Part shown: in pieces, positions 1-64,000 of the stretch
Position numbering within the stretch: position 1 is the first letter of the stretch
Layout: each line of letters begins with the position of its first letter
Source: Prevotella sp.
GTDB lineage: Bacteria > Bacteroidota > Bacteroidia > Bacteroidales > Bacteroidaceae
DNA: 64,000 bases
NCBI GenBank assembly: GCA_017410365.1
Contig: JAFQQY010000050.1
Coordinates: forward strand, 1-64,000
Direction of reading: 5' to 3'
Translations under genes and position numbers: made by a program
The notes under the pieces: model-generated
Database searches by the model: none
What the model was told of the DNA's origin: nothing
The model's input: the letters and a program-made list of their open reading frames with translations, nothing else

Positions 1-33
1 AGCCATCTTATTGAAGATGTAAATAAAAACAGG

Positions 34-52
34 ACTTATTTCTGAAATAAGT
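34..52. repeat. Short perfect inverted repeat
   Basis: ACTTATTTC and GAAATAAGT pair perfectly around a single base. No strong T-run follows on the plus strand. On the minus strand a short T-run lies just beyond, so it may end a transcript coming from the uvrD side, but nothing upstream on that strand is a recognisable gene. The rest of 1-138 is AT-rich and shows no gene. Confidence 0.3.
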
Positions 53-138
53 AAAGATTCTCAGCATGTATAGAAATAAACTGTAAAGTAGTTCAGGTAA
101 TGAAGTAAAAAAGTGTCTAGTAAAATCAGGAAAAGACA

Positions 139-226
139 AATCGGCCCATTTACGGGTGCTAAGTGGCCCACTTACGACGGCAAAGTGGCGCATCGATATT
201 TTTAAGCGGTAAACAAGCGAAAAGTA
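139..226. repeat. 22-bp-period degenerate tandem array (copy A)
   Basis: Units begin at 139, 161, 183 and 205, exactly 22 bp apart. The first three share the pattern AA-nn-GGCCCA-n-TTACG, for example GGCCCATTTACG and GGCCCACTTACG; the fourth is weak. The array ends about 40 bp before the uvrD promoter. The same period and a related motif recur near 32.6, 32.9 and 56.2 kb. The period is not a multiple of three and no reading frame is involved. Confidence 0.6.
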
Positions 227-264
227 TATTGCCAGAAATATATTATTATGTCGCAATTAATTTG

Positions 265-272
265 TAACTTTG
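265..272 (+). promoter_or_regulatory. uvrD promoter -7 box (TAACTTTG), leaderless arrangement
   Basis: TAACTTTG matches the Bacteroidetes TAnnTTTG box exactly. It ends only 4 nt before the uvrD ATG at 277. At rnpB the RNA begins about 7 nt after the box, so transcription here would start at or inside the start codon and leave no 5' leader. Confidence 0.7.
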
Positions 273-276
273 CAGT

Positions 277-2646
277 ATGAATTTCTTAGAGCAACTTAAC
301 GAAAGTCAGCGCAATGCCGTGGAATACTGCGATGGTCCGCAACTGGTTATTGCCGGTGCCGGGTCTGGCAAGACACGCGTGTTGACTTACAAGATAGCAT
401 ACCTGTTGAAATGCAAGGGTCTTATGTCATGGAATATCCTGGCACTAACGTTTACCAACAAGGCTGCACGCGAAATGAAAGAGCGTATAACCAATATTGT
501 TGGCGACAACGATGCCAGGTATATCAACATGGGAACATTCCACTCGGTGTTTTCACGCATTCTGCATACCGAAGCGGCACACATCGGCTATGACTCGAAC
601 TTCACCATCTACGACCAATCGGATTCACGTTCGCTGATAAAAAGCATCATCAAGGACATGAAACTTGACGACAAGGTGTACAAGCCATCAACCGTGGCAG
701 ATACCATCAGCATGTCGAAAAACAAGTTGATTTCTGCACAGCAGTATGCCTCTAATGCACAACTTGTTCAGGCAGACGTGATGAGAAAAATGCCAGAACT
801 GCGCAACATCTATCTCAAATATGCCGAGAGATGCAAGACTTCGAATGCGATGGACTTCGACGACCTGTTGCTGAATACTTTTAAACTGCTTTCATCCAAC
901 GAAGAGATAAGGGCAAAATACTCACAGAGATTCACTTATATCTTAGTGGACGAGTATCAAGACACCAACTTTGCCCAGCAGGCTATTGTCACGTTGTTGG
1001 CTAAAGACCACAGGAGGATTTGTGTTGTTGGAGACGATGCCCAAAGTATATATAGTTTCCGTGGAGCAAATATCGATAACATACTAAAGTTTAATGATAT
1101 ATATCCAGAAGCGAAACTCTATAAACTGGAACAGAACTACCGCTCTACACAGAACATCGTAATGGCTGCTAACAGCTTGATTAAGCACAACCTATATCAG
1201 ATTCCGAAGAATGTTTATAGCAAAAAGGAATCAGGAAACAAACTTGTCTTGAAACCAGCGTATAGCGATAAGGAAGAGGCTATGATTGTTTGCAGAGACA
1301 TCAAGCGGTTAAGACGTTCGGAAGATTTCCGTTGGAATGACTTCGCTATTCTGTACAGAACCAATTCGCAGAGTCGTAGTTTTGAGGAATACATGCGTAA
1401 GGAGGCTATCCCATATCGCATTTACGGAGGACTTAGTTTCTATCAGCATAAGGAAATCAAGGATATTATTGCATATTACCGTGTTGTTTCCAATCCAAAT
1501 GATGAGGAAGCCATTAAGCGCATCATTAACTATCCGACAAGAGGAATAGGCGACACGACACTTTCTAAAATTGTTCAGACTGCCACCGACCATGGTGTTA
1601 GCTTGTGGCAGGTCATTTCACAATCTGCCTTCTACCCAATAAATGTGTCAAAAGCTACACTGAACAAGATTGAAAGTTTCAAATTGCTGATTGAAGGATG
1701 GATAGACCGTGCTGCAACTGACGATGCTTATACATTGGGCTACGACATAATAAAGGAGAGCGGAATAAGCAAAGAGATATACAGCGGCAAGGAACCGGAA
1801 GACTTGTCGCGACAGCAGAACGTTGAAGAGTTCCTTAGCGGTATGCAGGATTTTGTGGAAAGCCGTAAGGAAGAGGATATGGTCGACCACATCTATATGG
1901 CTGATTTTCTTCAGGAAATAGCCCTGTTGACTGATGTTGACAGCGACAATAATGGTGAGGATGATGCCAAGGTGGTGCTTATGACTATACATAGTGCCAA
2001 GGGACTGGAGTTTCCTGTGGTCTTCATCGTAGGTCTGGAAGAGAATATATTCCCGTCGCCAATGTCATGCAATACAGCTCGCGAACTGGAAGAGGAGCGT
2101 CGTCTGCTCTATGTTGCCATAACAAGAGCAGAGAAGCATTGCTTTCTGACATGTGCTCAAAACAGATTCAGATATGGTAGGGTAGAGTTTGACTCTCCTT
2201 CACGATTTATAAAAGAGATAGACCCTAGACTGATGACCGTTGAATCGGTAGGCAAGGAGTCGACAAACAGTTATTCTTCAAGCAGCGGCATGCGCTCTTC
2301 TGCTTATGGACCGTCAAACGAAAGGTTTGGACAAAGAAGCAACACTTTTAGCAGCAGACCTCAAGAGCAGGTAAGAACACAAGCAACACAACATTTCGGC
2401 GGTATAATAGGTGACGGAAGATTAAAACCGCTTTCATCAACAACTCGCATGTCTGCACCAAGTTCTGCAGGAAGCAACGATTCACTTGCCGTTGGTTCTG
2501 TGATAGAGCATCAGCGTTTTGGCATAGGTCGCGTGTTGAATATAGAAGGTACTGGCGAAAATAAAAAAGCCACCGTCGAGTTTCGAGTGGCTGGAACAAA
2601 ACAACTGCTGCTAAAGTTTGCCAAATACAAGGTCATTCAGCAATAG
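277..2646 (+). CDS. uvrD: UvrD/PcrA-type superfamily 1A DNA helicase
   Basis: ATP-dependent 3'-5' DNA helicase used in nucleotide excision repair and in clearing replication or recombination blocks in the cytoplasm. The 789-residue protein has the Walker A GAGSGKT at about residue 27, the motif II VDEYQDT at about 224, VGDDAQSIYSFRGA near 250, TIHSAKGLEFP near 570 and YVAITRAEKH near 611. A Ser/Gln-rich linker (about 660-735) leads to a C-terminal Tudor-like segment (HQRFGIGRVL) as in PcrA. The start at 277 fits the family N-terminus, and no other Met lies nearby. The promoter box is only 4 nt upstream. It is transcribed alone, and a hairpin terminator follows at 2680. Confidence 0.95.
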   Translation: MNFLEQLNESQRNAVEYCDGPQLVIAGAGSGKTRVLTYKIAYLLKCKGLMSWNILALTFTNKAAREMKERITNIVGDNDARYINMGTFHSVFSRILHTEAAHIGYDSNFTIYDQSDSRSLIKSIIKDMKLDDKVYKPSTVADTISMSKNKLISAQQYASNAQLVQADVMRKMPELRNIYLKYAERCKTSNAMDFDDLLLNTFKLLSSNEEIRAKYSQRFTYILVDEYQDTNFAQQAIVTLLAKDHRRICVVGDDAQSIYSFRGANIDNILKFNDIYPEAKLYKLEQNYRSTQNIVMAANSLIKHNLYQIPKNVYSKKESGNKLVLKPAYSDKEEAMIVCRDIKRLRRSEDFRWNDFAILYRTNSQSRSFEEYMRKEAIPYRIYGGLSFYQHKEIKDIIAYYRVVSNPNDEEAIKRIINYPTRGIGDTTLSKIVQTATDHGVSLWQVISQSAFYPINVSKATLNKIESFKLLIEGWIDRAATDDAYTLGYDIIKESGISKEIYSGKEPEDLSRQQNVEEFLSGMQDFVESRKEEDMVDHIYMADFLQEIALLTDVDSDNNGEDDAKVVLMTIHSAKGLEFPVVFIVGLEENIFPSPMSCNTARELEEERRLLYVAITRAEKHCFLTCAQNRFRYGRVEFDSPSRFIKEIDPRLMTVESVGKESTNSYSSSSGMRSSAYGPSNERFGQRSNTFSSRPQEQVRTQATQHFGGIIGDGRLKPLSSTTRMSAPSSAGSNDSLAVGSVIEHQRFGIGRVLNIEGTGENKKATVEFRVAGTKQLLLKFAKYKVIQQ

Positions 2647-2676
2647 CTTAACAGCAGAATAACGCATACAAGGAAA

Positions 2677-2808
2677 TTATAAAGCATCATCCTCAGGACG
2701 CTCCAAAGGGTGATGCTTTATTTTAGGCAAATGTTTTTTCTTTCTTAAATATGCTTCCTTTTTCTTTTCGTATTCCTCTTGGTGTCTCTCAAGAAAATTG
2801 TCTGCCAT
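2677..2808 (-). CDS. Small conserved Lys/Arg-rich protein (43 aa)
   Basis: The frame encodes 43 residues beginning MADNFLERHQEEYEKKKEAY and ending in RPEDDAL. It is very rich in Lys, Glu and Arg and predicted helical in its first half. It lies 18 bp downstream of the DUF4270 gene on the same strand, which suggests cotranscription. Short proteins beginning MADNFLE are known in Bacteroidales but have no assigned function. Its last codons overlap, in antisense, the hairpin that probably terminates uvrD. The codons make a sensible peptide, but a frame this short could still be spurious. Confidence 0.6.
   Translation of the reverse strand: MADNFLERHQEEYEKKKEAYLRKKKHLPKIKHHPLERPEDDAL
2680..2724 (+). 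terminator. Probable uvrD terminator, inside the antisense small gene
   Basis: TAAAGCATCA (2680-2689) and TGATGCTTTA (2711-2720) form a perfect 10-bp stem followed by TTTT. It lies 34 nt after the uvrD stop. The same DNA encodes the last 15 residues of the minus-strand small protein. Confidence 0.6.
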
Positions 2809-2826
2809 ATTTATAAAATAAGTAAT

Positions 2827-4284
2827 TTACTTGTTAAACTTATTGTAGATAACGCTGATGGTAACTGGCTTGTGGGTGTTTGCAGAACCGCCAACGAGTT
2901 TGGTACTCTTAAGCGACATCTCGTTCGACACGTTGGTTATTGAAGCAGACGCAGAAGAACTGTTGTAGCTTACAGAAACCGGTACCAGCACAACCTTGTT
3001 CCAATCTTTAGATGCAGTGCCATACAACTTTGCCTTATACATCTTAGATACCAAATTAGATATATTATTGTATGTGTATGTCTGGTATGATTTGTTGTAG
3101 ACAGCCAAATAAGACGACTTGTTGTCTGGCAGATTCTTGTTTTCAAAGTAGCTGTAAAGACTGTCTTTCGGAATCATCAACAGAGTTGTTGGTGCATTGA
3201 GTATGTTGCCTTCTTCACTGTTCATGTGGTTAAACACTATCTTTGCAGAACTTATAGTGTCGTTCTCATGACCTCTGTGAATAGCTTCAACAGGAAGTGT
3301 AACCTCTGTAAATATTCCTGCTGGAGTCTTCAGATAAGTACATGTATTGTCTTCTGCCAGTTTTTCTATGCTTTCCTTGTCGTTAGTAATGTAGGTTGTC
3401 TGCATTACCTCTTCTGTACCAGAAAGCAGCTTAGAACCTTTATATACAGAGTCGTTGCTGATGAATCTGTAGAACACAAGCAACTCTGCCATGTAAACCT
3501 CAGACATCACACCAATACCGTCGGTCGACTTTATATAAAAGCCTGGGCATACGTTGTGGGTGAAGTTATAAGAGTTCTTATAGTTATCCGGATTCTCATA
3601 ATACTTATGCATTATGTATGTTCCGTAGTTATTATAGCTCTTGCCATTCTTGTCGGTATATCTGTCATTCAGGGCAATAGATATGTTCTCCATATTCTTC
3701 TTGTCGACAATCATTGCTCTGGAACTGTCGCTGAGATTCAGGTCGACAACAGTATATGTCTTGTTCTTGCGAATGGCATTGTTGTCAGTTCTTAATATAT
3801 CGGCAGTTTCGGGATTGAAGTTTGTATAGTATGAGAATCCTTCTTCTATTGGTTTTGCCAATTCGTAAGCCGTGAGCTTCATCGGATTAAGCGAGTCGCC
3901 GATAGAAGAGTAGAAGTACAGCTGCAACCTACAAGAGTCGGCAATAATCTCGCCATTGGCGTTCTTGCTTACAATACTGTCGGCAGCAGGGAACTGAGGT
4001 GTATTATCGAATGATTCGAGTATAGCGAACTGTGTGGTAAAACTACTTGTAATGTAGGTGTTTGTTTCCGGATCCTTGATGTGGCCAAGATAGTTGTACT
4101 GGCTTCTTGACAGTATAGAATCAACTACAATAGACCTTGTCTCAACATTAAACGTGTCGGTAATAATCTCGAATCTGTCAGTTTCGTTGGTAAGTGAGTT
4201 ACCTATTGTATCTGTGGTATCATCACAAGAAGATATGAACATTAGAAACAATACCATACCTGCTAATAGTCTTGTTTTCATCAT
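2827..4284 (-). CDS. DUF4270 family lipoprotein
   Basis: 485-residue exported protein of unknown function. The N-terminus MMKTRLLAGMVLFLMFISSC is a lipoprotein signal peptide with a lipobox ending at Cys20, so the mature protein should be lipid-anchored. The body is rich in Ser, Thr, Tyr and Asn with predicted beta strands, as in the Bacteroidetes DUF4270 family. ATG codons at 4284 and 4281 are equally good starts. It lies about 70 bp downstream of the GT5-domain gene on the same strand. The order panC / GT5 domain / DUF4270 also resembles other Bacteroidales, though I could not check synteny. Confidence 0.8.
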   Translation of the reverse strand: MMKTRLLAGMVLFLMFISSCDDTTDTIGNSLTNETDRFEIITDTFNVETRSIVVDSILSRSQYNYLGHIKDPETNTYITSSFTTQFAILESFDNTPQFPAADSIVSKNANGEIIADSCRLQLYFYSSIGDSLNPMKLTAYELAKPIEEGFSYYTNFNPETADILRTDNNAIRKNKTYTVVDLNLSDSSRAMIVDKKNMENISIALNDRYTDKNGKSYNNYGTYIMHKYYENPDNYKNSYNFTHNVCPGFYIKSTDGIGVMSEVYMAELLVFYRFISNDSVYKGSKLLSGTEEVMQTTYITNDKESIEKLAEDNTCTYLKTPAGIFTEVTLPVEAIHRGHENDTISSAKIVFNHMNSEEGNILNAPTTLLMIPKDSLYSYFENKNLPDNKSSYLAVYNKSYQTYTYNNISNLVSKMYKAKLYGTASKDWNKVVLVPVSVSYNSSSASASITNVSNEMSLKSTKLVGGSANTHKPVTISVIYNKFNK

Positions 4285-4355
4285 TGAAGTTTTATAATCT
4301 TAATGATAGATGTTTATCCTAAAAATAATACTTATTTCAATATCCTTATGGCTAT

Positions 4356-5162
4356 TTACTCACCGCATATAGTGTCGTAGAACTGATTGTATGAATCGGC
4401 AAAGTCTTCACCTGGACATTTCAGCAGTAGGATATTCTTTGAATTGGCATAGTCAATCAAGTCTTGGCTTACTTCTCCAGTAGACTCGATAATGCCATCA
4501 GAATAATCAATTGCCAACTTTCCTAATTCCTCAAAATCAAAAACATCATTATAATCACTGAGCATGTCAGCTTTGATGTCGCGGAATTCAAGACATGTCT
4601 TGAAGTTATTGCCGAAATCTTTCTTTAAGTCCTTTGTAAAGAGAGATGTCACAACCTTTACATTGGCAAAAGAAGGTTCTTCCTTATAAGCCGTCTTGAT
4701 ATAGAATGGCACGACGCCGCTCATCCATCCTTGGCAATGAATGATGTCTGGTGTCCAACGCAGTTTCTTTACAGTCTCAAGTACGCCACGTGCAAAGAAG
4801 ATAGCACGTTCGCCATTGTCTGCATAGTCATCACCGTTCTCGTCGAATGACATCTGACGTTTTGTAAAGTAATCGTCGTTATCGATAAAGTAAACCTGTA
4901 TGCGGGTCGACTGTATTGAAGCGACCTTGATAATCAGTGGATGGTCTGTGTCATTGATAATAAGATTCATTCCCGACAAGCGGATAACCTCATGCAACTG
5001 TCCTCTGCGCTCGTTGATATTGCCCCACTTAGGCATAAAGGTACGAATCTCATGACCTTTGTCAAGCATAGCTTGAGGTAGCTTTTTGCCCATAACAGAC
5101 AATTCGGTTTCAGGTACGTAAGGGGTTATCTCTTGGTTAATGAATAATATTTTCTTTGCCAT
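4356..5162 (-). CDS. Stand-alone glycogen/starch synthase N-terminal (GT5) domain protein
   Basis: 268 residues resembling only the N-terminal Rossmann half (GT5 catalytic domain) of ADP-glucose glycogen synthase. The start MAKKILFINQEITPYVPETE resembles the GlgA KVLFVxxEVxPFxKxGG region, but the KxGG substrate motif is not intact. PDIIHCQGWMSGVVPFYIKT (about 135-155) matches the GlgA DVVHxHDWHT region. The C-terminal GT-B half is absent and the frame ends cleanly. I chose the ATG at 5162 over 5207 because the family begins there and the promoter box lies just upstream at 5183-5190. A full synthase activity is unlikely from this gene alone. Confidence 0.75.
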   Translation of the reverse strand: MAKKILFINQEITPYVPETELSVMGKKLPQAMLDKGHEIRTFMPKWGNINERRGQLHEVIRLSGMNLIINDTDHPLIIKVASIQSTRIQVYFIDNDDYFTKRQMSFDENGDDYADNGERAIFFARGVLETVKKLRWTPDIIHCQGWMSGVVPFYIKTAYKEEPSFANVKVVTSLFTKDLKKDFGNNFKTCLEFRDIKADMLSDYNDVFDFEELGKLAIDYSDGIIESTGEVSQDLIDYANSKNILLLKCPGEDFADSYNQFYDTICGE

Positions 5163-5182
5163 TTTCGTTTGATTTATAAATG

Positions 5183-5190
5183 CAAAGTTA
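5183..5190 (-). promoter_or_regulatory. -7 box (TAACTTTG) for the GT5-domain gene
   Basis: On the minus strand TAACTTTG ends 20 nt before the ATG at 5162. It lies downstream of the alternative in-frame ATG at 5207, which argues against that longer start. Confidence 0.6.
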
Positions 5191-5343
5191 CGAAATTTTT
5201 TTTTCAAATCCGAAAAAACCTTGATTTTTTCCTAAAAAGGAAGATTATTTGGCATATTTTTACTCTATTTTTTCATTATTTGGCAAAAATGTTGTTATTT
5301 TGCACCCGATTTCTAAAGACACGTAATTAACGTTTGTATAAAA

Positions 5344-6198
5344 ATGAAGGTAATTCATAGGATTGCAGAACTTCAGAATGAGTTGTTCGAATATCGTAAA
5401 CAAGGATTTCAGATAGGGCTTGTACCTACTATGGGTGCTTTGCATGAAGGACATGCATCATTGGTTAGATGCAGTGTCAAGCAAAACAGGATAACGGTTA
5501 TTTCGGTTTTTGTTAACCCAACACAATTCAATGATAAGAACGATTTGAAGAATTATCCGCGTACACTGGAGGCTGACTGCAAGCTTCTTAATGAATGTGG
5601 CGCTGATATTGTATTTGCCCCTTCGGTAGAAGAGATGTATCCGACACCAGACAACAGGCAGTTTGAATACGAACCTGTATCAACTGTGATGGAGGGGAAG
5701 CATCGTCCAGGCCATTTTAATGGTGTATGTCAGGTTGTAAGCCGTCTGTTCTATATTGTACGTCCACACCGTTCATACTTTGGTGAAAAAGACTGGCAGC
5801 AGATAGCTGTTATCAAGGCAATGGTAAAGCACTTGCAGTTGGATGTAGAAATCGTAGAATGTCCAATCATACGCGATGAAGACGGACTTGCTCGTTCAAG
5901 CAGAAACACTCTGTTGTCTCCATCTGAGCGTGCTATAGCACCAAACATATATAAGGTGTTGTCTGAAAGTATCGATTATGCCAAGAAGCATACCGTTAAG
6001 GAAACTCACGACTACGTTGTAGAAAGCATCAATGCCGTAGAAGGACTCGATGTTGAATATTTCTCTATTGTTGACGGCAATACACTTCAAGATGTTGAGT
6101 CATGGGAAGATTCTCCATACGTTGTGGGCTGTATAACTGTTTATTGCGGAAGTACACCGATTAGATTAATAGACCATATAAAGTACAAGGGATTATGA
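5344..6198 (+). CDS. panC: Pantothenate synthetase
   Basis: Condenses pantoate and beta-alanine with ATP to make pantothenate, the last step before CoA synthesis proper. The length of 284 residues is typical. [10 protein letters not shown] at residues 28-37 carries the ATP-binding HxGH-type motif. [15 protein letters not shown] and the SSRNTLLS segment (about 185) are the other family signatures. It overlaps panD by 4 bp (ATGA), so the two are translationally coupled. panB, which makes pantoate, lies 38 kb away at 44.0 kb. The upstream TTATTTTG near 5295 is a near-match to the -7 box. Confidence 0.96.
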
Positions 6199-6539
6199 TG
6201 ATTGAAGTTTTAAAATCGAAACTGCATTGTGTTACAGTCACTGAGGCCAATCTCAATTATATGGGCAGCATCACCATCGACGAAGATCTGATGGATGCAG
6301 CAGGAATGATTGCCGGAGAAAAGGTACAGGTGGTTGACAATAACAATGGCGAGCGTTTTGAAACATACATTATAAAGGGTGAGCGTGGCTCTGGCTGCAT
6401 CTGTCTTAATGGTGCTGCAGCAAGAAAGGTGCAGGTTGGCGATGTTTGCATCATCATTTCTTATGCTCTCATGGATTTTGAAGAGGCGAAGACATTCAAA
6501 CCGTCTATCGTTTTTCCAAAAGAGGGTAATAAGCTATAA
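6195..6539 (+). CDS. panD: Aspartate 1-decarboxylase proenzyme
   Basis: Pyruvoyl enzyme making beta-alanine from aspartate for PanC. The 114-residue precursor contains YMGSITID. Self-cleavage is expected between Gly24 and Ser25, with Ser25 becoming the pyruvoyl group. [20 protein letters not shown] is the conserved C-terminal part. Start codons at 6195 and 6198 are both ATG. The first overlaps the panC stop as ATGA, which fits coupling. It is followed by a strong terminator. Confidence 0.95.
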
Positions 6540-6564
6540 GCAAATCAACACATTCATATATAAC

Positions 6565-6594
6565 GGCCAGACCAAATAAGTCTGGTCTTTTTTT
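6565..6594 (+). terminator. panCD rho-independent terminator
   Basis: CCAGAC (6567-6572) pairs with GTCTGG (6580-6585) around a 7-nt loop, extended by one G-C pair across a G-T wobble, then TTTTTTT. Confidence 0.85.
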
Positions 6595-6782
6595 AACCCA
6601 AATCGGTCATTTAGATTTTAGTGCGTTTGTCTTGTTATTTTGAGAAGATTTTTTATGTGTTCTAAAGGAGTATAGCGGGCTATACGACTGAAGAGACATG
6701 AAAAATATGCCAAAAAGAATAGACAAAAGTGCAAAAAGTATTTCTTAATACCACATTTACGGTCTAATGAGCTATTTGGGTT
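6595..6782. mobile_element. MITE-like element, copy 1 (188 bp, terminal inverted repeats)
   Basis: The element starts AACCCAAATCGGTCATTTAG, and the reverse complement of its other end reads AACCCAAATAGCTCATTAGA. It therefore has imperfect terminal inverted repeats of about 20 bp. A central perfect palindrome GTATAGC-GG-GCTATAC lies near 6670-6685. It carries no reading frame of note. A nearly identical copy in the opposite orientation lies at 32148-32336, and a remnant of one end at 42797-42825. It sits exactly between two convergent terminators. Confidence 0.75.
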
Positions 6783-6787
6783 AAAAT

Positions 6788-6820
6788 ATAAAAAAAGGCT
6801 GACTAAATGAATAGTCAGCC
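6788..6820 (-). terminator. Terminator of the methylmalonyl-CoA cluster
   Basis: On the minus strand GGCTGACTA (from 6820) pairs perfectly with TAGTCAGCC (to 6797) around a 6-nt loop, followed by TTTTTTT. It lies 25 nt after the biotin-carrier stop codon. Confidence 0.85.
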
Positions 6821-6844
6821 TGAATAGAATATAATACTGTTGAA

Positions 6845-7258
6845 TTATTCTATAATTACGAGTTCGTCACCCTCCATTACAGTTTCACCAGGTTGTACGC
6901 AAATGTCAACAATAGTACCAGATGTCTCGGCATCGATGTTATTGGCCATCTTCATAGCCTCAAGAATCAATACTGTCTGACCATCCTTAACACTGTCGCC
7001 AACTGCAACTTTCAGTTCTCTGATAACGCCAGGTAATGGGGCTTTAACTGCTGTGCGACCAGAAGTTACTGTTTTCTTAGATACTGGCTGAACCGCTGCT
7101 GCGCTTGCTACTGGTGCTGGAGCTGGAGCAACTTCTTCTTTCTCCATCTCAACACTATAACTCTCGCCATTAACTTCAACAGAAACAATGTTATCGTTTA
7201 TTTCACCGATACTCACTTCATATTTATTTCCGTTTATCGTATATTTATATTGCTTCAT
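6845..7258 (-). CDS. Biotin carboxyl carrier subunit of an acyl-CoA (de)carboxylase
   Basis: 137-residue carrier that shuttles CO2 on biotin. An N-terminal region (1-42) is followed by a Pro/Ala-rich linker (about 43-58) and a C-terminal biotinyl domain (about 68-137). The EAMKM motif is at 100-104, with Lys103 the biotinylated residue. It is the last gene of the epimerase-carboxyltransferase-small subunit-carrier cluster, so it most likely serves methylmalonyl-CoA decarboxylase (gamma subunit) or a propionyl-CoA carboxylase rather than fatty-acid AccB. The size and Ala/Pro linker favour the decarboxylase type. Confidence 0.88.
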   Translation of the reverse strand: MKQYKYTINGNKYEVSIGEINDNIVSVEVNGESYSVEMEKEEVAPAPAPVASAAAVQPVSKKTVTSGRTAVKAPLPGVIRELKVAVGDSVKDGQTVLILEAMKMANNIDAETSGTIVDICVQPGETVMEGDELVIIE

Positions 7259-7271
7259 ATCTTTTATGGTT

Positions 7272-7427
7272 TCATGGGTATTCAGTCATTGAAAGCGCAT
7301 AGCCATTCCACTGAGTCTGACGGTTCAATATAGTAATCTTGCCTGATTCAACATCATGCTTGTTGTTACCTTGAAACTCATGTAAAGCTAATGCTATAGC
7401 AGCATATACCTCATTTTTATTATTCAT
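7272..7427 (-). CDS. Small OadG/MmdE-like subunit (51 aa)
   Basis: A 51-residue protein starting MNNKNEVYAAIALALHEFQG, with HDVESGKITI in the middle. The pattern of an Ala-rich helix, then HD-ES-(G)-I-TI, resembles the C-terminal tail of OadG-type gamma subunits. It also resembles the small epsilon subunit (MmdE) of methylmalonyl-CoA decarboxylase, which helps assemble the complex. No membrane helix is present. It sits between the carboxyltransferase and carrier genes, 16 and 13 bp away. A longer frame through this region begins far inside the carboxyltransferase gene and is not real. Confidence 0.65.
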   Translation of the reverse strand: MNNKNEVYAAIALALHEFQGNNKHDVESGKITILNRQTQWNGYALSMTEYP

Positions 7428-7443
7428 AATTATAAATATTAGT

Positions 7444-9009
7444 TTACATTGGGATGTTGCCATGTTTCTTAGCTGGCAGAGCGTCGCGCTTTGTTGCAAG
7501 CTGAGCCAAACCACGGCAAATGCGGAAACGGGTGTTGCGTGGCTCGATAACATCATCAATATAGCCATACTTGGCTGCCTGATATGGATTAGCGAACAGT
7601 TCGTTGTACTCGTTTTCCTTTTCTGCAATGAATGCATTAACGTCTTCGCCAGCTTCTTTCTTCGCTTTAGCTTCCTTAGCGTAAAGAACTGAAGCTGCGC
7701 CACTTGCACCCATAACGGCAATTTCAGCTGATGGCCATGCATAGTTAAGGTCTGTATGCAACTGCTTGCAACCCATAACGATGTGGCTACCACCGTAAGA
7801 CTTACGAAGAGTAACTGTAATCTTTGGAACTGTAGCCTCTCCGTATGCATAGAGAAGTTTTGCTCCGTGAAGGATAACAGCATTGTATTCCTGACCTGTT
7901 CCTGGCAAGAAGCCTGGTACGTCAACAAGTGACACGATAGGAATATTGAAAGCATCGCAGAAACGAACAAAGCGTGCACCCTTACGGCTAGCGTTAACAT
8001 CAAGAACACCAGCATAGCAAGATGGCTGATTGGCAACGATACCTACGCTCTGACCGTTGAAACGAGCGAAACCAACGATAATATTCTTTGCAAACTTAGG
8101 CTGTACCTCAAGGAACTCGCCGTTGTCAACAATAGAACCGATAACCTTATACATATCGTATGCTTCGTTTGGATTCTCTGGAATGATTTCGTTCAAAGCA
8201 TCTTCAAGACGGTCGATTGGGTCCTCGCACTTTCTGCGTGGAGCAGTTTCCATGTTATTAGATGGAATGTAGCTCAAGAGAGTCTTAATCATCTCTATAC
8301 CTTCTTCTTCTGTTGATGCTGTGAAGTGTGTAACACCACTCTTTGTAGAGTGAACGCTAGCACCACCAAGATGCTCCTGGTCGATGTCCTCGCCTGTAAC
8401 TGTCTTTACAACCTTTGGACCTGTCAAGAACATGAATGATGTATTTTCCATCATCAAGGTGAAGTCGGTGAGGGCAGGAGAGTAAACGGCACCACCTGCA
8501 CAAGGACCGAAGATACCTGAAATCTGTGGAATAACACCAGAAGCCAATATATTTCTTTCAAAAATCTCTGCATAGCCAGCAAGGGCGTTGATACCTTCCT
8601 GAATACGGGCACCACCAGAGTCATTGATACCAATAACAGGTGCACCCATCTTCATAGCCATATCCATCACCTTGCATATTTTCTGACTCATTGTCTCAGA
8701 AAGTGAACCGGCATTAACAGTAAAGTCCTGTGCAAAAACAAACACAAGTCTTCCGTCAACAGTACCGCTACCAGTAACAACTCCATCACCCAGATAGTGC
8801 TTCTTCTCCATACCGAAGTTTGTGCAACGGTGTGTCAAGAACATATCATACTCTTCGAAGCTGCCTTCATCAAGCAACATATTGATGCGCTCACGTGCAG
8901 TATACTTGCCACGCTCATGCTGTTTTGCAATAGCCTTATCACCACCACCCATGCGCGCTTTCTCGCGATTCTCAATGAGCTGCTTGATTTTTTCTAATTG
9001 TTTAGTCAT
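7444..9009 (-). CDS. mmdA: Acyl-CoA carboxyltransferase / methylmalonyl-CoA decarboxylase alpha subunit
   Basis: Transfers the carboxyl group between (S)-methylmalonyl-CoA and carrier biotin, part of the succinate-propionate route. 521 residues with both crotonase-like halves of a fused carboxyltransferase. The first half contains GDGVVTGSGTVDGR and GINDSGGARIQEGI (oxyanion hole). The second contains FNIPIVSLVDVPGFLPGTGQ and SYGGSHIVMG. Gene order with mce, the small subunit and the biotin carrier points to methylmalonyl-CoA. No membrane beta subunit is present in the window, so a soluble propionyl-CoA carboxylase/transcarboxylase role cannot be excluded. Confidence 0.9.
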   Translation of the reverse strand: MTKQLEKIKQLIENREKARMGGGDKAIAKQHERGKYTARERINMLLDEGSFEEYDMFLTHRCTNFGMEKKHYLGDGVVTGSGTVDGRLVFVFAQDFTVNAGSLSETMSQKICKVMDMAMKMGAPVIGINDSGGARIQEGINALAGYAEIFERNILASGVIPQISGIFGPCAGGAVYSPALTDFTLMMENTSFMFLTGPKVVKTVTGEDIDQEHLGGASVHSTKSGVTHFTASTEEEGIEMIKTLLSYIPSNNMETAPRRKCEDPIDRLEDALNEIIPENPNEAYDMYKVIGSIVDNGEFLEVQPKFAKNIIVGFARFNGQSVGIVANQPSCYAGVLDVNASRKGARFVRFCDAFNIPIVSLVDVPGFLPGTGQEYNAVILHGAKLLYAYGEATVPKITVTLRKSYGGSHIVMGCKQLHTDLNYAWPSAEIAVMGASGAASVLYAKEAKAKKEAGEDVNAFIAEKENEYNELFANPYQAAKYGYIDDVIEPRNTRFRICRGLAQLATKRDALPAKKHGNIPM

Positions 9010-9028
9010 TTTTCTGTATTTTATGAAA

Positions 9029-9433
9029 TTAATGTTCGCACAATTCAGTCAACACGCCAACTGTAGATTTTGGATGCAAGAAAGCGATATTAAGATTCTC
9101 TGCGCCCTTACGTGGTGCCTGGTCAATAAGCTTAATACCCTTAGCATCGCACTCTGCAAGTGCATTTGCTACGCCATCCTCAACACAGAATGCTACATGG
9201 TGAACACCGCGGTTGCCCTTGTCAATCCATTTCTGGATTGTGCTTTCTGGTGATGTTGGCTCAAGCAACTCAATTTTTACTTCACCACACTTCAAGAATG
9301 CTGTCTTTACTTTCTGGTCAGCTACTTCTTCGATGTTGTAACACTTCAAACCCAGTACATTCTCAAAGTATGGAAGTGCTTCTTCGATACTTTGAACTGC
9401 AATGCCCAGGTGCTCGATATGAGATATTTTCAT
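9029..9433 (-). CDS. mce: Methylmalonyl-CoA epimerase
   Basis: Interconverts R- and S-methylmalonyl-CoA. The 134-residue vicinal-oxygen-chelate protein begins with EHLGIAV, where His8 is a metal ligand. RGVHHVAFCVED supplies the second His, and the metal site is completed by Glu/Gln residues such as KIELLEP. It is the first gene of the cluster, 19 bp before mmdA, with a promoter box 52 nt upstream. It links methylmalonyl-CoA mutase (not in the window) to the decarboxylase. Confidence 0.93.
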   Translation of the reverse strand: MKISHIEHLGIAVQSIEEALPYFENVLGLKCYNIEEVADQKVKTAFLKCGEVKIELLEPTSPESTIQKWIDKGNRGVHHVAFCVEDGVANALAECDAKGIKLIDQAPRKGAENLNIAFLHPKSTVGVLTELCEH

Positions 9434-9485
9434 AATACCTGAATTATTTGTTATTAATGTTATTGTTTTTGATAGTTTAATACTG

Positions 9486-9493
9486 CAAAGTTA
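9486..9493 (-). promoter_or_regulatory. -7 box (TAACTTTG) for mce-mmdA cluster
   Basis: Minus-strand TAACTTTG with an expected RNA start near 9479, giving a leader of about 45 nt before the mce ATG. Confidence 0.6.
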
Positions 9494-9580
9494 ATCAATA
9501 AACTGTACATACGAAGTCTAAAATCGAATTAATTTATTAAAAAATGTATAATTCGGCACACATTGAATATAATGTGCATT

Positions 9581-11971
9581 TTAGAACTCGAATAGTAGTT
9601 TACAATTAATCTGTCTGCCTGTTAAATAGTTAGGTACGGCATATTGCTGGTTTGTTACGTCAGTAACCCAATAATACGAATTCACATTGTTAATGCCGAA
9701 AAGGTTTAGACAATCAAGCCCCAACCAGATGTTCTTAATGACACTGTTCTTCTTTTTGTCTTCATTGTCATAAGCTCTGTAACTCATTCCGATATCGGCT
9801 CTCTTGTATGCTGGTGCCCTGAAGTCCTGATACTCCAATCCTTTATGCGGTGCACCAAATGGCAAACCGTCGGCAAAGGCAAGTTTTAGCGTCATCTTCC
9901 ACTTTTCTGTTCCTGGGAAATAATCGGTGAAATGCAAGTTGATGCCCCAACGCTGGTCTGTTGGCATCGGTATTGACTTGACGTTAATCTTTTGGCGTGT
10001 GCTCATCAACGAGAAAGTCACCCATGAGTCTGTACCAGGAACAAACTCACCATATAGTTTTAGGTCTAGTCCGGCAGCATAACCTTTGGCTATGTTGTCG
10101 CCATAGTAAGTCACCTTTACGTTGTTGATATTATATGGTATAAGATTGTCCAGAGCCTTATAATATGCTTCTGCTGTAAAACGATAAGGATGTTCCCTCA
10201 TTTTGAACCTGTAGTCAAAAGCAGCTACAAAATGTATAGACTGCTGACTTTTTATTTTGTTGTTCAGCTTAACCTTGGTTATTCTGTTGGTAGTTATGGT
10301 GTCGCGCAGTTCCTTATAGAATGGAGCCTGATAATAAAGACCTGCAGCAAAGCGGAATGTCATGTTTTGATTGAATGCAGGTATAATAGCCAACGATGCA
10401 CGAGGCGATACAGTTGTTTCCTTGTTGTATGACCAGTTGCTGAATCTCAAACCATAGTTAAGCGTATATAGTGTCTGATTCTCACTGCCACTACCGAATC
10501 TGTATGTATCCATCAAGTATCCTTCTATTCTGTTCGACGACATTCTGTTTAAAGATGTCATAGAATAGATAAGGTCAAGTCTGTCAGGAGAGTGGGGTAT
10601 AGAGTATCCGCTTGAGTCGCGCATCTCATATTCCTTTGAGTTCTCCTTTATTTTTTCATGTTTATATGTGAGTCCTCCCTCTATGTCGTGGCGTTTTACC
10701 TTATGCTTGAATATGAGTTTATAACTCTGGACATCTGCTGTAAGGTAGTTTCGCGCATGCTCCATATAAGTACCGACACCAAGTTGCTCTTGTGTCTCCG
10801 TATCGTCAAGCCAGTATTCTCCTTGTATGTCGTATGTTTCCTGTTCTTTAGTATGGAAAGCCGATGCTATGAGCGAAAGGCTAGTATTTGCACTGAAATT
10901 TCTTTTTATGCTTAATGCACCGAACAAGGTTCTGAAGATATCTTTCTCCTGACCGTCAAAATATACCTTGAATGACTTCACATCTTCCATTGTACCGAAT
11001 GAAGTCTCACGGTCGGTAGGTTTAAAGTTGTAATGATTTTCTGATATATTTCCAATAAAGTCTATTGTCCAACGTTCATTCGGAGAATAACTTATATATG
11101 TCTGGTAGTCAAGGAAATTTGGTTTATATTCACCTTTGGTCTCAAGTGAACCAAGTAGATACCTGTTGGTCTTGTATCTTATGCCATGGCTCATAGAGAA
11201 TTTCTTGTTTCCATAGCCCACATAAGCGCTGCCGCCTAACAAAGATGCTTGAAGATTGGCTTCAAACTTATTTACTTTCTTATAATTGATGTCAAGAACA
11301 CTCGACATCTTTTCACCGTATTTAGATTCAAAGCCACCGGTAGAAAAACCAATAGACTCAACCATATCAGGATTGATGATGCTAAGACCTTCCTGTTGTC
11401 CGCTTCTTACGAGTAATGGACGGTAAACTTCTATATTATTGATATATACGGCATTCTCGTCAAATGAACCGCCACGCACATTATATTGGCTTGACAGCTC
11501 GCTGTGTGTAGACACTCCGGCTTGCTGCTGTATAAGTTCCTCAACGGCATTGCCCGTGGTAGAAGCTACTCCTTTAACATCCTTAATGTCCAGTCGTTCA
11601 GTTCCAGTGGTCTGTCTTCGCCTTTCAGTAACAACGACTTCTCCAAGTGCAGCCATAGATGGCAACATAACCTCTACGTTAAGGTTTCCCTTGGCATTTC
11701 TATATGTGCGCTTTCTAGCATTATAGCCAACCATTGAGAACTTCACTACAACTGAGTCTTTAGAGTTGAGAGTAATCTCAAACTCACCTTTAAGATTGGT
11801 CATGGTAACCTTTCCCTGCTCAACACACGAGACTGTTGCCAGTTCAATAGGATTATGTTCTTCATCGACAACACGCCCCTTCAGTTTAAACGTCTGTGCA
11901 AAAACCATTTGGCATGCTATCAGTGATATGATAAATGTGATGTATCTTTTATTGAATTTATTGCTAATCAT
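9581..11971 (-). CDS. TonB-dependent outer-membrane receptor with CarboxypepD_reg-like domain
   Basis: 796-residue outer-membrane transporter. A signal peptide ends at FAQ (about residue 25). A carboxypeptidase-regulatory-like beta-sandwich (about 27-110: KGRVVDEEHNPIELATV) precedes the plug domain (about 115-235: SSQYNVRGGSFDENAVYIN). A 22-strand-type barrel follows, ending in the aromatic residue Phe. The start at 11971 is chosen because the signal peptide begins there; a longer frame to 12247 runs through RNase P RNA. No SusD-like partner adjoins it, so the substrate is unknown. A weak hairpin (9556-9577) lies in the mce spacer just after the stop. Confidence 0.88.
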   Translation of the reverse strand: MISNKFNKRYITFIISLIACQMVFAQTFKLKGRVVDEEHNPIELATVSCVEQGKVTMTNLKGEFEITLNSKDSVVVKFSMVGYNARKRTYRNAKGNLNVEVMLPSMAALGEVVVTERRRQTTGTERLDIKDVKGVASTTGNAVEELIQQQAGVSTHSELSSQYNVRGGSFDENAVYINNIEVYRPLLVRSGQQEGLSIINPDMVESIGFSTGGFESKYGEKMSSVLDINYKKVNKFEANLQASLLGGSAYVGYGNKKFSMSHGIRYKTNRYLLGSLETKGEYKPNFLDYQTYISYSPNERWTIDFIGNISENHYNFKPTDRETSFGTMEDVKSFKVYFDGQEKDIFRTLFGALSIKRNFSANTSLSLIASAFHTKEQETYDIQGEYWLDDTETQEQLGVGTYMEHARNYLTADVQSYKLIFKHKVKRHDIEGGLTYKHEKIKENSKEYEMRDSSGYSIPHSPDRLDLIYSMTSLNRMSSNRIEGYLMDTYRFGSGSENQTLYTLNYGLRFSNWSYNKETTVSPRASLAIIPAFNQNMTFRFAAGLYYQAPFYKELRDTITTNRITKVKLNNKIKSQQSIHFVAAFDYRFKMREHPYRFTAEAYYKALDNLIPYNINNVKVTYYGDNIAKGYAAGLDLKLYGEFVPGTDSWVTFSLMSTRQKINVKSIPMPTDQRWGINLHFTDYFPGTEKWKMTLKLAFADGLPFGAPHKGLEYQDFRAPAYKRADIGMSYRAYDNEDKKKNSVIKNIWLGLDCLNLFGINNVNSYYWVTDVTNQQYAVPNYLTGRQINCKLLFEF

Positions 11972-12061
11972 AATAATTAAGTAACGCAAATAGAGGTGAT
12001 ATATTGTATTGTTTTTTTGCAAATATATTCTGTTTTTCTTTGTCGTACCGCCTTTTTGATG

Positions 12062-12069
12062 TACTTTTG
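12062..12069 (+). promoter_or_regulatory. rnpB promoter -7 box (TACTTTTG)
   Basis: TACTTTTG lies 6 nt before the first base of the RNase P closing helix at 12076. It gives an internal ruler for box-to-start spacing in this genome of about 7 nt, subject to the exact RNA 5' end. Confidence 0.7.
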
Positions 12070-12075
12070 CATAAT

Positions 12076-12445
12076 GAAAGCAGTGTTCCGGTCTGCTGCT
12101 GGCATCATTTTGAGATGCGAGAGGAAAGTCCGGGCAGCATAGGGTGCCTCTCTTCTGAAAGTAGAAGCTATTGGTGACAGTAGGGTATGGCAGAAGAAAA
12201 CAACCGCCACCATGTGGTAAGGGTGAGAAGGTGGTGTAAGAGACCACCAGCCGTTGGGTGATCAGCGGGCTGTGCCACCAGAGGGCTGCAAGTTCATGTA
12301 AACCGTCGTTTGAGGGTTGCCCGCCCGATTAACTCCGATGGAGGGTAGAACGCTTGAGCCGTGTGGCGACATACGGACTAGATAAATAGCAGGCACCATC
12401 TTTAAATAGATGGTACAGAACCCGGCTTATAGGAACAGTGCTTTC
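12076..12445 (+). ncRNA. rnpB: RNase P RNA (class A)
   Basis: The catalytic RNA that trims tRNA 5' leaders. The universal 5' core GAGAGGAAAGTCCGGGC is at about 12119-12135 and the 3' core ACAGAACCCGGCTTATAGG at about 12415-12433. The ends GAAAGCAGTGTTCC and GGAACAGTGCTTTC pair to form the closing helix with one mismatch. A T-run at 12446-12450 ends the gene. The length of about 370 nt is normal. A YihY-family gene starts 20 nt after the RNA. Confidence 0.95.
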
Positions 12446-12464
12446 TTTTTTATATTTCCTGCCT

Positions 12465-13784
12465 ATGAAAAGAACTATTGAACGCATTGTCAGATTTATA
12501 AAGGTTGGTATTTGGCAGATATCAGATGAAGAACAATCTCCATTCAAATTGTTTTGTTTGGATGTATTAAAGAAGCTGATACTTACAATACGTTTCTTCA
12601 CTGCCAAGAAAGTAATGAACGTTGCCTCTGCCCTTACTTATTCGACGCTGTTAGCCATTGTACCCATAATGGCAGTTGTCTTTGCTATAGCTCGTGGGTT
12701 CGGCTACAACAAATACATTGAAGTATGGTTTCGCAGTGCTTTTGAGTCACAACCACAGGCTGCTGAAGTCATAATCGGTTTTGTAAACAGTTATCTTACG
12801 CATACAAAGAGCGGAGTGATTCTTGGTATCGGACTCATCTTTATGCTCTACACAGTGCTCATGCTTATCAGCAATATCGAGGGCGCATTCAACGGTATCT
12901 GGCAGGTCAAGAAACCACGTAGCATTTTCCGCACGTTTACCGATTACATGGCTATGTTGTTGCTGTTTCCAATAATCATTGTACTGACATCAGGTATATC
13001 GATATTTATGACTACGATAGTTGATGAATTGCAGTATTTTGAACTATTGGCACCTGTAGTCAGGTTCCTTTTCGACCTTCTGCCATACATAATCATGTCT
13101 GCCATGTTCATCGGACTTTATGTCTTTATGCCGAATACTCATGTCAAGGTGCGCAATGCTATATTTCCAGGTATACTTGCCGGTGTTGCAATGCAATGGT
13201 TGCAGTTCTTCTATATCAATTCACAGATGTGGGTGAGTAGTTATAATGCCATTTACGGTTCGTTTGCTGCACTGCCATTGTTTATGTTATGGGTACAGAT
13301 ATCATGGACGATATGCCTTTTTGGCGCAGAATTGTCATACACCAACCAGAATCTTGATTTCTATGATTACGACACACATACCGGTGACCTTAGTCATCGT
13401 TACCGTCTGTTGTTATCTGCAATGCTTATGAGTCATATCTGCAAAGGATTTGACAAAGGACGTCGTCCTTATACGACAATTGAATTGCGTGACAAGACAG
13501 ATATACCAATCCGCATTGTCAACGAATTGCTTTATCAATTGATAGAGGCACGTCTGATTATTGAAATAACATCTGACGAGAAAGGAGAACCGTCTCAGTA
13601 TGTTCCTGCCGAAAATGTAAACAATCTTACACTTGGAGTCATGATTGGCCGTATAGAGGCAACTGGCAATTGGAAGATAGACTTGCCTATACACCGTCAT
13701 TACACAAAATTATGGGGTAAGGCTATAGAGATGCGCAGACAATATCTTAACAATGCAGATGATATCTTATTAAAAGATTTATAA
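12465..13784 (+). CDS. YihY/BrkB-family integral membrane protein
   Basis: 439-residue inner-membrane protein of the YihY/virulence factor BrkB family, whose role is not established; an old assignment as ribonuclease BN is considered wrong. The N-terminal two thirds contain about six hydrophobic helices and the family signatures LTYSTLLAIVPIMAVVFAIA and YNAIYGSFAALPLFMLWVQI. The soluble C-terminus (about 320-439) looks like a winged-helix domain. I take the ATG at 12465; an upstream ATG at 12438 lies inside RNase P RNA. It depends either on rnpB read-through or on a promoter hidden within rnpB. Confidence 0.85.
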   Translation: MKRTIERIVRFIKVGIWQISDEEQSPFKLFCLDVLKKLILTIRFFTAKKVMNVASALTYSTLLAIVPIMAVVFAIARGFGYNKYIEVWFRSAFESQPQAAEVIIGFVNSYLTHTKSGVILGIGLIFMLYTVLMLISNIEGAFNGIWQVKKPRSIFRTFTDYMAMLLLFPIIIVLTSGISIFMTTIVDELQYFELLAPVVRFLFDLLPYIIMSAMFIGLYVFMPNTHVKVRNAIFPGILAGVAMQWLQFFYINSQMWVSSYNAIYGSFAALPLFMLWVQISWTICLFGAELSYTNQNLDFYDYDTHTGDLSHRYRLLLSAMLMSHICKGFDKGRRPYTTIELRDKTDIPIRIVNELLYQLIEARLIIEITSDEKGEPSQYVPAENVNNLTLGVMIGRIEATGNWKIDLPIHRHYTKLWGKAIEMRRQYLNNADDILLKDL

Positions 13785-13802
13785 TCAAAAATAACTACAG
13801 AT

Positions 13803-14135
13803 ATGATAATAGATTACAAAAAGATTGAAGAAGAGACCCTTTTAAATTTCAAGGGTGGTAATGGTGAACTCATCACACGTAACTTCATTGATGAGAACAA
13901 TAAGATTATGTGCAGCCGCTTAAAGCCAGGTGCATCAAGTGGGTATCATACACATGAGGGCAATAGCGAGATTGTATATATATTAAGTGGTAAGGGGCAT
14001 TTTGTATATGATGGCAATGAAGAGGCATTCCAGACCGGCGATGTGCACTATTGTCCTATGGGTCACAGTCATGCCATGTTCAATGATGGCGACGAAGACT
14101 TAGTTTACTTTGCTATTGTTCCCCAACACAATTAG
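13803..14135 (+). CDS. Small cupin-domain protein
   Basis: 110 residues forming one cupin beta-barrel. GYHTHEGNSEIVYILSGKGH is the first cupin motif with metal-binding His and Glu, and GDVHYCPMGHSHAMFNDG is the second. Small single-domain cupins bind a metal and can be isomerases, dioxygenases or sensors; the substrate cannot be read from the sequence. It lies 18 bp after the yihY gene on the same strand, so it is probably cotranscribed, and it ends at a shared terminator. Confidence 0.85.
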   Translation: MIIDYKKIEEETLLNFKGGNGELITRNFIDENNKIMCSRLKPGASSGYHTHEGNSEIVYILSGKGHFVYDGNEEAFQTGDVHYCPMGHSHAMFNDGDEDLVYFAIVPQHN

Positions 14136-14160
14136 AATAGCTTATTTATAAAACGAATAA

Positions 14161-14189
14161 AGCCCCTAACTACGGTTAGAGGCTTTTTA
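14161..14189. terminator. Bidirectional terminator between cupin gene and thrC
   Basis: AGCCCCTAAC and GTTAGAGGCT form a 10-bp stem (one mismatch) with a TACG loop, with T-runs on both strands. Convergent genes end on either side. Confidence 0.8.
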
Positions 14190-14190
14190 C

Positions 14191-15504
14191 TTATTGTTTC
14201 ATCAGATAAGATTTGAAGTCTGCAAATTCCTTGCTCAGTTCAATGCTTTGTTTTGTTCCTTTCATAAACTCGGCAAGGCGTTCAGGTATCGCTACTTCTG
14301 ATTCTATGATGCCCTCAACTGTCTCCTTAAACTTAGCAGGGTGGGCTGTTTCACAGAATATACCTATCTCGTTGTCTTTTAGCCCATCTTTCAGTGCCTG
14401 ATATCCACATGCTCCGTGTGGGTCAAGTATATAACCAGTTGCACTAAAGCACTGGCGCATAGTTACTGCAATTGCTTCGTCTGTATAAGTAGCACCGCTG
14501 ATGTGCTTGCACACCTCACTGTGGTCACCCTTATAGAGGTCGTAGATACGTGCGAAGTTGCTTGGGTCACCAACATCCATAGCATTTGCTATAGTCTGTT
14601 TGCTTGCCTTTGGCTCATACTTGCCTGTCTGCAGATAGTTATAGAAAATATCATTTGCATTGTTGGCGGCAATGAATCGCTTGATTGGCAATCCCATCTT
14701 CTGTCCGAAGAGTGCAGAACAGATGTTTCCGAAGTTGCCACTTGGCACACACATCACCACATCTTGATTCTTGCCTTCTTCCTTCATCTTCTTCACTGCC
14801 TGAGCATAAGCATAGAAGTAGTAGAATGATTGTGGCAGGAAACGAGCTACATTGATTGAATTGGCAGAAGTCAATTTCATGTGCTTGTTGAGTTCTTCAT
14901 CCATAAAGGCAGACTTAACCAGAGACTGACAATCGTCAAACACGCCGTCCACCTCAATGGCAGTAATGTTCTTTCCCAATGTTGTGAACTGACATTCCTG
15001 TATCTTGCTCACCTTTCCTTTTGGATATAGCACATAAACATGTATTCCATCGACACCCAAGAATCCGTTGGCAACAGCACTTCCTGTGTCGCCAGATGTT
15101 GCAACAAGAACATTCACTTGTTCATTGCTTTCCTGACGTATGAAATACTGCAGCAATCGTGCCATGAATCTTGCACCCACATCCTTGAAGGCAAGGGTAG
15201 GGCCATGGAATAGTTCAAGGCTATAGATATTGTCTTCTACCTTAACAATAGGACAGTCGAATGCCAATGTATCGTAAACAATCTTCTTAAGCGACTCTGC
15301 CTCTACATCTTTACCGAAAAAGGCATCTGCCACTGTATATGCTATCTCTTGGAAAGAGAGTGTATCTATATTATCGAAAAATTCTTTTGGCAATGGCTTG
15401 ATATGCTCTGGCATATACAATCCTCTGTCTTCTGCAAGTCCCTTTACAACTGCCTTATGCAAATCTGCCTCAGGAGCCTTGCCGTTTGTGCTGTAATATT
15501 TCAT
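14191..15504 (-). CDS. thrC: Threonine synthase
   Basis: PLP enzyme converting O-phosphohomoserine to threonine. The 437-residue protein carries the N-terminal KYYSTNGKAPE segment typical of the enzyme. The PLP lysine is in LAFKDVGARF (about residue 108) and the glycine-rich phosphate loop is ATSGDTGSAVA. CVPSGNFGNI is a further family motif. It is the last gene of the thrA-apgM-like-thrC operon, 20 bp after its neighbour. Confidence 0.95.
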   Translation of the reverse strand: MKYYSTNGKAPEADLHKAVVKGLAEDRGLYMPEHIKPLPKEFFDNIDTLSFQEIAYTVADAFFGKDVEAESLKKIVYDTLAFDCPIVKVEDNIYSLELFHGPTLAFKDVGARFMARLLQYFIRQESNEQVNVLVATSGDTGSAVANGFLGVDGIHVYVLYPKGKVSKIQECQFTTLGKNITAIEVDGVFDDCQSLVKSAFMDEELNKHMKLTSANSINVARFLPQSFYYFYAYAQAVKKMKEEGKNQDVVMCVPSGNFGNICSALFGQKMGLPIKRFIAANNANDIFYNYLQTGKYEPKASKQTIANAMDVGDPSNFARIYDLYKGDHSEVCKHISGATYTDEAIAVTMRQCFSATGYILDPHGACGYQALKDGLKDNEIGIFCETAHPAKFKETVEGIIESEVAIPERLAEFMKGTKQSIELSKEFADFKSYLMKQ

Positions 15505-15524
15505 AATTTAAGTATAATGTCTGA

Positions 15525-16766
15525 TTAATTAATATTCATAAATTCCTTGATGAACTCTGTAGGTTGAAGTGTTCCGTAACATCCTTCCTTGCAACTATCT
15601 TCGTCATAATTCATAACACTGTCAGGTTCTATGCCCTTATGCCATACTAAGAAAGGTACAGGTTCGTTTACATGAATACGTTTCTCTACAGGAGTAGGAT
15701 GGTCTGGCAATATTGCAATGCAAACAGGCTCTTCCATCTTATCAACAGCTTCAAAAATCGGTTTTATAAGACGCTTGTCAAGATAGTCAATTGCTGCCAG
15801 TTTGAGTTCTATATCACCGTCATGTCCAGCTTCATCAGTTGCTTCTACATGAACAAATACAAAGTCTGATTTCTTTAGTGCCTCGATTGCAGCCTCTGCC
15901 TTACCTTCATAGTTGGTATTGGCTAATCCTGTTGCACCTTCAACCTCAATAATGTCAAGACCTGCATAATGTCCAATACCTCTTATTAAGTCTACAGCCG
16001 AAATGACTGCACCTGTTTTTATCTGAGGATATTGCTCTGATAAGGTCATCATTGACGGACGATAACCTCCGCTCCAAGTCCATATAGAATTAGCCTGACG
16101 CTTGCCTTGCTTTGCTCTCTCGATGTTTATAGGATGCTTTGCCAATAGTTCTTGCGACTTGATAATCAGGTCGTTTATTATATCAGCTGTTTCTTGTGGA
16201 GACAATCTGTTGTTGTCATTATCAACATCTTCATTTCCAGCAGTTACCAACAATGGTTGCCACAACTCACCCGGATGGTCGTGTGGAGGATTGCAAACAA
16301 TATTCTTGTTGCCGCCTTTTATCACAAGCAGATGGCGATATTGGATACCAGTTATGAACTTTACCCTGTCATTGCTCAAGTGCTCGTTCAGATAATCAAT
16401 AAGTACTGCAGCTTCTTCTGTTTCAAGATTACCACCATTGTGTGTAACAATCCTGCCGTCTTCTATAGTAATGATATTACAACGAATGGCGAAATCGTCA
16501 TTGCTCATTTCATAACCTATGGAAGCAGCCTCGAGTGGTCCTCTGCCTTCGTACACCTTGTCAAGTTCATAACCAAGAATAGCAGTGTTTGCAACCTCAC
16601 TACCTGGAGGAAATCCCTCTGGTATTGTCTTCAGAATACCACATCTACCTTCTCTTGCAAGTCGGTTCATGTACTCTGGCTTACCATATTGGAGTAGTGT
16701 CTTGTTACCAAGACTTGCCACTTTGTGGTCAGCCATACCGTCACCTAATATAATAATGTGTTTCAT
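15525..16766 (-). CDS. ApgM-type phosphoglycerate mutase homologue, probable homoserine kinase of the threonine operon
   Basis: 413 residues of the alkaline-phosphatase superfamily (archaeal-type cofactor-independent phosphoglycerate mutase family). Metal-binding motifs are GDGMADH at residues 8-14, HVEATDEAGHDGD (about 285-297) and LPDHPTPVE near the C-terminus. A GHMP-type ThrB homoserine kinase is missing between thrA and thrC, and this gene takes its place. Such homologues have been proposed to phosphorylate homoserine. The sequence alone cannot separate mutase from kinase activity, but the operon strongly favours the latter. Confidence 0.8.
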   Translation of the reverse strand: MKHIIILGDGMADHKVASLGNKTLLQYGKPEYMNRLAREGRCGILKTIPEGFPPGSEVANTAILGYELDKVYEGRGPLEAASIGYEMSNDDFAIRCNIITIEDGRIVTHNGGNLETEEAAVLIDYLNEHLSNDRVKFITGIQYRHLLVIKGGNKNIVCNPPHDHPGELWQPLLVTAGNEDVDNDNNRLSPQETADIINDLIIKSQELLAKHPINIERAKQGKRQANSIWTWSGGYRPSMMTLSEQYPQIKTGAVISAVDLIRGIGHYAGLDIIEVEGATGLANTNYEGKAEAAIEALKKSDFVFVHVEATDEAGHDGDIELKLAAIDYLDKRLIKPIFEAVDKMEEPVCIAILPDHPTPVEKRIHVNEPVPFLVWHKGIEPDSVMNYDEDSCKEGCYGTLQPTEFIKEFMNIN

Positions 16767-16770
16767 TACA

Positions 16771-19200
16771 TCAGATGTTTGCTATCGACATGATATTGGC
16801 AAATACTCCTGCTGCTGTAACACCAGCACCTGCTCCATAACCTTGTATGAGCATAGGATATTCCTTATATCTCTCTGTTGTAAGCAGAACGATGTTATTG
16901 CTTCCCTCAAGACCATAGAAAGGATGACTCATTCCAACCTCTTGTAGGCTTACGCTTGTCTGTCCGTGGTCCATCTTTGCAACAAATCTCCATCGCTTGT
17001 TTTCCGCTTCAAGTTTCTGACGCTTCTTTTCAAAGTCCTCATCAAGTGAAGGTAGGTTCTTCCAGAAGTCATCTATGCTGCCATCGAAGAATTCGTTGGG
17101 TACAAACAGATGCTTTTCAACATCATCCTGTTCTACCTTATAACCAGCTTCGCGAGTAAGGATAACCAGTTTTCTTACAACATCCTTACCACTGAGGTCA
17201 ATACGTGGGTCTGGTTCACTATATCCTTGTTCCTTAGCTCGTTTTACAGTCTCTGAGAATGGTACTGTTGAAGATATTTCATTGAAAATAAAGTTGAGCG
17301 TACCGCTAAGTACAGCTTCTATCTTCAGTATCTTATCACCAGAGTTTTTGAGGTCGTTTATTGTTCCTATGATAGGAAGACCAGCACCTACGTTTGTTTC
17401 AAACAAGAACTTGACACCTCTGCGCAATGCTGTTTCCTTGAGTTTCAGATAACTCTCATAGTCGCTTGAAGCAGCCACCTTATTGGCTGCCACTACTGAT
17501 ATGTTATGCTCAAGGAAAGACTGATATAATCCAGCTACCTCACCACTTGCCGTACAATCAACAAACACGCTGTTGAAGATGTTCATTCCAATCACTTCAT
17601 CATGAAGCTTGTTAATATCGCTTGGTGCAGAATTAGCAAGCTCTTCACGATAGTTGTTCAGGTCTATACCCTCGCGGTTGAATATAGCTGCACGACTGCT
17701 GGCAATACCTACGACATTAAGTTTCAGTCGTCTGCTCTCCATCAGTTCGTTATATTGTGAATTGATTTGTTCAATAAGATTTCCACCAACAGTACCTATA
17801 CCGCAGATGAACAAGTTGAGCACTTTATATTCGGAGAGGAAGAATGAGTCATGTAGCACATTGAGTGACTTACGCAACAGCTTTGCTTCAACCACAAAAG
17901 AGATGTTTGTCTCTGAAGCTCCTTGTGCACAGGCTATTACGCTAATACCGCTTCGTCCAAGTGTACCAAACAATTTACCAGCAATACCAGGTGTATGTTT
18001 CATGTTCTCACCCACAATAGCTATAGTGGCAAGACCACTTTCTGCATGCATAGGATACATGGCACCTGTTTCTATCTCCTTTGCAAACTCATTGTTGAGA
18101 ACCTTAACAGCGCTGTCTGCATCTTCATCTCTAACACCTATTGAGGTTGAGTTTTCTGATGAAGCCTGTGAAACCATGAACACGCTGATGCCATTATCAG
18201 CAAGAGCAGTAAAGATACGGCGGTTGACACCTATTACACCAACCATTGAAAGTCCCGTAACAGTAATCAGTGTTGTTCCATTGATACTAGAAATACCCTT
18301 GATAGGCTTTCTATCGTTATCAATCTTATCCTTGATTATCGTTCCAGGGTTCTCAGGATTAAACGTATTCTTTACTCTGATAGGAATATTCTTTACACAA
18401 ACAGGATATATTGTTGGCGGATAAATAACCTTTGCACCGAAGTTACAAAGCTCCATCGCCTCTATATAACTCAATTCGTTGATGGTATATGCTGTAGGTA
18501 TTACTCTTGGGTCGGCAGTCATGAATCCGTTTACATCTGTCCAGATTTCCAATACCTCAGCATCAAGAGCAGCTGCTATGATAGAAGCAGTATAGTCACT
18601 ACCGCCACGTCCAAGGTTTGTTACCTCTCCAGAATATTTGTCAGAACTGATGAAACCAGGAACTAGTGATGTTTTGGGCTGAGAAACGAATGCTTCTTTC
18701 ACAAGACGATAGGTAAGTTCACTGTCTAAGACATGCTTGCAGTGCTTAAGTTCTGTCTTGATAAACTCCCTTGAATCAAACCATTTTGCACCATCTATCA
18801 ATGTTGCTACAATGTTGCTGCTAAGACGCTCACCATAACTTACAATTGCAGCTTGGGTTTTCTCGCTAAGGTCACGTATGAGGTAAACACCATGATAGAT
18901 TGAACGCAATTCTGCAAGCAATTCATCGATAACCGTCAGAAGTGTCTGTTTCTTTTCTTCATCTGTTATCACACTTTCTACCATCGTATGGTGGCGTTCT
19001 ACAATAGCTTCAAACTCGTTGATGTAATCATCATCACCCTTAACGGCAAGTCTTGATGTCTCGATAAGCTTATCAGTAACACCACCCAATGCACTTACCA
19101 CAACAACCACTTGCTGCTGTTCACTCTCTACAATCTTCTTCAAGCAGAGAATGCTTTCTACGGAACCTACGGATGTTCCGCCAAATTTTAATACTTTCAT
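16771..19200 (-). CDS. thrA: Bifunctional aspartokinase / homoserine dehydrogenase
   Basis: Catalyses the first and third steps from aspartate to threonine. The 809-residue fusion begins with the aspartokinase motif KFGGTSVG (5-12) and includes GRGGSDYTA. Two ACT-type regulatory segments (about 305-450) are the likely site of threonine feedback. The dehydrogenase starts at FICGIGTVGGNLIEQI (about 467), with NVGAGLPIIGTI as a later signature. Its stop lies 4 nt before the next gene. A promoter box lies at 19270-19277. The 60-nt leader holds a GC stem (CCCC...GGGG) but no obvious attenuator with a T-run. Confidence 0.95.
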   Translation of the reverse strand: MKVLKFGGTSVGSVESILCLKKIVESEQQQVVVVVSALGGVTDKLIETSRLAVKGDDDYINEFEAIVERHHTMVESVITDEEKKQTLLTVIDELLAELRSIYHGVYLIRDLSEKTQAAIVSYGERLSSNIVATLIDGAKWFDSREFIKTELKHCKHVLDSELTYRLVKEAFVSQPKTSLVPGFISSDKYSGEVTNLGRGGSDYTASIIAAALDAEVLEIWTDVNGFMTADPRVIPTAYTINELSYIEAMELCNFGAKVIYPPTIYPVCVKNIPIRVKNTFNPENPGTIIKDKIDNDRKPIKGISSINGTTLITVTGLSMVGVIGVNRRIFTALADNGISVFMVSQASSENSTSIGVRDEDADSAVKVLNNEFAKEIETGAMYPMHAESGLATIAIVGENMKHTPGIAGKLFGTLGRSGISVIACAQGASETNISFVVEAKLLRKSLNVLHDSFFLSEYKVLNLFICGIGTVGGNLIEQINSQYNELMESRRLKLNVVGIASSRAAIFNREGIDLNNYREELANSAPSDINKLHDEVIGMNIFNSVFVDCTASGEVAGLYQSFLEHNISVVAANKVAASSDYESYLKLKETALRRGVKFLFETNVGAGLPIIGTINDLKNSGDKILKIEAVLSGTLNFIFNEISSTVPFSETVKRAKEQGYSEPDPRIDLSGKDVVRKLVILTREAGYKVEQDDVEKHLFVPNEFFDGSIDDFWKNLPSLDEDFEKKRQKLEAENKRWRFVAKMDHGQTSVSLQEVGMSHPFYGLEGSNNIVLLTTERYKEYPMLIQGYGAGAGVTAAGVFANIMSIANI

Positions 19201-19269
19201 AATGTTTTAATATCTATATGTTGTCCCCTAAACGAGCGGGGTTTTGTTTCAGATTCATTAATCAAAATG

Positions 19270-19277
19270 CAAAATTA
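19270..19277 (-). promoter_or_regulatory. -7 box (TAATTTTG) for the thr operon
   Basis: Minus-strand TAATTTTG, with an expected RNA start near 19263 and a leader of about 62 nt. The leader contains the stem ACCCCgctcgtttaGGGG, not followed by Ts. Confidence 0.6.
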
Positions 19278-19427
19278 CTAAGAATTATCGTTATTACCAA
19301 CGAAATTGTAATAAAATGGACAATTTTTAGATGATTAGTTTACTAGTTGTCAAATTAACATGTTTTTGTGTCAATCGCAAAAAACCAAAACATTAAATGT
19401 AAAATATAATAATTGAAATTAATTTCG

Positions 19428-19435
19428 TACTTTTG
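19428..19435 (+). promoter_or_regulatory. -7 box (TACTTTTG) for the FAD dehydrogenase gene
   Basis: TACTTTTG ends 27 nt before the ATG at 19463, giving a leader of about 20 nt. It is divergent from the thr promoter 150 bp away. Confidence 0.65.
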
Positions 19436-19462
19436 CACTGATAATAATATTAATGTCAAGAT

Positions 19463-21010
19463 ATGATTAGCGAATTTCAGATAAGAGTGCTGCCACGTAT
19501 AGCAGCAAACGATGAAGAAATAAAGAAATATATAGCAGACGACAAGGGGATAGCCTTAAGAAGCATTACCGCAATAAGAATACTTAAAAGAAGCATAGAT
19601 GCTCGTCAGCGTAGCATTTTCGTTAATTTAAAGGTTAAGGTATATATCAACGAAAAACCTGTTGATGCTGCCTTTACCTCTATTGAATATAAAAGTGTGG
19701 CAGATGCACAATCGGTGATTGTTGTTGGTGAAGGACCTGCTGGTTTGTTTGCTGCACTACGATTGATTGAATTGGGTTTGCGACCCATTGTCCTTGAAAG
19801 AGGAAAGAATGTCCGTGACAGAAAGGTAGACCTTGCACAAATCACTAAGACCCAGATGGTTGACTCTGAAAGCAACTATAGCTTCGGTGAGGGTGGTGCT
19901 GGTGCATATAGTGATGGCAAGTTATATACAAGAAGCAAGAAACGTGGTTCTGTAGACCGTATACTTAATATATTCTGTCAGCATGGTGCAAGTACTGATA
20001 TTCTTGTTGATGCACACCCTCATATAGGAACAGACAAGTTGCCGCGTGTGATAGAGAATATGCGCAATACGATTTTGGATTGTGGGGGTGAGGTGCATCA
20101 TCAGACCAAGATGACACAACTGATAATAAAAAATGACACTGTTGTGGGTTGCATAGCAGGTGATAAAGAGTTCATAGGTCCAGTTATACTTGCTACAGGC
20201 CATTCTGCAAGAGATGTCTACCGCTATCTGAACGAGGCAAAAATAGAGATAGAAGCAAAAGGCATTGCTGTTGGTGTGCGTCTTGAGCATCCTTCAACAC
20301 TTATCGACCAGATACAATATCACTCGAAACAGGGTAGGGGTGATTATCTTCCTGCTGCTGAGTATTCATTTGTCAATCAGGTTGATGGTAGAGGAGTGTA
20401 TTCCTTCTGTATGTGTCCTGGAGGTTTTGTTGTTCCAGCAGCAACGGGTCCTCAACAGATTGTGGTCAATGGTATGAGTCCAAGCAACCGTGGTGGACAA
20501 TGGTCTAATAGTGGTATGGTGGTAGAAACACGTCCTGAAGATGTTGATGGTGAAGGTCCACTGAAGATGATGAACTTCCAAGAAGAAATGGAACGTAACT
20601 GTTGGTTGCAAGGCAACATGAAACAAACTGCTCCTGCACAACGTATGGCCGATTTTGTGAACAACAGGCTAAGTTATGATTTGCCTCGTTCTAGTTATGC
20701 ACCAGGATTGATTTCTTCACCACTGCACTTCTGGATGCCCAAAGGTGTTGTAAGCAGATTGCAGCAAGGATTCAAGAATTTCGGTAAACTCAGTCATGGA
20801 TTCCTTACCAACGAAGCTACTATGATAGCAGTAGAAACACGCACATCAGCACCTGTTAGAATTTTGCGAGACCCTATGACTTTACAATCTCCTACGGTCA
20901 AAGGATTATTCCCTTGTGGCGAAGGTGCTGGTTTTGCAGGTGGTATAGTAAGTGCAGCAATTGATGGTGAACGTTGTGCAGAGTGTGTTGCTGAAACAAT
21001 GATTTCTTAG
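19463..21010 (+). CDS. NAD(P)/FAD-dependent dehydrogenase (COG2509-like)
   Basis: 515-residue flavoprotein, probably cytosolic, with no known substrate. A small N-terminal domain (1-80) precedes the FAD Rossmann motif VVGEGPAGLFAALRLIELG (about 87-105) and a following acidic LERG. SFGEGGAGAYSDGKLYTRSK and the C-terminal GEGAGFAGGIVSAAIDG (about 483-500) are typical of this family. The middle CxCPGG segment (SFCMCPGGFVVPA) is also characteristic. It is transcribed alone and ends at a strong hairpin. Confidence 0.85.
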   Translation: MISEFQIRVLPRIAANDEEIKKYIADDKGIALRSITAIRILKRSIDARQRSIFVNLKVKVYINEKPVDAAFTSIEYKSVADAQSVIVVGEGPAGLFAALRLIELGLRPIVLERGKNVRDRKVDLAQITKTQMVDSESNYSFGEGGAGAYSDGKLYTRSKKRGSVDRILNIFCQHGASTDILVDAHPHIGTDKLPRVIENMRNTILDCGGEVHHQTKMTQLIIKNDTVVGCIAGDKEFIGPVILATGHSARDVYRYLNEAKIEIEAKGIAVGVRLEHPSTLIDQIQYHSKQGRGDYLPAAEYSFVNQVDGRGVYSFCMCPGGFVVPAATGPQQIVVNGMSPSNRGGQWSNSGMVVETRPEDVDGEGPLKMMNFQEEMERNCWLQGNMKQTAPAQRMADFVNNRLSYDLPRSSYAPGLISSPLHFWMPKGVVSRLQQGFKNFGKLSHGFLTNEATMIAVETRTSAPVRILRDPMTLQSPTVKGLFPCGEGAGFAGGIVSAAIDGERCAECVAETMIS

Positions 21011-21053
21011 CAAGTCACAATCTTATCATAACCGGATAATTCATTGTTACAAT

Positions 21054-21087
21054 AAAAAAGCAGGACTCTACATGAATCCTGCTTTTA
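21054..21087. terminator. Terminator shared by FAD dehydrogenase gene and carB
   Basis: AAAAGCAGGA (21056-21065) pairs perfectly with TCCTGCTTTT (21077-21086), with T-runs on both strands. It lies 45 nt after the plus-strand stop and 130 nt after the carB stop. Confidence 0.8.
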
Positions 21088-21175
21088 CTATTTCATTAAG
21101 GAGATATAGGGAGTTAAACTTATTTATTCCCTCACCTTAGCAAGGGTAGGTTAGGAGGGAATCGTCATAGTTAAT

Positions 21176-21217
21176 TCCTAACTCCTCACTCCTAATTCCT
21201 CACTCCTAATTCCTAAT
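21176..21217. repeat. Heptanucleotide tandem repeat (6 x 7 bp)
   Basis: Six units of TCCTAAC, TCCTCAC, TCCTAAT, TCCTCAC, TCCTAAT and TCCTAAT run without interruption into the carB stop codon. A 7-bp unit can change copy number by slippage, but the array lies just outside the reading frame. Confidence 0.8.
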
Positions 21218-24200
21218 TAGTTATTATACTCCTGCCAACTCTTTATCTTGATGTCCTCAAGACTCATAGCGCAGAATGCCTCTATGAATGCCTTTGCAAG
21301 ACGAACATTTGTCATCAGAGGAATATTGTGGTCAATAGCAGCTCTACGTATGCGATAACCATTTGTAAGTTCACGCTTGGTGTGGTTCTTAGGCACATTG
21401 ATAATCATGTCGAACTTATGTTCTGAAATCATATCCATCACATTGTTCTCTGTACCCTCATCAGGCCATCCCACTGTTATGGCATTGATGCCATTTTCAT
21501 TGAAGAACTTGGCTGTTCCTGCTGTTGCATAAATCTCATATCCCTTCTTCTGGAGTTCCATTGCTGGCTCAAGCATAGAAACCTTACCCTTAGCACCGCC
21601 ACTTGAAATAAGTATGCGCTTCTCTGGGATACTGTATCCAGTTGCGATAAGTGCATTGAGGAGTGCTTCGTTAAGGTCATCACCCATACATCCAACCTCA
21701 CCAGTAGAACTCATGTCAACACCAAGTACTGGGTCTGCATTCTGCAAACGTGCAAATGAGAACTGACTTGCCTTAACACCAATTCTATCAATGTCAAACT
21801 CACTGCTGTCTGGCTTCTGATATGGTGCATCAAGCATAATCTTTGTGGCTGTCTCAATGAAGTTGCGCTTCAGAATCTTTGATACGAATGGGAATGAACG
21901 TGAAGCACGGAGGTTACACTCAATAACCTTTATCTCACGGTTCTTTGCCAAGAACTGGATGTTGAAAGGACCGCTGATATTAAGTTCCTGTGCTATCTTA
22001 CGAGAAATCTTCTTTATCTGACGGATAGTAGAGAAGTAGATGTTCTGTGCAGGGAATACCATGGTTGCATCACCAGAGTGAACACCTGCATACTCAACAT
22101 GCTCAGAGATAGCATATTCCACAATCTCACCCTTGTCGGCAACAGCGTCAAACTCTATCTCCTTGGTGTCAATCATGAACTGACTAACAACAACTGGATA
22201 TTCCTTAGATACCTCTGTAGCCATCTGCAAGAAACGCTCAAGCTCTTCCTTGTCATAGCATACGTTCATGGCTGCACCAGAGAGTACATAACTTGGACGA
22301 ACAAGTACAGGGAAACCTACCTTTTCAACAAACTCGTTGATGTCTTCAAATGATGTGAGAGCACGCCATGCTGGTTGGTCAATGCCAAGTTTGTCGAGCA
22401 TGGCAGAGAACTTATCACGATTTTCTGCACGGTCGATATTTACAGGTGATGTACCAAGCACAGGAACACCCTGGTTGTGGAGCTTCATTGCAAGGTTGTT
22501 TGGTATCTGTCCACCCACACTTACAACCACACCACGTGGTTCCTCAAGGTCAATGACGTCAAGCACACGCTCAAGTGTAAGCTCATCAAAGTAGAGACGG
22601 TCACACATGTCATAGTCGGTTGACACTGTCTCTGGGTTATAGTTAATCATTATTGACTTATAACCAAGTTTGCGAGCTGTATTGATTGAATTTACAGAAC
22701 ACCAGTCAAACTCTACAGAAGAACCGATTCTATATGCACCTGAACCAAGTACTACAACAGACTTGTCATTCTTATAGAAATTGATGTCGTGCTCATCTAC
22801 TGCGTATGTGAAATACAGATAGTTAGTGAGTTCAGGATGCTCACTTGCCACTGTGTTGATGCGCTTAACAGCAGGAAGAATACCCTTCTGCTTACGATAC
22901 TTTCTTACATCGAGAGCCTTCTTCTGCATTGAGTCGTTCTCGTTCTTCAACACAAAGCGTGCTATCTGGAAGTCAGAGAAACCTGCTGCCTTAACTTCTT
23001 TAAGCAATGCTTCTGGCAGGTCTTCCAACTTGTTATATTCCTGCAACTTATGCTTCAGGTCGACAATATTCTTTAGTCTTTCAAGGAACCATGGGTCAAT
23101 CTTTGTAAGTTCCTCAATGCGCTCTATGGTATAACCTTCTTCAAGAGCCTGTGCAATGGCAAATATACGCAGGTCTGTAGGGTTAGAAAGTTCCTCATCA
23201 AGGTTGTCAAAGCGTGTGTGGTCGTTACCTACAAAGCCATGCATGCCCTGACCAATCATACGAAGACCCTTCTGAATCATTTCCTCAAATGAACGGCCAA
23301 TAGACATGATTTCACCTACTGACTTCATTGAAGAACCAATCAAGCGGCTAACACCAGCAAACTTTGTCAAGTCCCAACGTGGAATCTTGCAAATCATGTA
23401 GTCAAGCTGTGGTGCTACGTATGCTGAGTTTGGAGTACCCATCTCACCAATCTGGTCGAGAGTATATCCAAGTCCAATCTTTGCTGCCACGAAAGCAAGA
23501 GGATAACCAGTTGCCTTTGATGCAAGAGCTGAAGAACGAGAAAGACGTGCATTAACCTCTATGATACGATAGTCGTTGGTAACAGCATTGAAAGCATACT
23601 GGATGTTACACTCACCAACAATATTCAAGTGACGTACACACTTCACTGCAATATCCTGAAGCATCTTTACCTGCTCATCTGTGAGAGAGCATGTTGGAGC
23701 TACTACGATAGACTCACCTGTGTGGATTCCCAGTGGGTCGAAGTTCTCCATTGAAGCCACTGTGAAGCAATGGTCATTGGCATCACGTATAACCTCAAAC
23801 TCTATTTCCTTCCAACCCTTCAGCGACTCTTCTACAAGCACCTGTGGGGCAAAGGTGAAAGCACTCTCGGCAAGTTCCTTGAACTGCTTCTCATCCTTAC
23901 AGATACCAGAGCCAAGACCACCAAGAGCATATGCAGAACGAATCATCACAGGGTAGCCAATCTTCTCTGCTGCCTTTAGTGCATCCTCCATATTCTCCAC
24001 AGCCTCGCTTACTGGAGTCTTTAGTTGTATCTCGTCAAGTTTCTTAACAAACAGGTCACGGTCTTCTGTGTACATGATTGCATCTACAGATGTTCCCAAC
24101 ACCTCAACACCATATTCCTTAAGTGTACCGTTGAGATAAAGTTCCGTACCACAGTTAAGTGCAGTCTGTCCACCAAATGCAAGGAGAATACCATCAGGTC

Positions 24201-24438
24201 TTTCCTTCTTGATTATCTCAGTAACAAAAAAGGGTGTTACCGGTTGAAAATAAACTCTGTCGGCAATACCCTCTGATGTTTGAATGGTGGCGATGTTTGG
24301 ATTTACCAATACTGATTGGATACCTTCTTCACGCAAAGCCTTAAGGGCTTGTGAACCACTGTAGTCGAACTCTCCAGCCTGGCCAATCTTGAGTGCACCA
24401 GAACCGAGAACAAGAACTTTGTTAAGCTTTTTCTTCAT
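21217..24438 (-). CDS. carB: Carbamoyl-phosphate synthase large subunit
   Basis: Makes carbamoyl phosphate for arginine and pyrimidines from bicarbonate, ATP and ammonia supplied by CarA. 1073 residues with the usual duplicated ATP-grasp architecture. The first half opens with KVLVLGSGALKIGQAGEFDY, the second with VVLGSGAYRIGSSVEFDWC, and the C-terminal MGS-like allosteric domain (about 940-1073) includes ILISSGGAKGKVSMLEPAME. carA is not adjacent: the gene upstream on this strand is cydB, which ends at its own terminator. carB is therefore apparently a single-gene unit here. Confidence 0.97.
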   Translation of the reverse strand: MKKKLNKVLVLGSGALKIGQAGEFDYSGSQALKALREEGIQSVLVNPNIATIQTSEGIADRVYFQPVTPFFVTEIIKKERPDGILLAFGGQTALNCGTELYLNGTLKEYGVEVLGTSVDAIMYTEDRDLFVKKLDEIQLKTPVSEAVENMEDALKAAEKIGYPVMIRSAYALGGLGSGICKDEKQFKELAESAFTFAPQVLVEESLKGWKEIEFEVIRDANDHCFTVASMENFDPLGIHTGESIVVAPTCSLTDEQVKMLQDIAVKCVRHLNIVGECNIQYAFNAVTNDYRIIEVNARLSRSSALASKATGYPLAFVAAKIGLGYTLDQIGEMGTPNSAYVAPQLDYMICKIPRWDLTKFAGVSRLIGSSMKSVGEIMSIGRSFEEMIQKGLRMIGQGMHGFVGNDHTRFDNLDEELSNPTDLRIFAIAQALEEGYTIERIEELTKIDPWFLERLKNIVDLKHKLQEYNKLEDLPEALLKEVKAAGFSDFQIARFVLKNENDSMQKKALDVRKYRKQKGILPAVKRINTVASEHPELTNYLYFTYAVDEHDINFYKNDKSVVVLGSGAYRIGSSVEFDWCSVNSINTARKLGYKSIMINYNPETVSTDYDMCDRLYFDELTLERVLDVIDLEEPRGVVVSVGGQIPNNLAMKLHNQGVPVLGTSPVNIDRAENRDKFSAMLDKLGIDQPAWRALTSFEDINEFVEKVGFPVLVRPSYVLSGAAMNVCYDKEELERFLQMATEVSKEYPVVVSQFMIDTKEIEFDAVADKGEIVEYAISEHVEYAGVHSGDATMVFPAQNIYFSTIRQIKKISRKIAQELNISGPFNIQFLAKNREIKVIECNLRASRSFPFVSKILKRNFIETATKIMLDAPYQKPDSSEFDIDRIGVKASQFSFARLQNADPVLGVDMSSTGEVGCMGDDLNEALLNALIATGYSIPEKRILISSGGAKGKVSMLEPAMELQKKGYEIYATAGTAKFFNENGINAITVGWPDEGTENNVMDMISEHKFDMIINVPKNHTKRELTNGYRIRRAAIDHNIPLMTNVRLAKAFIEAFCAMSLEDIKIKSWQEYNN

Positions 24439-24469
24439 ACCTTAATTATATATATCTTATATTCTCTCG

Positions 24470-24497
24470 TTAAGCGTTATAATTTGCATACGCTTAA
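24470..24497. promoter_or_regulatory. Perfect inverted repeat in the carB leader
   Basis: TTAAGCGT (24470-24477) and ACGCTTAA (24490-24497) form perfect 8-bp arms around 12 bp. The site lies directly after the predicted carB transcription start, where an operator or a 5' RNA hairpin would act. No T-run follows, so it is not a terminator. Confidence 0.5.
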
Positions 24498-24504
24498 ATT
24501 GGTG

Positions 24505-24512
24505 CAAAGTTA
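24505..24512 (-). promoter_or_regulatory. -7 box (TAACTTTG) for carB
   Basis: Minus-strand TAACTTTG with an expected RNA start near 24498 and a 60-nt leader containing the inverted repeat. Confidence 0.6.
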
Positions 24513-24591
24513 ATATTTTTTTATTGAATAATTCTTTACTGATTAATTTTTTTATTCATCATCTGAATATTTTTCTTCTTTTTGAAAAAAA

Positions 24592-24631
24592 AATGAAAAA
24601 AGATACGGAGAGCATTAGTACTTCTCCGTAT
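24592..24631 (-). terminator. cydB terminator overlapping the stop codon
   Basis: On the minus strand ATACGGAGA pairs perfectly with TCTCCGTAT (9 bp, 24603-24631), followed by a long T-rich run. The stem begins inside the last codons of cydB (ENTEKY) and the stop codon lies in the loop. Confidence 0.85.
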
Positions 24632-25757
24632 TTTCTATTTCTTCTGTTGTTATCTGCTTTTTGTCCATCTTCCTCCAGAAATATGCTATGTATGCCACTA
24701 CGAACGGAATTATTAGTGATACGGTAGCCATGGTTCTGAGGGTAAACTCACTTGAACAGCTGTTGCTTATGGTGAGTGATGATTGCAGATCTATAGAAGA
24801 AGGGTAGTAGGCTGTGTCATTATATCCTGCAACCATAAACAATGCCATTACTGCCATCACAATTCCAGGACCTGCCAACCATATACCTCTTTTAAATGTC
24901 AAATTCCTTAATGTGAGTGCTACACCTGCCACAAACAGCAATGCTCCTATCAGGAACAAGGCCAGTACAACGGGCATCTCAAGGAAATTGTTGAGATACT
25001 TGCCACTTTCCATATATACACTGCCGTCTTGGTTTACAGCATAGCCATCTTTCAAAAACAATTCAAAAACAACATATAAAAATATCACAAGGAAACAGCC
25101 GAAACATGAAGCAAGGCATCTTATTAGACTCTTGCATAGTTTCTCACTGCCTATATTGTTTATCATGTAGAGAGCACCGAGAATGAGTGATATGAACATC
25201 ACCATCAGGCCAAAGAGCAGGTTGAAAGAATTGCCCACAGCTTCAAGTCCATGTAGGTTGTTTGTCCACTGACTGATTACAGGTGATGCTATGTCTCCCA
25301 CAGCTGTCTTGTTTACTATAAACTCCGAACCTGTGAAGAATGTGCCCACTGCAGTTCCAATTAAAAGAGGTGCCAAGAATCCGTTGAGCATCAAGAATAT
25401 ACGGAATGACTTATTGCCTATCAGATTGCCCTGCTTACTTTGAAACTCGTATGATACAGCTTGTAGTACAAAGGTAATGAGAATGAGAATCCACACCCAG
25501 TAGGCACCACCGAAACTAGTACTATAAAACAGTGGGAATGATGCAAAGAAAGCACCTCCAAAGGTTACGAGTGTTGTGAATGTCAGTTCCCATTTCCTTC
25601 CTGTGGAGTTAACCATCAGTTGTCTGTCTTTCTCATTCTTTCCAGCAATGAATATCAGTGCATTGCCACCTTGTACAAACATCAGGAACACCAAGAGACC
25701 GCCAAGTAGTGATATTATGAACCACCAGTATTGTTGTAAAAATTCGTATGTAATCAT
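24615..25757 (-). CDS. cydB: Cytochrome bd ubiquinol oxidase subunit II
   Basis: Membrane subunit of cytochrome bd, the high-affinity oxygen-reducing terminal oxidase. 380 residues with about nine hydrophobic helices. FVQGGNALIFIAGKNEKDRQ (about 27-46) and NSTGRKWELTFTTLVTFGGA are early family segments, and GIWLAGPGIVMAVMALFMVA lies in the C-terminal half. It follows cydA after a 220-bp spacer filled with repeats, which is long for an operon of two subunits that must be made together. Confidence 0.93.
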   Translation of the reverse strand: MITYEFLQQYWWFIISLLGGLLVFLMFVQGGNALIFIAGKNEKDRQLMVNSTGRKWELTFTTLVTFGGAFFASFPLFYSTSFGGAYWVWILILITFVLQAVSYEFQSKQGNLIGNKSFRIFLMLNGFLAPLLIGTAVGTFFTGSEFIVNKTAVGDIASPVISQWTNNLHGLEAVGNSFNLLFGLMVMFISLILGALYMINNIGSEKLCKSLIRCLASCFGCFLVIFLYVVFELFLKDGYAVNQDGSVYMESGKYLNNFLEMPVVLALFLIGALLFVAGVALTLRNLTFKRGIWLAGPGIVMAVMALFMVAGYNDTAYYPSSIDLQSSLTISNSCSSEFTLRTMATVSLIIPFVVAYIAYFWRKMDKKQITTEEIENTEKY

Positions 25758-25784
25758 GTTTTTAATGCTTAATTGTTATTATTT

Positions 25785-25977
25785 TAAAGAAGTTAGAGGG
25801 AGTTAAAGGAAGATATGCAGCTTTCAGCTGCGAAGGAGTTTCCTTGAGCTATGCGAAAAAAAGGACGAATGTTTCTTTTTTAAGGAGTTAGAGGAAGTTT
25901 TTTTCAATCCTTCAATTTTTATCCAAGACTAATGTCTTCTATCTCCTTCTATCTTCATCTACCTTCTTCTATCTTCT
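25785..25977. repeat. Composite dispersed repeat between cydA and cydB
   Basis: First part: GAGGGAGTTAAAGGAAGATA, then the palindrome GCAGCT-TTC-AGCTGC (25817-25831) and CTATGCGAAAAAAAGGACGA. Second part: a pyrimidine-rich run containing CCAAGACTAATGTC followed by repeated CTTCTATCTTCTTC. The same two-part element occurs at 27478-27725 and, inverted, at 36288-36690. There is no gene in this stretch. Confidence 0.75.
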
Positions 25978-27450
25978 TCAATTCTTCAATTTTATCGCCC
26001 TAACCATAATCCTCAACCCAATGATAAAGAACAAAGTGAAGATGGCAACGAAGAGCCAGAAGGTGGTTTGCACGGATGCTGCACTTACACTTGATACTGC
26101 TGCATTAACAGGCAACAAACCTTCTATGGTCCATGGTTGACGACCAACCTCTGCAACTATCCATCCTGCTTGACCTCCGAGATAGACGAGTGGGATAGAG
26201 AGTAGGGCAGTGTACTGCAACCATTTCATTCCCTCAAGCTTCTTCTTCCATTCTGCCCAAAGCACTACAACAAACAGGAGCATGAAGAAACAACCTACGC
26301 CAACCATCACTCTGAATGCCCAATAAACAAGTTGTACGGGTGGAATGAGTTGCTCACGCGATTCAATATATCCATATCCGAAATATTCAATATTATCTTT
26401 TAATACAGACAATGCTGCTGCCTTTTCCTCCTTGCAACTATCTGCCGTTGTCCTATATTCCTTAAAGGCATTGATGGCAAGTTTCCCTCGCTTCATCTTT
26501 TCCTCTGCTGAAGGATGTGTCGTTCCATCGGGAGTGGTATAACCATCAAGCAGATTGTTTATTCCTGGCACATAACCATCTATATCGTGTGTGGCAAGTA
26601 TTGAGAGCATGCCTGGAACCTCAACACCAGGAACAATAGAGAATGGGGCTTTCGTTCCTCCATCCATAAGTCCCTCAGCTGCAGCAAGTTTCATTGGCTG
26701 GTACTTAGCTGCATGAATGCCTGACATGTCACCTGTGAACATAACTACCAATGTGCCGATTATACCTATCACAGCAGCTACTCTTATGCTTGACAAGGCA
26801 AACTTCACATCGCGTTTCTTCAAGAGATACCAACTGCTTATGCCTACCACAAACACAGCACCTGTCATCCATCCTGAGAATACGGAATGGAAGAACTTTG
26901 AAACGGCCACAGGATTGAGCACTAATGCCCAAAAGTCAACCATCTCATGACGCACTGTATCAGGGTTAAACTCCATACCCACAGGATGTTGCATCCATGC
27001 ATTGGCAATGAGAATCCACACGGCAGAGAGTGATGCTCCAATGCCTGTCATCCATGTTGCAAGCAGGTGAGTGCGCTTGCTTACTTTCTGCCAACCAAAG
27101 AACATCACAGCAAAGAATGTGGCTTCCATGAAGAAGGCAAGAATACCTTCAATGGCAAGAGGAGCACCGAAAATATCTCCTACAAACCACGAGTAGTTGC
27201 TCCAGTTGGTACCAAACTGAAACTCAAGAATAATGCCTGTGGCTATGCCAACGGCAAAGTTGATGGCAAAGAGTTTCATCCAGAACTTAGCAGTGTTCTT
27301 CCAGAATTCATCTCCCTTAACCACATACAGCGTTTCCATGGTTGCCATGATAACCGACAACCCCAAGGTCAGTGGAACAAAAATCCAATGATAACAGGCG
27401 GTCAGTGCAAATTGCATTCTCGACCAATCAATCAATGTGTTTTCAATCAT
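25978..27450 (-). CDS. cydA: Cytochrome bd ubiquinol oxidase subunit I
   Basis: Quinol-oxidising, heme-bearing subunit. 490 residues with about nine membrane helices. MQFALTACYHWIFVPLTLGL carries the distal heme ligand His21. FFMEATFFAVMFFGW and ANAWMQHPVGMEFNPDTVRH are family signatures, and the C-terminal GRQPWTIEGLLP is invariant in the family. The periplasmic Q-loop region is of the shorter type. It follows the DUF4492 gene after 275 bp of repeats. Confidence 0.95.
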   Translation of the reverse strand: MIENTLIDWSRMQFALTACYHWIFVPLTLGLSVIMATMETLYVVKGDEFWKNTAKFWMKLFAINFAVGIATGIILEFQFGTNWSNYSWFVGDIFGAPLAIEGILAFFMEATFFAVMFFGWQKVSKRTHLLATWMTGIGASLSAVWILIANAWMQHPVGMEFNPDTVRHEMVDFWALVLNPVAVSKFFHSVFSGWMTGAVFVVGISSWYLLKKRDVKFALSSIRVAAVIGIIGTLVVMFTGDMSGIHAAKYQPMKLAAAEGLMDGGTKAPFSIVPGVEVPGMLSILATHDIDGYVPGINNLLDGYTTPDGTTHPSAEEKMKRGKLAINAFKEYRTTADSCKEEKAAALSVLKDNIEYFGYGYIESREQLIPPVQLVYWAFRVMVGVGCFFMLLFVVVLWAEWKKKLEGMKWLQYTALLSIPLVYLGGQAGWIVAEVGRQPWTIEGLLPVNAAVSSVSAASVQTTFWLFVAIFTLFFIIGLRIMVRAIKLKN

Positions 27451-27477
27451 AATATCTTGTTTAATTTTTTATTTTTT

Positions 27478-27725
27478 ATTTTAAAGTAGTTAGAGGGAGT
27501 TAAAGAAAGATATGCAGCTTTCAGCTGCGAAGTTAGAGGACGAATGTTTCTTTTGTAAGGAGTTTGAGAAAGTTATTTTCAACCCTTCAACCCTTCAATT
27601 TTCTATCCAAGACTAATGTCTTCTATCTCCTTCTATCTTCTTCAATTTTTCTATCCAAGACTAATGTCCTCTATCTCCTTCTATCTTCTTCTACCTTCTT
27701 CTATCTTCTTCAATCCCCCCTCTCA
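27478..27725. repeat. Composite dispersed repeat between DUF4492 gene and cydA
   Basis: Contains the palindrome GCAGCT-TTC-AGCTGC (27514-27528) and two copies of the CCAAGACTAATGTC-pyrimidine unit (from about 27607 and 27655). A GC hairpin CCCCTCTC-ATTATG-GAGAGGGG (27717-27738) closes the block and overlaps the end of the DUF4492 gene. Frames through it translate to monotonous Leu/Ser/Phe peptides and are not genes. Confidence 0.75.
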
Positions 27726-27941
27726 TTATGGAGAGGGGCTGGGGGTGAGGCTTTTCACAACCACCTCAATCTTTTCTTTCTCATCCAATCCAGCCATTGC
27801 GGGTTTGAAGAAGAAAACTCTGAGTACGACAAACAGCAGAACGAGTTTAAGGATAATCAACCACCATAGTTGCTTTCCCCAAGTCATCTGTCTGAATCCA
27901 TCAGCATAGAGTCTGTATATCGAACACAAAACTTTTTTCAT
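27726..27941 (-). CDS. DUF4492 protein of the cytochrome bd operon
   Basis: 71-residue membrane protein with one hydrophobic helix (about 27-45). IYRLYADGFRQMTWGKQLWW matches the family, which is usually found just before cydA and is probably an accessory to the oxidase. The last residues, SLTPSPSP, are encoded by a GC-rich dispersed repeat, and the stop codon lies in the loop of that repeat's hairpin. The natural C-terminus was therefore probably replaced when the repeat arrived. A -7 box 30 nt upstream suggests this is the first gene of the operon. Confidence 0.8.
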   Translation of the reverse strand: MKKVLCSIYRLYADGFRQMTWGKQLWWLIILKLVLLFVVLRVFFFKPAMAGLDEKEKIEVVVKSLTPSPSP

Positions 27942-27970
27942 GTCATTAGGTTGAATTCATTATTCAACTG

Positions 27971-27978
27971 CAAATATA
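27971..27978 (-). promoter_or_regulatory. -7 box (TATATTTG) for the cyd operon
   Basis: Minus-strand TATATTTG with an expected start near 27964 and a leader of about 23 nt before the DUF4492 ATG. Confidence 0.55.
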
Positions 27979-28034
27979 TCAATTAATATATAATTATGTG
28001 TATTTTTTTCAGAGAATTTTATTTTTATCTCTGT

Positions 28035-28466
28035 TTTTTAAAGTAGTTAGAGGAAGTTAAAAGAAGATATCGCTTCGCTAAGAAGGAGTTTCCTTAAGCT
28101 ATGCGAAAAAAGGACAAATTACAACCAATCCATTTTTTCAGATAATCGGCATTATGATAAATAGGGTTTATTATCAGACAAAAAGACATATATAAATTCG
28201 TTTAATTAGTTAAATTCGTTGTTTAGACAAAAAGACAAATACAAATTAGACTAAAATACAAATTCGTTTAATTAGTTAAATTCGTTGTTATCATACAAAA
28301 AGACAAATATAAATTAGTTTAATTCGTTTAATTCGTTGTTTAGACATAAAGACAAAATTATATTAATTATAAAAATTTCTGTCTAACAAAAAGACAAAGA
28401 CAAATAATCCTTAAAATCCCAAAATCCTTAGAATAAAAAAATTAATCCCTAGACAATAATAAAAGA
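28035..28466. repeat. Repeat-filled spacer: REP-like copy plus AT-rich tandem units
   Basis: 28035-28120 is a variant of the composite repeat (AGTTAGAGGAAGTTAAAAGA, with ATCGCTTCGCT in place of the palindrome). From about 28180 to 28375 three to four units alternate AGACAAAAAGACAAATA with AATTCGTTTAATTAGTTAAA. At 28400-28456 lies a dispersed element with ATCCTTAAAATCCCAAAATC that recurs inverted at 33035-33125. No gene is seen. Confidence 0.7.
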
Positions 28467-29012
28467 TTATTCCCCAGAATCCAGCCACCAAAAACGTTTC
28501 AAATCCCCAAGTATCTCATCATAATCCTTATCTGTGAATCTCCCTTCGCCCATCATCATGATTGTCATGGTAACAGTGTCGAAGGTCTTGTAGACATTTG
28601 TGTCACGGAATCCGTTTCTAAGATAAAACTCATGCCTGCGCTTTCGTTGTTCAAGATTATCACAAGGATGCACCGGTGATTCCATGTCAAGAATATTCCG
28701 TTGACCCTTATACTTATTTATTAGTGCTGTGAGAATCTGCTGACCAATACCTTTTCCTCTCAAATCTGGTTGCACGGCAAAGTACCAAAACCAGTTATAG
28801 TTGTTTGTGGAATAAACTATTGTGAATCCAACCAACTGATTATCAACGTAATAAGCAGTAAAATCAAGGTTCATCTCACTGATTAATCCCACAAGAATCC
28901 CCCATGGTATCTGCTCATCCTCAGGAAACGCCTCTTCGTAGAGCTTTCTTAGTGCCAAATCATCCCTATCCTCAACTGTTATCTGTCTTTGTTCCAATAT
29001 TCTATTTATCAT
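28467..29012 (-). CDS. GNAT-family N-acetyltransferase
   Basis: 181 residues. FWYFAVQPDLRGKGIGQQIL (about 76-95) contains the acetyl-CoA-binding R-G-x-G-I-G loop preceded by the beta-4 strand. The C-terminal YLRNGFRDTNVYKTF fits the last GNAT strands. The substrate is unknown: it could be a small molecule, peptide or antibiotic-like amine. It stands alone with repeats on both sides. Confidence 0.85.
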   Translation of the reverse strand: MINRILEQRQITVEDRDDLALRKLYEEAFPEDEQIPWGILVGLISEMNLDFTAYYVDNQLVGFTIVYSTNNYNWFWYFAVQPDLRGKGIGQQILTALINKYKGQRNILDMESPVHPCDNLEQRKRRHEFYLRNGFRDTNVYKTFDTVTMTIMMMGEGRFTDKDYDEILGDLKRFWWLDSGE

Positions 29013-29506
29013 AATGTATTGTTCTTTTTAGGAGTGCAGGAGTTCAGGAGTTCAGACGTATGCTTTCTTTTTTAGGAGTTAAAGGAAGTTAGAATGAAGT
29101 TATCGCTTCGCTGAGGAAGTTAGAGGACGAATGATTATTTCAATTTTTCAATTCTTCAATTTTTCAATCCTTCAACCCTTCAATCCTTCAACTCTTCAAT
29201 TCTATATAACTTTTCTGCAAAGATACATTGTTTTTTTGAAAAGAATGACAGAAAGTCATACTTCTTTAAGACAAAGAGACAAAAGTGATTATTAGACATA
29301 AAAACAAATTTATTTCAGACATAAAGACAAATAGAGATGATTAGACAAAAGTACTTTTTTGACATGAGGACATGAGGACTGGTTTTCGGAGGGGTTAGGG
29401 GAGGTTCCAAAATCCCCACCCTCCTACTCTATTCGGAAGATGGGGATGGTATGATTACTTCAATTTTTCACGTGTTGATGAGCTTCAGCGAGTAATCTTA
29501 CAACTT
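29013..29506. repeat. Repeat-filled spacer without genes
   Basis: 29030-29130 is another variant of the GGAGTTAAAGGAAGTTAGAA / ATCGCTTCGCTGAGG repeat. 29146-29205 is a tandem series of roughly 10-bp CTTCAATTTTT/CTTCAACCC units. 29270-29350 repeats AGACATAAAGACAAAT. Nothing in it reads as a gene. Confidence 0.65.
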
Positions 29507-31747
29507 TTAAATTCTAATCTTAATCGCCTTGTTGCCAACCTTTACTATCACAACACTACCTGTTTGTGCATCAGTATGAATTGTTGCCGTGTTAAGAGCA
29601 GTCTTTGCTTCACCAAGCTTTGTGCCTGATATGCCATATACCTCTACCATTGTGCCATCGTCAGCACCTGTTACGGTTATAGTTCCATTGCTTGCCTGTA
29701 CTACCACTGGCAAAGCCTTTACATTGGCAATATCAGTATCTGTAAGACCCTCTGACTTTGGTTCTACGTCAATCCAACATAATGTTGCCTTTGCAACTTC
29801 TGAATCCTTGTAGCCTTCCTTTGTGGCGTATACGCTGATGTTGTAGGTTACGTTTAGCTGAACCTTTTTTGTTTCATAAGAATTGATGTCTGAGTCTGTT
29901 ATCGTAGAATGATAAACCACATCCTCTGTTTCTGATTCAAACATTAGTTCACCATTTATGTATGATATTGTAGGTGTAGCGCAAACCTTTTCTTCTGGAG
30001 TTTCAGGCTCCACAGGTTCTCCTCCTTCACCTTCTGTTATGAAGAAGAACTCCTTCCATTGTTCTGCAGCTTGGTATGCAGCCGAACATCCCTTAGGAAT
30101 ATTCAGTGTACACTCCCATTTGTTTATATCATCGAGAGCCTGACTGCCACATGTTGGAGGAGTAACGGCCTTACTTGTTATCTCGGTTACAGCTACACAA
30201 TCAGAGAAAGCCTCCTTGCCAATGGTTTTCAGTTGGCTACCAAAAGAAAGTTTCTTCAGACTAGAGCAACCACTGAATGCCCAATCACCAAATGTGGTAA
30301 CACCATCACCCACTGTGAAGTTCTGAAGATTAGTACATCCGTAGAACTCATTAGCAGAAATCTCCGTCTCCTTGTCTGTTATCACCACCTCTCTAAGCGA
30401 TGTGTTTCTGTAGAATGGTGAGTAACCGTAGCTTGATGATGTGCTATAAGATATGTCTCCACCGATATACACATAGTCAAGAGGACTGTCTTTGAATAGA
30501 GGATTCGAACCATTGCTGCCTAGTTTTAATGTCGTCTCTCTATCTTCAATTACAAACTTTTTCAATCCTGTACAGCCACTGAATGCATAATCAGCAATGC
30601 TAGATATTGATTTGGGGATTGTCAGTTCTGGCAGAGAAGCACAACCTGTGAATACATATTTATTTATTGTCTCGACACCGTTTCCTATTATCGCCTTGTT
30701 CATAGCAGAACAGTTCTCAAAACAATATTCTCCAATCGTTTTTACAGCATTTGGAATAATTATCTCTTTCAGTTGCTTGCAACCGTTGAAAGCTTTATCG
30801 CCTAATGATTTTATGCTATCTCCCAAAGTCGCTATTGTCAGACTCCTACAATTGTTGAATGCATATTCTCCAATACCTCGATTATTTGAAATGATAGCTT
30901 CCTGCAGTGCTGTACAATTGCTGAATGCGCTGCTGCCTATATAGCCATTATTTGAGATGGTCGCATTTTGTAGTGAAGTACATCGGTTGAATGCATATTC
31001 TCCAACACCTCCATTATTATTCAAAGAAATCGTCTTAATATACTTATTACCATAAAAAGCATAAGGCATAACCTCTTTAACATTCATGCTGATATTTTTA
31101 TAAGAAACAGTCTCATTGATTTTAATATCAGTAAGAGTGCTGTCATATTTGCAATCAATAACATCGCATGTACGCTCTGAAGGATTTACAGGTACGTATG
31201 TTATACCATCCACTTCAAACATAGAGCTAAGATATTTATATACCTTCTTGTTGCTCATGCTTCCATATTGCTCGTTTGATACATAATTAATCCTTCCAGC
31301 TAATTCAGAATATCCGCTTGGCGGAGTATTAGTCAGCCATATCGTCTTTACAGGGGTTGTTTGGTTGTTACCAATTGACAAGACACCAGTACCAACCACC
31401 ATTGTTTTTAGGCTGATGCAATTATAGAAAGCAGAACTGCCAATGCTTGTAACGCCTTCAGGGATGGTTACTGAGGTTAGGCTGTGGCAATTACGGAAAG
31501 CTTCATAGCCAATGCTTGTAACAGAATAGGTTTTGCTCTCGTATGTTACTGATTCTGGAATTACTACATCTCCTGTGTATTCATTAGAATAGGAGTTATA
31601 AGAACTCCCATAAGTAACCGCCACGGTCAGTTTCTCACTACTAATAATATCGTAATAAATGCCATCCACTTTAAAATTGTAGGCACTAGCGGAAATGGTG
31701 CACAAAAGCATGGCTAATGTGACTAACATAGATTTTAGTTTCTTCAT
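29507..31747 (-). CDS. BspA-like leucine-rich repeat surface protein
   Basis: 746-residue secreted protein. The signal peptide MKKLKSMLVTLAMLLCTISA justifies the start at 31747 rather than 31792. Two short N-terminal beta modules (VDGIYYDI, VDGITYVPV) are interleaved with Treponema/BspA-type LRR_5 repeats, such as IGSSAFYNC, IGEYAFNNC, IADYAFSGCTGL and IGKEAFSDC, from about 70 to 560. A linker with PVEPETPEEK and an Ig-like segment follow. The C-terminal domain ends VVIVKVGNKAIKIRI, resembling a type IX secretion sorting domain. BspA-like proteins mediate adhesion; a specific ligand is not evident. Confidence 0.88.
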   Translation of the reverse strand: MKKLKSMLVTLAMLLCTISASAYNFKVDGIYYDIISSEKLTVAVTYGSSYNSYSNEYTGDVVIPESVTYESKTYSVTSIGYEAFRNCHSLTSVTIPEGVTSIGSSAFYNCISLKTMVVGTGVLSIGNNQTTPVKTIWLTNTPPSGYSELAGRINYVSNEQYGSMSNKKVYKYLSSMFEVDGITYVPVNPSERTCDVIDCKYDSTLTDIKINETVSYKNISMNVKEVMPYAFYGNKYIKTISLNNNGGVGEYAFNRCTSLQNATISNNGYIGSSAFSNCTALQEAIISNNRGIGEYAFNNCRSLTIATLGDSIKSLGDKAFNGCKQLKEIIIPNAVKTIGEYCFENCSAMNKAIIGNGVETINKYVFTGCASLPELTIPKSISSIADYAFSGCTGLKKFVIEDRETTLKLGSNGSNPLFKDSPLDYVYIGGDISYSTSSSYGYSPFYRNTSLREVVITDKETEISANEFYGCTNLQNFTVGDGVTTFGDWAFSGCSSLKKLSFGSQLKTIGKEAFSDCVAVTEITSKAVTPPTCGSQALDDINKWECTLNIPKGCSAAYQAAEQWKEFFFITEGEGGEPVEPETPEEKVCATPTISYINGELMFESETEDVVYHSTITDSDINSYETKKVQLNVTYNISVYATKEGYKDSEVAKATLCWIDVEPKSEGLTDTDIANVKALPVVVQASNGTITVTGADDGTMVEVYGISGTKLGEAKTALNTATIHTDAQTGSVVIVKVGNKAIKIRI

Positions 31748-31781
31748 AATTTTTTCTATATTTAAATTTTTAATGTTTACT

Positions 31782-31789
31782 CGAAAGTA
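31782..31789 (-). promoter_or_regulatory. Possible -7 box (TACTTTCG) for the BspA-like gene
   Basis: One mismatch to TAnnTTTG, 34 nt before the ATG, directly after the terminator of the upstream structured RNA. Confidence 0.4.
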
Positions 31790-31794
31790 CAAAT

Positions 31795-31945
31795 AAAAAA
31801 CGTGGACAAATTACATCGTCTACGTATTTCGAGGTATTGGGGATAACCTTACTATCTTAAACGAGTAAAAAGCCCACGCTGAACAGCGTGAACTAATCTA
31901 CTTCAGTTCTTGATAGTTTTTCTAATTCCCCAATTATCGAAATAC
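31795..31945 (-). ncRNA. ssrS: Probable 6S (SsrS, Bacteroidetes-type) RNA
   Basis: Read on the minus strand from 31945. The 5' end GTATTTCGA pairs perfectly with TCGAAATAC (31824-31832), then after a small loop TTGGGGA pairs perfectly with TCCCCAA. A central bubble of about 8 and 7 nt follows, then ACTATC/GATAGT, then an apical part with hairpins GAACT...AGTTC and CACGCTG-TT-CAGCGTG. A long rod with a central bubble is the 6S RNA architecture that mimics an open promoter and binds RNA polymerase. A hairpin at 31801-31824 followed by TTTTTT ends the transcript, and a promoter box sits 7 nt before its start. The fold is seen; the 6S name is inferred. Confidence 0.6.
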
Positions 31946-31951
31946 AAGAAT

Positions 31952-31959
31952 CAAAAGTT
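31952..31959 (-). promoter_or_regulatory. -7-like box (AACTTTTG) for the probable 6S RNA
   Basis: One mismatch to TAnnTTTG. Its distance to the first paired base of the RNA (7 nt) equals that of the rnpB promoter. A second box, TATCTTTG on the minus strand at 32071-32078, could give a longer precursor. Confidence 0.45.
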
Positions 31960-32147
31960 GACAGTTCTATCTATAATATGTCCTTAATTAAAAGTCTGTT
32001 TTGTTTATGCCATAGGCAAAGTGGTTTTGTTTGACATTGATATTTCCCCTTCTTTAAGGAGTTCCGCTTGCAAAGATAGAATATTTTGGCGGACGGACAA
32101 AATAATAAGGAAAATGTTTTGCTAAATTGTCATAGTGAACATGGTTA

Positions 32148-32336
32148 AACCCCAATCGTTCATTAGAGCGTAAATGTGATATTAAGAAATACTTTTTGCA
32201 CGTTTGTCTATTCTTTTTGGCATATTTTTCATGTTTCTTCAGTCGTATAGCCCGCTATACTCCTTTAGAACACATAAAAAATCTTCTCAAAAATAACAAG
32301 ACAAACGCACTAAAATCTAAATGACCGATTTGGGTT
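32148..32336. mobile_element. MITE-like element, copy 2 (about 189 bp, inverted relative to copy 1)
   Basis: The reverse complement of this segment matches 6595-6782 almost throughout, including the central palindrome and ACTTTTTGCACxTTTGTCTA. Only scattered substitutions and a one-base difference in an A-run separate them. Terminal repeats are AACCCCAATCGTTCATTAGA at one end and, read inward, ACCCAAATCGGTCATTTAGA at the other. No transposase lies in the window. Confidence 0.75.
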
Positions 32337-32423
32337 TAAAGATGTTTTTCACTTTAATAATACATGGATTTGAAAAATGGAAATCATACGAGAAAAACAT
32401 GGAAAATACCAACAATGATGACT

Positions 32424-32570
32424 AAAGTGCGGGGGCTGTGAGGGCTGTGAGGGCATTTTGCAAACTTTATTACATGAAAATTATCATTTTTCATCTCATC
32501 GCGTATTGCGCGTACGCGCGCGATAAGGGTTTTAAAAACACCCTCACAACCCTCACAGCCACCGCACTTT
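32424..32570. repeat. Large inverted repeat (30-bp arms, 87-bp loop)
   Basis: AAAGTGCGGGGGCTGTGAGG... (32424-32453) pairs with the reverse complement of 32541-32570 at 28 of 30 positions. The arms contain a tandem GGGCTGTGAGGGCTGTGAGG motif. The loop holds the perfect palindrome GCGCGTACGCGC. A frame that runs through the arms is not a credible gene. It could extrude as a cruciform or form a very stable RNA hairpin. Confidence 0.75.
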
Positions 32571-32646
32571 TAAAATCAAAACCGCACAATTTACAATTGA
32601 ATACCGCACCCCTTACAAGGCAAAACTGCACCACTTTTGAGATGAA
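32561..32646. repeat. 22-bp-period degenerate tandem array (copy B1)
   Basis: Units start with ACCGCAC or ACTGCAC at 32561, 32581, 32603 and 32625. The first is 20 bp and the others are exactly 22 bp. Shared pattern: ACCGCAC-nn-(C/T)TTAC-A. The first unit is also the tip of the right arm of the large inverted repeat. Confidence 0.55.
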
Positions 32647-32909
32647 AGTGGTGTGGTTGAAGGATTGAATAATTAAATAACAGAAATCCTTAAAATCCCA
32701 AAATCCCTAGAAAGAAGTATATCTACAAAATTATATTCCTAGATTTTTAAAAATCAATTTTCTCATACATCCTACATTTTTGCATATAAGACATTAAGCC
32801 ATAGAGCGTTAAGTGCAGTGTAGGAGGATTTCAATCCTACATTTTTTGCCCGTTTTTCGGTGCATTTTAGTAATTTTAACAAATTTAGGTTGTAAAAATT
32901 GGTATTTCT
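32647..32909. other. AT-rich spacer with a small hairpin, no gene
   Basis: Contains a partial copy of the ATCCTTAAAATCCCAAAATC element (about 32688-32712) and a duplicated ATCCTACATTTTT. The inverted repeat TGTAGGA...TCCTACA lies at 32819-32841. No reading frame in it looks like a protein. Confidence 0.5.
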
Positions 32910-33019
32910 AAAAGGGCGTTTTAGGTATCGTAAAAGGGCCATTTGAGTATCGTAATTGGGCCGTTTGGGTGTCAAAAGTGATGCATTTAGGAGTGCTAAC
33001 AGTACCGCTTTTGTATAAC
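32910..33019. repeat. 22-bp-period degenerate tandem array (copy B2)
   Basis: Five consecutive 22-bp units start at 32910, 32932, 32954, 32976 and 32998. The first three follow AAAAGGGC-nn-TTT-nnGTATCGT closely (AAAAGGGCGTTTTAGGTATC, AAAAGGGCCATTTGAGTATC); the last two drift. The array lies about 210 bp upstream of the rpoD -7 box. Confidence 0.65.
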
Positions 33020-33034
33020 ATATGTCTTTATGTC

Positions 33035-33152
33035 TAGGGATTGTTTGTTTTTTTATTCTAAGGATTTTGGGATTTTAAGGATTTATTTATGTCTAAGAAT
33101 ATATTTGTCTTTTTGTCTAGGGATTCCACTCCCCTCTCATCATGGAGAGGGG
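33035..33152. repeat. Inverted copy of an AT-rich dispersed element plus GC hairpin
   Basis: 33035-33125 is, in reverse complement, about 60 bp nearly identical to 28400-28456 (GATTTTGGGATTTTAAGGAT on this strand). It is followed by CCCCTCTC-ATCATG-GAGAGGGG (33131-33152), the same GC hairpin as at 27717-27738. Confidence 0.65.
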
Positions 33153-33228
33153 GTGAGGCCTCTCTTTATTTAACAAACATTAACTACCGATTTTTGAATA
33201 AAAAGCACATAATTACGTTATTATTTTG

Positions 33229-33236
33229 TAATTTTG
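33229..33236 (+). promoter_or_regulatory. -7 box (TAATTTTG) for rpoD
   Basis: TAATTTTG with an expected RNA start near 33243, giving a leader of about 75 nt. Confidence 0.55.
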
Positions 33237-33317
33237 CAGAGATTTTTGGGGTGAAGTCACCTAATTGTCTTTAAATCAAAGATTTACTAGAAAAATAGCA
33301 TAAAGAATTGTAGAAGG

Positions 33318-34190
33318 ATGAGACAACTTAAGATTCAAAAGAGTATCACAAACCGTTCAAGTGAGGCACTTGACAAGTATCTTGTAGAAATTGGTCGCGC
33401 TCCTCTTATCAGTATCGATGAGGAGATTGAACTTGCTCAGAAGATCCGCAAGGGTGGTCCTGAGGGTGAACGTGCCAAGGATAAGCTTGTTACTGCCAAC
33501 CTTAGATTTGTGGTGTCAGTGGCTAAGCAGTATCAGCATCAAGGACTTACACTCACAGACCTTATAGACGAGGGCAACATTGGTTTGATTAAGGCTGCAC
33601 AGAAGTTCGATGAGACACGTGGTTTTAAGTTCATCTCATACGCAGTGTGGTGGATTCGCCAGAGCATTCTTCAGGCTATTGCTGAACAAAGTAGAATTGT
33701 TCGTTTGCCATTGAACCAGGTAGGTTCGTTGAACAAGATTAACCACGAGATAAACAAGTTTGAGCAAGAGAACCAGCGTCATCCATCTGTTAGTGAGCTT
33801 GCTGAAGCCACACAACTGGATGAGGAGAAGATTGGCCAGAGCTTGATGGCTGATGGTCATCATGTGTCTATAGATGCACCTTTCCAGGATGGCGAAGACA
33901 ACTGTATGCTCGATGTTATGGCTAGTGGTGATGATAGTAGAACAGACCGCTATGTTGACCATGAGAGTATGGCTCAGGAGCTTAACTCTGTGCTCTCTAA
34001 GGTACTGAAAGAGCGTGAGATAACCATCATTCGCGAATGTTTTGGTATAGGTTGCCATGAGAAGGGTCTTGAGGAGATTGGCGACCAGCTTGGATTGACT
34101 AGAGAGCGTGTTCGTCAGATTAGAGAGAAGTCTATTGCAAAGCTTCGTGACAGTGGCAATGCAAAGATACTGATGAAATATTTGGGATAA
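33318..34190 (+). CDS. rpoD: Primary RNA polymerase sigma factor (sigma-70 family, short Bacteroidetes type)
   Basis: Housekeeping sigma factor that recognises TAnnTTTG/-33 promoters in this phylum. Its 290 residues lack region 1.1. Region 1.2 is DKYLVEIGRAPLISIDEEIE. Region 2 contains DLIDEGNIGLIKAAQKFD and FKFISYAVWWIRQSILQAI. Region 3 spans about 130-210. Region 4 ends with the helix-turn-helix TRERVRQIREKSIAKLR (about 256-272). The upstream 1.5 kb is repeat-rich and contains the probable 6S RNA, a regulator of sigma-70 holoenzyme in other bacteria. Confidence 0.95.
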   Translation: MRQLKIQKSITNRSSEALDKYLVEIGRAPLISIDEEIELAQKIRKGGPEGERAKDKLVTANLRFVVSVAKQYQHQGLTLTDLIDEGNIGLIKAAQKFDETRGFKFISYAVWWIRQSILQAIAEQSRIVRLPLNQVGSLNKINHEINKFEQENQRHPSVSELAEATQLDEEKIGQSLMADGHHVSIDAPFQDGEDNCMLDVMASGDDSRTDRYVDHESMAQELNSVLSKVLKEREITIIRECFGIGCHEKGLEEIGDQLGLTRERVRQIREKSIAKLRDSGNAKILMKYLG

Positions 34191-34228
34191 TTAACAGACG
34201 GATATTTTGCGACCTAAAGAAAATCTGC

Positions 34229-34236
34229 TATCTTTG
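34229..34236 (+). promoter_or_regulatory. -7 box (TATCTTTG) adjoining the DUF5686 start codon, leaderless arrangement
   Basis: TATCTTTG is followed by 5 nt and then the GTG at 34242. An alternative in-frame GTG at 34236 overlaps the box itself and is not usable if this is the promoter. Confidence 0.6.
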
Positions 34237-34241
34237 TGGTC

Positions 34242-36287
34242 GTGAACTATCGGAGTAACATATTAAGATTGGTGTTGCCAGTGATACTTCTATGTATTTC
34301 TGGCAATATTTTTGCTCAAAAACCTACATCAGAATCAGACGACTGGTTGCTGCAAAGGTTGTTTGAATATAAAACTCTGACCATATCACACAGTGATACC
34401 ACCACAAGGCAGATATACACGAAGCACACTCTGAAATCACTGAGGCGCAACCCTACCCTCTTTCTTGTTCCCACGATGTACAGCATAGCCAAAGGGCAAA
34501 GAGACTACATCAGAGAGTCTTTTGGCGTGGCTCAGATAGTTGGTGCTGATATCATTGGCTATCAACCCAAACTACTTTGCGGAACAATAAGGAAAAACAG
34601 GTTGGCCATGCCTATACTTGTGGACTACATCACCCCAGACCTTTATTCTGAGTTGCTCTTCGGAAGCAACGTGCTCTCTCCTTTCCATAAGGACAATAAG
34701 AGATACTACGAATATCAATGGTCGCCACACACAGATTCTACGGCCATGCTGATATTCAACTCAAGGTTGAACAACACACAACTTGTGGATGGATGGGCAG
34801 CTGTGGACAATAAGACTGGAAGGATAATAAGTTGCCAACTAAAGGGGGATTTTGACATGATTGACTTCAACCTGCATGTGGACATGGGCAGCGAACAAGA
34901 CAAACATGGAAGCCTAGTACCAGAGAGAAGCGACATCTGCTCTACATTCATGTTTTTGGGCAATAAGGTTGAGTATCAGTTGGTTGCACAATATGACAAT
35001 CATCGGCTAACTCTGCCTGACACACTAATTACAGAGCAAACACTAATGGATGCCTACAGGCCCATGGAGCTTAGCAGCATAGAGAAGCAGATATATAGGC
35101 AATACAATTGGGACAAGCAGATGAGCCAACCAGACACTACAAGAAGAGACACGCTTGTGGAAGAAGGCGTAGACGTGGGAAAGAAAGCTCTTGAACTGAT
35201 AGAAGACAATCTGCTAAGCAGCATAAAGGCCAACTCAGAACGTGCCTCAATAAGAGTATCACCACTGCTTGACCCCTTGAAGCTGAGCTATAGCAACAGA
35301 AGGGGATTGTCGTACAGAATGAAGATTGACACAAAATACATGTTCGATGCCAACAGATACATAACGCTGAAGCCACGTGTGGGCTACAACTTCAAGATAA
35401 ACAAGCTCTACTACTCTACTCCACTGAGATATACCTTGGACGAGAGGAAAAACAACTGGATAGAACTGCTTTTTGCCAATGGAAACAGAATAACACACTC
35501 GTCTGTGAGCAAGGCCATAGAAGAAAGCAACGATAGCACTGTAATGAGAAGTGACGATGATGACCAATTCAACGACCAGTATCTCAAGCTACATGCCAAT
35601 ACGGCCATAAGCAACAAGGTGGATGTGGCTCTGGGTATAACATACCACAAACGTAAGGCTGCAAACAAACACTTGCTTAAACAGCTAGGACTGGAAACAT
35701 ATTACAAGACCTTTGCACCTACGCTTACTCTAAGCTACAGGCCAAACATGAAGTGGCCCATGTTCTCGGTAAACTATGAACGCAGCATAAAGGGTGTGCT
35801 TGGGTCGAACATAGGATATGAGAGATGGGAGTTTGATTCTTCTTTCAAGAGAGACCTAGGTTCACTGCGCAAGTTGAACATAAGAACAGGCGGTGGATTC
35901 TACACAGACAAGAGCACCAACCACTTTGTTGACTTCGAGAACTTCCAAGAAGAGTATCTGCCTGAGGGATGGGATGACGAGTGGACAGGCAACTTCCAAT
36001 TGCTAAGCAGCAGTTGGTATAACCAGTCGAAGTACTATGCACGCATGAATGCCTCTTACGAATCTCCCCTCATGCTTGTATCAAGATTGCCTTTGGCTGG
36101 CAAATACATAGAAACAGAACGACTATACCTTGGAGTGCTAAGCATTGAACACACCCGTCCATACTTTGAACTGGGTTATGGTTTCACTTGTCGCTACTTC
36201 TCCGTAGGTGCCTTCACTGGTTTCCTGAATGGCAGTTTCCAAGAGTTTGGCTGTAAGTTTACTTTTGAGTTGTTTAGGAGGTGGTGA
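34242..36287 (+). CDS. DUF5686-family outer-membrane protein
   Basis: 681 residues from the GTG at 34242, with a signal peptide (LPVILLCISGNIFAQ). The C-terminal half is a predicted outer-membrane beta-barrel with DUF5686 signatures such as LPEGWDDEWTGNFQLLSSSW and HTRPYFELGYGFTCRYFSVG, ending ELFRRW. The N-terminal carboxypeptidase-like domain present in many family members is absent. Function is unknown. The start is uncertain: no ATG precedes the signal peptide, and GTG (34242 or 34272) or TTG (34269) are the options. The promoter position favours 34242 as a leaderless start. Confidence 0.8.
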   Translation: MNYRSNILRLVLPVILLCISGNIFAQKPTSESDDWLLQRLFEYKTLTISHSDTTTRQIYTKHTLKSLRRNPTLFLVPTMYSIAKGQRDYIRESFGVAQIVGADIIGYQPKLLCGTIRKNRLAMPILVDYITPDLYSELLFGSNVLSPFHKDNKRYYEYQWSPHTDSTAMLIFNSRLNNTQLVDGWAAVDNKTGRIISCQLKGDFDMIDFNLHVDMGSEQDKHGSLVPERSDICSTFMFLGNKVEYQLVAQYDNHRLTLPDTLITEQTLMDAYRPMELSSIEKQIYRQYNWDKQMSQPDTTRRDTLVEEGVDVGKKALELIEDNLLSSIKANSERASIRVSPLLDPLKLSYSNRRGLSYRMKIDTKYMFDANRYITLKPRVGYNFKINKLYYSTPLRYTLDERKNNWIELLFANGNRITHSSVSKAIEESNDSTVMRSDDDDQFNDQYLKLHANTAISNKVDVALGITYHKRKAANKHLLKQLGLETYYKTFAPTLTLSYRPNMKWPMFSVNYERSIKGVLGSNIGYERWEFDSSFKRDLGSLRKLNIRTGGGFYTDKSTNHFVDFENFQEEYLPEGWDDEWTGNFQLLSSSWYNQSKYYARMNASYESPLMLVSRLPLAGKYIETERLYLGVLSIEHTRPYFELGYGFTCRYFSVGAFTGFLNGSFQEFGCKFTFELFRRW

Positions 36288-36690
36288 TGGAGGATTGAAG
36301 GAGATAGAAGAAGGTAGAAGGAGATAGAGGATATTTGTCTTGGGTTGAAGAGTTGAAGGAGATAGAAGAAGATAGAAGAAGGTAGAAGGAGATAGAGGAC
36401 ATTAGTCTTGGGTTGAAGAGTTAAAGAAGGTAGAAGAAGGTAGATGAAAAATTGAAGGAGATAGAAGAAGGTAGATGAAGATAGAAGGAGATAGAGGACA
36501 TTAGTCTTGGATAGAAAATTGAAAAATTGAAAAATTGAAAAAATTGAAGTATTGAAAATATCTTTCTCTAACTCCTTAAAAAAAGAAACATTCGTCCTTT
36601 TTTTCGCATAGCTCAAGGAAACTCCTTCGCAGCTGAAAGCTGCATATCTTCCTTTAACTCCCTCTAACTCCTTTAAAAATATAATAACAA
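36288..36690. repeat. Homopurine composite repeat upstream of addA (inverted copy)
   Basis: About 260 nt of almost pure purine on the plus strand: repeated GAAGGAGATAGAAGAAGGTA. It includes three units carrying GAGGA(C/T)ATT(A/T)GTCTTGG, followed by ATTGAAAA repeats. It is followed by GCAGCT-GAA-AGCTGC (36629-36643) within the REP-like part. The block is the reverse complement of those near 25.8 and 27.6 kb. A minus-strand frame through it gives a repetitive Leu/Ser/Phe peptide and is rejected. No promoter box is obvious, although AAGCATTAAGAATATG precedes addA. Confidence 0.75.
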
Positions 36691-36705
36691 TTAAGCATTA
36701 AGAAT

Positions 36706-39700
36706 ATGAGTTTAACAGTTTATACAGCAAGTGCAGGAAGCGGCAAGACATTTACATTGGCCGTGGAATACATCAAGTTGCTCATCAAAGACCCATACAA
36801 CTATCGGAAGATATTGGCTGTGACCTTCACAAACAAGGCCACGGAGGAAATGAAGATGAGAATATTAAGCCAACTGTATGGTATATGGAAGAAATTGCCC
36901 GATTCCAACGACTATATGGAGAAGGTGTGCACACAACTTGACATTGACGAAAACCATGCTTCAAAACAGGCAGGGATAGCATTGTATAACCTGTTGCACA
37001 ACTACAACTACTTCCGCATAGAAACCATCGACTCTTTCTTCCAAAGCATACTGAGAAATCTGGCTAGAGAACTAGACCTTACCACCAACCTAAGGCTATC
37101 GCTCAATGACACACAAGTGGAACAGCAGGCTGTGGACAAGCTAATAGAAAATCTTGATGCCAGAAACGAGATATTGTTCTGGATAATAGACTATATAAAA
37201 CAAAAGATTTCTGACGACAAGAGCTGGAATGTAATAACAGAGATAAAAAACTTCGGACGCACCATATTCAACGATAAATACAAGGATTCATCGGAAGAAC
37301 TGGCCCAATTCATGTATGTAAAGGGAAGATATGAAGCCTATGTGAAAACAATGAAACAGGAACATGAGGCTTCCAGAGACAAGATGAAAGACTATGGCGA
37401 GGCTTTCATGCAAGCTATAGACCAAGAGGGACTGTCAATAGACGATTTCAAGTATGCCAAGACAGGTGTCTACGGATTCTTTCTGAAACTGACCAATGGC
37501 ATATTCGATGAAAGCATAGTGGGAAAAAGAATAGAAGAATGCAGCCAAAACCCAGAAAGCTGGTACAACAAGAAGAATCCTAATGCTCCCATCATACACT
37601 CGCTGGTGGTAAACAAGCTCTACAACATGCTTAACGAGGCCATAGCAGAACGCCCTAAACAATGGATGAGACACAAGTCGGCAGAGATGACACTAAAGCA
37701 CATCAATCAGCTGAGGTTGCTAAGCGTAATAGAAAAGAAAGTGAGAGAGCTGAACAACGAGGCAAACAGATTCTTGCTCAGTGACACACAACATCTGCTG
37801 CAATCACTAATAGACGGAAGTGATTCTCCTTTCATATTTGAAAAGACAGGAAGCCATCTGAGCCACATCATGATTGACGAGTTTCAAGATACTAGTACAG
37901 TGCAATGGAAGAACTTCAAGATTCTGCTGCTAGAGTGCATGAGCCAGGAAGACTCACACAACCTGATAGTGGGTGATGTGAAGCAAAGCATATACAGATG
38001 GCGTTCTGGTGATTGGAGACTGCTTAACAATATTTCCGATGAATTCGGCAAAAACAACAAGCAGATAGAACATATTCCTCTTGACACCAACTACAGGTCG
38101 GAAAAGAATGTCGTAGACTTCAACAATGCCTTCTTTGAAGTGGCACGCGATGGAAGTAGTGTGCCTGAAATAAAGAGTGCATATAAGGATGTGGCTCAGA
38201 AGGTGAAGGACGGCAAGAAAGACAATGGATATGTGTGCATCGAACTATTGTCTACAGCCGACTATGAGACAGAGACATTGGAAAAAATAAAAGGTTTCAT
38301 CGAGCAACTGATAGACAAGGGGGCTAGACAAAACGAGATAGCCATTCTTGTGAGAATGAACTCGCACATACCTCTCATAGCAGGCTATCTGCAACAACAA
38401 TTGCACCACAAGAACATAAACATAGTGTCTGACGAAGCCTTCAGACTAGAAGCATCTGTGGCTGTGAGCATCATAATAAGTGCCCTGCACTTGTTGCTAC
38501 ATCCAGAAGACAACCTTGAAAAGGCAAAGCTGGTGAAAGCATATCAGAAGAAGATTGTAAACACTAGTCTTCTTGATTCAGAGATACTTACAGACAGCAA
38601 CATGCTAGACAAGTGGTTGCCAGAGGAATATGTGGAAAACCAGCAATATCTGCTCAAGATGCCACTCTATGACCTCTGTCAGCATCTCTATGGCATATTC
38701 CATCTAGATAGATTGGATAGCGAAGGCAGTTATGTGGCTACATTCAATGACAAACTTTCTGAGTTCATAGCTGATAGTTCTTCGGATATTAGCATGCTTA
38801 TCAAAGAGTGGAACGACAACCTGAAGAACATAAACATACAAGGCACTGAGATAAACGGCATAAGACTAATGTCAATACACAAAAGCAAGGGACTGGAGTT
38901 TGCCAATGTTATAGTGCCATTCTGCGACTGGAAGATAGAGAAGACCAATGGCAATGTGCTTCTTTGCAACACCACCAAGAAACCCTTTGGAAATCTGCCA
39001 TTGATACCTATTGACTACAGTTCAAAGATGGAAGGCACAGTATATGAAGATGAATATCATGAGGAGCATGCACAGAACGAGGTGGACAATCTGAACCTGC
39101 TCTATGTGGCTTTTACAAGAGCTGCTGCCAATCTATATGTAATAGGCAAGAAGAATGTAAAAGGCACACGTTCTGAACTTCTTGAAGCATGCATAGACAA
39201 GGTGGCAAAGAAGCTAAATGGTGCTGTGTGTTCTCTAAGCGATTCTCCTGATTCGCCTGTTTCTTTTGAATATGGCAACATATATGTAAAGGCAGAAAAG
39301 AGCATAAAGGAAAGCAATAATGTTTTTCTGCAAACATCGACAAATCAAGGTATTAACATATCGTCTAAAAAGACAGACGTGGAGTTCAGGCAAAGCAACG
39401 AGAGCAAGAGATTTACCAATGCCGATGATGATGAGGAGGATGGAAAGAACAGCTACGTGAAAGTGGGTTTGGTGCTCCACAACATACTCTCTGAGATACG
39501 AACAAAAGATGATATAGAGATGGCTTTGAGCCGACTGGAACAAGATGGCGTGATATACGATGAGAACGTAACAAACCAAAGAGTAAAAGACATGCTTGCC
39601 AAACGGCTTAATGCTCCTAAGGTGGCAGAGTGGTTCTCAGGCAAATGGGATGTTGTGAACGAAGCAACCATCATAACCAAAGACCCAGAAACAGGCAAGT

Positions 39701-39894
39701 TGATAGAAAAACGCCCTGACAGGGTAATGACAAATGGTTCTGATGCAGTGGTGGTAGACTTCAAGTTTGGCAAGCACAAAGAAGAATACATCTGCCAGGT
39801 AAGAGAATATGCCCACCTGCTAAGAGGAATGGGCTTTGAGAATGTGAAAGGATATATATGGTATGTTTACAGCAATAAGATAGTAGAGGTATGA
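36706..39894 (+). CDS. addA: AddA-like helicase-nuclease (UvrD-fold, double-strand-break repair)
   Basis: 1062-residue UvrD-like protein that should process DNA double-strand ends with its partner for RecA loading. Walker A is ASAGSGKTFTLAVEYI at about residues 8-23. Motif II is MIDEFQDTS (about 388-396). VGDVKQSIYRWRSGDW, SIHKSKGLEFANVIVPF and LLYVAFTRAAANLYV are further helicase motifs. A C-terminal PD-(D/E)XK nuclease contains DRVMTNGSDAVVVDFKFGK (about 1003-1021). Its last 4 bp overlap the next gene. The gene symbol is assigned from architecture and context. Confidence 0.88.
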   Translation: MSLTVYTASAGSGKTFTLAVEYIKLLIKDPYNYRKILAVTFTNKATEEMKMRILSQLYGIWKKLPDSNDYMEKVCTQLDIDENHASKQAGIALYNLLHNYNYFRIETIDSFFQSILRNLARELDLTTNLRLSLNDTQVEQQAVDKLIENLDARNEILFWIIDYIKQKISDDKSWNVITEIKNFGRTIFNDKYKDSSEELAQFMYVKGRYEAYVKTMKQEHEASRDKMKDYGEAFMQAIDQEGLSIDDFKYAKTGVYGFFLKLTNGIFDESIVGKRIEECSQNPESWYNKKNPNAPIIHSLVVNKLYNMLNEAIAERPKQWMRHKSAEMTLKHINQLRLLSVIEKKVRELNNEANRFLLSDTQHLLQSLIDGSDSPFIFEKTGSHLSHIMIDEFQDTSTVQWKNFKILLLECMSQEDSHNLIVGDVKQSIYRWRSGDWRLLNNISDEFGKNNKQIEHIPLDTNYRSEKNVVDFNNAFFEVARDGSSVPEIKSAYKDVAQKVKDGKKDNGYVCIELLSTADYETETLEKIKGFIEQLIDKGARQNEIAILVRMNSHIPLIAGYLQQQLHHKNINIVSDEAFRLEASVAVSIIISALHLLLHPEDNLEKAKLVKAYQKKIVNTSLLDSEILTDSNMLDKWLPEEYVENQQYLLKMPLYDLCQHLYGIFHLDRLDSEGSYVATFNDKLSEFIADSSSDISMLIKEWNDNLKNINIQGTEINGIRLMSIHKSKGLEFANVIVPFCDWKIEKTNGNVLLCNTTKKPFGNLPLIPIDYSSKMEGTVYEDEYHEEHAQNEVDNLNLLYVAFTRAAANLYVIGKKNVKGTRSELLEACIDKVAKKLNGAVCSLSDSPDSPVSFEYGNIYVKAEKSIKESNNVFLQTSTNQGINISSKKTDVEFRQSNESKRFTNADDDEEDGKNSYVKVGLVLHNILSEIRTKDDIEMALSRLEQDGVIYDENVTNQRVKDMLAKRLNAPKVAEWFSGKWDVVNEATIITKDPETGKLIEKRPDRVMTNGSDAVVVDFKFGKHKEEYICQVREYAHLLRGMGFENVKGYIWYVYSNKIVEV

Positions 39895-42797
39895 AGTCGT
39901 TTTTAGAATACGTAGCAAAAGATATAATAGAGCGTTATGGCAACAACCTGTCGAAGGTGGCTGTGGTGTTTCCAAACAAAAGAGCTTCTATTTTCCTGAA
40001 TGAACATCTGGCTCAACATAGCAGCAAGCCTGTGTGGAGCCCTACTTATATCACCATTAGCGAGTTGTTCAGAAAGCATAGTGATTATGTGGTGCCCGAC
40101 CAGATAAAGCTAATATCAGACCTTCACAAGTGCTTTTTGAAGTGTACAGGCATAGATGAATCACTCGACCACTTCTATGGTTGGGGACAACTGATGCTTG
40201 CCGACTTTGATGATATAGACAAGAACATGGCCGATGCCAAACAGGTGTTCGCAAACATAAGAGACATACATGAATATGACGACATCTCTTATCTTACGGA
40301 AGAACAGAAGACCATACTCAAAAGATTCTTCTCCAATTTCTCTGACGACAAGAACACAGAACTGAAACAACGCTTTCTTAACATCTGGAGCCGCTTCTTT
40401 GATATATATACAAGCTACAACAGCATGTTGAAAGAGAATGGATATGCTTACGAGGGAGCACTCTACAGAGAAGTGGCCACCGATGAAAAGGCTGTTTTTG
40501 AGTATGACAAGTATCTTTTCGTGGGTTTCAACATGACTCAGGCTGTAGAGAAAAAACTCTTTGACAGACTAAAGAAGCAAGGCAAAGCAGAGTTTTATTG
40601 GGATTTCGACAATTTCTATACACACGTAGTTAAAGGTCAGCATCATGAGGCTGGCCACTACATACGTGAGAATCTGCACAGCTGTCCTTGTAGCCTTGAC
40701 ACTTCAAACCCTGACATATACAACAACTTCTGCAAGAAAAAGCAGATAACATTCATTTCGGCATCTACAGAAGACATACAAGCAAGGTTTGTTGGCAATT
40801 GGCTGAAAGAAAACGAGAGATACAAAGAAGGCAGAAAGACAGCCGTGGTAATGTGTAATGAGGGATTGATGCAAACAGTATTGCATTCGCTTCCTGAGAA
40901 CATAGGACCTATAAACATCACTACGGGCTATCCTCTTCAGCAAACACCAATAGCATCGTTTGTGAAGCAACTCATCACCCTAAGGTGCGATGGTTATAGC
41001 AAGACCAGAAACAGGTTCATACTATCTATAGTAAACCGAGTGCTAAAGCATCCATACATGCCGTATATTACAGATAATTACAGCATTTTGTTAAATGAAA
41101 TAAACAATGATGCAAGGGTCTACTATCCTACATCAGAACAACTGTCTAAAGACGATGCCTTGTCGCTTGTATTCAGCAATCCATACAACAGCAAAGACAA
41201 TCAGACCTTTGAATCGGCCATGATAGAATGGCTTCTTAATATTGTGAAGCTTTTGGCTGAGAATACTCAAGACATTGACGACCCATTGTTCAAGGAATCG
41301 GTATTCAAGGCATATACATTGATAAACAGATTGTCGGCCCTAATAAGCAGTGGTGACCTTAACGTAAACCTCATGACACTACAAGGACTGATAGACCAAC
41401 TCATACAAAGCACAAGCATTCCTTTCCATGGAGAACCAGCAGAGGGAATACAGATAATGGGTGTGCTGGAAACTAGAAACCTTGACTTCGACAACCTGCT
41501 AATACTTTCATGCAACGAGGGCAACATGCCTAAGGGTGTAAACGATTCGTCATTCATACCCTATTCTATCAGGAAAGCATTCGGATTGACAACTATTGAC
41601 AACAAGGTGGCCATTTATGCATACTACTTCTACAGACTGATACAAAGGGCAGAAAATGTTACTGTGCTATACAACAATGCCACTACCGACGGCAATAAGA
41701 ATGAAATGAGCAGATTCATGATGCAAATGATGGTGGAGAGTGGCCACAACATCGAGAAGAAGGCTCTTTGCATAGGTCTTGAACCTCAATCATCGGAAAC
41801 CGTAGCAATAGAAAAGTCGGATGCCATAATGGGAAGACTCATTGAAAGGTTCAAAAAGACACCAGAACACACAGGAAAGCCACTGCTCACACCTTCATCC
41901 ATAAATATGTATCTGAGATGTCCGTTGCGATTCTATTATAATTATGTGTGCGGAATAAAAGAACCAGACCTTAACGATGAGGATAAGATAGACGGAAGAA
42001 TATTCGGAAATATATTCCACAGAGCATCACAGATTGTATTTGAGAATCTTACAGATGGAAATGGATGGATAGAACCAGAAAGGATAAGACAGACTCTGAA
42101 ATCTTCCATACTGATAGAAAGAGCCGTAGACAAGGCATTCAACGAAGAGGTGTTCAAGTCAAAGGCGGGCAACACTCCTGATTATGACGGACTGCAACTC
42201 ATAAACAGAGAGGTGGTGATTATCTATCTAAGGCGATTGCTTGAAAATGACATGAAGCTGGGAGCATTCAACATCATTGGTTTGGAAAAAACTGTAAATG
42301 AGGAATGGCAGATAAGTACTCCTAATCATTGTTTCACAACATCTTTGGGCGGTTTCATCGACAGATTAGACATGGTGAACACTGATTTGGGAATGGGCAT
42401 AAGGGTGGTTGACTATAAGACTGGCAAATATAAGTTGGAAAAATTTGCCGATTTCAACGAACTGTTTATGACCAAGAGCATAGCCAGACATAGTGACTAC
42501 TTCATACAGACCATGCTTTACAGCAAGATAGTGAGAGACTCCAAGCACCTGAACCCTAAGGGATTGACTGTTAGTCCTGCCTTGCTCTTCATACAGCAAT
42601 CAATAGAAAACAGCGATGACATCATATTGAAGCTAGGTGGTGAAAAAATAACAGACATAGAGAGATATAAGGCCGATTTCATCGGGCATCTTAATACTGT
42701 CATAACTGAAATATTCGATTCCACAAAGGCATTTGAACCAACAGAACATAAGGAGCGTTGCCAACAATGTCCCTACTCTGCCATCTGCAATGTATAA
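39891..42797 (+). CDS. addB: AddB-like PD-(D/E)XK nuclease/inactivated helicase
   Basis: 968 residues, partner of the preceding AddA-like protein. The N-terminal half looks like a degenerate helicase (VAVVFPNKRASIFLNEHLA, with no proper Walker A lysine). The C-terminal nuclease domain has PSSINMYLRCPLRFYYNYVC, IFGNIFHRASQ and RVVDYKTGKYK, the DxK catalytic pair. The Cys in RCPLRFYY together with C-terminal CQQCPYSAIC fits the four cysteines of an AddB-type iron-sulfur cluster. The ATGA overlap indicates coupled translation. Confidence 0.85.
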   Translation: MKSFLEYVAKDIIERYGNNLSKVAVVFPNKRASIFLNEHLAQHSSKPVWSPTYITISELFRKHSDYVVPDQIKLISDLHKCFLKCTGIDESLDHFYGWGQLMLADFDDIDKNMADAKQVFANIRDIHEYDDISYLTEEQKTILKRFFSNFSDDKNTELKQRFLNIWSRFFDIYTSYNSMLKENGYAYEGALYREVATDEKAVFEYDKYLFVGFNMTQAVEKKLFDRLKKQGKAEFYWDFDNFYTHVVKGQHHEAGHYIRENLHSCPCSLDTSNPDIYNNFCKKKQITFISASTEDIQARFVGNWLKENERYKEGRKTAVVMCNEGLMQTVLHSLPENIGPINITTGYPLQQTPIASFVKQLITLRCDGYSKTRNRFILSIVNRVLKHPYMPYITDNYSILLNEINNDARVYYPTSEQLSKDDALSLVFSNPYNSKDNQTFESAMIEWLLNIVKLLAENTQDIDDPLFKESVFKAYTLINRLSALISSGDLNVNLMTLQGLIDQLIQSTSIPFHGEPAEGIQIMGVLETRNLDFDNLLILSCNEGNMPKGVNDSSFIPYSIRKAFGLTTIDNKVAIYAYYFYRLIQRAENVTVLYNNATTDGNKNEMSRFMMQMMVESGHNIEKKALCIGLEPQSSETVAIEKSDAIMGRLIERFKKTPEHTGKPLLTPSSINMYLRCPLRFYYNYVCGIKEPDLNDEDKIDGRIFGNIFHRASQIVFENLTDGNGWIEPERIRQTLKSSILIERAVDKAFNEEVFKSKAGNTPDYDGLQLINREVVIIYLRRLLENDMKLGAFNIIGLEKTVNEEWQISTPNHCFTTSLGGFIDRLDMVNTDLGMGIRVVDYKTGKYKLEKFADFNELFMTKSIARHSDYFIQTMLYSKIVRDSKHLNPKGLTVSPALLFIQQSIENSDDIILKLGGEKITDIERYKADFIGHLNTVITEIFDSTKAFEPTEHKERCQQCPYSAICNV

Positions 42798-42825
42798 TCC
42801 CAAATCTAAATGACCGATTGGGGAT
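42797..42825. repeat. Remnant of the MITE-like terminus, forming a hairpin between convergent genes
   Basis: AAATCTAAATGACCGATT matches the terminal 18 bp of the MITE-like elements. It is flanked so that ATCCCAAATC and GATTGGGGAT form a 10-bp inverted repeat with one mismatch. It begins at the addB stop codon and ends 8 bp before the stop of the convergent MFS gene. It may act as a two-way terminator, though no long T-run follows. Confidence 0.5.
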
Positions 42826-42832
42826 AATGTTC

Positions 42833-44011
42833 TTACCTGTTCTTATGGCTCATAAACCATGAATGGGCGTAGAAGTGGTATATGCCTAATGCTACAGCAG
42901 ACAAGATGAGCGAAAGGACTAGCAGCAAGGTATGGCCAATGGCAGAGAGACAGAAACCAATGCCTAATCCTATTGCTATGCCTGACTCCCAAGCCAGCAT
43001 GAATGTACTTTGTGAGGTTCCTCGCTGACAATGTCGGCTTAGCTTGATGAAAAACAACAGGAATCGTGCTCCTACAATTCCTACTCCGAAACCTATGAAC
43101 AGAGGCGCTATAAATATCACACTCTGCAAATCATGGGTAAGAAGCAACAAGATAGCTGCCATGATAAACATAAGGGCAGATATGACCTCGCTCTTCAAAT
43201 CGGCTGTCCTGAACACAAAATGCTGTGCTAGAAGGGCAAGCAGAAAGCCTCCCATAAGAAAACCATAGAAGGTGAAGGGCAGACGAAGAGAGAAAAGAAT
43301 GCCTATACTTACATTTATTATGAGCAGATTGACAAAGAGAATAGTGCCGCGAGTAAGAAAGAATCTGTCGAGACTAAGGTGATGCAACCCTTCTTCAGGT
43401 GCTCTAAAAGGAAACTTGGTTGATGCTACTAGCATACATGAAGCAACACATGTTACTATGGCTGCTGTAACCACAGAATCGAAACCCAGAGCATGATAGA
43501 GAAGCAAACCTGTCATAGGACCAATGGAAAGCGACAATCGTGAGAACCATGAAGCACTATGGTTGGCTTCTGTACGAAGAAAAGACTCGCAAGTATCTAT
43601 TACTAGCGTACTTGTAAGCACCATCTGGGCCAATCCAAAGAATGCACCGAAAAGGAATCTCTGTAGATAGAATAGCCATACAACCCAAGAGTGATTGCTT
43701 TCCTGTTCAAAAAGAAACAATGCAGAAGCACATGCAGCCATAGACAATATGGAGGTAATACATATCTTATTTCGCCTGTAGCGTTGAACAAGATATGAGC
43801 AGAATGGTCCTAACAGAAACAATCCCAAGGCAAAGGCAAAGAAACTTATTCCTGTATCTACATTGGTAAATGACTTCTCTGCTGCCATCCATTCGGGAAT
43901 GACTGGCAAAAATATGTATACCGACATAGCCACCAAGAAATTGGCTATCGACATCATCCAAAAACCCCTGTGCCATAGTTTAATATGTACAGGGGTGCTT
44001 TGTGTGTTCAT
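42833..44011 (-). CDS. Major facilitator superfamily transporter
   Basis: 392-residue inner-membrane protein with about 12 hydrophobic helices, drug/metabolite-efflux-like MFS type. The early loop LVQRYRRNKICITS corresponds to the conserved loop 2-3 region. No substrate-specific motif is visible. It is followed on the same strand, 9 bp upstream, by panB, so the two are probably cotranscribed from the panB promoter. Whether it exports pantoate or a related compound is only a thought from context. Confidence 0.82.
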   Translation of the reverse strand: MNTQSTPVHIKLWHRGFWMMSIANFLVAMSVYIFLPVIPEWMAAEKSFTNVDTGISFFAFALGLFLLGPFCSYLVQRYRRNKICITSILSMAACASALFLFEQESNHSWVVWLFYLQRFLFGAFFGLAQMVLTSTLVIDTCESFLRTEANHSASWFSRLSLSIGPMTGLLLYHALGFDSVVTAAIVTCVASCMLVASTKFPFRAPEEGLHHLSLDRFFLTRGTILFVNLLIINVSIGILFSLRLPFTFYGFLMGGFLLALLAQHFVFRTADLKSEVISALMFIMAAILLLLTHDLQSVIFIAPLFIGFGVGIVGARFLLFFIKLSRHCQRGTSQSTFMLAWESGIAIGLGIGFCLSAIGHTLLLVLSLILSAVALGIYHFYAHSWFMSHKNR

Positions 44012-44020
44012 ATATCTTGA

Positions 44021-44842
44021 TTAGTAAGACTCTTTTTCGTTAGGGAAGTCACAATTCTTTACATCCTCTACATATCTGCCTATAGCATCTGTCATGACGG
44101 AATTAAGATTGGCATATCTACGCAGGAAACGAGGACTAAAGCCTTGTGTCATGCCAAGCATGTCTGAAACAACAAGTATCTGACCATCTGTACCATTTCC
44201 AGCACCTATGCCAATGGTTGGAATAGATATTTCCTTAGATACTCTAGCAGCAAGTGTGGCAGGAACTTTCTCAAGAACCAAAGCAAAACAACCAATATCT
44301 GCCAATGCATGGGCATCACTAATCAGTTTGGCTGCCTCTTCCTCTTCTTGTGCTCTAACAGCATAGGTACCAAACTTATTGATGCTTTGAGGTGTCAGAC
44401 CAAGATGACCCATGACAGGAATACCTGCATCGAGAATTCTGCGGATAGTATCTATAATCTCTACACCACCTTCCAGTTTAAGAGCATCGCAACCACTTTC
44501 TTTCATTATCTTGATGGCATTCTTTACACCATCATGACTTCCAATCTGATAGGTTCCAAATGGCATGTCGCACACTACCAATGCTCTGTCAACAGCTCTT
44601 ACAACAGAACGAGCATGATAAATCATTTGTTCAATGGTAACAGGCAAAGTGGTTGAGTTACCGGCCATTACGTTTGAAGCAGAGTCTCCAACCAAGATAC
44701 CGTCAATACCTGCCTTGTCAACTATTCCTGCAGTTGTGAAATCATAAGATGTTAGCATGGAAATCTTCTCACCTTTCTGCTTCATCTCTATAAAGCGACG
44801 TGTTGTTACCTTACGCTTATCGCTTACTAAATATCCTGCCAT
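44021..44842 (-). CDS. panB: 3-methyl-2-oxobutanoate hydroxymethyltransferase
   Basis: Makes ketopantoate from alpha-ketoisovalerate and methylene-tetrahydrofolate, the first committed step of pantothenate synthesis. 273 residues. [19 protein letters not shown] and [20 protein letters not shown] hold the metal-binding Asp. [18 protein letters not shown] and [20 protein letters not shown] are the other family motifs. It is the first gene of a two-gene unit with an MFS transporter; panC and panD lie at 5.3-6.5 kb. Confidence 0.96.
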
Positions 44843-44881
44843 AATTGCAATTGTTTATTGTTATATTTAAATTTCAGCCTG

Positions 44882-44889
44882 CAAAGTTA
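44882..44889 (-). promoter_or_regulatory. -7 box (TAACTTTG) for panB
   Basis: Minus-strand TAACTTTG, expected RNA start near 44875, leader about 33 nt. Confidence 0.6.
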
Positions 44890-44892
44890 ATG

Positions 44893-45116
44893 CAAACTGA
44901 GTGGAGAACAAAATAAATTCATTTATTTTTTATCCCGAGGTGCAGCTTAACTTATCTAAAGTTAATGCAAAATTTCGGTTAAGCGAGTAAAATGAAAATA
45001 TATTTGCATTTTCGAGCGAAAGAAATTTATTTAAACTGAGTGGAGACGTGTTGTTGAGCTAATGCGAAAAAAAATAAATTCATTTATTTTTTATCCCGAG
45101 GTGCAGCTTAACTTAT
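44893..45116. repeat. Duplicated 46-bp direct repeat upstream of panB
   Basis: Positions 44910-44955 and 45071-45116 are identical over 46 bp (starting AAAATAAATTCATTTATTTT, ending GTGCAGCTTAACTTAT). Each is preceded by AAACTGAGTGGAGA at a different distance (about 2 and 22 bp). Between them is an AT-rich stretch with GAGCGAAAGAAATTTATTTA. No gene is present between panB and the HAD phosphatase gene. Confidence 0.8.
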
Positions 45117-45136
45117 TTTCAAATGATATAATTACA

Positions 45137-45766
45137 TTAAAGCGAAAACCCTTTATAATTATCTATTACAATATCTGCAAAAGAAGCTATGCTTTCAGGA
45201 CTATTAGTTGTTGCAAGTCCCACAACTCTCATACCAGCTGCTCTACCTGAGCGCAACCCATTGAAACTATCTTCAAATACAACACACTCTGTTCTTTCTG
45301 CTCCTAACCTTAATGCAGCCTTTTCATAGCAATCAGGGTCAGGCTTGCTTCTTTCAAAATCTTCTGATGTCAATATAGCATCAAACATATCCTTGAATTC
45401 AGGGCGACATTGATAAACCTGCTCCATCTTAACTCTATTACTGCTTGTAACCACAGCAGTTTTAACACCATTTAATCGAAGGTGGCCAATAAAATCAATG
45501 AATCCATCGATATAGTCGAAAGTCATGTGCTTTTCAAATTCATTGAGCCTATCGGTAATTACTTTCTGCATTGGTTGGAGTTCACCGGAGAAATGCTTGT
45601 CGAATATCTGAACAAGTGTCTGTCCCTTAATCTGATGTTCCAACCCTGGTGTCTCTGGATGAAACTCTCGGCATTGCTCTCCCCAAAAAACAGTGTATTG
45701 CGGCTCTGTATCGAACACTACTCCATCTAAATCAAACAATGCAGCTTTTATATTTGATAAATTCAT
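45137..45766 (-). CDS. HAD-superfamily sugar-phosphatase / beta-phosphoglucomutase-like protein
   Basis: 209 residues. HAD motif I is LFDLDGVVFDTE (about 10-21), motif II is VVTSSNR, motif III is the Lys of RSKPDPDCYEKAA and motif IV is VVFEDSFNGLRSG. A helical cap lies between motifs I and II (subfamily IA). Substrate is probably a small phosphorylated sugar or phosphoglycolate-like compound. The ATG at 45766 is preferred over 45787 because the promoter box at 45785-45792 would overlap the earlier codon. Confidence 0.85.
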   Translation of the reverse strand: MNLSNIKAALFDLDGVVFDTEPQYTVFWGEQCREFHPETPGLEHQIKGQTLVQIFDKHFSGELQPMQKVITDRLNEFEKHMTFDYIDGFIDFIGHLRLNGVKTAVVTSSNRVKMEQVYQCRPEFKDMFDAILTSEDFERSKPDPDCYEKAALRLGAERTECVVFEDSFNGLRSGRAAGMRVVGLATTNSPESIASFADIVIDNYKGFSL

Positions 45767-45784
45767 AACATTTAAAAATTTTTG

Positions 45785-45792
45785 CAAAGGTA
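45785..45792 (-). promoter_or_regulatory. -7 box (TACCTTTG) for the HAD phosphatase gene
   Basis: Minus-strand TACCTTTG, 18 nt before the ATG at 45766; it overlaps the alternative start at 45787. Confidence 0.6.
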
Positions 45793-45910
45793 CTCCAAAT
45801 TATTAACTAAAAGGATTTTTTGATGCAGAAAATCTGTCTGTCGGCAATACTTTTCATAAAAGCACAGAGATGTTTTAAAATCAGCGTTTGGTTATAATAG
45901 AATAAATTCT

Positions 45911-45918
45911 TACCTTTG
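45911..45918 (+). promoter_or_regulatory. -7 box (TACCTTTG) for rsmG
   Basis: TACCTTTG ends 20 nt before the rsmG ATG; expected leader about 14 nt. Confidence 0.65.
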
Positions 45919-45938
45919 CAGTAACAATAAAAGATTCT

Positions 45939-46565
45939 ATGCAAAGTATATTGAAATATTTCCCCAACCTGACTGAGCGTCAGAAGGAACAATTTGCTGC
46001 ACTTAATGAGTTGTATCATGATTGGAATCAGAAAATCAATGTCATTTCACGCAAGGATATTGACAATCTGTATGAGCATCATATACTGCACTCTCTTGCC
46101 ATAGCAAAGGCTATACGTTTCAAGGAAGGCAGCAACATATTGGATTTTGGAACAGGTGGAGGTTTCCCAGGTGTTCCTCTTGCCATCATGTTTCCTGAAT
46201 GTAATTTCAAACTGATAGATGGAACGGGAAAGAAAATAAGGGTAGCACAGGAAGTGGCTAATGCTATTGGTCTTGAAAACTGCCATCCCACTCACCTGCG
46301 TGGTGAAGATGAAAAGGGTGAATATGACTTTGTGGTGAGCAGAGCAGTAATGCAGTTGCCTGATCTCATGAAGATAATTCGCAAGAACATATCAAAAAAA
46401 CAGCAGAATGCCATGATTAATGGTCTTATATGCCTTAAAGGTGGTGACATGCAAGCTGAAACAGCACAATTCAAGAACATTGTTGAAATAACCGACATCA
46501 GCACTTGGTTTGAAGAGGAGTGGTTTGTTGGTAAACAACTTGTATATGTGCCAATAGTAAAATAA
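45939..46565 (+). CDS. rsmG: 16S rRNA (guanine527-N7)-methyltransferase
   Basis: 208-residue class I SAM-dependent methyltransferase that modifies the 530 loop of 16S rRNA; loss gives low-level streptomycin resistance in other bacteria. ILHSLAIAK and ILDFGTGGGFPGVPLAIMFP (about 66-85) hold the SAM-binding loop. The later VVSRAVMQLPDLM region fits the family motif VxxRA. It is followed after 16 bp by an MBL hydrolase gene on the same strand. Confidence 0.94.
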   Translation: MQSILKYFPNLTERQKEQFAALNELYHDWNQKINVISRKDIDNLYEHHILHSLAIAKAIRFKEGSNILDFGTGGGFPGVPLAIMFPECNFKLIDGTGKKIRVAQEVANAIGLENCHPTHLRGEDEKGEYDFVVSRAVMQLPDLMKIIRKNISKKQQNAMINGLICLKGGDMQAETAQFKNIVEITDISTWFEEEWFVGKQLVYVPIVK

Positions 46566-46581
46566 AATAGACTACCAGATT

Positions 46582-47226
46582 ATGCTAAACATAAAGACTT
46601 TTGTCTTCAATCCTTTTCAGGAGAACACCTATGTAGTAAGTGATGACAGCAAAGAAGCGGTGATTATAGACTGTGGTGCATTCTTCAATGAGGAAAGAAA
46701 GGAATTGACAGACTATATAGACAAAAACAATTTGAAGGTGGTTCATCTGCTTTCCACTCATGGACATATAGACCACAATTTTGGCAACAACACCATAGCC
46801 GATTATTATAATGTCAGACCTGAAGTACATAAGGCAGATGCTGGTTTGATGAGAAGACTTAGTGAACAAGCACTGGCATTCTGCAATTATCATCTGGAGT
46901 ATGACATGCCAGAAGTGGCTGACTATCTAAATGACGGTGATATTATACGTTTTGGAAATCACGAGATAAAAGTGATTCACACTCCAGGCCACTCACCAGG
47001 CTCTATGGTATTATATATTGCTGATGAGGATGTGGCATTCAGTGGCGACACTCTGTTTATGATGAGCATTGGAAGGACTGATTTAGAAGGCGGTTCATTT
47101 TCTGATATTCAGAAGAGTCTTTTACGCATGATAAAAGAACTTCCCGACAATACAAAAGTATTTCCAGGGCATGGCCCCCAGACAAGCATAGCTAAAGAAA
47201 AGCTTCATAATCCATATATAAGATAG
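46582..47226 (+). CDS. Metallo-beta-lactamase-fold hydrolase (glyoxalase II-like)
   Basis: 214 residues with a complete binuclear zinc site. STHGHIDHNFGN is the HxHxDH motif (about 58-63), HTPGHSPGSM supplies the third His, SGDTLFMMSIGR the bridging Asp and FPGHGPQT the last His. This is the short glyoxalase II-like/persulfide-hydrolase group. Thioester hydrolysis is likely but the substrate is not defined. It shares the rsmG promoter and ends at a hairpin terminator. Confidence 0.88.
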   Translation: MLNIKTFVFNPFQENTYVVSDDSKEAVIIDCGAFFNEERKELTDYIDKNNLKVVHLLSTHGHIDHNFGNNTIADYYNVRPEVHKADAGLMRRLSEQALAFCNYHLEYDMPEVADYLNDGDIIRFGNHEIKVIHTPGHSPGSMVLYIADEDVAFSGDTLFMMSIGRTDLEGGSFSDIQKSLLRMIKELPDNTKVFPGHGPQTSIAKEKLHNPYIR

Positions 47227-47227
47227 C

Positions 47228-47258
47228 AAAAAGGGAACCTTCGCAGGCTCCCTTTTAT
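47228..47258 (+). terminator. Terminator after the MBL hydrolase gene
   Basis: AAAAGGGA (47229-47236) pairs with TCCCTTTT (47249-47256), with an inner CCT/AGG. It starts 2 nt after the stop codon. Confidence 0.8.
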
Positions 47259-47354
47259 AAGTTTAACTTCAAAGAAGAGATCTCCTCAATGAAGTATCTA
47301 ATTGCAGATATTACTATGAAATTAAATAATCATATAAAATTTCATTGCAATTAG

Positions 47355-47387
47355 AAAAAAAAATTGATTGTCTCACGACAACCAATC
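47355..47387 (-). terminator. Terminator of the ileS-to-DUF3256 operon
   Basis: On the minus strand ATTGGTTGTC and GACAATCAAT form a 10-bp stem (one mismatch) around GTGA, followed by nine Ts. It lies about 105 nt after the DUF3256 stop. Confidence 0.75.
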
Positions 47388-47493
47388 TTTTTATTAACCT
47401 TAATAATCTAATACCATGAAAAACACATTGCAAAGGTATAAATAAATTTTTATTAATGCAACAATTCATTATTATTTCAACGGAAATTTAACT

Positions 47494-48135
47494 TTATTTA
47501 AAAGTTTTACCGTCCCATTGCAATCGTTTTGTTACAAATAATGGTTTTAGAATGTCATTTTGTTCTTTCATCAGAATAGTCGTTGAAGCATTGATTGTCA
47601 TTGATTCGTCAGTGCTTGAAAGACTTGCTGAGTAGATATATTCCTCTGGATTGTTTATTATTTCATTATATTTCTCTATGCTCATAGTGTCTGGGCGAGA
47701 AAGAAATTCCTTGAAATCAAGCCCAGTAATGGGACTTGCAATATCCAACTCATTCCATTTAGAAGAATAAAACTCGACCTTGCTCTCACATGATTTTTCT
47801 CCATAGGTGGTTAGCATGCATACAACCCACTCTGCCGAATCTTTCAATTGTGCAGACGGTTTAAGTAGTTTGAGTTCAAGCATGACTGCTGGATTCAACT
47901 GTATCTTCAAATAAGTAGAATCAAGTTTGAGCATCTGGGTGTTGCCACCAAAGCGGTTGGTTACCTCTGATTTCATATTTGCATTAACAAAATCAATCAT
48001 GTCAAGCTTATTGTTCTCGGTGAGATATGGCAACATATTCTCAGGCATCTGCTTGAACACATCTGTAGCTGTGGTTGTTTGAGCCTTAGCATACAGGCAT
48101 GATATACATAAGAATGCTATTAAGAGTATCTTCAT
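47494..48135 (-). CDS. DUF3256-family exported protein
   Basis: 213 residues with a signal peptide (MKILLIAFLCISCLYAKAQ). The mature part begins TDVFKQMPENMLPYLTENNK and includes DMIDFVNANM, both typical of the Bacteroidetes DUF3256 family of periplasmic or outer-membrane-associated proteins with no known function. It is the last gene of the ileS operon, 70 bp after rsmE. Confidence 0.8.
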   Translation of the reverse strand: MKILLIAFLCISCLYAKAQTTTATDVFKQMPENMLPYLTENNKLDMIDFVNANMKSEVTNRFGGNTQMLKLDSTYLKIQLNPAVMLELKLLKPSAQLKDSAEWVVCMLTTYGEKSCESKVEFYSSKWNELDIASPITGLDFKEFLSRPDTMSIEKYNEIINNPEEYIYSASLSSTDESMTINASTTILMKEQNDILKPLFVTKRLQWDGKTFK

Positions 48136-48205
48136 TATTGTTAATCGTTTTTTGGATATTGACGCTAGTCATTCACATAATACATAAACTATGATTACTA
48201 TAATA

Positions 48206-48925
48206 CTAACTACTGGCAAGATGCATCATCATCAAAGCCGATAGTCCTGCTGTTTCTGTACGCAATCTACTCTTGCCAAGATGAACAGATATGAAACCAG
48301 CATCTATTGCCATACGTACTTCATCTATTGAAAAGTCGCCCTCTGGACCTATCAAAACGGTCACTTTATCATTGTCAAAAGGCTGTTTCAGCTCATCAAA
48401 CAGATACTTTCTCTCTACCTCTTCATAGCAATGGGCAATGTATTTTCTGCCCTCAAATGGCTGATTGATGAACTTTTCAAAATCAACCATATCGTTTACA
48501 ACAGGCTTCCATGCCTTGTGGCTTTGCTTTGTGGCAGAAACAACAATCTTGTCTATGCGAAGAGTCTTTATAACCCTACGCTCTGAAAAACGACAGTTAA
48601 GGAATGAGATAGCATCAACACCTATCTCTGTTGCCTTTTCAGCCATCCATTCTATACGTTCCATCATCTTTGTAGGAGCAATGCCTATATGAAATGTCCC
48701 GTTCCATTGACGTTCTTGTGGCAATGTTTCCAAGATGCGATACATACATTTCTTTGATGCAGCCAGAGTAACCTCTGCCCTGTAGTATACACCATTGCCA
48801 TCCATAAGCATTATCTCATCACCACCTTTCAGCCGCAATACTTTCAAAGCATGCATAGCCTCTTCTTCAGGCAGTTGGTCTGATGTAGCCGCATCAGGGG
48901 CATAGAAGAATCTTACCTCCTTCAT
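48206..48925 (-). CDS. rsmE: 16S rRNA (uracil1498-N3)-methyltransferase
   Basis: 239-residue SPOUT-class methyltransferase. The N-terminal PUA-like domain (1-70) is followed by the knotted SAM site, with LIGPEGDFSIDEVRMAIDAG (about 188-207) and LGKSRLRTETAGLSAL (about 213-228) as signatures. It starts 3 bp after the nucleoside permease stop in the same operon. Confidence 0.94.
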   Translation of the reverse strand: MKEVRFFYAPDAATSDQLPEEEAMHALKVLRLKGGDEIMLMDGNGVYYRAEVTLAASKKCMYRILETLPQERQWNGTFHIGIAPTKMMERIEWMAEKATEIGVDAISFLNCRFSERRVIKTLRIDKIVVSATKQSHKAWKPVVNDMVDFEKFINQPFEGRKYIAHCYEEVERKYLFDELKQPFDNDKVTVLIGPEGDFSIDEVRMAIDAGFISVHLGKSRLRTETAGLSALMMMHLASS

Positions 48926-48928
48926 CTG

Positions 48929-50188
48929 TCAGTCTTTCTTTGGATGGAATACTAATGCAAACAATACACATATTACAAGTGCATAGCCAGCGAAGATATA
49001 CCAACAAGTGGCCCAATCGCCTACTGTATAGAAATTGCCATCTACAACGGTTCCTGTGGTATAATTATTTATAACAGCCTGTGCTGCTAATGTTCCTATT
49101 GTAGCACCTATACCATTTGTCATAAGCATGAACAAACCTTGTGCACTTGAACGGATATTGGCTGATGTTGACTTCTCTACAAATAAAGAACCTGAGATAT
49201 TGAAGAAGTCGAATGCCACTCCATATACAATCATTGAGAGTATAAACATCCATACGCCAGAACCAGGATTGCCCACTCCGAAGAGGCCAAATCTGAGTAC
49301 CCATGCAAACATAGCTATCAGCATAACATTCTTTATGCCAAAACGTTTCATAAAGAAAGGTATGAGCAGTATGCAACATGTCTCACTAATCTGTGAAAGC
49401 GAAATCAGGATATTAGCATGTTGAACACCAAATGTATCAGCATATTCTGGCATTGCACCAAAACTAGCTATGAATGGATTGGCAAAACCGTTTGTTATCT
49501 GTAGACATACGCCAAGAAGCATGGAGAATATAAAGAATATGGCCATGTGTGATTGCTTGAACAATGCAAAGGCCTGTAATCCAAAGGCTTCGACAAATCC
49601 TTTCTTACTGTCTTTGTCAGCCACTGGACACTTAGTAAGCGTGAATGTATAAAGGAAGAACAATATGCTCAGAACACCAGAAGTGATAAACTGATAATGA
49701 TTGTCTTGGAATCCCATAAGGTCGACAAACCACATGGTAACTATAAAGCCTATGGTTCCCCAAACACGTATAGGCGGGAAATCCTTCACTGTGTCCATTC
49801 CTGCTTGTGTCAAAGCTGTATATGCAACAGAATTGCTAAGTGCAAGTGTTGGCATATAGAAAGCAACACTAAGTGAATAGAGAGTAAAGAATGTGGCAAA
49901 ACTCATGTTGTCTCCAGATGTATTGCCATACCATGCTGTAAGCAGCATGAATATACCAGCAAGCAAATGGCAGATGCCAAGCATTCGTTGTGCCTGAATC
50001 CATCTATCGGCAATAATTCCTATAATAGCAGGCATGAATATCGATACAATTCCCTGCATAGAATAAAACCATCCTATCTCAGTACTTAGGCCTAAGTTGC
50101 CAAGATAACGGCCCATACAGGTAAGATAGGCTCCCCAAACTGCGAACTCAAGGAAGTTCATCAGCGACAAACGCATTTTCAGATTCAT
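48929..50188 (-). CDS. Nucleoside:H+ symporter-type MFS permease (NupG/XapB-like)
   Basis: 419-residue inner-membrane protein with 12 predicted helices. The opening MRLSLMNFLEFAVWGAYLTC and GIVSIFMPAIIGIIADRWIQ match the nucleoside permease family. The middle FSMLLGVCLQITNGFANPF and the later YGVAFDFFNISGSLFVEKST also match. Expected to import purine or pyrimidine nucleosides; specificity cannot be read. It lies 20 bp after the small unknown gene. Confidence 0.85.
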   Translation of the reverse strand: MNLKMRLSLMNFLEFAVWGAYLTCMGRYLGNLGLSTEIGWFYSMQGIVSIFMPAIIGIIADRWIQAQRMLGICHLLAGIFMLLTAWYGNTSGDNMSFATFFTLYSLSVAFYMPTLALSNSVAYTALTQAGMDTVKDFPPIRVWGTIGFIVTMWFVDLMGFQDNHYQFITSGVLSILFFLYTFTLTKCPVADKDSKKGFVEAFGLQAFALFKQSHMAIFFIFSMLLGVCLQITNGFANPFIASFGAMPEYADTFGVQHANILISLSQISETCCILLIPFFMKRFGIKNVMLIAMFAWVLRFGLFGVGNPGSGVWMFILSMIVYGVAFDFFNISGSLFVEKSTSANIRSSAQGLFMLMTNGIGATIGTLAAQAVINNYTTGTVVDGNFYTVGDWATCWYIFAGYALVICVLFALVFHPKKD

Positions 50189-50207
50189 AGTTATAAATTT
50201 ATTTTGG

Positions 50208-50423
50208 TTATTCTATTCTTTTATTATCCTTATAGGCTATGAGAGAAGAATCGGAATCTTTTCTGATCTCTATCCTTCCTCCAAGCCATTCGGTGCCAGC
50301 CATTTCTCCATCAAGGGGGTAGATGTCTGCTACCCTGCCCTCTCTGATAGAAACGACTTGCATTGGCATAATCTTACCGTCTAGTTCTATCTCATGGGCT
50401 GCTACTTTTCTATCTCGCACCAT
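50208..50423 (-). CDS. Small conserved protein of unknown function (71 aa)
   Basis: Begins MVRDRKVAAHEIELDGKIMP. It is acidic/basic mixed with predicted beta strands (MQVVSIREGRVADIYPL), no signal peptide and no Cys. It overlaps the end of the DUF4296 gene by 14 bp and lies 20 bp before the permease gene, so it is embedded in an operon, which supports it as a real gene. I recognise no family. Confidence 0.7.
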   Translation of the reverse strand: MVRDRKVAAHEIELDGKIMPMQVVSIREGRVADIYPLDGEMAGTEWLGGRIEIRKDSDSSLIAYKDNKRIE

Positions 50424-51432
50424 TGAAATTCCTTTTTCTTACATCACTCATCTTGAGAGGTTTGCGCATTTGCAGCTTTTCATTAGCAGCTTTATTAGAT
50501 GCATTGTTTGCTGACCTCAGAATGGTCTTTATGGAATCTCTCTTCAATGAGTCTATATTTGCGACGCCAACTTTCAAAGTGTCTGTTGCAAGAGAGTCTG
50601 CCTTTATCGTATCTGGCTTTGCAAACTTTGTAGTATCAACAGGTACTTTAGGATGGAATCGTATAAGCTGTATCTTATCTACAAACAAAAGTTTCAATGT
50701 GTTTGAGTCATCATTACCTTGATGCAGATAAATGAAACCCTTGATGCACTTAACATCACTTTCATCATAAGCTCTGATGTTTATCTGGGTAAGACCTGTT
50801 ACAGACATTCTTCTTGTCTGAGTATATACACTGTCGTTCTCGTATTGTACGGCAAGATATAGCATGGCATCCTTAGTTCCTGACTGATAGAGGAATGTGC
50901 TCATCAGATTGAACAAGAAAGAATCGCCACGTTGATATGTTGAATCGGCCTTTATTTCAAAGTCAAACCTATTGACTGTAGGCTTAGGAATGAGTATTGT
51001 TGATGACACCTCACTCCATATATTGGCTGTATCACCTTCTGTTGTAAACTGGGTATACTTACCAATCTCACCAGCTGCAGCACCATAATTCTCTACTTCA
51101 TCGTTCATTCGCTCAGAAATATTGCGATATATGTCATGCAAACGATAAGCATGGGTGTAATAATATACAAGTGAAGAGTCGAACTCAGCCTCTGTAACAC
51201 CATGGTTTGCCAATATCGACCTGTAATACATATTTTTATAATATGCCACAGAATCGGTATTCATCTTTACTGTAGCCAATGATTGCGACAGATGATACTC
51301 ATACAATATATCTTCCATGTCATCAGGCTGTATATACTTCTCTGGCACAGAAGGCTTGCATGAAGATACTACAACTGCCACAAGCAGTAGCATCAAGACT
51401 ATCTTGCTATTATTCAGCATCTTCTTTCTCAT
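50410..51432 (-). CDS. DUF4296-family lipoprotein
   Basis: 340 residues. The N-terminus MRKKMLNNSKIVLMLLLVAV leads into a lipobox ending at Cys25 (VVVSSC). The first part of the mature protein (YIQPDDMEDILYEYHLSQSL, HGVTEAEFDSSLVYYYTHAY) is the DUF4296 domain. The C-terminal half is less conserved and ends in a Lys/Arg-rich tail. The start at 51432 overlaps lspA by 23 bp; ATG 51420 would overlap by 11. It is notable that a lipoprotein gene overlaps the gene for the lipoprotein signal peptidase. Confidence 0.8.
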   Translation of the reverse strand: MRKKMLNNSKIVLMLLLVAVVVSSCKPSVPEKYIQPDDMEDILYEYHLSQSLATVKMNTDSVAYYKNMYYRSILANHGVTEAEFDSSLVYYYTHAYRLHDIYRNISERMNDEVENYGAAAGEIGKYTQFTTEGDTANIWSEVSSTILIPKPTVNRFDFEIKADSTYQRGDSFLFNLMSTFLYQSGTKDAMLYLAVQYENDSVYTQTRRMSVTGLTQINIRAYDESDVKCIKGFIYLHQGNDDSNTLKLLFVDKIQLIRFHPKVPVDTTKFAKPDTIKADSLATDTLKVGVANIDSLKRDSIKTILRSANNASNKAANEKLQMRKPLKMSDVRKRNFNGAR

Positions 51433-52081
51433 CTACAGATAGCGATTTATCTTCTTTTTTCAAAGACAACTTGCTCAATTCCTTTCGGTAGAAAAGCAAT
51501 AACAATACTACGCCAACACTTATGCTGGCATCAGCGAAATTAAATATTGGACTGAAGAAGACAAAATCTTCGCCTCCTACCATTGGCATCCAATCTGGCC
51601 ATGTGCTCACTATGAGAGGAAAGTAGAACATATCTACTACCTTGCCCATGAGGAATGGTGCATAACCTTCACCAAATGGCACGAAATAGGAGGTATAGAA
51701 CTCAGAAGAGGCATTGAATATCAGTCCATAGAACATGCAATCGATGATATTGCCCATAGCACCAGCCATTACCATAGCAAGACATACGATATAGCCAGTA
51801 CGTGCTTTTTGCTTTACTTGCAGGTAGATATAATACCCTATCACGCTTACTGCAACAATACGGAATAGCGACAATACAAGCTTGCTGCCTATTTCCATGC
51901 CAAAAGCCATACCCTTGTTTTCAATAAAGCATATCTTAAACCAGTCGGTAATGGTTATGCATTCATGCAGATGCATGTTAGTCTTAACCCAGATTTTCAG
52001 TATCTGGTCTATCAAAAGAATGGCTATAACAATTATTACAGCCATTCTTCCATTTGTCAGAATCTTTCTGATACTATTCAT
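51410..52081 (-). CDS. lspA: Lipoprotein signal peptidase (SPase II)
   Basis: Cleaves signal peptides of prolipoproteins in the inner membrane. 223 residues with four hydrophobic helices. The catalytic Asp pair is in AGAMGNIIDCMFYG and FNFADASISVG. It is longer than most family members because of an extended loop between the two motifs (about 115-165) and an acidic Lys/Glu-rich C-terminal tail. It starts directly after the DksA-like stop. Confidence 0.93.
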   Translation of the reverse strand: MNSIRKILTNGRMAVIIVIAILLIDQILKIWVKTNMHLHECITITDWFKICFIENKGMAFGMEIGSKLVLSLFRIVAVSVIGYYIYLQVKQKARTGYIVCLAMVMAGAMGNIIDCMFYGLIFNASSEFYTSYFVPFGEGYAPFLMGKVVDMFYFPLIVSTWPDWMPMVGGEDFVFFSPIFNFADASISVGVVLLLLFYRKELSKLSLKKEDKSLSVDEKEDAE

Positions 52082-52462
52082 TTACTTTTTTCTGTTCTGT
52101 TTCGACTCAACGCTGAGTGTTGCATGAGGCACTGCTCTGAGACGCTCTTTTGGAATGAGCTTGCCAGTTATACGGTCAACACCGTATGTCTTATTGGCAA
52201 TACGAACCAACGCCGCCTCCAAACCTGTGATAAACTTCTGCTGACGACTAGCCATCTGAATCAGTTCTTCCTTAGATTGGGTAGCACTTCCTTCTTCCAA
52301 CACCTTGTAGGTTGGTGATGTATCGTCAACATCATTACCGTCTTTGTTCATAAGCACTCTCATCATCTGGTCGTAATCACGCTTTGCGAGAGCTAGTTTC
52401 TGGTCGATGATTTGCTTAAACTCCTGGAGTTCTTCATCGTTGTAACGTGTTTTTTCAGTCAT
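52082..52462 (-). CDS. DksA/TraR-like protein without the zinc-finger cysteines
   Basis: 126 residues. The N-terminal two thirds are coiled-coil-like (about 10-85). The C-terminus YGVDRITGKLIPKERLRAVP aligns with the DksA/TraR motif YGICxxTGxxIPxxRLxAxP, but the Cys positions are Val/Asp, and the final CxxC is replaced by ATLSVE. The whole protein contains no cysteine, so it cannot bind zinc in the usual way. It may still insert its coiled coil into the RNA polymerase secondary channel. It sits between ileS (11 bp) and lspA (0 bp). Confidence 0.82.
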   Translation of the reverse strand: MTEKTRYNDEELQEFKQIIDQKLALAKRDYDQMMRVLMNKDGNDVDDTSPTYKVLEEGSATQSKEELIQMASRQQKFITGLEAALVRIANKTYGVDRITGKLIPKERLRAVPHATLSVESKQNRKK

Positions 52463-52473
52463 AGTTATAAAGT

Positions 52474-55400
52474 TTAAATTTTTTCTACTTTGATATTAGC
52501 CTTCAACTCATCAAGTTCTACTTCAACTCCGTCGTTGGCGGCTATCGTTATGTTATCTGCAAGTACCTGTGTCTTGATGTATTCAGCAAATCCCTCAACA
52601 GCCTTTTCTATGCTTTCAGCAGGTGATATGGTGACATTTACACGATCTGTGATTTCCAAGCCACCTTCCTTACGCATGTTCTGAATGCGGTTGATGAGTT
52701 CACGTGCCATACCCTCATTGCGAAGTTCATCTGTAAGTTCAACATCAAGAGCTACAGTAAGATTGCCTTCGTTGCTAACGAGCCATCCTGGAATATCTTC
52801 ACTGATAATCTCAACATCGGCAACTTCAACAAGAGCTTCCTGACCTTCTACATTAACTGTAATGCTTCCGTTTTGCTCAAGTGCAGCAATGTCTTCCTGA
52901 GAGAGTGAGTCCATCTGTGCAGCAACACCCTTCATAAGCTTGCCAAATTTCTTACCCATGGTACGGAAGTTACACTTAACCTTCTTGACAAGGATTCCAG
53001 AGCCTTCAACAAACTTTAACTCCTTAACGTTAACTTCGCTCATTATCAAATCCTTAACAGCATCGATGTGCTTCTTCTGCTCATCGTCTGTAGCAGGTAT
53101 CATAATCTCCTGCAGTGGCTGACGAACCTTGATGTTAACCTTACGGCGAAGAGCAAGAACCATTGATGTAATCTTCTGAGCCATACCCATTCTTACCTCA
53201 AGGTCTTTGTCTATGAGTGATTCATCGGCTACTGGGAACAACGAGAGATGTACTGAACATACATTATCTCTGCCTGTTGCCTTTATGAGGTCTGTATATA
53301 ACTGGTCGGCATAGAAAGGAGCAAATGGTGCAAGAAGCTTTGCTACTGTTTCAAGACAAGTATAGAGTGTCTGATAAGCAGACAACTTGTCTGTGCTCAT
53401 TTCCTTACCCCAGAAGCGTTTGCGGTTAAGACGCACATACCAGTTGCTAAGGTCATCATTTACAAATGACTCTATCAAACGACCAGCACGTGTTGGGTCA
53501 TAGCCCTCAAGTTCCTTGTCAACACCCTTTATAAGTGAGTGAAGTACTGACAATATCCAGCGGTCAACCTCTGGACGCTCATTAAACGGAACATCTGGCT
53601 GTGAATAATCAAATCCGTCAACATTAGCATAGAGGCTGAAGAAGCTATATGTATTATATAATGTACCGAAGAACTTACGGCGTACCTCATCAACACCTTC
53701 TGGGTCGAACTTGAGGTTATCCCATGGTTCTGAGTTGGTCATCATATAGAAACGTACAGGGTCTGCACCATACTTGCCAATCATATCAAACGGATTGACT
53801 ACATTACCCACATGCTTTGACATCTTGTTGCCTTTAGAGTCAAGCACAAGACCTGTAGAAATAACGTTCTTGAAAGCGATGCTGTCGAATACCATTGTAC
53901 CGATTGCATGCAATGTGAAGAACCATCCGCGTGTCTGGTCAACACCCTCATTGATGAAGTCAGCAGGAAAAGCCTTGCGGTCATCAATCATTTCACGATT
54001 CTCAAATGGATAGTGAATCTGAGCATATGGCATAGCACCAGAATCAAACCAAACGTCTATCAGGTCGGTTTCACGCTTCATCTGCTTGCCATTCTTTGAC
54101 ACAAGTACAATATTGTCAACGTAAGGACGATGAAGGTCTATCTTATCATAATTCTCTTTAGAATAGTCATCAGGAACAAAGCCGTTATCCTTCAGAGGAT
54201 TGCTTTCCATATAACCGGCCTCTACAGATTTTTCAATCTCGTTATAGAGTTCCTCTACACTGCCTATACAGATTTCATTATCATCTTCATCACGCCAGAT
54301 AGGAAGTGGTGTTCCCCAGAAGCGTGAACGAGAAAGGTTCCAGTCATTAAGATTATCAAGCCAGTTGCCAAAACGACCTGTACCTGTTGACTCTGGTTGC
54401 CAATTAATTGTCTTGTTCAATTCAGACATACGCTCCTTCTTAGCTGTAGAGCGAATGAACCAAGAATCAAGAGGATAATAGAGCACAGGCTTGTCTGTAC
54501 GCCAACAATGAGGATAGTTGTGCACATGCTTTTCTATCTTCAGAGCTGTTCCCTCTTGCTTCATCTCCATTGCAATTACAATATTCAGGTCTTCTGCCTT
54601 AGCAGCAGCCTTCTCATCATATTTGCCATCAACATTGAATTCAGGCTTGTAAGCATTCTTCACATAATCGCCAGCATGCTTAGAATATGCGTCAACATTT
54701 ACACATGCAGCTGTGAAATTGCAGTCAAGCTCATCGATAGTATAATACTTTCCTTCCAAGTCAACCATAGGACGAGTTTCACCCTTCTTGTTGATGAGGA
54801 AGAGGGCTGGAACATGAGCATCCTTAGCCACCTTAGCGTCATCGGCACCAAATGTAGGTGCTATATGAACGATACCTGTACCATCTTCGGTTGTAACGTA
54901 ATCACCAGGTATAACGCGGAAAGCCTGTTCTTCCATCTCAACAAACTTATCCTTGCCGTTCTCGCCATCAAACACCTTCTCGGCATTTTGTGCTGCATAT
55001 TGCTTAACAAAGTCTGCTGAATTGTCATCAAGTTTCTGGCATGGCTTAACCCATGGCATGAGTTGCTTGTACTTATAACCAACAAGCTGTTCACCTGTAT
55101 AGTTGGCAATTATGCGATATGGAATAACCTTATCGCCATGCTTATAGTCGTCCATTGACTTCTCTGCACCTTCAGCACCGAAATATGCAGCAAGTCTTGA
55201 TTCAGCCATTACAACAGTTATCTTCTCGTCGTTGTATGGGTTGTATGTCTGAACAGCCACATAACCAATCTTAGGACCAACACAAAGAGCTGTGTTAGAA
55301 GGCAATGTCCATGGAGTTGTTGTCCATGCAGCAAAATAAGCCTTACCCCACTCTGTCCATGATGCCTCAGGATTTGTTATCTCGAAAAGTGCTGTACATG

Positions 55401-56037
55401 TTGTGTCCTTAACATCACGATAGCAACCAGGTTGGTTCAACTCATGTGAACTAAGTCCTGTACCTGCACCTGGAGAATAAGGCTGAATGGTATATCCCTT
55501 ATAAAGAAGTCCCTTGTCATACAACTGACGGAGCAACCACCAAAGAGTCTCAATATACTTGTTGTCGTATGTTATATATGGGTTATCCAAATCTACGAAA
55601 TAACCCATCTGCTCTGTCAGATTGCGCCATTCAGCTGTGAATTTCATCACATTCTCACGGCACTTCTTATTGTAATCCTCTGTGGAAATATATCTCTCGC
55701 TTGAGTGATTGTCAATATCGGCCTTTGTGATTCCCAATTCTTTTTCAACTCCAAGTTCAACAGGAAGTCCATGGGTATCCCATCCTGCCTTGCGATGAAC
55801 CTGATATCCCTTCATTGTCTTGTAGCGATTGAAGGTATCTTTAATTGCACGAGCCAGTACATGGTGAATACCAGGGTGGCCATTGGCAGAAGGAGGTCCT
55901 TCAAAGAATACAAACTGAGGGCAACCCTCACGCACCTCTATTGACTTATGGAACACATCTTCGCGGTTCCACATTTCAAGTATTTCATTGTTAACCTGTG
56001 TAAGGTTTAATCCGTTGTGTTCGGCAAATTTAGCCAT
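52474..56037 (-). CDS. ileS: Isoleucyl-tRNA synthetase (long Bacteroidetes/eukaryote-like type)
   Basis: 1187 residues, longer than the E. coli enzyme. The class I HIGH site appears as PPSANGHPGIHHVLARAIKD (about 49-68), so the first His of HIGH is Gly. HRKAGWDTHGLPVELGVEKE follows. A large editing domain contains GTGIVHIAPTFGADD. KMSKS appears as NKMSKHVGN (about 735). The C-terminal anticodon-binding domain is long and lacks the zinc-finger Cys cluster of bacterial type 1 enzymes. First gene of the operon, with a -7 box 48 nt upstream. Confidence 0.95.
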   Translation of the reverse strand: MAKFAEHNGLNLTQVNNEILEMWNREDVFHKSIEVREGCPQFVFFEGPPSANGHPGIHHVLARAIKDTFNRYKTMKGYQVHRKAGWDTHGLPVELGVEKELGITKADIDNHSSERYISTEDYNKKCRENVMKFTAEWRNLTEQMGYFVDLDNPYITYDNKYIETLWWLLRQLYDKGLLYKGYTIQPYSPGAGTGLSSHELNQPGCYRDVKDTTCTALFEITNPEASWTEWGKAYFAAWTTTPWTLPSNTALCVGPKIGYVAVQTYNPYNDEKITVVMAESRLAAYFGAEGAEKSMDDYKHGDKVIPYRIIANYTGEQLVGYKYKQLMPWVKPCQKLDDNSADFVKQYAAQNAEKVFDGENGKDKFVEMEEQAFRVIPGDYVTTEDGTGIVHIAPTFGADDAKVAKDAHVPALFLINKKGETRPMVDLEGKYYTIDELDCNFTAACVNVDAYSKHAGDYVKNAYKPEFNVDGKYDEKAAAKAEDLNIVIAMEMKQEGTALKIEKHVHNYPHCWRTDKPVLYYPLDSWFIRSTAKKERMSELNKTINWQPESTGTGRFGNWLDNLNDWNLSRSRFWGTPLPIWRDEDDNEICIGSVEELYNEIEKSVEAGYMESNPLKDNGFVPDDYSKENYDKIDLHRPYVDNIVLVSKNGKQMKRETDLIDVWFDSGAMPYAQIHYPFENREMIDDRKAFPADFINEGVDQTRGWFFTLHAIGTMVFDSIAFKNVISTGLVLDSKGNKMSKHVGNVVNPFDMIGKYGADPVRFYMMTNSEPWDNLKFDPEGVDEVRRKFFGTLYNTYSFFSLYANVDGFDYSQPDVPFNERPEVDRWILSVLHSLIKGVDKELEGYDPTRAGRLIESFVNDDLSNWYVRLNRKRFWGKEMSTDKLSAYQTLYTCLETVAKLLAPFAPFYADQLYTDLIKATGRDNVCSVHLSLFPVADESLIDKDLEVRMGMAQKITSMVLALRRKVNIKVRQPLQEIMIPATDDEQKKHIDAVKDLIMSEVNVKELKFVEGSGILVKKVKCNFRTMGKKFGKLMKGVAAQMDSLSQEDIAALEQNGSITVNVEGQEALVEVADVEIISEDIPGWLVSNEGNLTVALDVELTDELRNEGMARELINRIQNMRKEGGLEITDRVNVTISPAESIEKAVEGFAEYIKTQVLADNITIAANDGVEVELDELKANIKVEKI

Positions 56038-56085
56038 AGTTTTATTTTTGTTATATATTTTTTATACCTTATTTTTAAGAATGTG

Positions 56086-56093
56086 CAAAAATA
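56086..56093 (-). promoter_or_regulatory. -7 box (TATTTTTG) for the ileS operon
   Basis: Minus-strand TATTTTTG; expected start near 56079, leader about 42 nt. No T-box-like leader fits in this space. Confidence 0.5.
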
Positions 56094-56192
56094 CAAATAA
56101 TCTATGAGACTACCAAATTTATAAATTCTTTTTAACCGCCTATATCAGTTTTGCGTTTTGCCTTAGGCATACAAAACATATCGGTTTTGACT

Positions 56193-56346
56193 GAAAAAAG
56201 CATCACTTTCGTAAGAAAACACACGCTCTAATTTCAGTAAGTGCGCCACTTACTAGCAGTCAGAAGGCCAAAAACTGACAGTCAGAAGGCATCTTACTCG
56301 CAGTCAGAAGGCGTTTTACTGATTGTAAAAGGTCGTATTAACAGCA
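56193..56346. repeat. 22-bp-period degenerate tandem array (copy C)
   Basis: Seven consecutive units start at 56193, 56215, 56237, 56259, 56281, 56303 and 56325, all exactly 22 bp. Three adjacent ones begin GTCAGAAGGC and most end in CA or A; TTAC is shared in the middle. The unit at 56237 contains a perfect palindrome GTAAGTG-CGC-CACTTAC. Two weaker units may extend it left to about 56149. It separates the divergent ileS and nudC promoters. Confidence 0.7.
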
Positions 56347-56420
56347 CAAAACGCCATAAGAAAATTAAGAAAAGTTGAATATATTCAGATGATATTATGC
56401 CTTAATTAAGAATAAAAGAA

Positions 56421-56428
56421 TAACTTTG
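56421..56428 (+). promoter_or_regulatory. -7 box (TAACTTTG) for nudC
   Basis: TAACTTTG ends 40 nt before the nudC ATG; it lies 75 bp after the 22-bp array. Confidence 0.6.
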
Positions 56429-56468
56429 CACAGAGATTAGAAAAATAACAAAAGATAAAGCAAAAGCT

Positions 56469-57245
56469 ATGAAATCGTATTATTTTGTTTTCAACAACGG
56501 AGAACTGCTGCTCGAGCGATGCAACGACAAGGGATACAAAATACCTTGCCAAGCAATGACACCAACAGAAACAAAACCATGGACAAACATCTTAGAGGTT
56601 GGAGAAATAAATGGCATTAGCGTGAAATGCTACAAGACAGAGAATACGACATACGACACAGAGAGATATGAAACCTGTCCGCTAAGACAAAGCTACTACA
56701 AACTAGAGCAAGGCCTCTACCTTATGGCTGGCAAATGTGCCGAACTGATATATTGGGACGTCAATACCAAATACTGTGGAGTATGCGGAGGACTGATGAA
56801 ACACCACACAAACATAAGCAAGCGATGCGAAGAATGCGGTAAAGAGGTGTGGCCACAATTAGCAACTGCTGTTATCGTACTGATAAGAAAAGACGACAAG
56901 ATATTGCTTGTAAGAGCACTTAATTTCAAAAGAAACTTCTACGGATTAGTGGCTGGCTTTGTTGAAACTGGTGAGACGCTTGAAGAAGCAGTAATGCGTG
57001 AAGCAAAAGAAGAGACTGGATTGACTATCAACAACATAAGATACTTTGGCTCACAACCGTGGCCCTACCCTTGCGGACTTATGATTGGCTTTACTGCCGA
57101 CTATGTTAGCGGAGAAATAAAGATACAGGAAGAGGAGTTGGCTAAAGCAGAATGGTTTAGCAAAGACAACCTGCCTCCAATCCCAGAAAAACTATCAATT
57201 GCCAGAATGCTTATTGACAGTTGGCTAAAGGAAAAACAAAAGTAG
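56469..57245 (+). CDS. nudC: NAD(H) pyrophosphatase / NAD-RNA decapping Nudix hydrolase
   Basis: 258 residues. An N-terminal region is followed by a four-Cys zinc ribbon (CGVCGG...RCEECGKEVWPQ, about 100-127). The Nudix box is GFVETGETLEEAVMREAKEE plus TGL (about 162-184). SQPWPYP at about 198 is the NudC-specific motif for dinucleotide recognition. It hydrolyses NADH to NMNH and AMP, and in E. coli the family member also removes NAD caps from RNA. It is a single gene convergent with the following lipoprotein gene. Confidence 0.93.
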   Translation: MKSYYFVFNNGELLLERCNDKGYKIPCQAMTPTETKPWTNILEVGEINGISVKCYKTENTTYDTERYETCPLRQSYYKLEQGLYLMAGKCAELIYWDVNTKYCGVCGGLMKHHTNISKRCEECGKEVWPQLATAVIVLIRKDDKILLVRALNFKRNFYGLVAGFVETGETLEEAVMREAKEETGLTINNIRYFGSQPWPYPCGLMIGFTADYVSGEIKIQEEELAKAEWFSKDNLPPIPEKLSIARMLIDSWLKEKQK

Positions 57246-57277
57246 TATTTAGTGAATTGCTATCGCCTTCAGAAACA

Positions 57278-58057
57278 TTAAGGCTTATAGACAATCGTAT
57301 CTACAACATAAGCACCTGGTTCGTCGGGGACACCTATCGTTGCACGGAAATGAAAACCATCTTTGTCAATATTCACAAAGTCCATATTGCCGAAAACAGA
57401 CCTTTTCAAGATAGCAGCAGGTATGCTGTTCGCAAATTCATTCTTGTTGAAGTTGTGTGAATATTGCTTGTCGCGACCTATAAAAACCGCTATGTTGATG
57501 ATATTGTCATAATAGACATTCTCAACCTTTATGCCATCTTCATTCAATGTAGACTTGTAAACCTTGTATTTTGAAGGATTAATTGTAGTATATATTCTGT
57601 ATCGGGTATTATTATAATATACGATTGTATCTCTTTTTATCAGCTGCCCCATGATTATTGGCTGAGCAACCTTTTCCTTGAAGAAGACACTATCACTTTC
57701 AACCCTACTCTTCACAAGATTAAGAAGCTCGCCGCTATGGTCTGTAAAATGGAAAACATTAGCAGAAAGGCTGCTTATATAATATTTGTCAGGCGTATTT
57801 CCTACGACAAGCGTATCTCCTACTACTTTGAAATAGACAGACAGGCTTGTATTATCAGGATAATGAATAGTGTCGCCGTCTATCTTGAAAACAACATCTT
57901 CGGTCAAGTCATCAACCCAAATGCCTTGAAGCAAAGACTTAGCTTCAAGATTCTCTTTGGGTCCTGCCTTGGTATCTGTTTTCTGCTCTGTATTAGTGCA
58001 ACCAGATACAAAAACAACCAGAAATAATATAAAGTAGTAATTAATTTTTTTCATCAA
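57278..58057 (-). CDS. Hypothetical lipoprotein (possibly DUF4738-like)
   Basis: 259 residues. MMKKINYYFILFLVVFVSGC is a lipoprotein signal with the lipobox Cys at 20, followed by a charged linker (TNTEQKTDTKAGPKENLEAK). Two beta-rich parts follow. LLQGIWVDDLTEDVVFKIDG looks like a lipocalin-like strand start, and the second part resembles DUF4738. No function is known. It lies directly after rfbC on the same strand, with its start next to the rfbC stop, so they are cotranscribed. Confidence 0.7.
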   Translation of the reverse strand: MMKKINYYFILFLVVFVSGCTNTEQKTDTKAGPKENLEAKSLLQGIWVDDLTEDVVFKIDGDTIHYPDNTSLSVYFKVVGDTLVVGNTPDKYYISSLSANVFHFTDHSGELLNLVKSRVESDSVFFKEKVAQPIIMGQLIKRDTIVYYNNTRYRIYTTINPSKYKVYKSTLNEDGIKVENVYYDNIINIAVFIGRDKQYSHNFNKNEFANSIPAAILKRSVFGNMDFVNIDKDGFHFRATIGVPDEPGAYVVDTIVYKP

Positions 58058-58606
58058 CTATTCAAATACAACCGCATCTTTTAACAAGCATCCCTTGAGG
58101 TCTTTCTCACTTGTGATAACATCTTCAGGAGCAATTGGCCATTCAATACCAAGTTCTGGGTCGTTAAACAAAATGCTTGCCTCGCTCTGCGGAGCATATA
58201 CATTGTCACATTTATATGTAAACACAGCTTCTTCGCTTAACACCAGGAAACCGTGAGCAAAGCCTCGAGGTATGAACATCTGGCGGCGATTTGTATCACT
58301 AAGTTCAACCATCACATGTTTGCCAAATGTAGGGCTGCTCTTACGGAGGTCAACAGCCACATCAAGCACTCTACCTTTAATTACTCTTACAAGCTTTGCC
58401 TGTGAGTTTTCGCCCTTTTGATAATGCATACCACGTAAAACACCATAAGACGACTTAGATTCGTTGTCTTGAACAAAATCAATGTTGCCGATGTTTTCTT
58501 GGAAAGAAGACTTCTGCCAAGATTCAAAGAAATAACCTCTAGAATCGTTGAACACACGTGGTTCAATGATATATACGCCTTCTATATCTGTCTTTATATA
58601 TTGCAT
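58058..58606 (-). CDS. rfbC: dTDP-4-dehydrorhamnose 3,5-epimerase
   Basis: RmlC-type cupin epimerase in dTDP-L-rhamnose synthesis for cell-surface glycans. 182 residues from the ATG at 58606. EPRVFNDSRGYFFESWQKSS, VLRGMHYQKGENSQAKLVRV (with the catalytic His) and RQMFIPRGFAHGFLVLSEEA are the family motifs. The family normally begins at MKYI-like sequence, matched by MQYIKTDIEG. The earlier ATG at 58624 would leave almost no leader after the box at 58636. rfbA, rfbB and rfbD are not in the window. Confidence 0.93.
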   Translation of the reverse strand: MQYIKTDIEGVYIIEPRVFNDSRGYFFESWQKSSFQENIGNIDFVQDNESKSSYGVLRGMHYQKGENSQAKLVRVIKGRVLDVAVDLRKSSPTFGKHVMVELSDTNRRQMFIPRGFAHGFLVLSEEAVFTYKCDNVYAPQSEASILFNDPELGIEWPIAPEDVITSEKDLKGCLLKDAVVFE

Positions 58607-58635
58607 AACACTATCAATGGTCATTAAATTTTGTG

Positions 58636-58643
58636 CAAAATTA
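58636..58643 (-). promoter_or_regulatory. -7 box (TAATTTTG) for rfbC
   Basis: Minus-strand TAATTTTG; expected start near 58629, giving about 23 nt before the preferred ATG at 58606. Confidence 0.55.
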
Positions 58644-58730
58644 GTAATTATAATCCGAATTATGAAAGTTTTTTTTCATTTTATGAAGCTATTATCTTCT
58701 TTTTTATTTGTCCATATCATAAAAAACAAT

Positions 58731-58738
58731 TAATTTTG
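58731..58738 (+). promoter_or_regulatory. -7 box (TAATTTTG) adjoining the HU/SPOR start codon, leaderless arrangement
   Basis: TAATTTTG is followed by 5 nt (CAAAC) and the GTG start at 58744, the same geometry as at 34229-34242. Confidence 0.65.
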
Positions 58739-58743
58739 CAAAC

Positions 58744-59781
58744 GTGATTCAACTTAATAAACATATTGAGATACTTCTACTGGATAATGATTGTGTCATT
58801 GTCCCGGGACTTGGCGGATTCATGGCTCATCACGTAGAAGCACGTTTTGACGACAGAGACAATTCGTTTCTGCCACCTTTGCGTATGCTTGGCTTTAACC
58901 AGCAGCTCAAACTAAATGATTCACTATTGGTGCAATCGTATATTGAAACGTACGATATGAGCTACCCTGAAGCATTAAGACGCATTGAAAGTGAGGTTGA
59001 AGAACTAAAGCAGCATCTTTATAATGAAGGTTCATACGAGCTTGAAGATATTGGCATGCTCACCACCAATGAGCACGGCGATATAATATTTGAACCGTTT
59101 GAAGCTGGAATACTGACTCCAGAACTTTATGGTCTTAGCGCTTTTGAGTTCAAGCCATTTAACATTGAGTCCTTGCCAATAGTTGAAAATACAACGACTG
59201 ACATCACACCTGTTGAGGAAATAGTGCCTGAGATTATTGACGAGGAAGAAGACGAGGATGATGACGACAACGTAATAAAAATACGTGTGGCATGGATTCG
59301 CAATGTGGCAGCAGCTGCAGCAGCTATCATAGCATTCTTTTTCATGGCTACGCCTGTAACTAACAGCACAAAAGACAAGGTAATGCTCAGCGGCGTTATG
59401 ATTCCAGAACTACTAAGCAGCGAAATTAATACTGTTGATGTTAAATCTGTTGAATTCAAAACCATAACTCCTGTTAGTGATTCTATTGCTATTAAAGACA
59501 CGACCAATATTGTTTCTGACAGCATCGAAAACAAGCAGGCGGTAGATTTAAATAATAATTATTGTATAATCTTGGCCAGTCGCGTGACAAAGCGCAATGC
59601 CGAGAGCTTTGTTTCCGAGCTTCATAAAAACGGATACGACCAGGCCTATACTTATATCAATAATAAAATAGTCAGAGTGGCTTATGGTGATTACTCTTCT
59701 CTTAAGGATGCATACAATGCATTGGCGAAGATTAAGACCAATAAGAAGTATGAACAAGCCTGGGTTTTAAAAAAGCAATGA
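58744..59781 (+). CDS. HU-like domain and SPOR domain membrane protein
   Basis: 345 residues starting with GTG. The N-terminal part (MIQLNKHIEILLLDNDCVIV, PGLGGFMAHH) is the tandem HU-like/CCDC81-type module of Bacteroidetes (about 1-135). A strongly acidic stretch of Glu/Asp (about 167-178) precedes one membrane helix (about 188-206, AAAAAAIIAFFFMA). The C-terminal SPOR domain (about 268-345, CIILASRVTKRNAESFVSEL) should bind denuded peptidoglycan at division sites. A cytoplasmic DNA-binding-like head joined to a periplasmic glycan-binding tail suggests a nucleoid-envelope link. It overlaps the next gene by 4 bp. Confidence 0.85.
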   Translation: MIQLNKHIEILLLDNDCVIVPGLGGFMAHHVEARFDDRDNSFLPPLRMLGFNQQLKLNDSLLVQSYIETYDMSYPEALRRIESEVEELKQHLYNEGSYELEDIGMLTTNEHGDIIFEPFEAGILTPELYGLSAFEFKPFNIESLPIVENTTTDITPVEEIVPEIIDEEEDEDDDDNVIKIRVAWIRNVAAAAAAIIAFFFMATPVTNSTKDKVMLSGVMIPELLSSEINTVDVKSVEFKTITPVSDSIAIKDTTNIVSDSIENKQAVDLNNNYCIILASRVTKRNAESFVSELHKNGYDQAYTYINNKIVRVAYGDYSSLKDAYNALAKIKTNKKYEQAWVLKKQ

Positions 59782-60308
59782 AAAGAGTAAGATGCCCGAA
59801 ATGTGATAATTACATTACATTTGATGAAACAAAATACGAACCAGGACAATCACTTGTATTTGAATGTGGTGACTGTGGCAGGCAGTTCGGCATTAGAATA
59901 GGTGTTTCTAAACTAAGAGCCACCCAAAAAGAAGAACAACTTGACGAGAATGCAAATGAAAAGGGGTGCGGTTCTATTGTTGTAATAGAAAACGTGTTCC
60001 ATTACAAGCAGGTTATTCCTCTTCAAATGGGCGACAACATTATAGGTCGCTACATGAAAGGAAGCAAAGCCAACACCCCTATTGAAACAAACGACCCTAG
60101 CATAGACATCTGCCATTGCGTTATAAACGTGAGCAGAGACAAGAAGGGCAATCTAAAATACATATTAAGAGACGGACCAAGCTTCACAGGCACTTTCGTT
60201 GACAACGAAATACTTGGCGATCGCGAGCGTAGAGTGATTGAAGACGGGGCATTATTCACCATAGGAGCAACCAGCATAATACTCCGCTCGTCTGACAACG
60301 AAGATTAA
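59778..60308 (+). CDS. Zinc-ribbon and FHA-like domain protein
   Basis: 176 residues. The N-terminus VRCPKCDNYITFDETKYEPG with CGDCGRQFGI forms a four-Cys zinc ribbon (about 5-36). The second part (about 68-172) resembles an FHA phosphothreonine-binding fold: NIIGRYMKGS, a DPSIDICHCVI segment equivalent to the SRxH strand, and RDGPSFTGTFVDNE. The usual Ser-Arg before His is missing, so phosphopeptide binding is uncertain. It overlaps the HU/SPOR gene (ATGA), so the two should be translated together and may act together. Confidence 0.78.
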   Translation: MKRVRCPKCDNYITFDETKYEPGQSLVFECGDCGRQFGIRIGVSKLRATQKEEQLDENANEKGCGSIVVIENVFHYKQVIPLQMGDNIIGRYMKGSKANTPIETNDPSIDICHCVINVSRDKKGNLKYILRDGPSFTGTFVDNEILGDRERRVIEDGALFTIGATSIILRSSDNED

Positions 60309-60354
60309 TAAATCATTGCTCATTTGTAGCAAAATCGATTGGAAAACATAACAA

Positions 60355-60405
60355 AATATCACAAAATGACAATAAATACTGTCAAATTGTGATATTTTTT
60401 CTTTT
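60355..60405 (+). terminator. Terminator of the HU/SPOR-FHA operon
   Basis: AATATCACAAAATGACA and TGTCAAATTGTGATATT pair over 17 bp except for two positions, followed by TTTTTTCTTTT. It separates this operon from purU-his. Confidence 0.85.
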
Positions 60406-60432
60406 ATGGATATATATATAATTATTTTTTTG

Positions 60433-60440
60433 TAACTTTG
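60433..60440 (+). promoter_or_regulatory. -7 box (TAACTTTG) for purU-his genes
   Basis: TAACTTTG with an expected start near 60447 and a leader of about 39 nt. Confidence 0.65.
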
Positions 60441-60485
60441 CAGAATATTTTAAGTAAATAATTAATAACACAAGAAACTGATTAA

Positions 60486-61349
60486 ATGAAACCAACGGCA
60501 ATATTGCTTCTGCATTGTCCTGACCAAACAGGTATTATTACAGAAGTAACCAAGTTTATTACCGACAACCAAGGAAATATCGTATATCTGGACCAATACG
60601 TAGACAGACAAGACGGAATGTTTTTTATGCGCATAGAATGGGAACTGGATTCATTCCTCATTCCACGCGAGAAAATTAAGGAATATATAGACACTCTTTA
60701 TGCACAAAGATATCAGATGCAATGCTATCTCTATTTTAACGACGAGAAGCCAAGAATGGCCATCTTCGTCAGCAAAATGAGTCATTGCCTTTATGATTTG
60801 TTGGCAAGATATAGAGCAGGAGAATGGGAAGTTGACATCCCATGCATCGTGAGCAATCATGAAGACCTGCGCTATGTTGCCGAGCAATTCGACATTCCTT
60901 ATTATGTTTGGTCAATAAAGAAAGACCATTCAAATAAAGCCGAGGTTGAAGCAGCCGAAATGGAACTGCTAAAGAAAGAAGGGGTAACGAGTATCGTTCT
61001 TGCACGCTACATGCAAATAATAAGCGACGATATGATAAAGGCGTATCCAAACAAGATTATCAACATACACCATTCTTTCCTGCCTGCATTCGTCGGAGCC
61101 AAACCATACCATCAGGCATGGCAGCGTGGTGTGAAAATAATTGGCGCAACAAGCCATTATGTTACAGCCGAACTTGATGCAGGTCCTATCATTGAGCAGG
61201 ATGTGGTTCGCATAAGTCATAAGGACACACCTGAAAGCCTTGTGCTTAAAGGTCGCGATTTGGAAAAAATCGTATTGTCAAGAGCCGTAACAAAGCACAT
61301 TGAGCGCAAGATTCTGACTTACCATAACAAGACTATCATTTTCAGTTAA
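60486..61349 (+). CDS. purU: Formyltetrahydrofolate deformylase
   Basis: Hydrolyses 10-formyl-THF to formate and THF, balancing one-carbon pools. 287 residues: an N-terminal ACT domain (about 1-85, ILLLHCPDQTGIITEVTKFI) and a formyltransferase-fold catalytic domain. NIHHSFLPAFVGAKPYHQAW contains the catalytic His pair and GATSHYVTAELDAGPIIEQD the catalytic Asp. It is joined directly to hisH (stop then ATG with no gap). Confidence 0.93.
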   Translation: MKPTAILLLHCPDQTGIITEVTKFITDNQGNIVYLDQYVDRQDGMFFMRIEWELDSFLIPREKIKEYIDTLYAQRYQMQCYLYFNDEKPRMAIFVSKMSHCLYDLLARYRAGEWEVDIPCIVSNHEDLRYVAEQFDIPYYVWSIKKDHSNKAEVEAAEMELLKKEGVTSIVLARYMQIISDDMIKAYPNKIINIHHSFLPAFVGAKPYHQAWQRGVKIIGATSHYVTAELDAGPIIEQDVVRISHKDTPESLVLKGRDLEKIVLSRAVTKHIERKILTYHNKTIIFS

Positions 61350-61940
61350 ATGAACATAGCAATAGTAAAATACAACGCTGGCAACATCTATTCTGTTGTA
61401 AATGCACTAAAAAGACTTGGAATAGAACCTTTGCTTACAGATGATGCCGAACTTTTGGCAAAGGCTGACAAGGTGCTTTTCCCTGGACAGGGGGAAGCAA
61501 GTGGTGCTATGTCGTATCTGAAAGAGAGAAGACTTGACGAAGTAATAAAGAATCTTAAGCAGCCTGTTCTCGGTATATGTGTAGGACAACAATTGCTTTG
61601 CAAACATTCGGAGGAAGGCAACACCGATTGCATTGGCATATTTGATGCTGAAGTAAAGCGCTTCTGTCCTACCCGTCATGAAGACAAGGTGCCAGCAATG
61701 GGTTGGAATGCGTTATACAACACAAAATCGCCACTGTTCAAGGGATTCACAGACAATGAGTTTGTGTATTTCGTTCATAGCTATTACGTGCCCTTGTGCG
61801 ATGCGACCATAGCAACAGCCGACTATATACTTCCTTATAGCGCCGCTTTATGCAAGGACAATTTCTATTCTACACAATTCCACCCAGAGAAGAGCGGAAG
61901 CGTAGGTGAGCGAATACTTAAAAACTTTCTTGAGATATGA
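61350..61940 (+). CDS. hisH: Imidazole glycerol phosphate synthase glutaminase subunit
   Basis: Supplies ammonia from glutamine to HisF. 196-residue class I amidotransferase. The oxyanion loop is PGQGEASGAM, the nucleophile is the Cys of LGICVGQQLL (about residue 74), and the catalytic His/Glu lie in TQFHPEKSGSVGERIL. It overlaps hisA by 4 bp. Confidence 0.95.
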   Translation: MNIAIVKYNAGNIYSVVNALKRLGIEPLLTDDAELLAKADKVLFPGQGEASGAMSYLKERRLDEVIKNLKQPVLGICVGQQLLCKHSEEGNTDCIGIFDAEVKRFCPTRHEDKVPAMGWNALYNTKSPLFKGFTDNEFVYFVHSYYVPLCDATIATADYILPYSAALCKDNFYSTQFHPEKSGSVGERILKNFLEI

Positions 61941-62662
61941 TAGAACTGATTCCTGCAATAGATATAATTGACGGCAAATGCGTGCGACTTACAAAGGGTG
62001 ATTATGACCAGAAAAAGGTTTATAATGACGATCCCGTTGAAGTGGCAAAGCAATTCGAGTCACTTGGTTTCAGACGTCTTCATGTAGTTGACCTTGACGG
62101 TGCCAAATCAAAACATATAGTAAACGTTGATGTTCTGAAGGCTATAACATCAGCGACTAATCTGATTGTAGATTTCGGTGGTGGTATAAAGACAGACAAC
62201 GACATAGAATTGGCTTTTGCAAATGGAGCATCATTAGTAACTATTGGCTCTATAGCTGTAACACAACCAGAAACGTTCGCTTCATGGTTAGAAAAATATG
62301 GAGCTGACAGGATAATACTTGGTGCTGACGTTAGAAACGGTAAGATATCAATAAACGGTTGGAAAGAAGATTCTGCAGAAGATTTGCTTCCATTCCTGAA
62401 ATATTATATCAACAAGGGAGTAATCAACGTGCTATGCACAGAGATTTCAAAAGACGGCATGCTCGAAGGACCTGCAACAGATTTATATAAGGAAGTGATG
62501 GCAGAATATCCAAATCTCAACCTTATAGCAAGTGGCGGAATATCCAGCAATGAGGACATAAAGGAACTTAACAGACACGGAATACCTTCTGTAGTTTTCG
62601 GCAAGGCTATATATGAAGGCAAAATAGATATGAAAGAACTATGGGATTGGCAAAACGCATAA
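61937..62662 (+). CDS. hisA: Phosphoribosylformimino-5-aminoimidazole carboxamide ribotide isomerase
   Basis: Fourth step of histidine synthesis. A 241-residue TIM barrel with [20 protein letters not shown] at the start (catalytic Asp8), [13 protein letters not shown] in the first half and [14 protein letters not shown] for the phosphate loop. Its end overlaps the start of hisF by 22 bp. Confidence 0.95.
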
Positions 62663-63399
62663 TACCTTGTCTTGATGTAAAAGACGGAGAAACTGTAAAA
62701 GGAACCAACTTTATTAATCTGCGTAAAGCTGGCGACCCTGTGGAATTGGGCAAGGCTTACAGTAAAGCAGGAGCCGATGAATTGGTATTCCTTGATATTA
62801 CAGCAAGTTATGAAGGAAGAAAAACCTTCACAGATATGGTTACTCGCGTAGCTGCTGAGATAAACATACCATTTACCGTTGGCGGAGGAATAAACGAACT
62901 TGCCGACGTTGAGAGACTTCTTTATGCAGGTGCAGATAAGGTCAGCATAAATAGTGCTGCCATCCGCAATCCAAATCTTATCGACCAGATAGCCAATCGA
63001 TTTGGTTCGCAGGTATGTGTCTGTGCCATCGATGCCCGATTAGAAGACAAGGAATGGTATTGCTACCTTAAGGGCGGACGCGACAAAACAGAAATAAAGC
63101 TCTTCGATTGGGCCTACGAAGCACAGGAACGTGGAGCTGGTGAGATTTTGTTTACCAGCATGAATCATGATGGTGTCAAAGAAGGTTACGCAAACGAGGC
63201 TTTAGCAGTATTGGCAGACAAGTTGTCAATACCCATCATAGCCAGTGGAGGAGCAGGATGCAAAGAACATTTTTACGATGCCTTCGCCATTGGCAAAGCT
63301 GATGCAGCCCTGGCTGCAAGCGTCTTCCATTTTGGCGAGATACCTGTTCCTGAACTTAAAGAATATTTACACAACAGAGGAATTAACGTACGTTTATAA
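62641..63399 (+). CDS. hisF: Imidazole glycerol phosphate synthase cyclase subunit
   Basis: Forms imidazole glycerol phosphate and AICAR together with HisH. A 252-residue TIM barrel related to His[21 protein letters not shown] holds catalytic Asp12, [20 protein letters not shown] the first phosphate loop and [20 protein letters not shown] the second. The start at 62641 lies inside hisA in another frame and matches the family N-terminus exactly. Confidence 0.96.
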
Positions 63400-63408
63400 A
63401 TAAATAAT

Positions 63409-64000
63409 ATGAAGATTGATTTTGAAAAATGTGGCGGTTTAGTACCTGCCATCATTCAGGATGCTACAACAAAAAATGTCCTAATGTTAGGATACATGAA
63501 CGAAGAGGCATACAACAAGACTATAGAGACCCAAAAGGTAACATTCTATAGCCGCAGTCGCCAGTGTCTTTGGACAAAAGGAGAGACTTCTGGCAACTAC
63601 CTTAACCTTGTAAGCATGGCTATTGATTGCGACAACGACACACTTCTTGTTAAGGTCAACCCAGTCGGTCCTACATGTCATACAGGTACAGACACATGTT
63701 GGGGCGAGAAAAACGATGTAAATCCCCTACTCTTCCTTACTTACATTCAGGACTTTATAGAGAAAAGACACAGAGAAATGCCAGAAGGCAGCTATACAAC
63801 ATCGCTTTTCAAGGATGGTATAAACAGAATGGCTCAGAAAGTTGGCGAGGAAGCACTTGAAGCTGTCATCGAGGCAACCAACGGTACAAACGAACGTCTT
63901 GTCTATGAAGGTGCAGACATGCTCTACCACCTTGTAGTATTGCTTACAAGCAAAGGCCTACGCATCGAAGACCTTGCAAAGGAACTGCAAGTACGACATG
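63409..64000 (+). CDS. hisIE: Bifunctional phosphoribosyl-AMP cyclohydrolase / phosphoribosyl-ATP pyrophosphatase (cut by window end)
   Basis: Catalyses steps two and three of histidine synthesis. The frame opens at the ATG at 63409, 9 bp after hisF, and is still open at 64000 (197 codons seen). The HisI part (about 1-110) contains LMLGYMNEEAYNKTIETQKV, WTKGETSGN and the zinc/metal motif GPTCHTGTDTCW. The HisE part (from about 115) contains MPEGSYTTSLFKDGINRMAQ and KVGEEALEAVIEA with MazG-like metal-binding Glu residues. Only a few C-terminal residues should be missing. Confidence 0.93.
   Translation, partial: MKIDFEKCGGLVPAIIQDATTKNVLMLGYMNEEAYNKTIETQKVTFYSRSRQCLWTKGETSGNYLNLVSMAIDCDNDTLLVKVNPVGPTCHTGTDTCWGEKNDVNPLLFLTYIQDFIEKRHREMPEGSYTTSLFKDGINRMAQKVGEEALEAVIEATNGTNERLVYEGADMLYHLVVLLTSKGLRIEDLAKELQVRH

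Follow-up and report, generated by a model that had tools for sequence, protein, structure and literature searches.

A 22-bp phased array between ileS and nudC in Prevotella, a probable decayed copy of a dispersed intergenic repeat

The gap between ileS and nudC in Prevotella sp. (assembly GCA_017410365.1) holds short sequence units that recur every 22 bp, and the question raised by this locus is whether they serve the two genes that flank them or belong to something more widely spread. The window analysed here is the whole stretch of 64,000 nucleotides at positions 1 to 64,000 of contig JAFQQY010000050.1. Across 56193-56346 sequence identity reaches 0.58 at lag 22 and 0.51 at lag 44, with every remaining lag from 1 to 59 at or below 0.38. 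The best 66-base stretch of the gap, at 56232, has 46 of 66 matches at lag 22, where 2000 dinucleotide shuffles gave a maximum of 37, and its best 110-base stretch has 67 matches against a shuffled maximum of 54. This is the strongest lag-22 stretch of the window, as the original prediction held, the runner-up at 32868 having 62 matches in 110.

That prediction also counted seven exact 22-bp units, and here the sequence disagrees: the array extends over about 56232-56346 as four clear units and a weak fifth (Table 1). The third to sixth units of the original count match one another at 11-16 of 22 positions, while its first two (56193-56236) match the others at 5-11 and so fall outside the array on this evidence. 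Three units do begin with GTCAGAAGGC, at 56259, 56281 and 56303, and one unit does contain a palindrome, both as described. The picture of conserved patches joined by drifting linkers proved half right, in that the periodicity is real but the patches are half-sites in alternating orientation. Contiguous, divergent units distinguish the array from CRISPR, with its identical repeats and unique spacers, and neither is it a microsatellite, two points on which the earlier description stands. The array is best read as one worn example of a non-coding repeat that is dispersed in the genome.

Table 1. Positions of the array units, the flanking genes and the other 22-bp repeats of the window.
Feature	Position	Strand	Remark
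Short 22-bp repeat	143-189	+	2.1 copies, with CTAAGTGGCCCACTTAC
Third lag-22 stretch	32563-32650	+	not dyadic in the test (z -0.1)
Second 22-bp array	32868-32990	+	different sequence family (AAAAGGGCGTTTTA type; TAAAA-GGGCG-TTTTA kind)
ileS, left neighbour	52474-56037	-	TIGR00392, E 7e-296
First two units of the original count	56193-56234	+	outside the array on match evidence; 5-11/22 matches to the remaining units
Unit 1	56235-56255	+	CAGTAAGTGCGCCACTTACTA; contains the palindrome GTAAGTG-CGC-CACTTAC (56237-56253, three-base centre)
Unit 2	56257-56277	+	CAGTCAGAAGGCCAAAAACTG
Unit 3	56279-56299	+	CAGTCAGAAGGCATCTTACTC
Unit 4	56301-56321	+	CAGTCAGAAGGCGTTTTACTG
Weak fifth unit	56323-56346	+	GTAAAAGGTCGTATTAACAGCA at 56325-56346; as seventh unit of the original count, 13/22 matches to its units 3 and 5
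nudC (NAD(+) diphosphatase), right neighbour	56469-57245	+	NF001299, E 7e-71

The two genes diverge around the array, which the original prediction placed between their promoters. Promoter-like sites in 56000-56500 occur at chance level (2 against 1.8 expected), terminator-like sites were not found in the same interval, and GTAAGTNNGCACTTAC has 2 matches in the window against 5.1 expected. Among 29 relatives aligned on ileS, one (L236) carries an array in the available upstream flank of the gene, of another sequence family, and the other 28 have no array of at least 36/66 in that flank. A weak lag-22 stretch (36/66) lies on the opposite side of ileS in one relative (L229), and G350, a genome outside the 29, has an array upstream of ileS too. 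A tie to the two promoters is not upheld; the array belongs to a dispersed repeat and is, on this evidence, no control element devoted to either gene.

The dispersal is evident within the source genome itself. A BLAST search with 56150-56346 found 20 further places at E <= 5.5e-4, neighbouring rows merged, and these, with the window copy and seven places found by a pattern with a fixed 22-bp step, are the 28 loci analysed. They have a common unit plan, CAGT-N13-ACTG-N repeated head to tail, so that ACTGNCAGT recurs every 22 bp. In its exact form ACTGNCAGT-N13-ACTGNCAGT occurs 30 times in this genome and its reversed control not at all; the counts are 49 against 4 when one mismatch is allowed and 70 against 22 when two are. 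Sites less than 44 bp apart are spaced by 22 bp in 52 of 53 cases, by 23 in one and by 21 in none, a count in which 7 of the 28 loci came from the fixed-step pattern and the other 21 did not. Left ends read CAGT in 25 of the loci and TAGT in 3, and right ends ACTG in 22, partly by construction, as the ends were sought with 3/4 matches. Copies are alike over about 90-100 bp, as far as the array ends, and their flanks differ; L062 and L064, for example, agree at 97% over 96 bp and agreement ceases at the array ends. In some pairs the likeness reaches as much as 206 bp, and flanking DNA can hence move along with the array. The number of units is 3 to 5 among the 24 copies measured, and in 16 of these 24, all of them arrays with three or more units in a row, the outermost arms pair at 5 or more of 6 positions. 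The window copy, whose outer ends do not match each other, is not among the 16. The 55 ORFs that flank the 28 loci have no between-locus similarity at E 1e-5, and no neighbour gene recurs; 14 loci lie between tandem genes, 5 between convergent and 6 between divergent ones, with 3 unassigned.

The original prediction expected autocorrelation at 22 bp beyond this array and a family of phased arrays, and both were found, here as well as in congeneric genomes. At a threshold of 40/66, the 758 kb scanned from the source genome (G000) hold 22 clusters at lag 22, where lag 21 has 8, lag 23 has 1 and block shuffles have none. Lag 22 is not the commonest period at every threshold, lag 8 exceeding it at 40/66 (29 against 22) and trailing it at 44/66 (12 against 14). 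Besides the CAGT/ACTG type, the lag-22 families of this genome include GGTATAC-GCCGT-GTATACC, GTATTT-GGCGT-AAATAC and TAAAA-GGGCG-TTTTA, which are unrelated in sequence. Repeats of other kinds are also present: degenerate tandem repeats of TCTTCTATCT / GATAGAAGGA occupy 27593-27715 and 36285-36495 of the window and are found beside array L069, and runs of 7-bp-based repeats (CTCGTCC/CTTGTCC), a separate repeat type, occur in L183 of genome G053.

Four relatives (G028, G027, G018 and G040) keep the same 22-bp step with partly different sequences. These four, with 3 of 20 further stretches, were selected for pattern matches; the remaining 17 stretches, and G350 and G388, which were picked for completeness and kinship only, were chosen independently of such matches. 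At lags 22, 21 and 23 the clusters per 200 kb number 16, 1 and 0 in G350 and 22, 4 and 0 in G388. A survey of 1.91 Mb from 27 congeneric genomes found 59 of 105 lag-22 arrays to be dyad-symmetric (z > 2), with at least one such array in 13 of the 27. At the remaining lags between 15 and 32, of which 16 of 17 had any arrays, the figure was 19 of 196. These counts take each copy of one family separately, and the z values come from 30-60 random shuffles and vary slightly between runs. Dyadic arrays also occur at lag 18 (5/19), lag 20 (4/13) and lag 27 (3/11), and in G350 only 7 of 19 lag-22 arrays passed the dyad test. A GGC core is found in 103 of 257 windows at dyad centres and, as background, in 926 of 5658 windows elsewhere in these arrays, which are not independent of one another.

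Beyond the genus the signal fades. Other families of the order gave 2 lag-22 arrays in 298 kb from 20 genomes, neither of them dyadic, and 196 kb of non-Bacteroidales loci gave none. The exact CAGT/ACTG form occurs in 27 of 398 genus genomes, its reversed control in 3. With up to one mismatch it was found in 15 of 100 genomes (reversed control 5), all belonging to the same genus, which was represented by 59 relatives and the source genome, and in none of the 40 genomes from other families. Lag 22 is special in this genus, and sequence families differ while the step stays at 22. This constancy across unrelated sequences points to a putative protein that measures two turns of DNA.

We consider that the array in the ileS-nudC gap is probably, by a modest preponderance of the evidence, the degenerate remnant of a dispersed non-coding element whose action is on the DNA itself: a non-autonomous, REP/MITE-like repeat composed of phased half-sites for a putative dimeric DNA-binding protein. 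The element would consist of 22-bp units in a row, in most cases 3 to 5 of them. Every unit has a pair of opposed half-sites (CAGT... and ...ACTG), an arrangement that places a half-site about every 11 bp, approximately one helical turn, on one face of the DNA. A transposase-like or nucleoid protein may recognise these half-sites as a dimer and tolerate only the 22-bp step, and the arrays may have spread as non-autonomous REP/MITE-like elements, sometimes inside a true MITE. The observations behind this proposal are the near-identical arrays at unrelated intergenic sites, the fixed step, the inverted outer ends of 16 of the 24 copies measured, the lack of preference for gene direction, and half-sites that differ between species.

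The placement of the arrays agrees with that of REP-like elements, since the arrays are dispersed, palindromic and intergenic: besides the 28 loci, none of 44 dyadic arrays (z > 1.5) lies inside an ORF of at least 150 aa, ORFs that cover 85-87% of the DNA, and none of the 43 lag-22 arrays of G350 and G388 lies inside an ORF of at least 120 aa. Both neighbours are known for 36 of the 44 dyadic arrays, 22 being tandem, 7 convergent and 7 divergent, and the G350/G388 set has 26 tandem, 12 convergent and 5 divergent contexts. Intergenic length in the source genome is 64% tandem, 23% convergent and 13% divergent. The gene context of the arrays thus follows gap length and is indifferent to gene direction.

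Signs of movement come from G350, which has five copies of a repeat of about 600 bp with an array inside. Its best-preserved copy (C2:52154-52769, or L281 12154-12769) is 616 bp long, has perfect 16-bp terminal inverted repeats (TIRs) and an 8-bp duplication, TAAATAAT, and sits in a gap devoid of ORFs of 120 aa. The ends of this carrier may resemble those of the ISL3 family. In G388 the orthologous place holds a single TAAATAAT and no array (at most 28/66 at lag 22), and is hence an empty site. A second copy, at C2:34569-35351, has AATATTAT on either side, and when the five are paired by near-matching ends the 8-bp duplication is exact in two, 7/8 in one and absent in two. Judged by the inverted repeats, the duplication and the empty site, one array family or more is carried by a MITE, a situation like that of BrickBuilt in P. 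gingivalis (PMC4596501). Carriage of this kind cannot account for everything, since in the other arrays of G350 the shared sequence is limited to the array and its immediate surroundings, some 130-155 bp. Inspection by eye of the ends of the 28 loci of the source genome revealed neither a target duplication nor an empty site. A repeated sequence resembling an insertion-sequence end (TTTAGATTTTAGTGCGTTTGTCTTG...) occurs at 6610 and 32190 of the window and also beside array L068.

Two further links were examined and dropped. PF01797 (Y1_Tnp/RAYT) has no match in the 89%-complete source genome, although it matches in 65 of 100 genomes; by plain count, 11 of 15 pattern-bearing genomes have it, as do 23 of 45 other genomes of the genus. 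At 20 Y1_Tnp loci of relatives there is no array at the gene, weak lag-22 stretches (36/66) occurring elsewhere in two of them, and RAYT as the mover is set aside on both grounds. A link to plasmids or viruses was likewise dropped, two weak matches (E 0.9) having come from one query and none from another. The exact pattern occurs in 16 viral contigs, of which only L266 and L271 have a lag-22 stretch of at least 40/66. In L271 a short G018-type array lies at about 6221 (43/66). L266, at 73% GC, has GGGACTGCCAGTCC-type units 22 bp apart at about 1692 (42/66), either a chance likeness or a case of this geometry in a host that is far removed.

Some arrays appear to stay where they are. One array is kept without gaps at an orthologous place in G350 and G388, identical at 104 of 140 positions (74%), against 110 of 163 (67%) and 108 of 177 (61%) in its flanks, and two species that are about 97% identical over most of 60 kb have their only lag-22 stretch there at the same place. 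Such retention fits conserved function as well as slow mobility, and it counts in favour of a second explanation, that the arrays are phased operators or anchoring sites of a nucleoid-associated or chromosome-organising host protein, kept by selection and not self-mobile. The strict 22-bp step would suit such a protein, as would intergenic placement without preference for gene direction. On the other hand, one sequence-specific protein would not need several unrelated half-site families in a single genome, and near-identical copies at unrelated sites, together with the 28 of 29 ileS upstream flanks without an array, suggest turnover. We regard this explanation as possible but rather unlikely, at perhaps one chance in a handful.

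A third explanation is that the arrays are transcribed and act as hairpin RNA, in the form of a UTR structure, an attenuator or a small RNA. Folding is indeed better than in shuffled sequences for the two strands of the window array (z -3.5 and -2.1), for L062 (-4.4) and for the three-unit L075 (-8.1), as is expected of any dyadic array, and the inverted outer ends of two-thirds of the longer arrays would also accord with an RNA. The remaining evidence goes the other way. Among 26 arrays between tandem neighbours in G350 and G388 the motif lies on the same strand as the genes in 8 and on the opposite strand in 8, with 10 unassigned; mismatches on the sense strand show no wobble bias, G-T (29) not exceeding A-C (45); and 56040-56480 has no Rfam match at E <= 1. 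With neither strand bias nor wobble bias, nothing speaks for the 22-nt small RNAs that the original prediction proposed to look for. Two RNA genes lie elsewhere in the window, a match to the paralogous Bacteroidetes sRNA FopS (RF04319) at 47354-47426 on the minus strand and a class A RNase P RNA at 12080-12445.

When one unit is taken from each of 26 genomes, inner pairs 5 to 8 covary (21, 20, 23 and 13 of 26), levels equalled by 0, 7, 0 and 26 of 5000 shuffles respectively, and pairs 9 and 10 do not covary. Within the source genome, by contrast, 42 units gave a pairing of 0.419 against 0.443 when shuffled, with no within-unit covariation and interchangeable halves, and a hairpin of the single unit is accordingly unsupported there. 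Pairing lies below the shuffled level in G028 (8 units, 0.475 against 0.63), slightly above it in G027 (8 units, 0.65 against 0.59) and clearly above it in 13 units of other genomes (0.569 against 0.307). A hairpin between mirror units fares no better: although the outer arms pair in most of the longer copies, covariation of mirror units is not array-specific (0.507, against 0.573 with partners from other arrays). A hairpin that is needed in every copy fails to explain covariation between genomes and its absence within one, a pattern to be expected if a dimeric protein reads the half-sites and their consensus changes gradually from one species to the next. An RNA element is for these reasons an improbable explanation.

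A further question is whether the arrays are a known repeat under another name. Plasmid iterons and other phased operator arrays are likewise direct repeats of about 22 bp in phase with the helix, but iterons are confined to one replication origin, and the present arrays are scattered through the genome and dyadic. The arrays resemble REP/BIME sequences and the REPIN/RAYT system in being short, intergenic, palindromic, dispersed, often clustered and species-specific in sequence (PMC3733652). They differ in their constant head-to-tail step of 22 bp, in having no GTAG/CGTC end tag, as that paper defines it, at any of the 28 loci of the source genome, and in that no RAYT was found in this genome and no array at the 20 Y1_Tnp loci of relatives. 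Among MITEs, to which the G350 carrier conforms in its ends, its duplication and its empty site, BrickBuilt of P. gingivalis has the plan of this carrier, an intergenic tandem repeat within a MITE; its unit is reported as 23 nt, its ends as IS5-like and its hosts as P. gingivalis and P. gulae (PMC4596501). The arrays described here have dyad units of 22 bp, and their several sequence families are spread over a genus. PINSR of P. intermedia and P. nigrescens is likewise an intergenic, high-copy repeat of Prevotella, with 177-184 copies in P. intermedia; it measures 188 bp and is reported without terminal inverted repeats and from four species of one clade (PMC4755523), a comparison made by description only. 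That the arrays are PINSR in another species, or a relative of BrickBuilt under another name, seems doubtful to us, about as doubtful as the RNA reading. The literature search, partial in its coverage, found no account of 22-bp dyad arrays, and we file them as a variant of dispersed palindromic, MITE-like repeats, in which the constant step across unrelated sequences is the unexplained part.

Plain tandem duplication through replication slippage, with no protein recognition, is disfavoured to the point of being very improbable: unit number does vary among copies and short-period repeats such as those at lag 8 are common here too, but the periods adjacent to 22 are nearly empty in G350 and G388, and lag-22 arrays are dyad-symmetric more often than those at other lags (59/105 against 19/196).

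The reading as a REP/MITE-like element with phased half-sites admits a broader and more tentative extension, to which we would give slightly less credence than to host-protein operators. The genus may possess a diversified recognition system, in which paralogous, fast-evolving DNA-binding proteins would each have their own half-sites and a single geometry, with dimers every two helical turns and scattered 22-bp dyad arrays as their sites, and in which evolution would keep the step and not the sequence. It is difficult to see how several families of unrelated sequence could agree on one exact period across a genus unless some molecular ruler were common to them. If this is true, the arrays would be ready baits for the putative DNA-binding protein or transposase, and would account for part of the intergenic DNA in common gut, rumen and oral bacteria. 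Should they be only selfish repeats, they would still constitute a useful class for masking and for tracking genome change.
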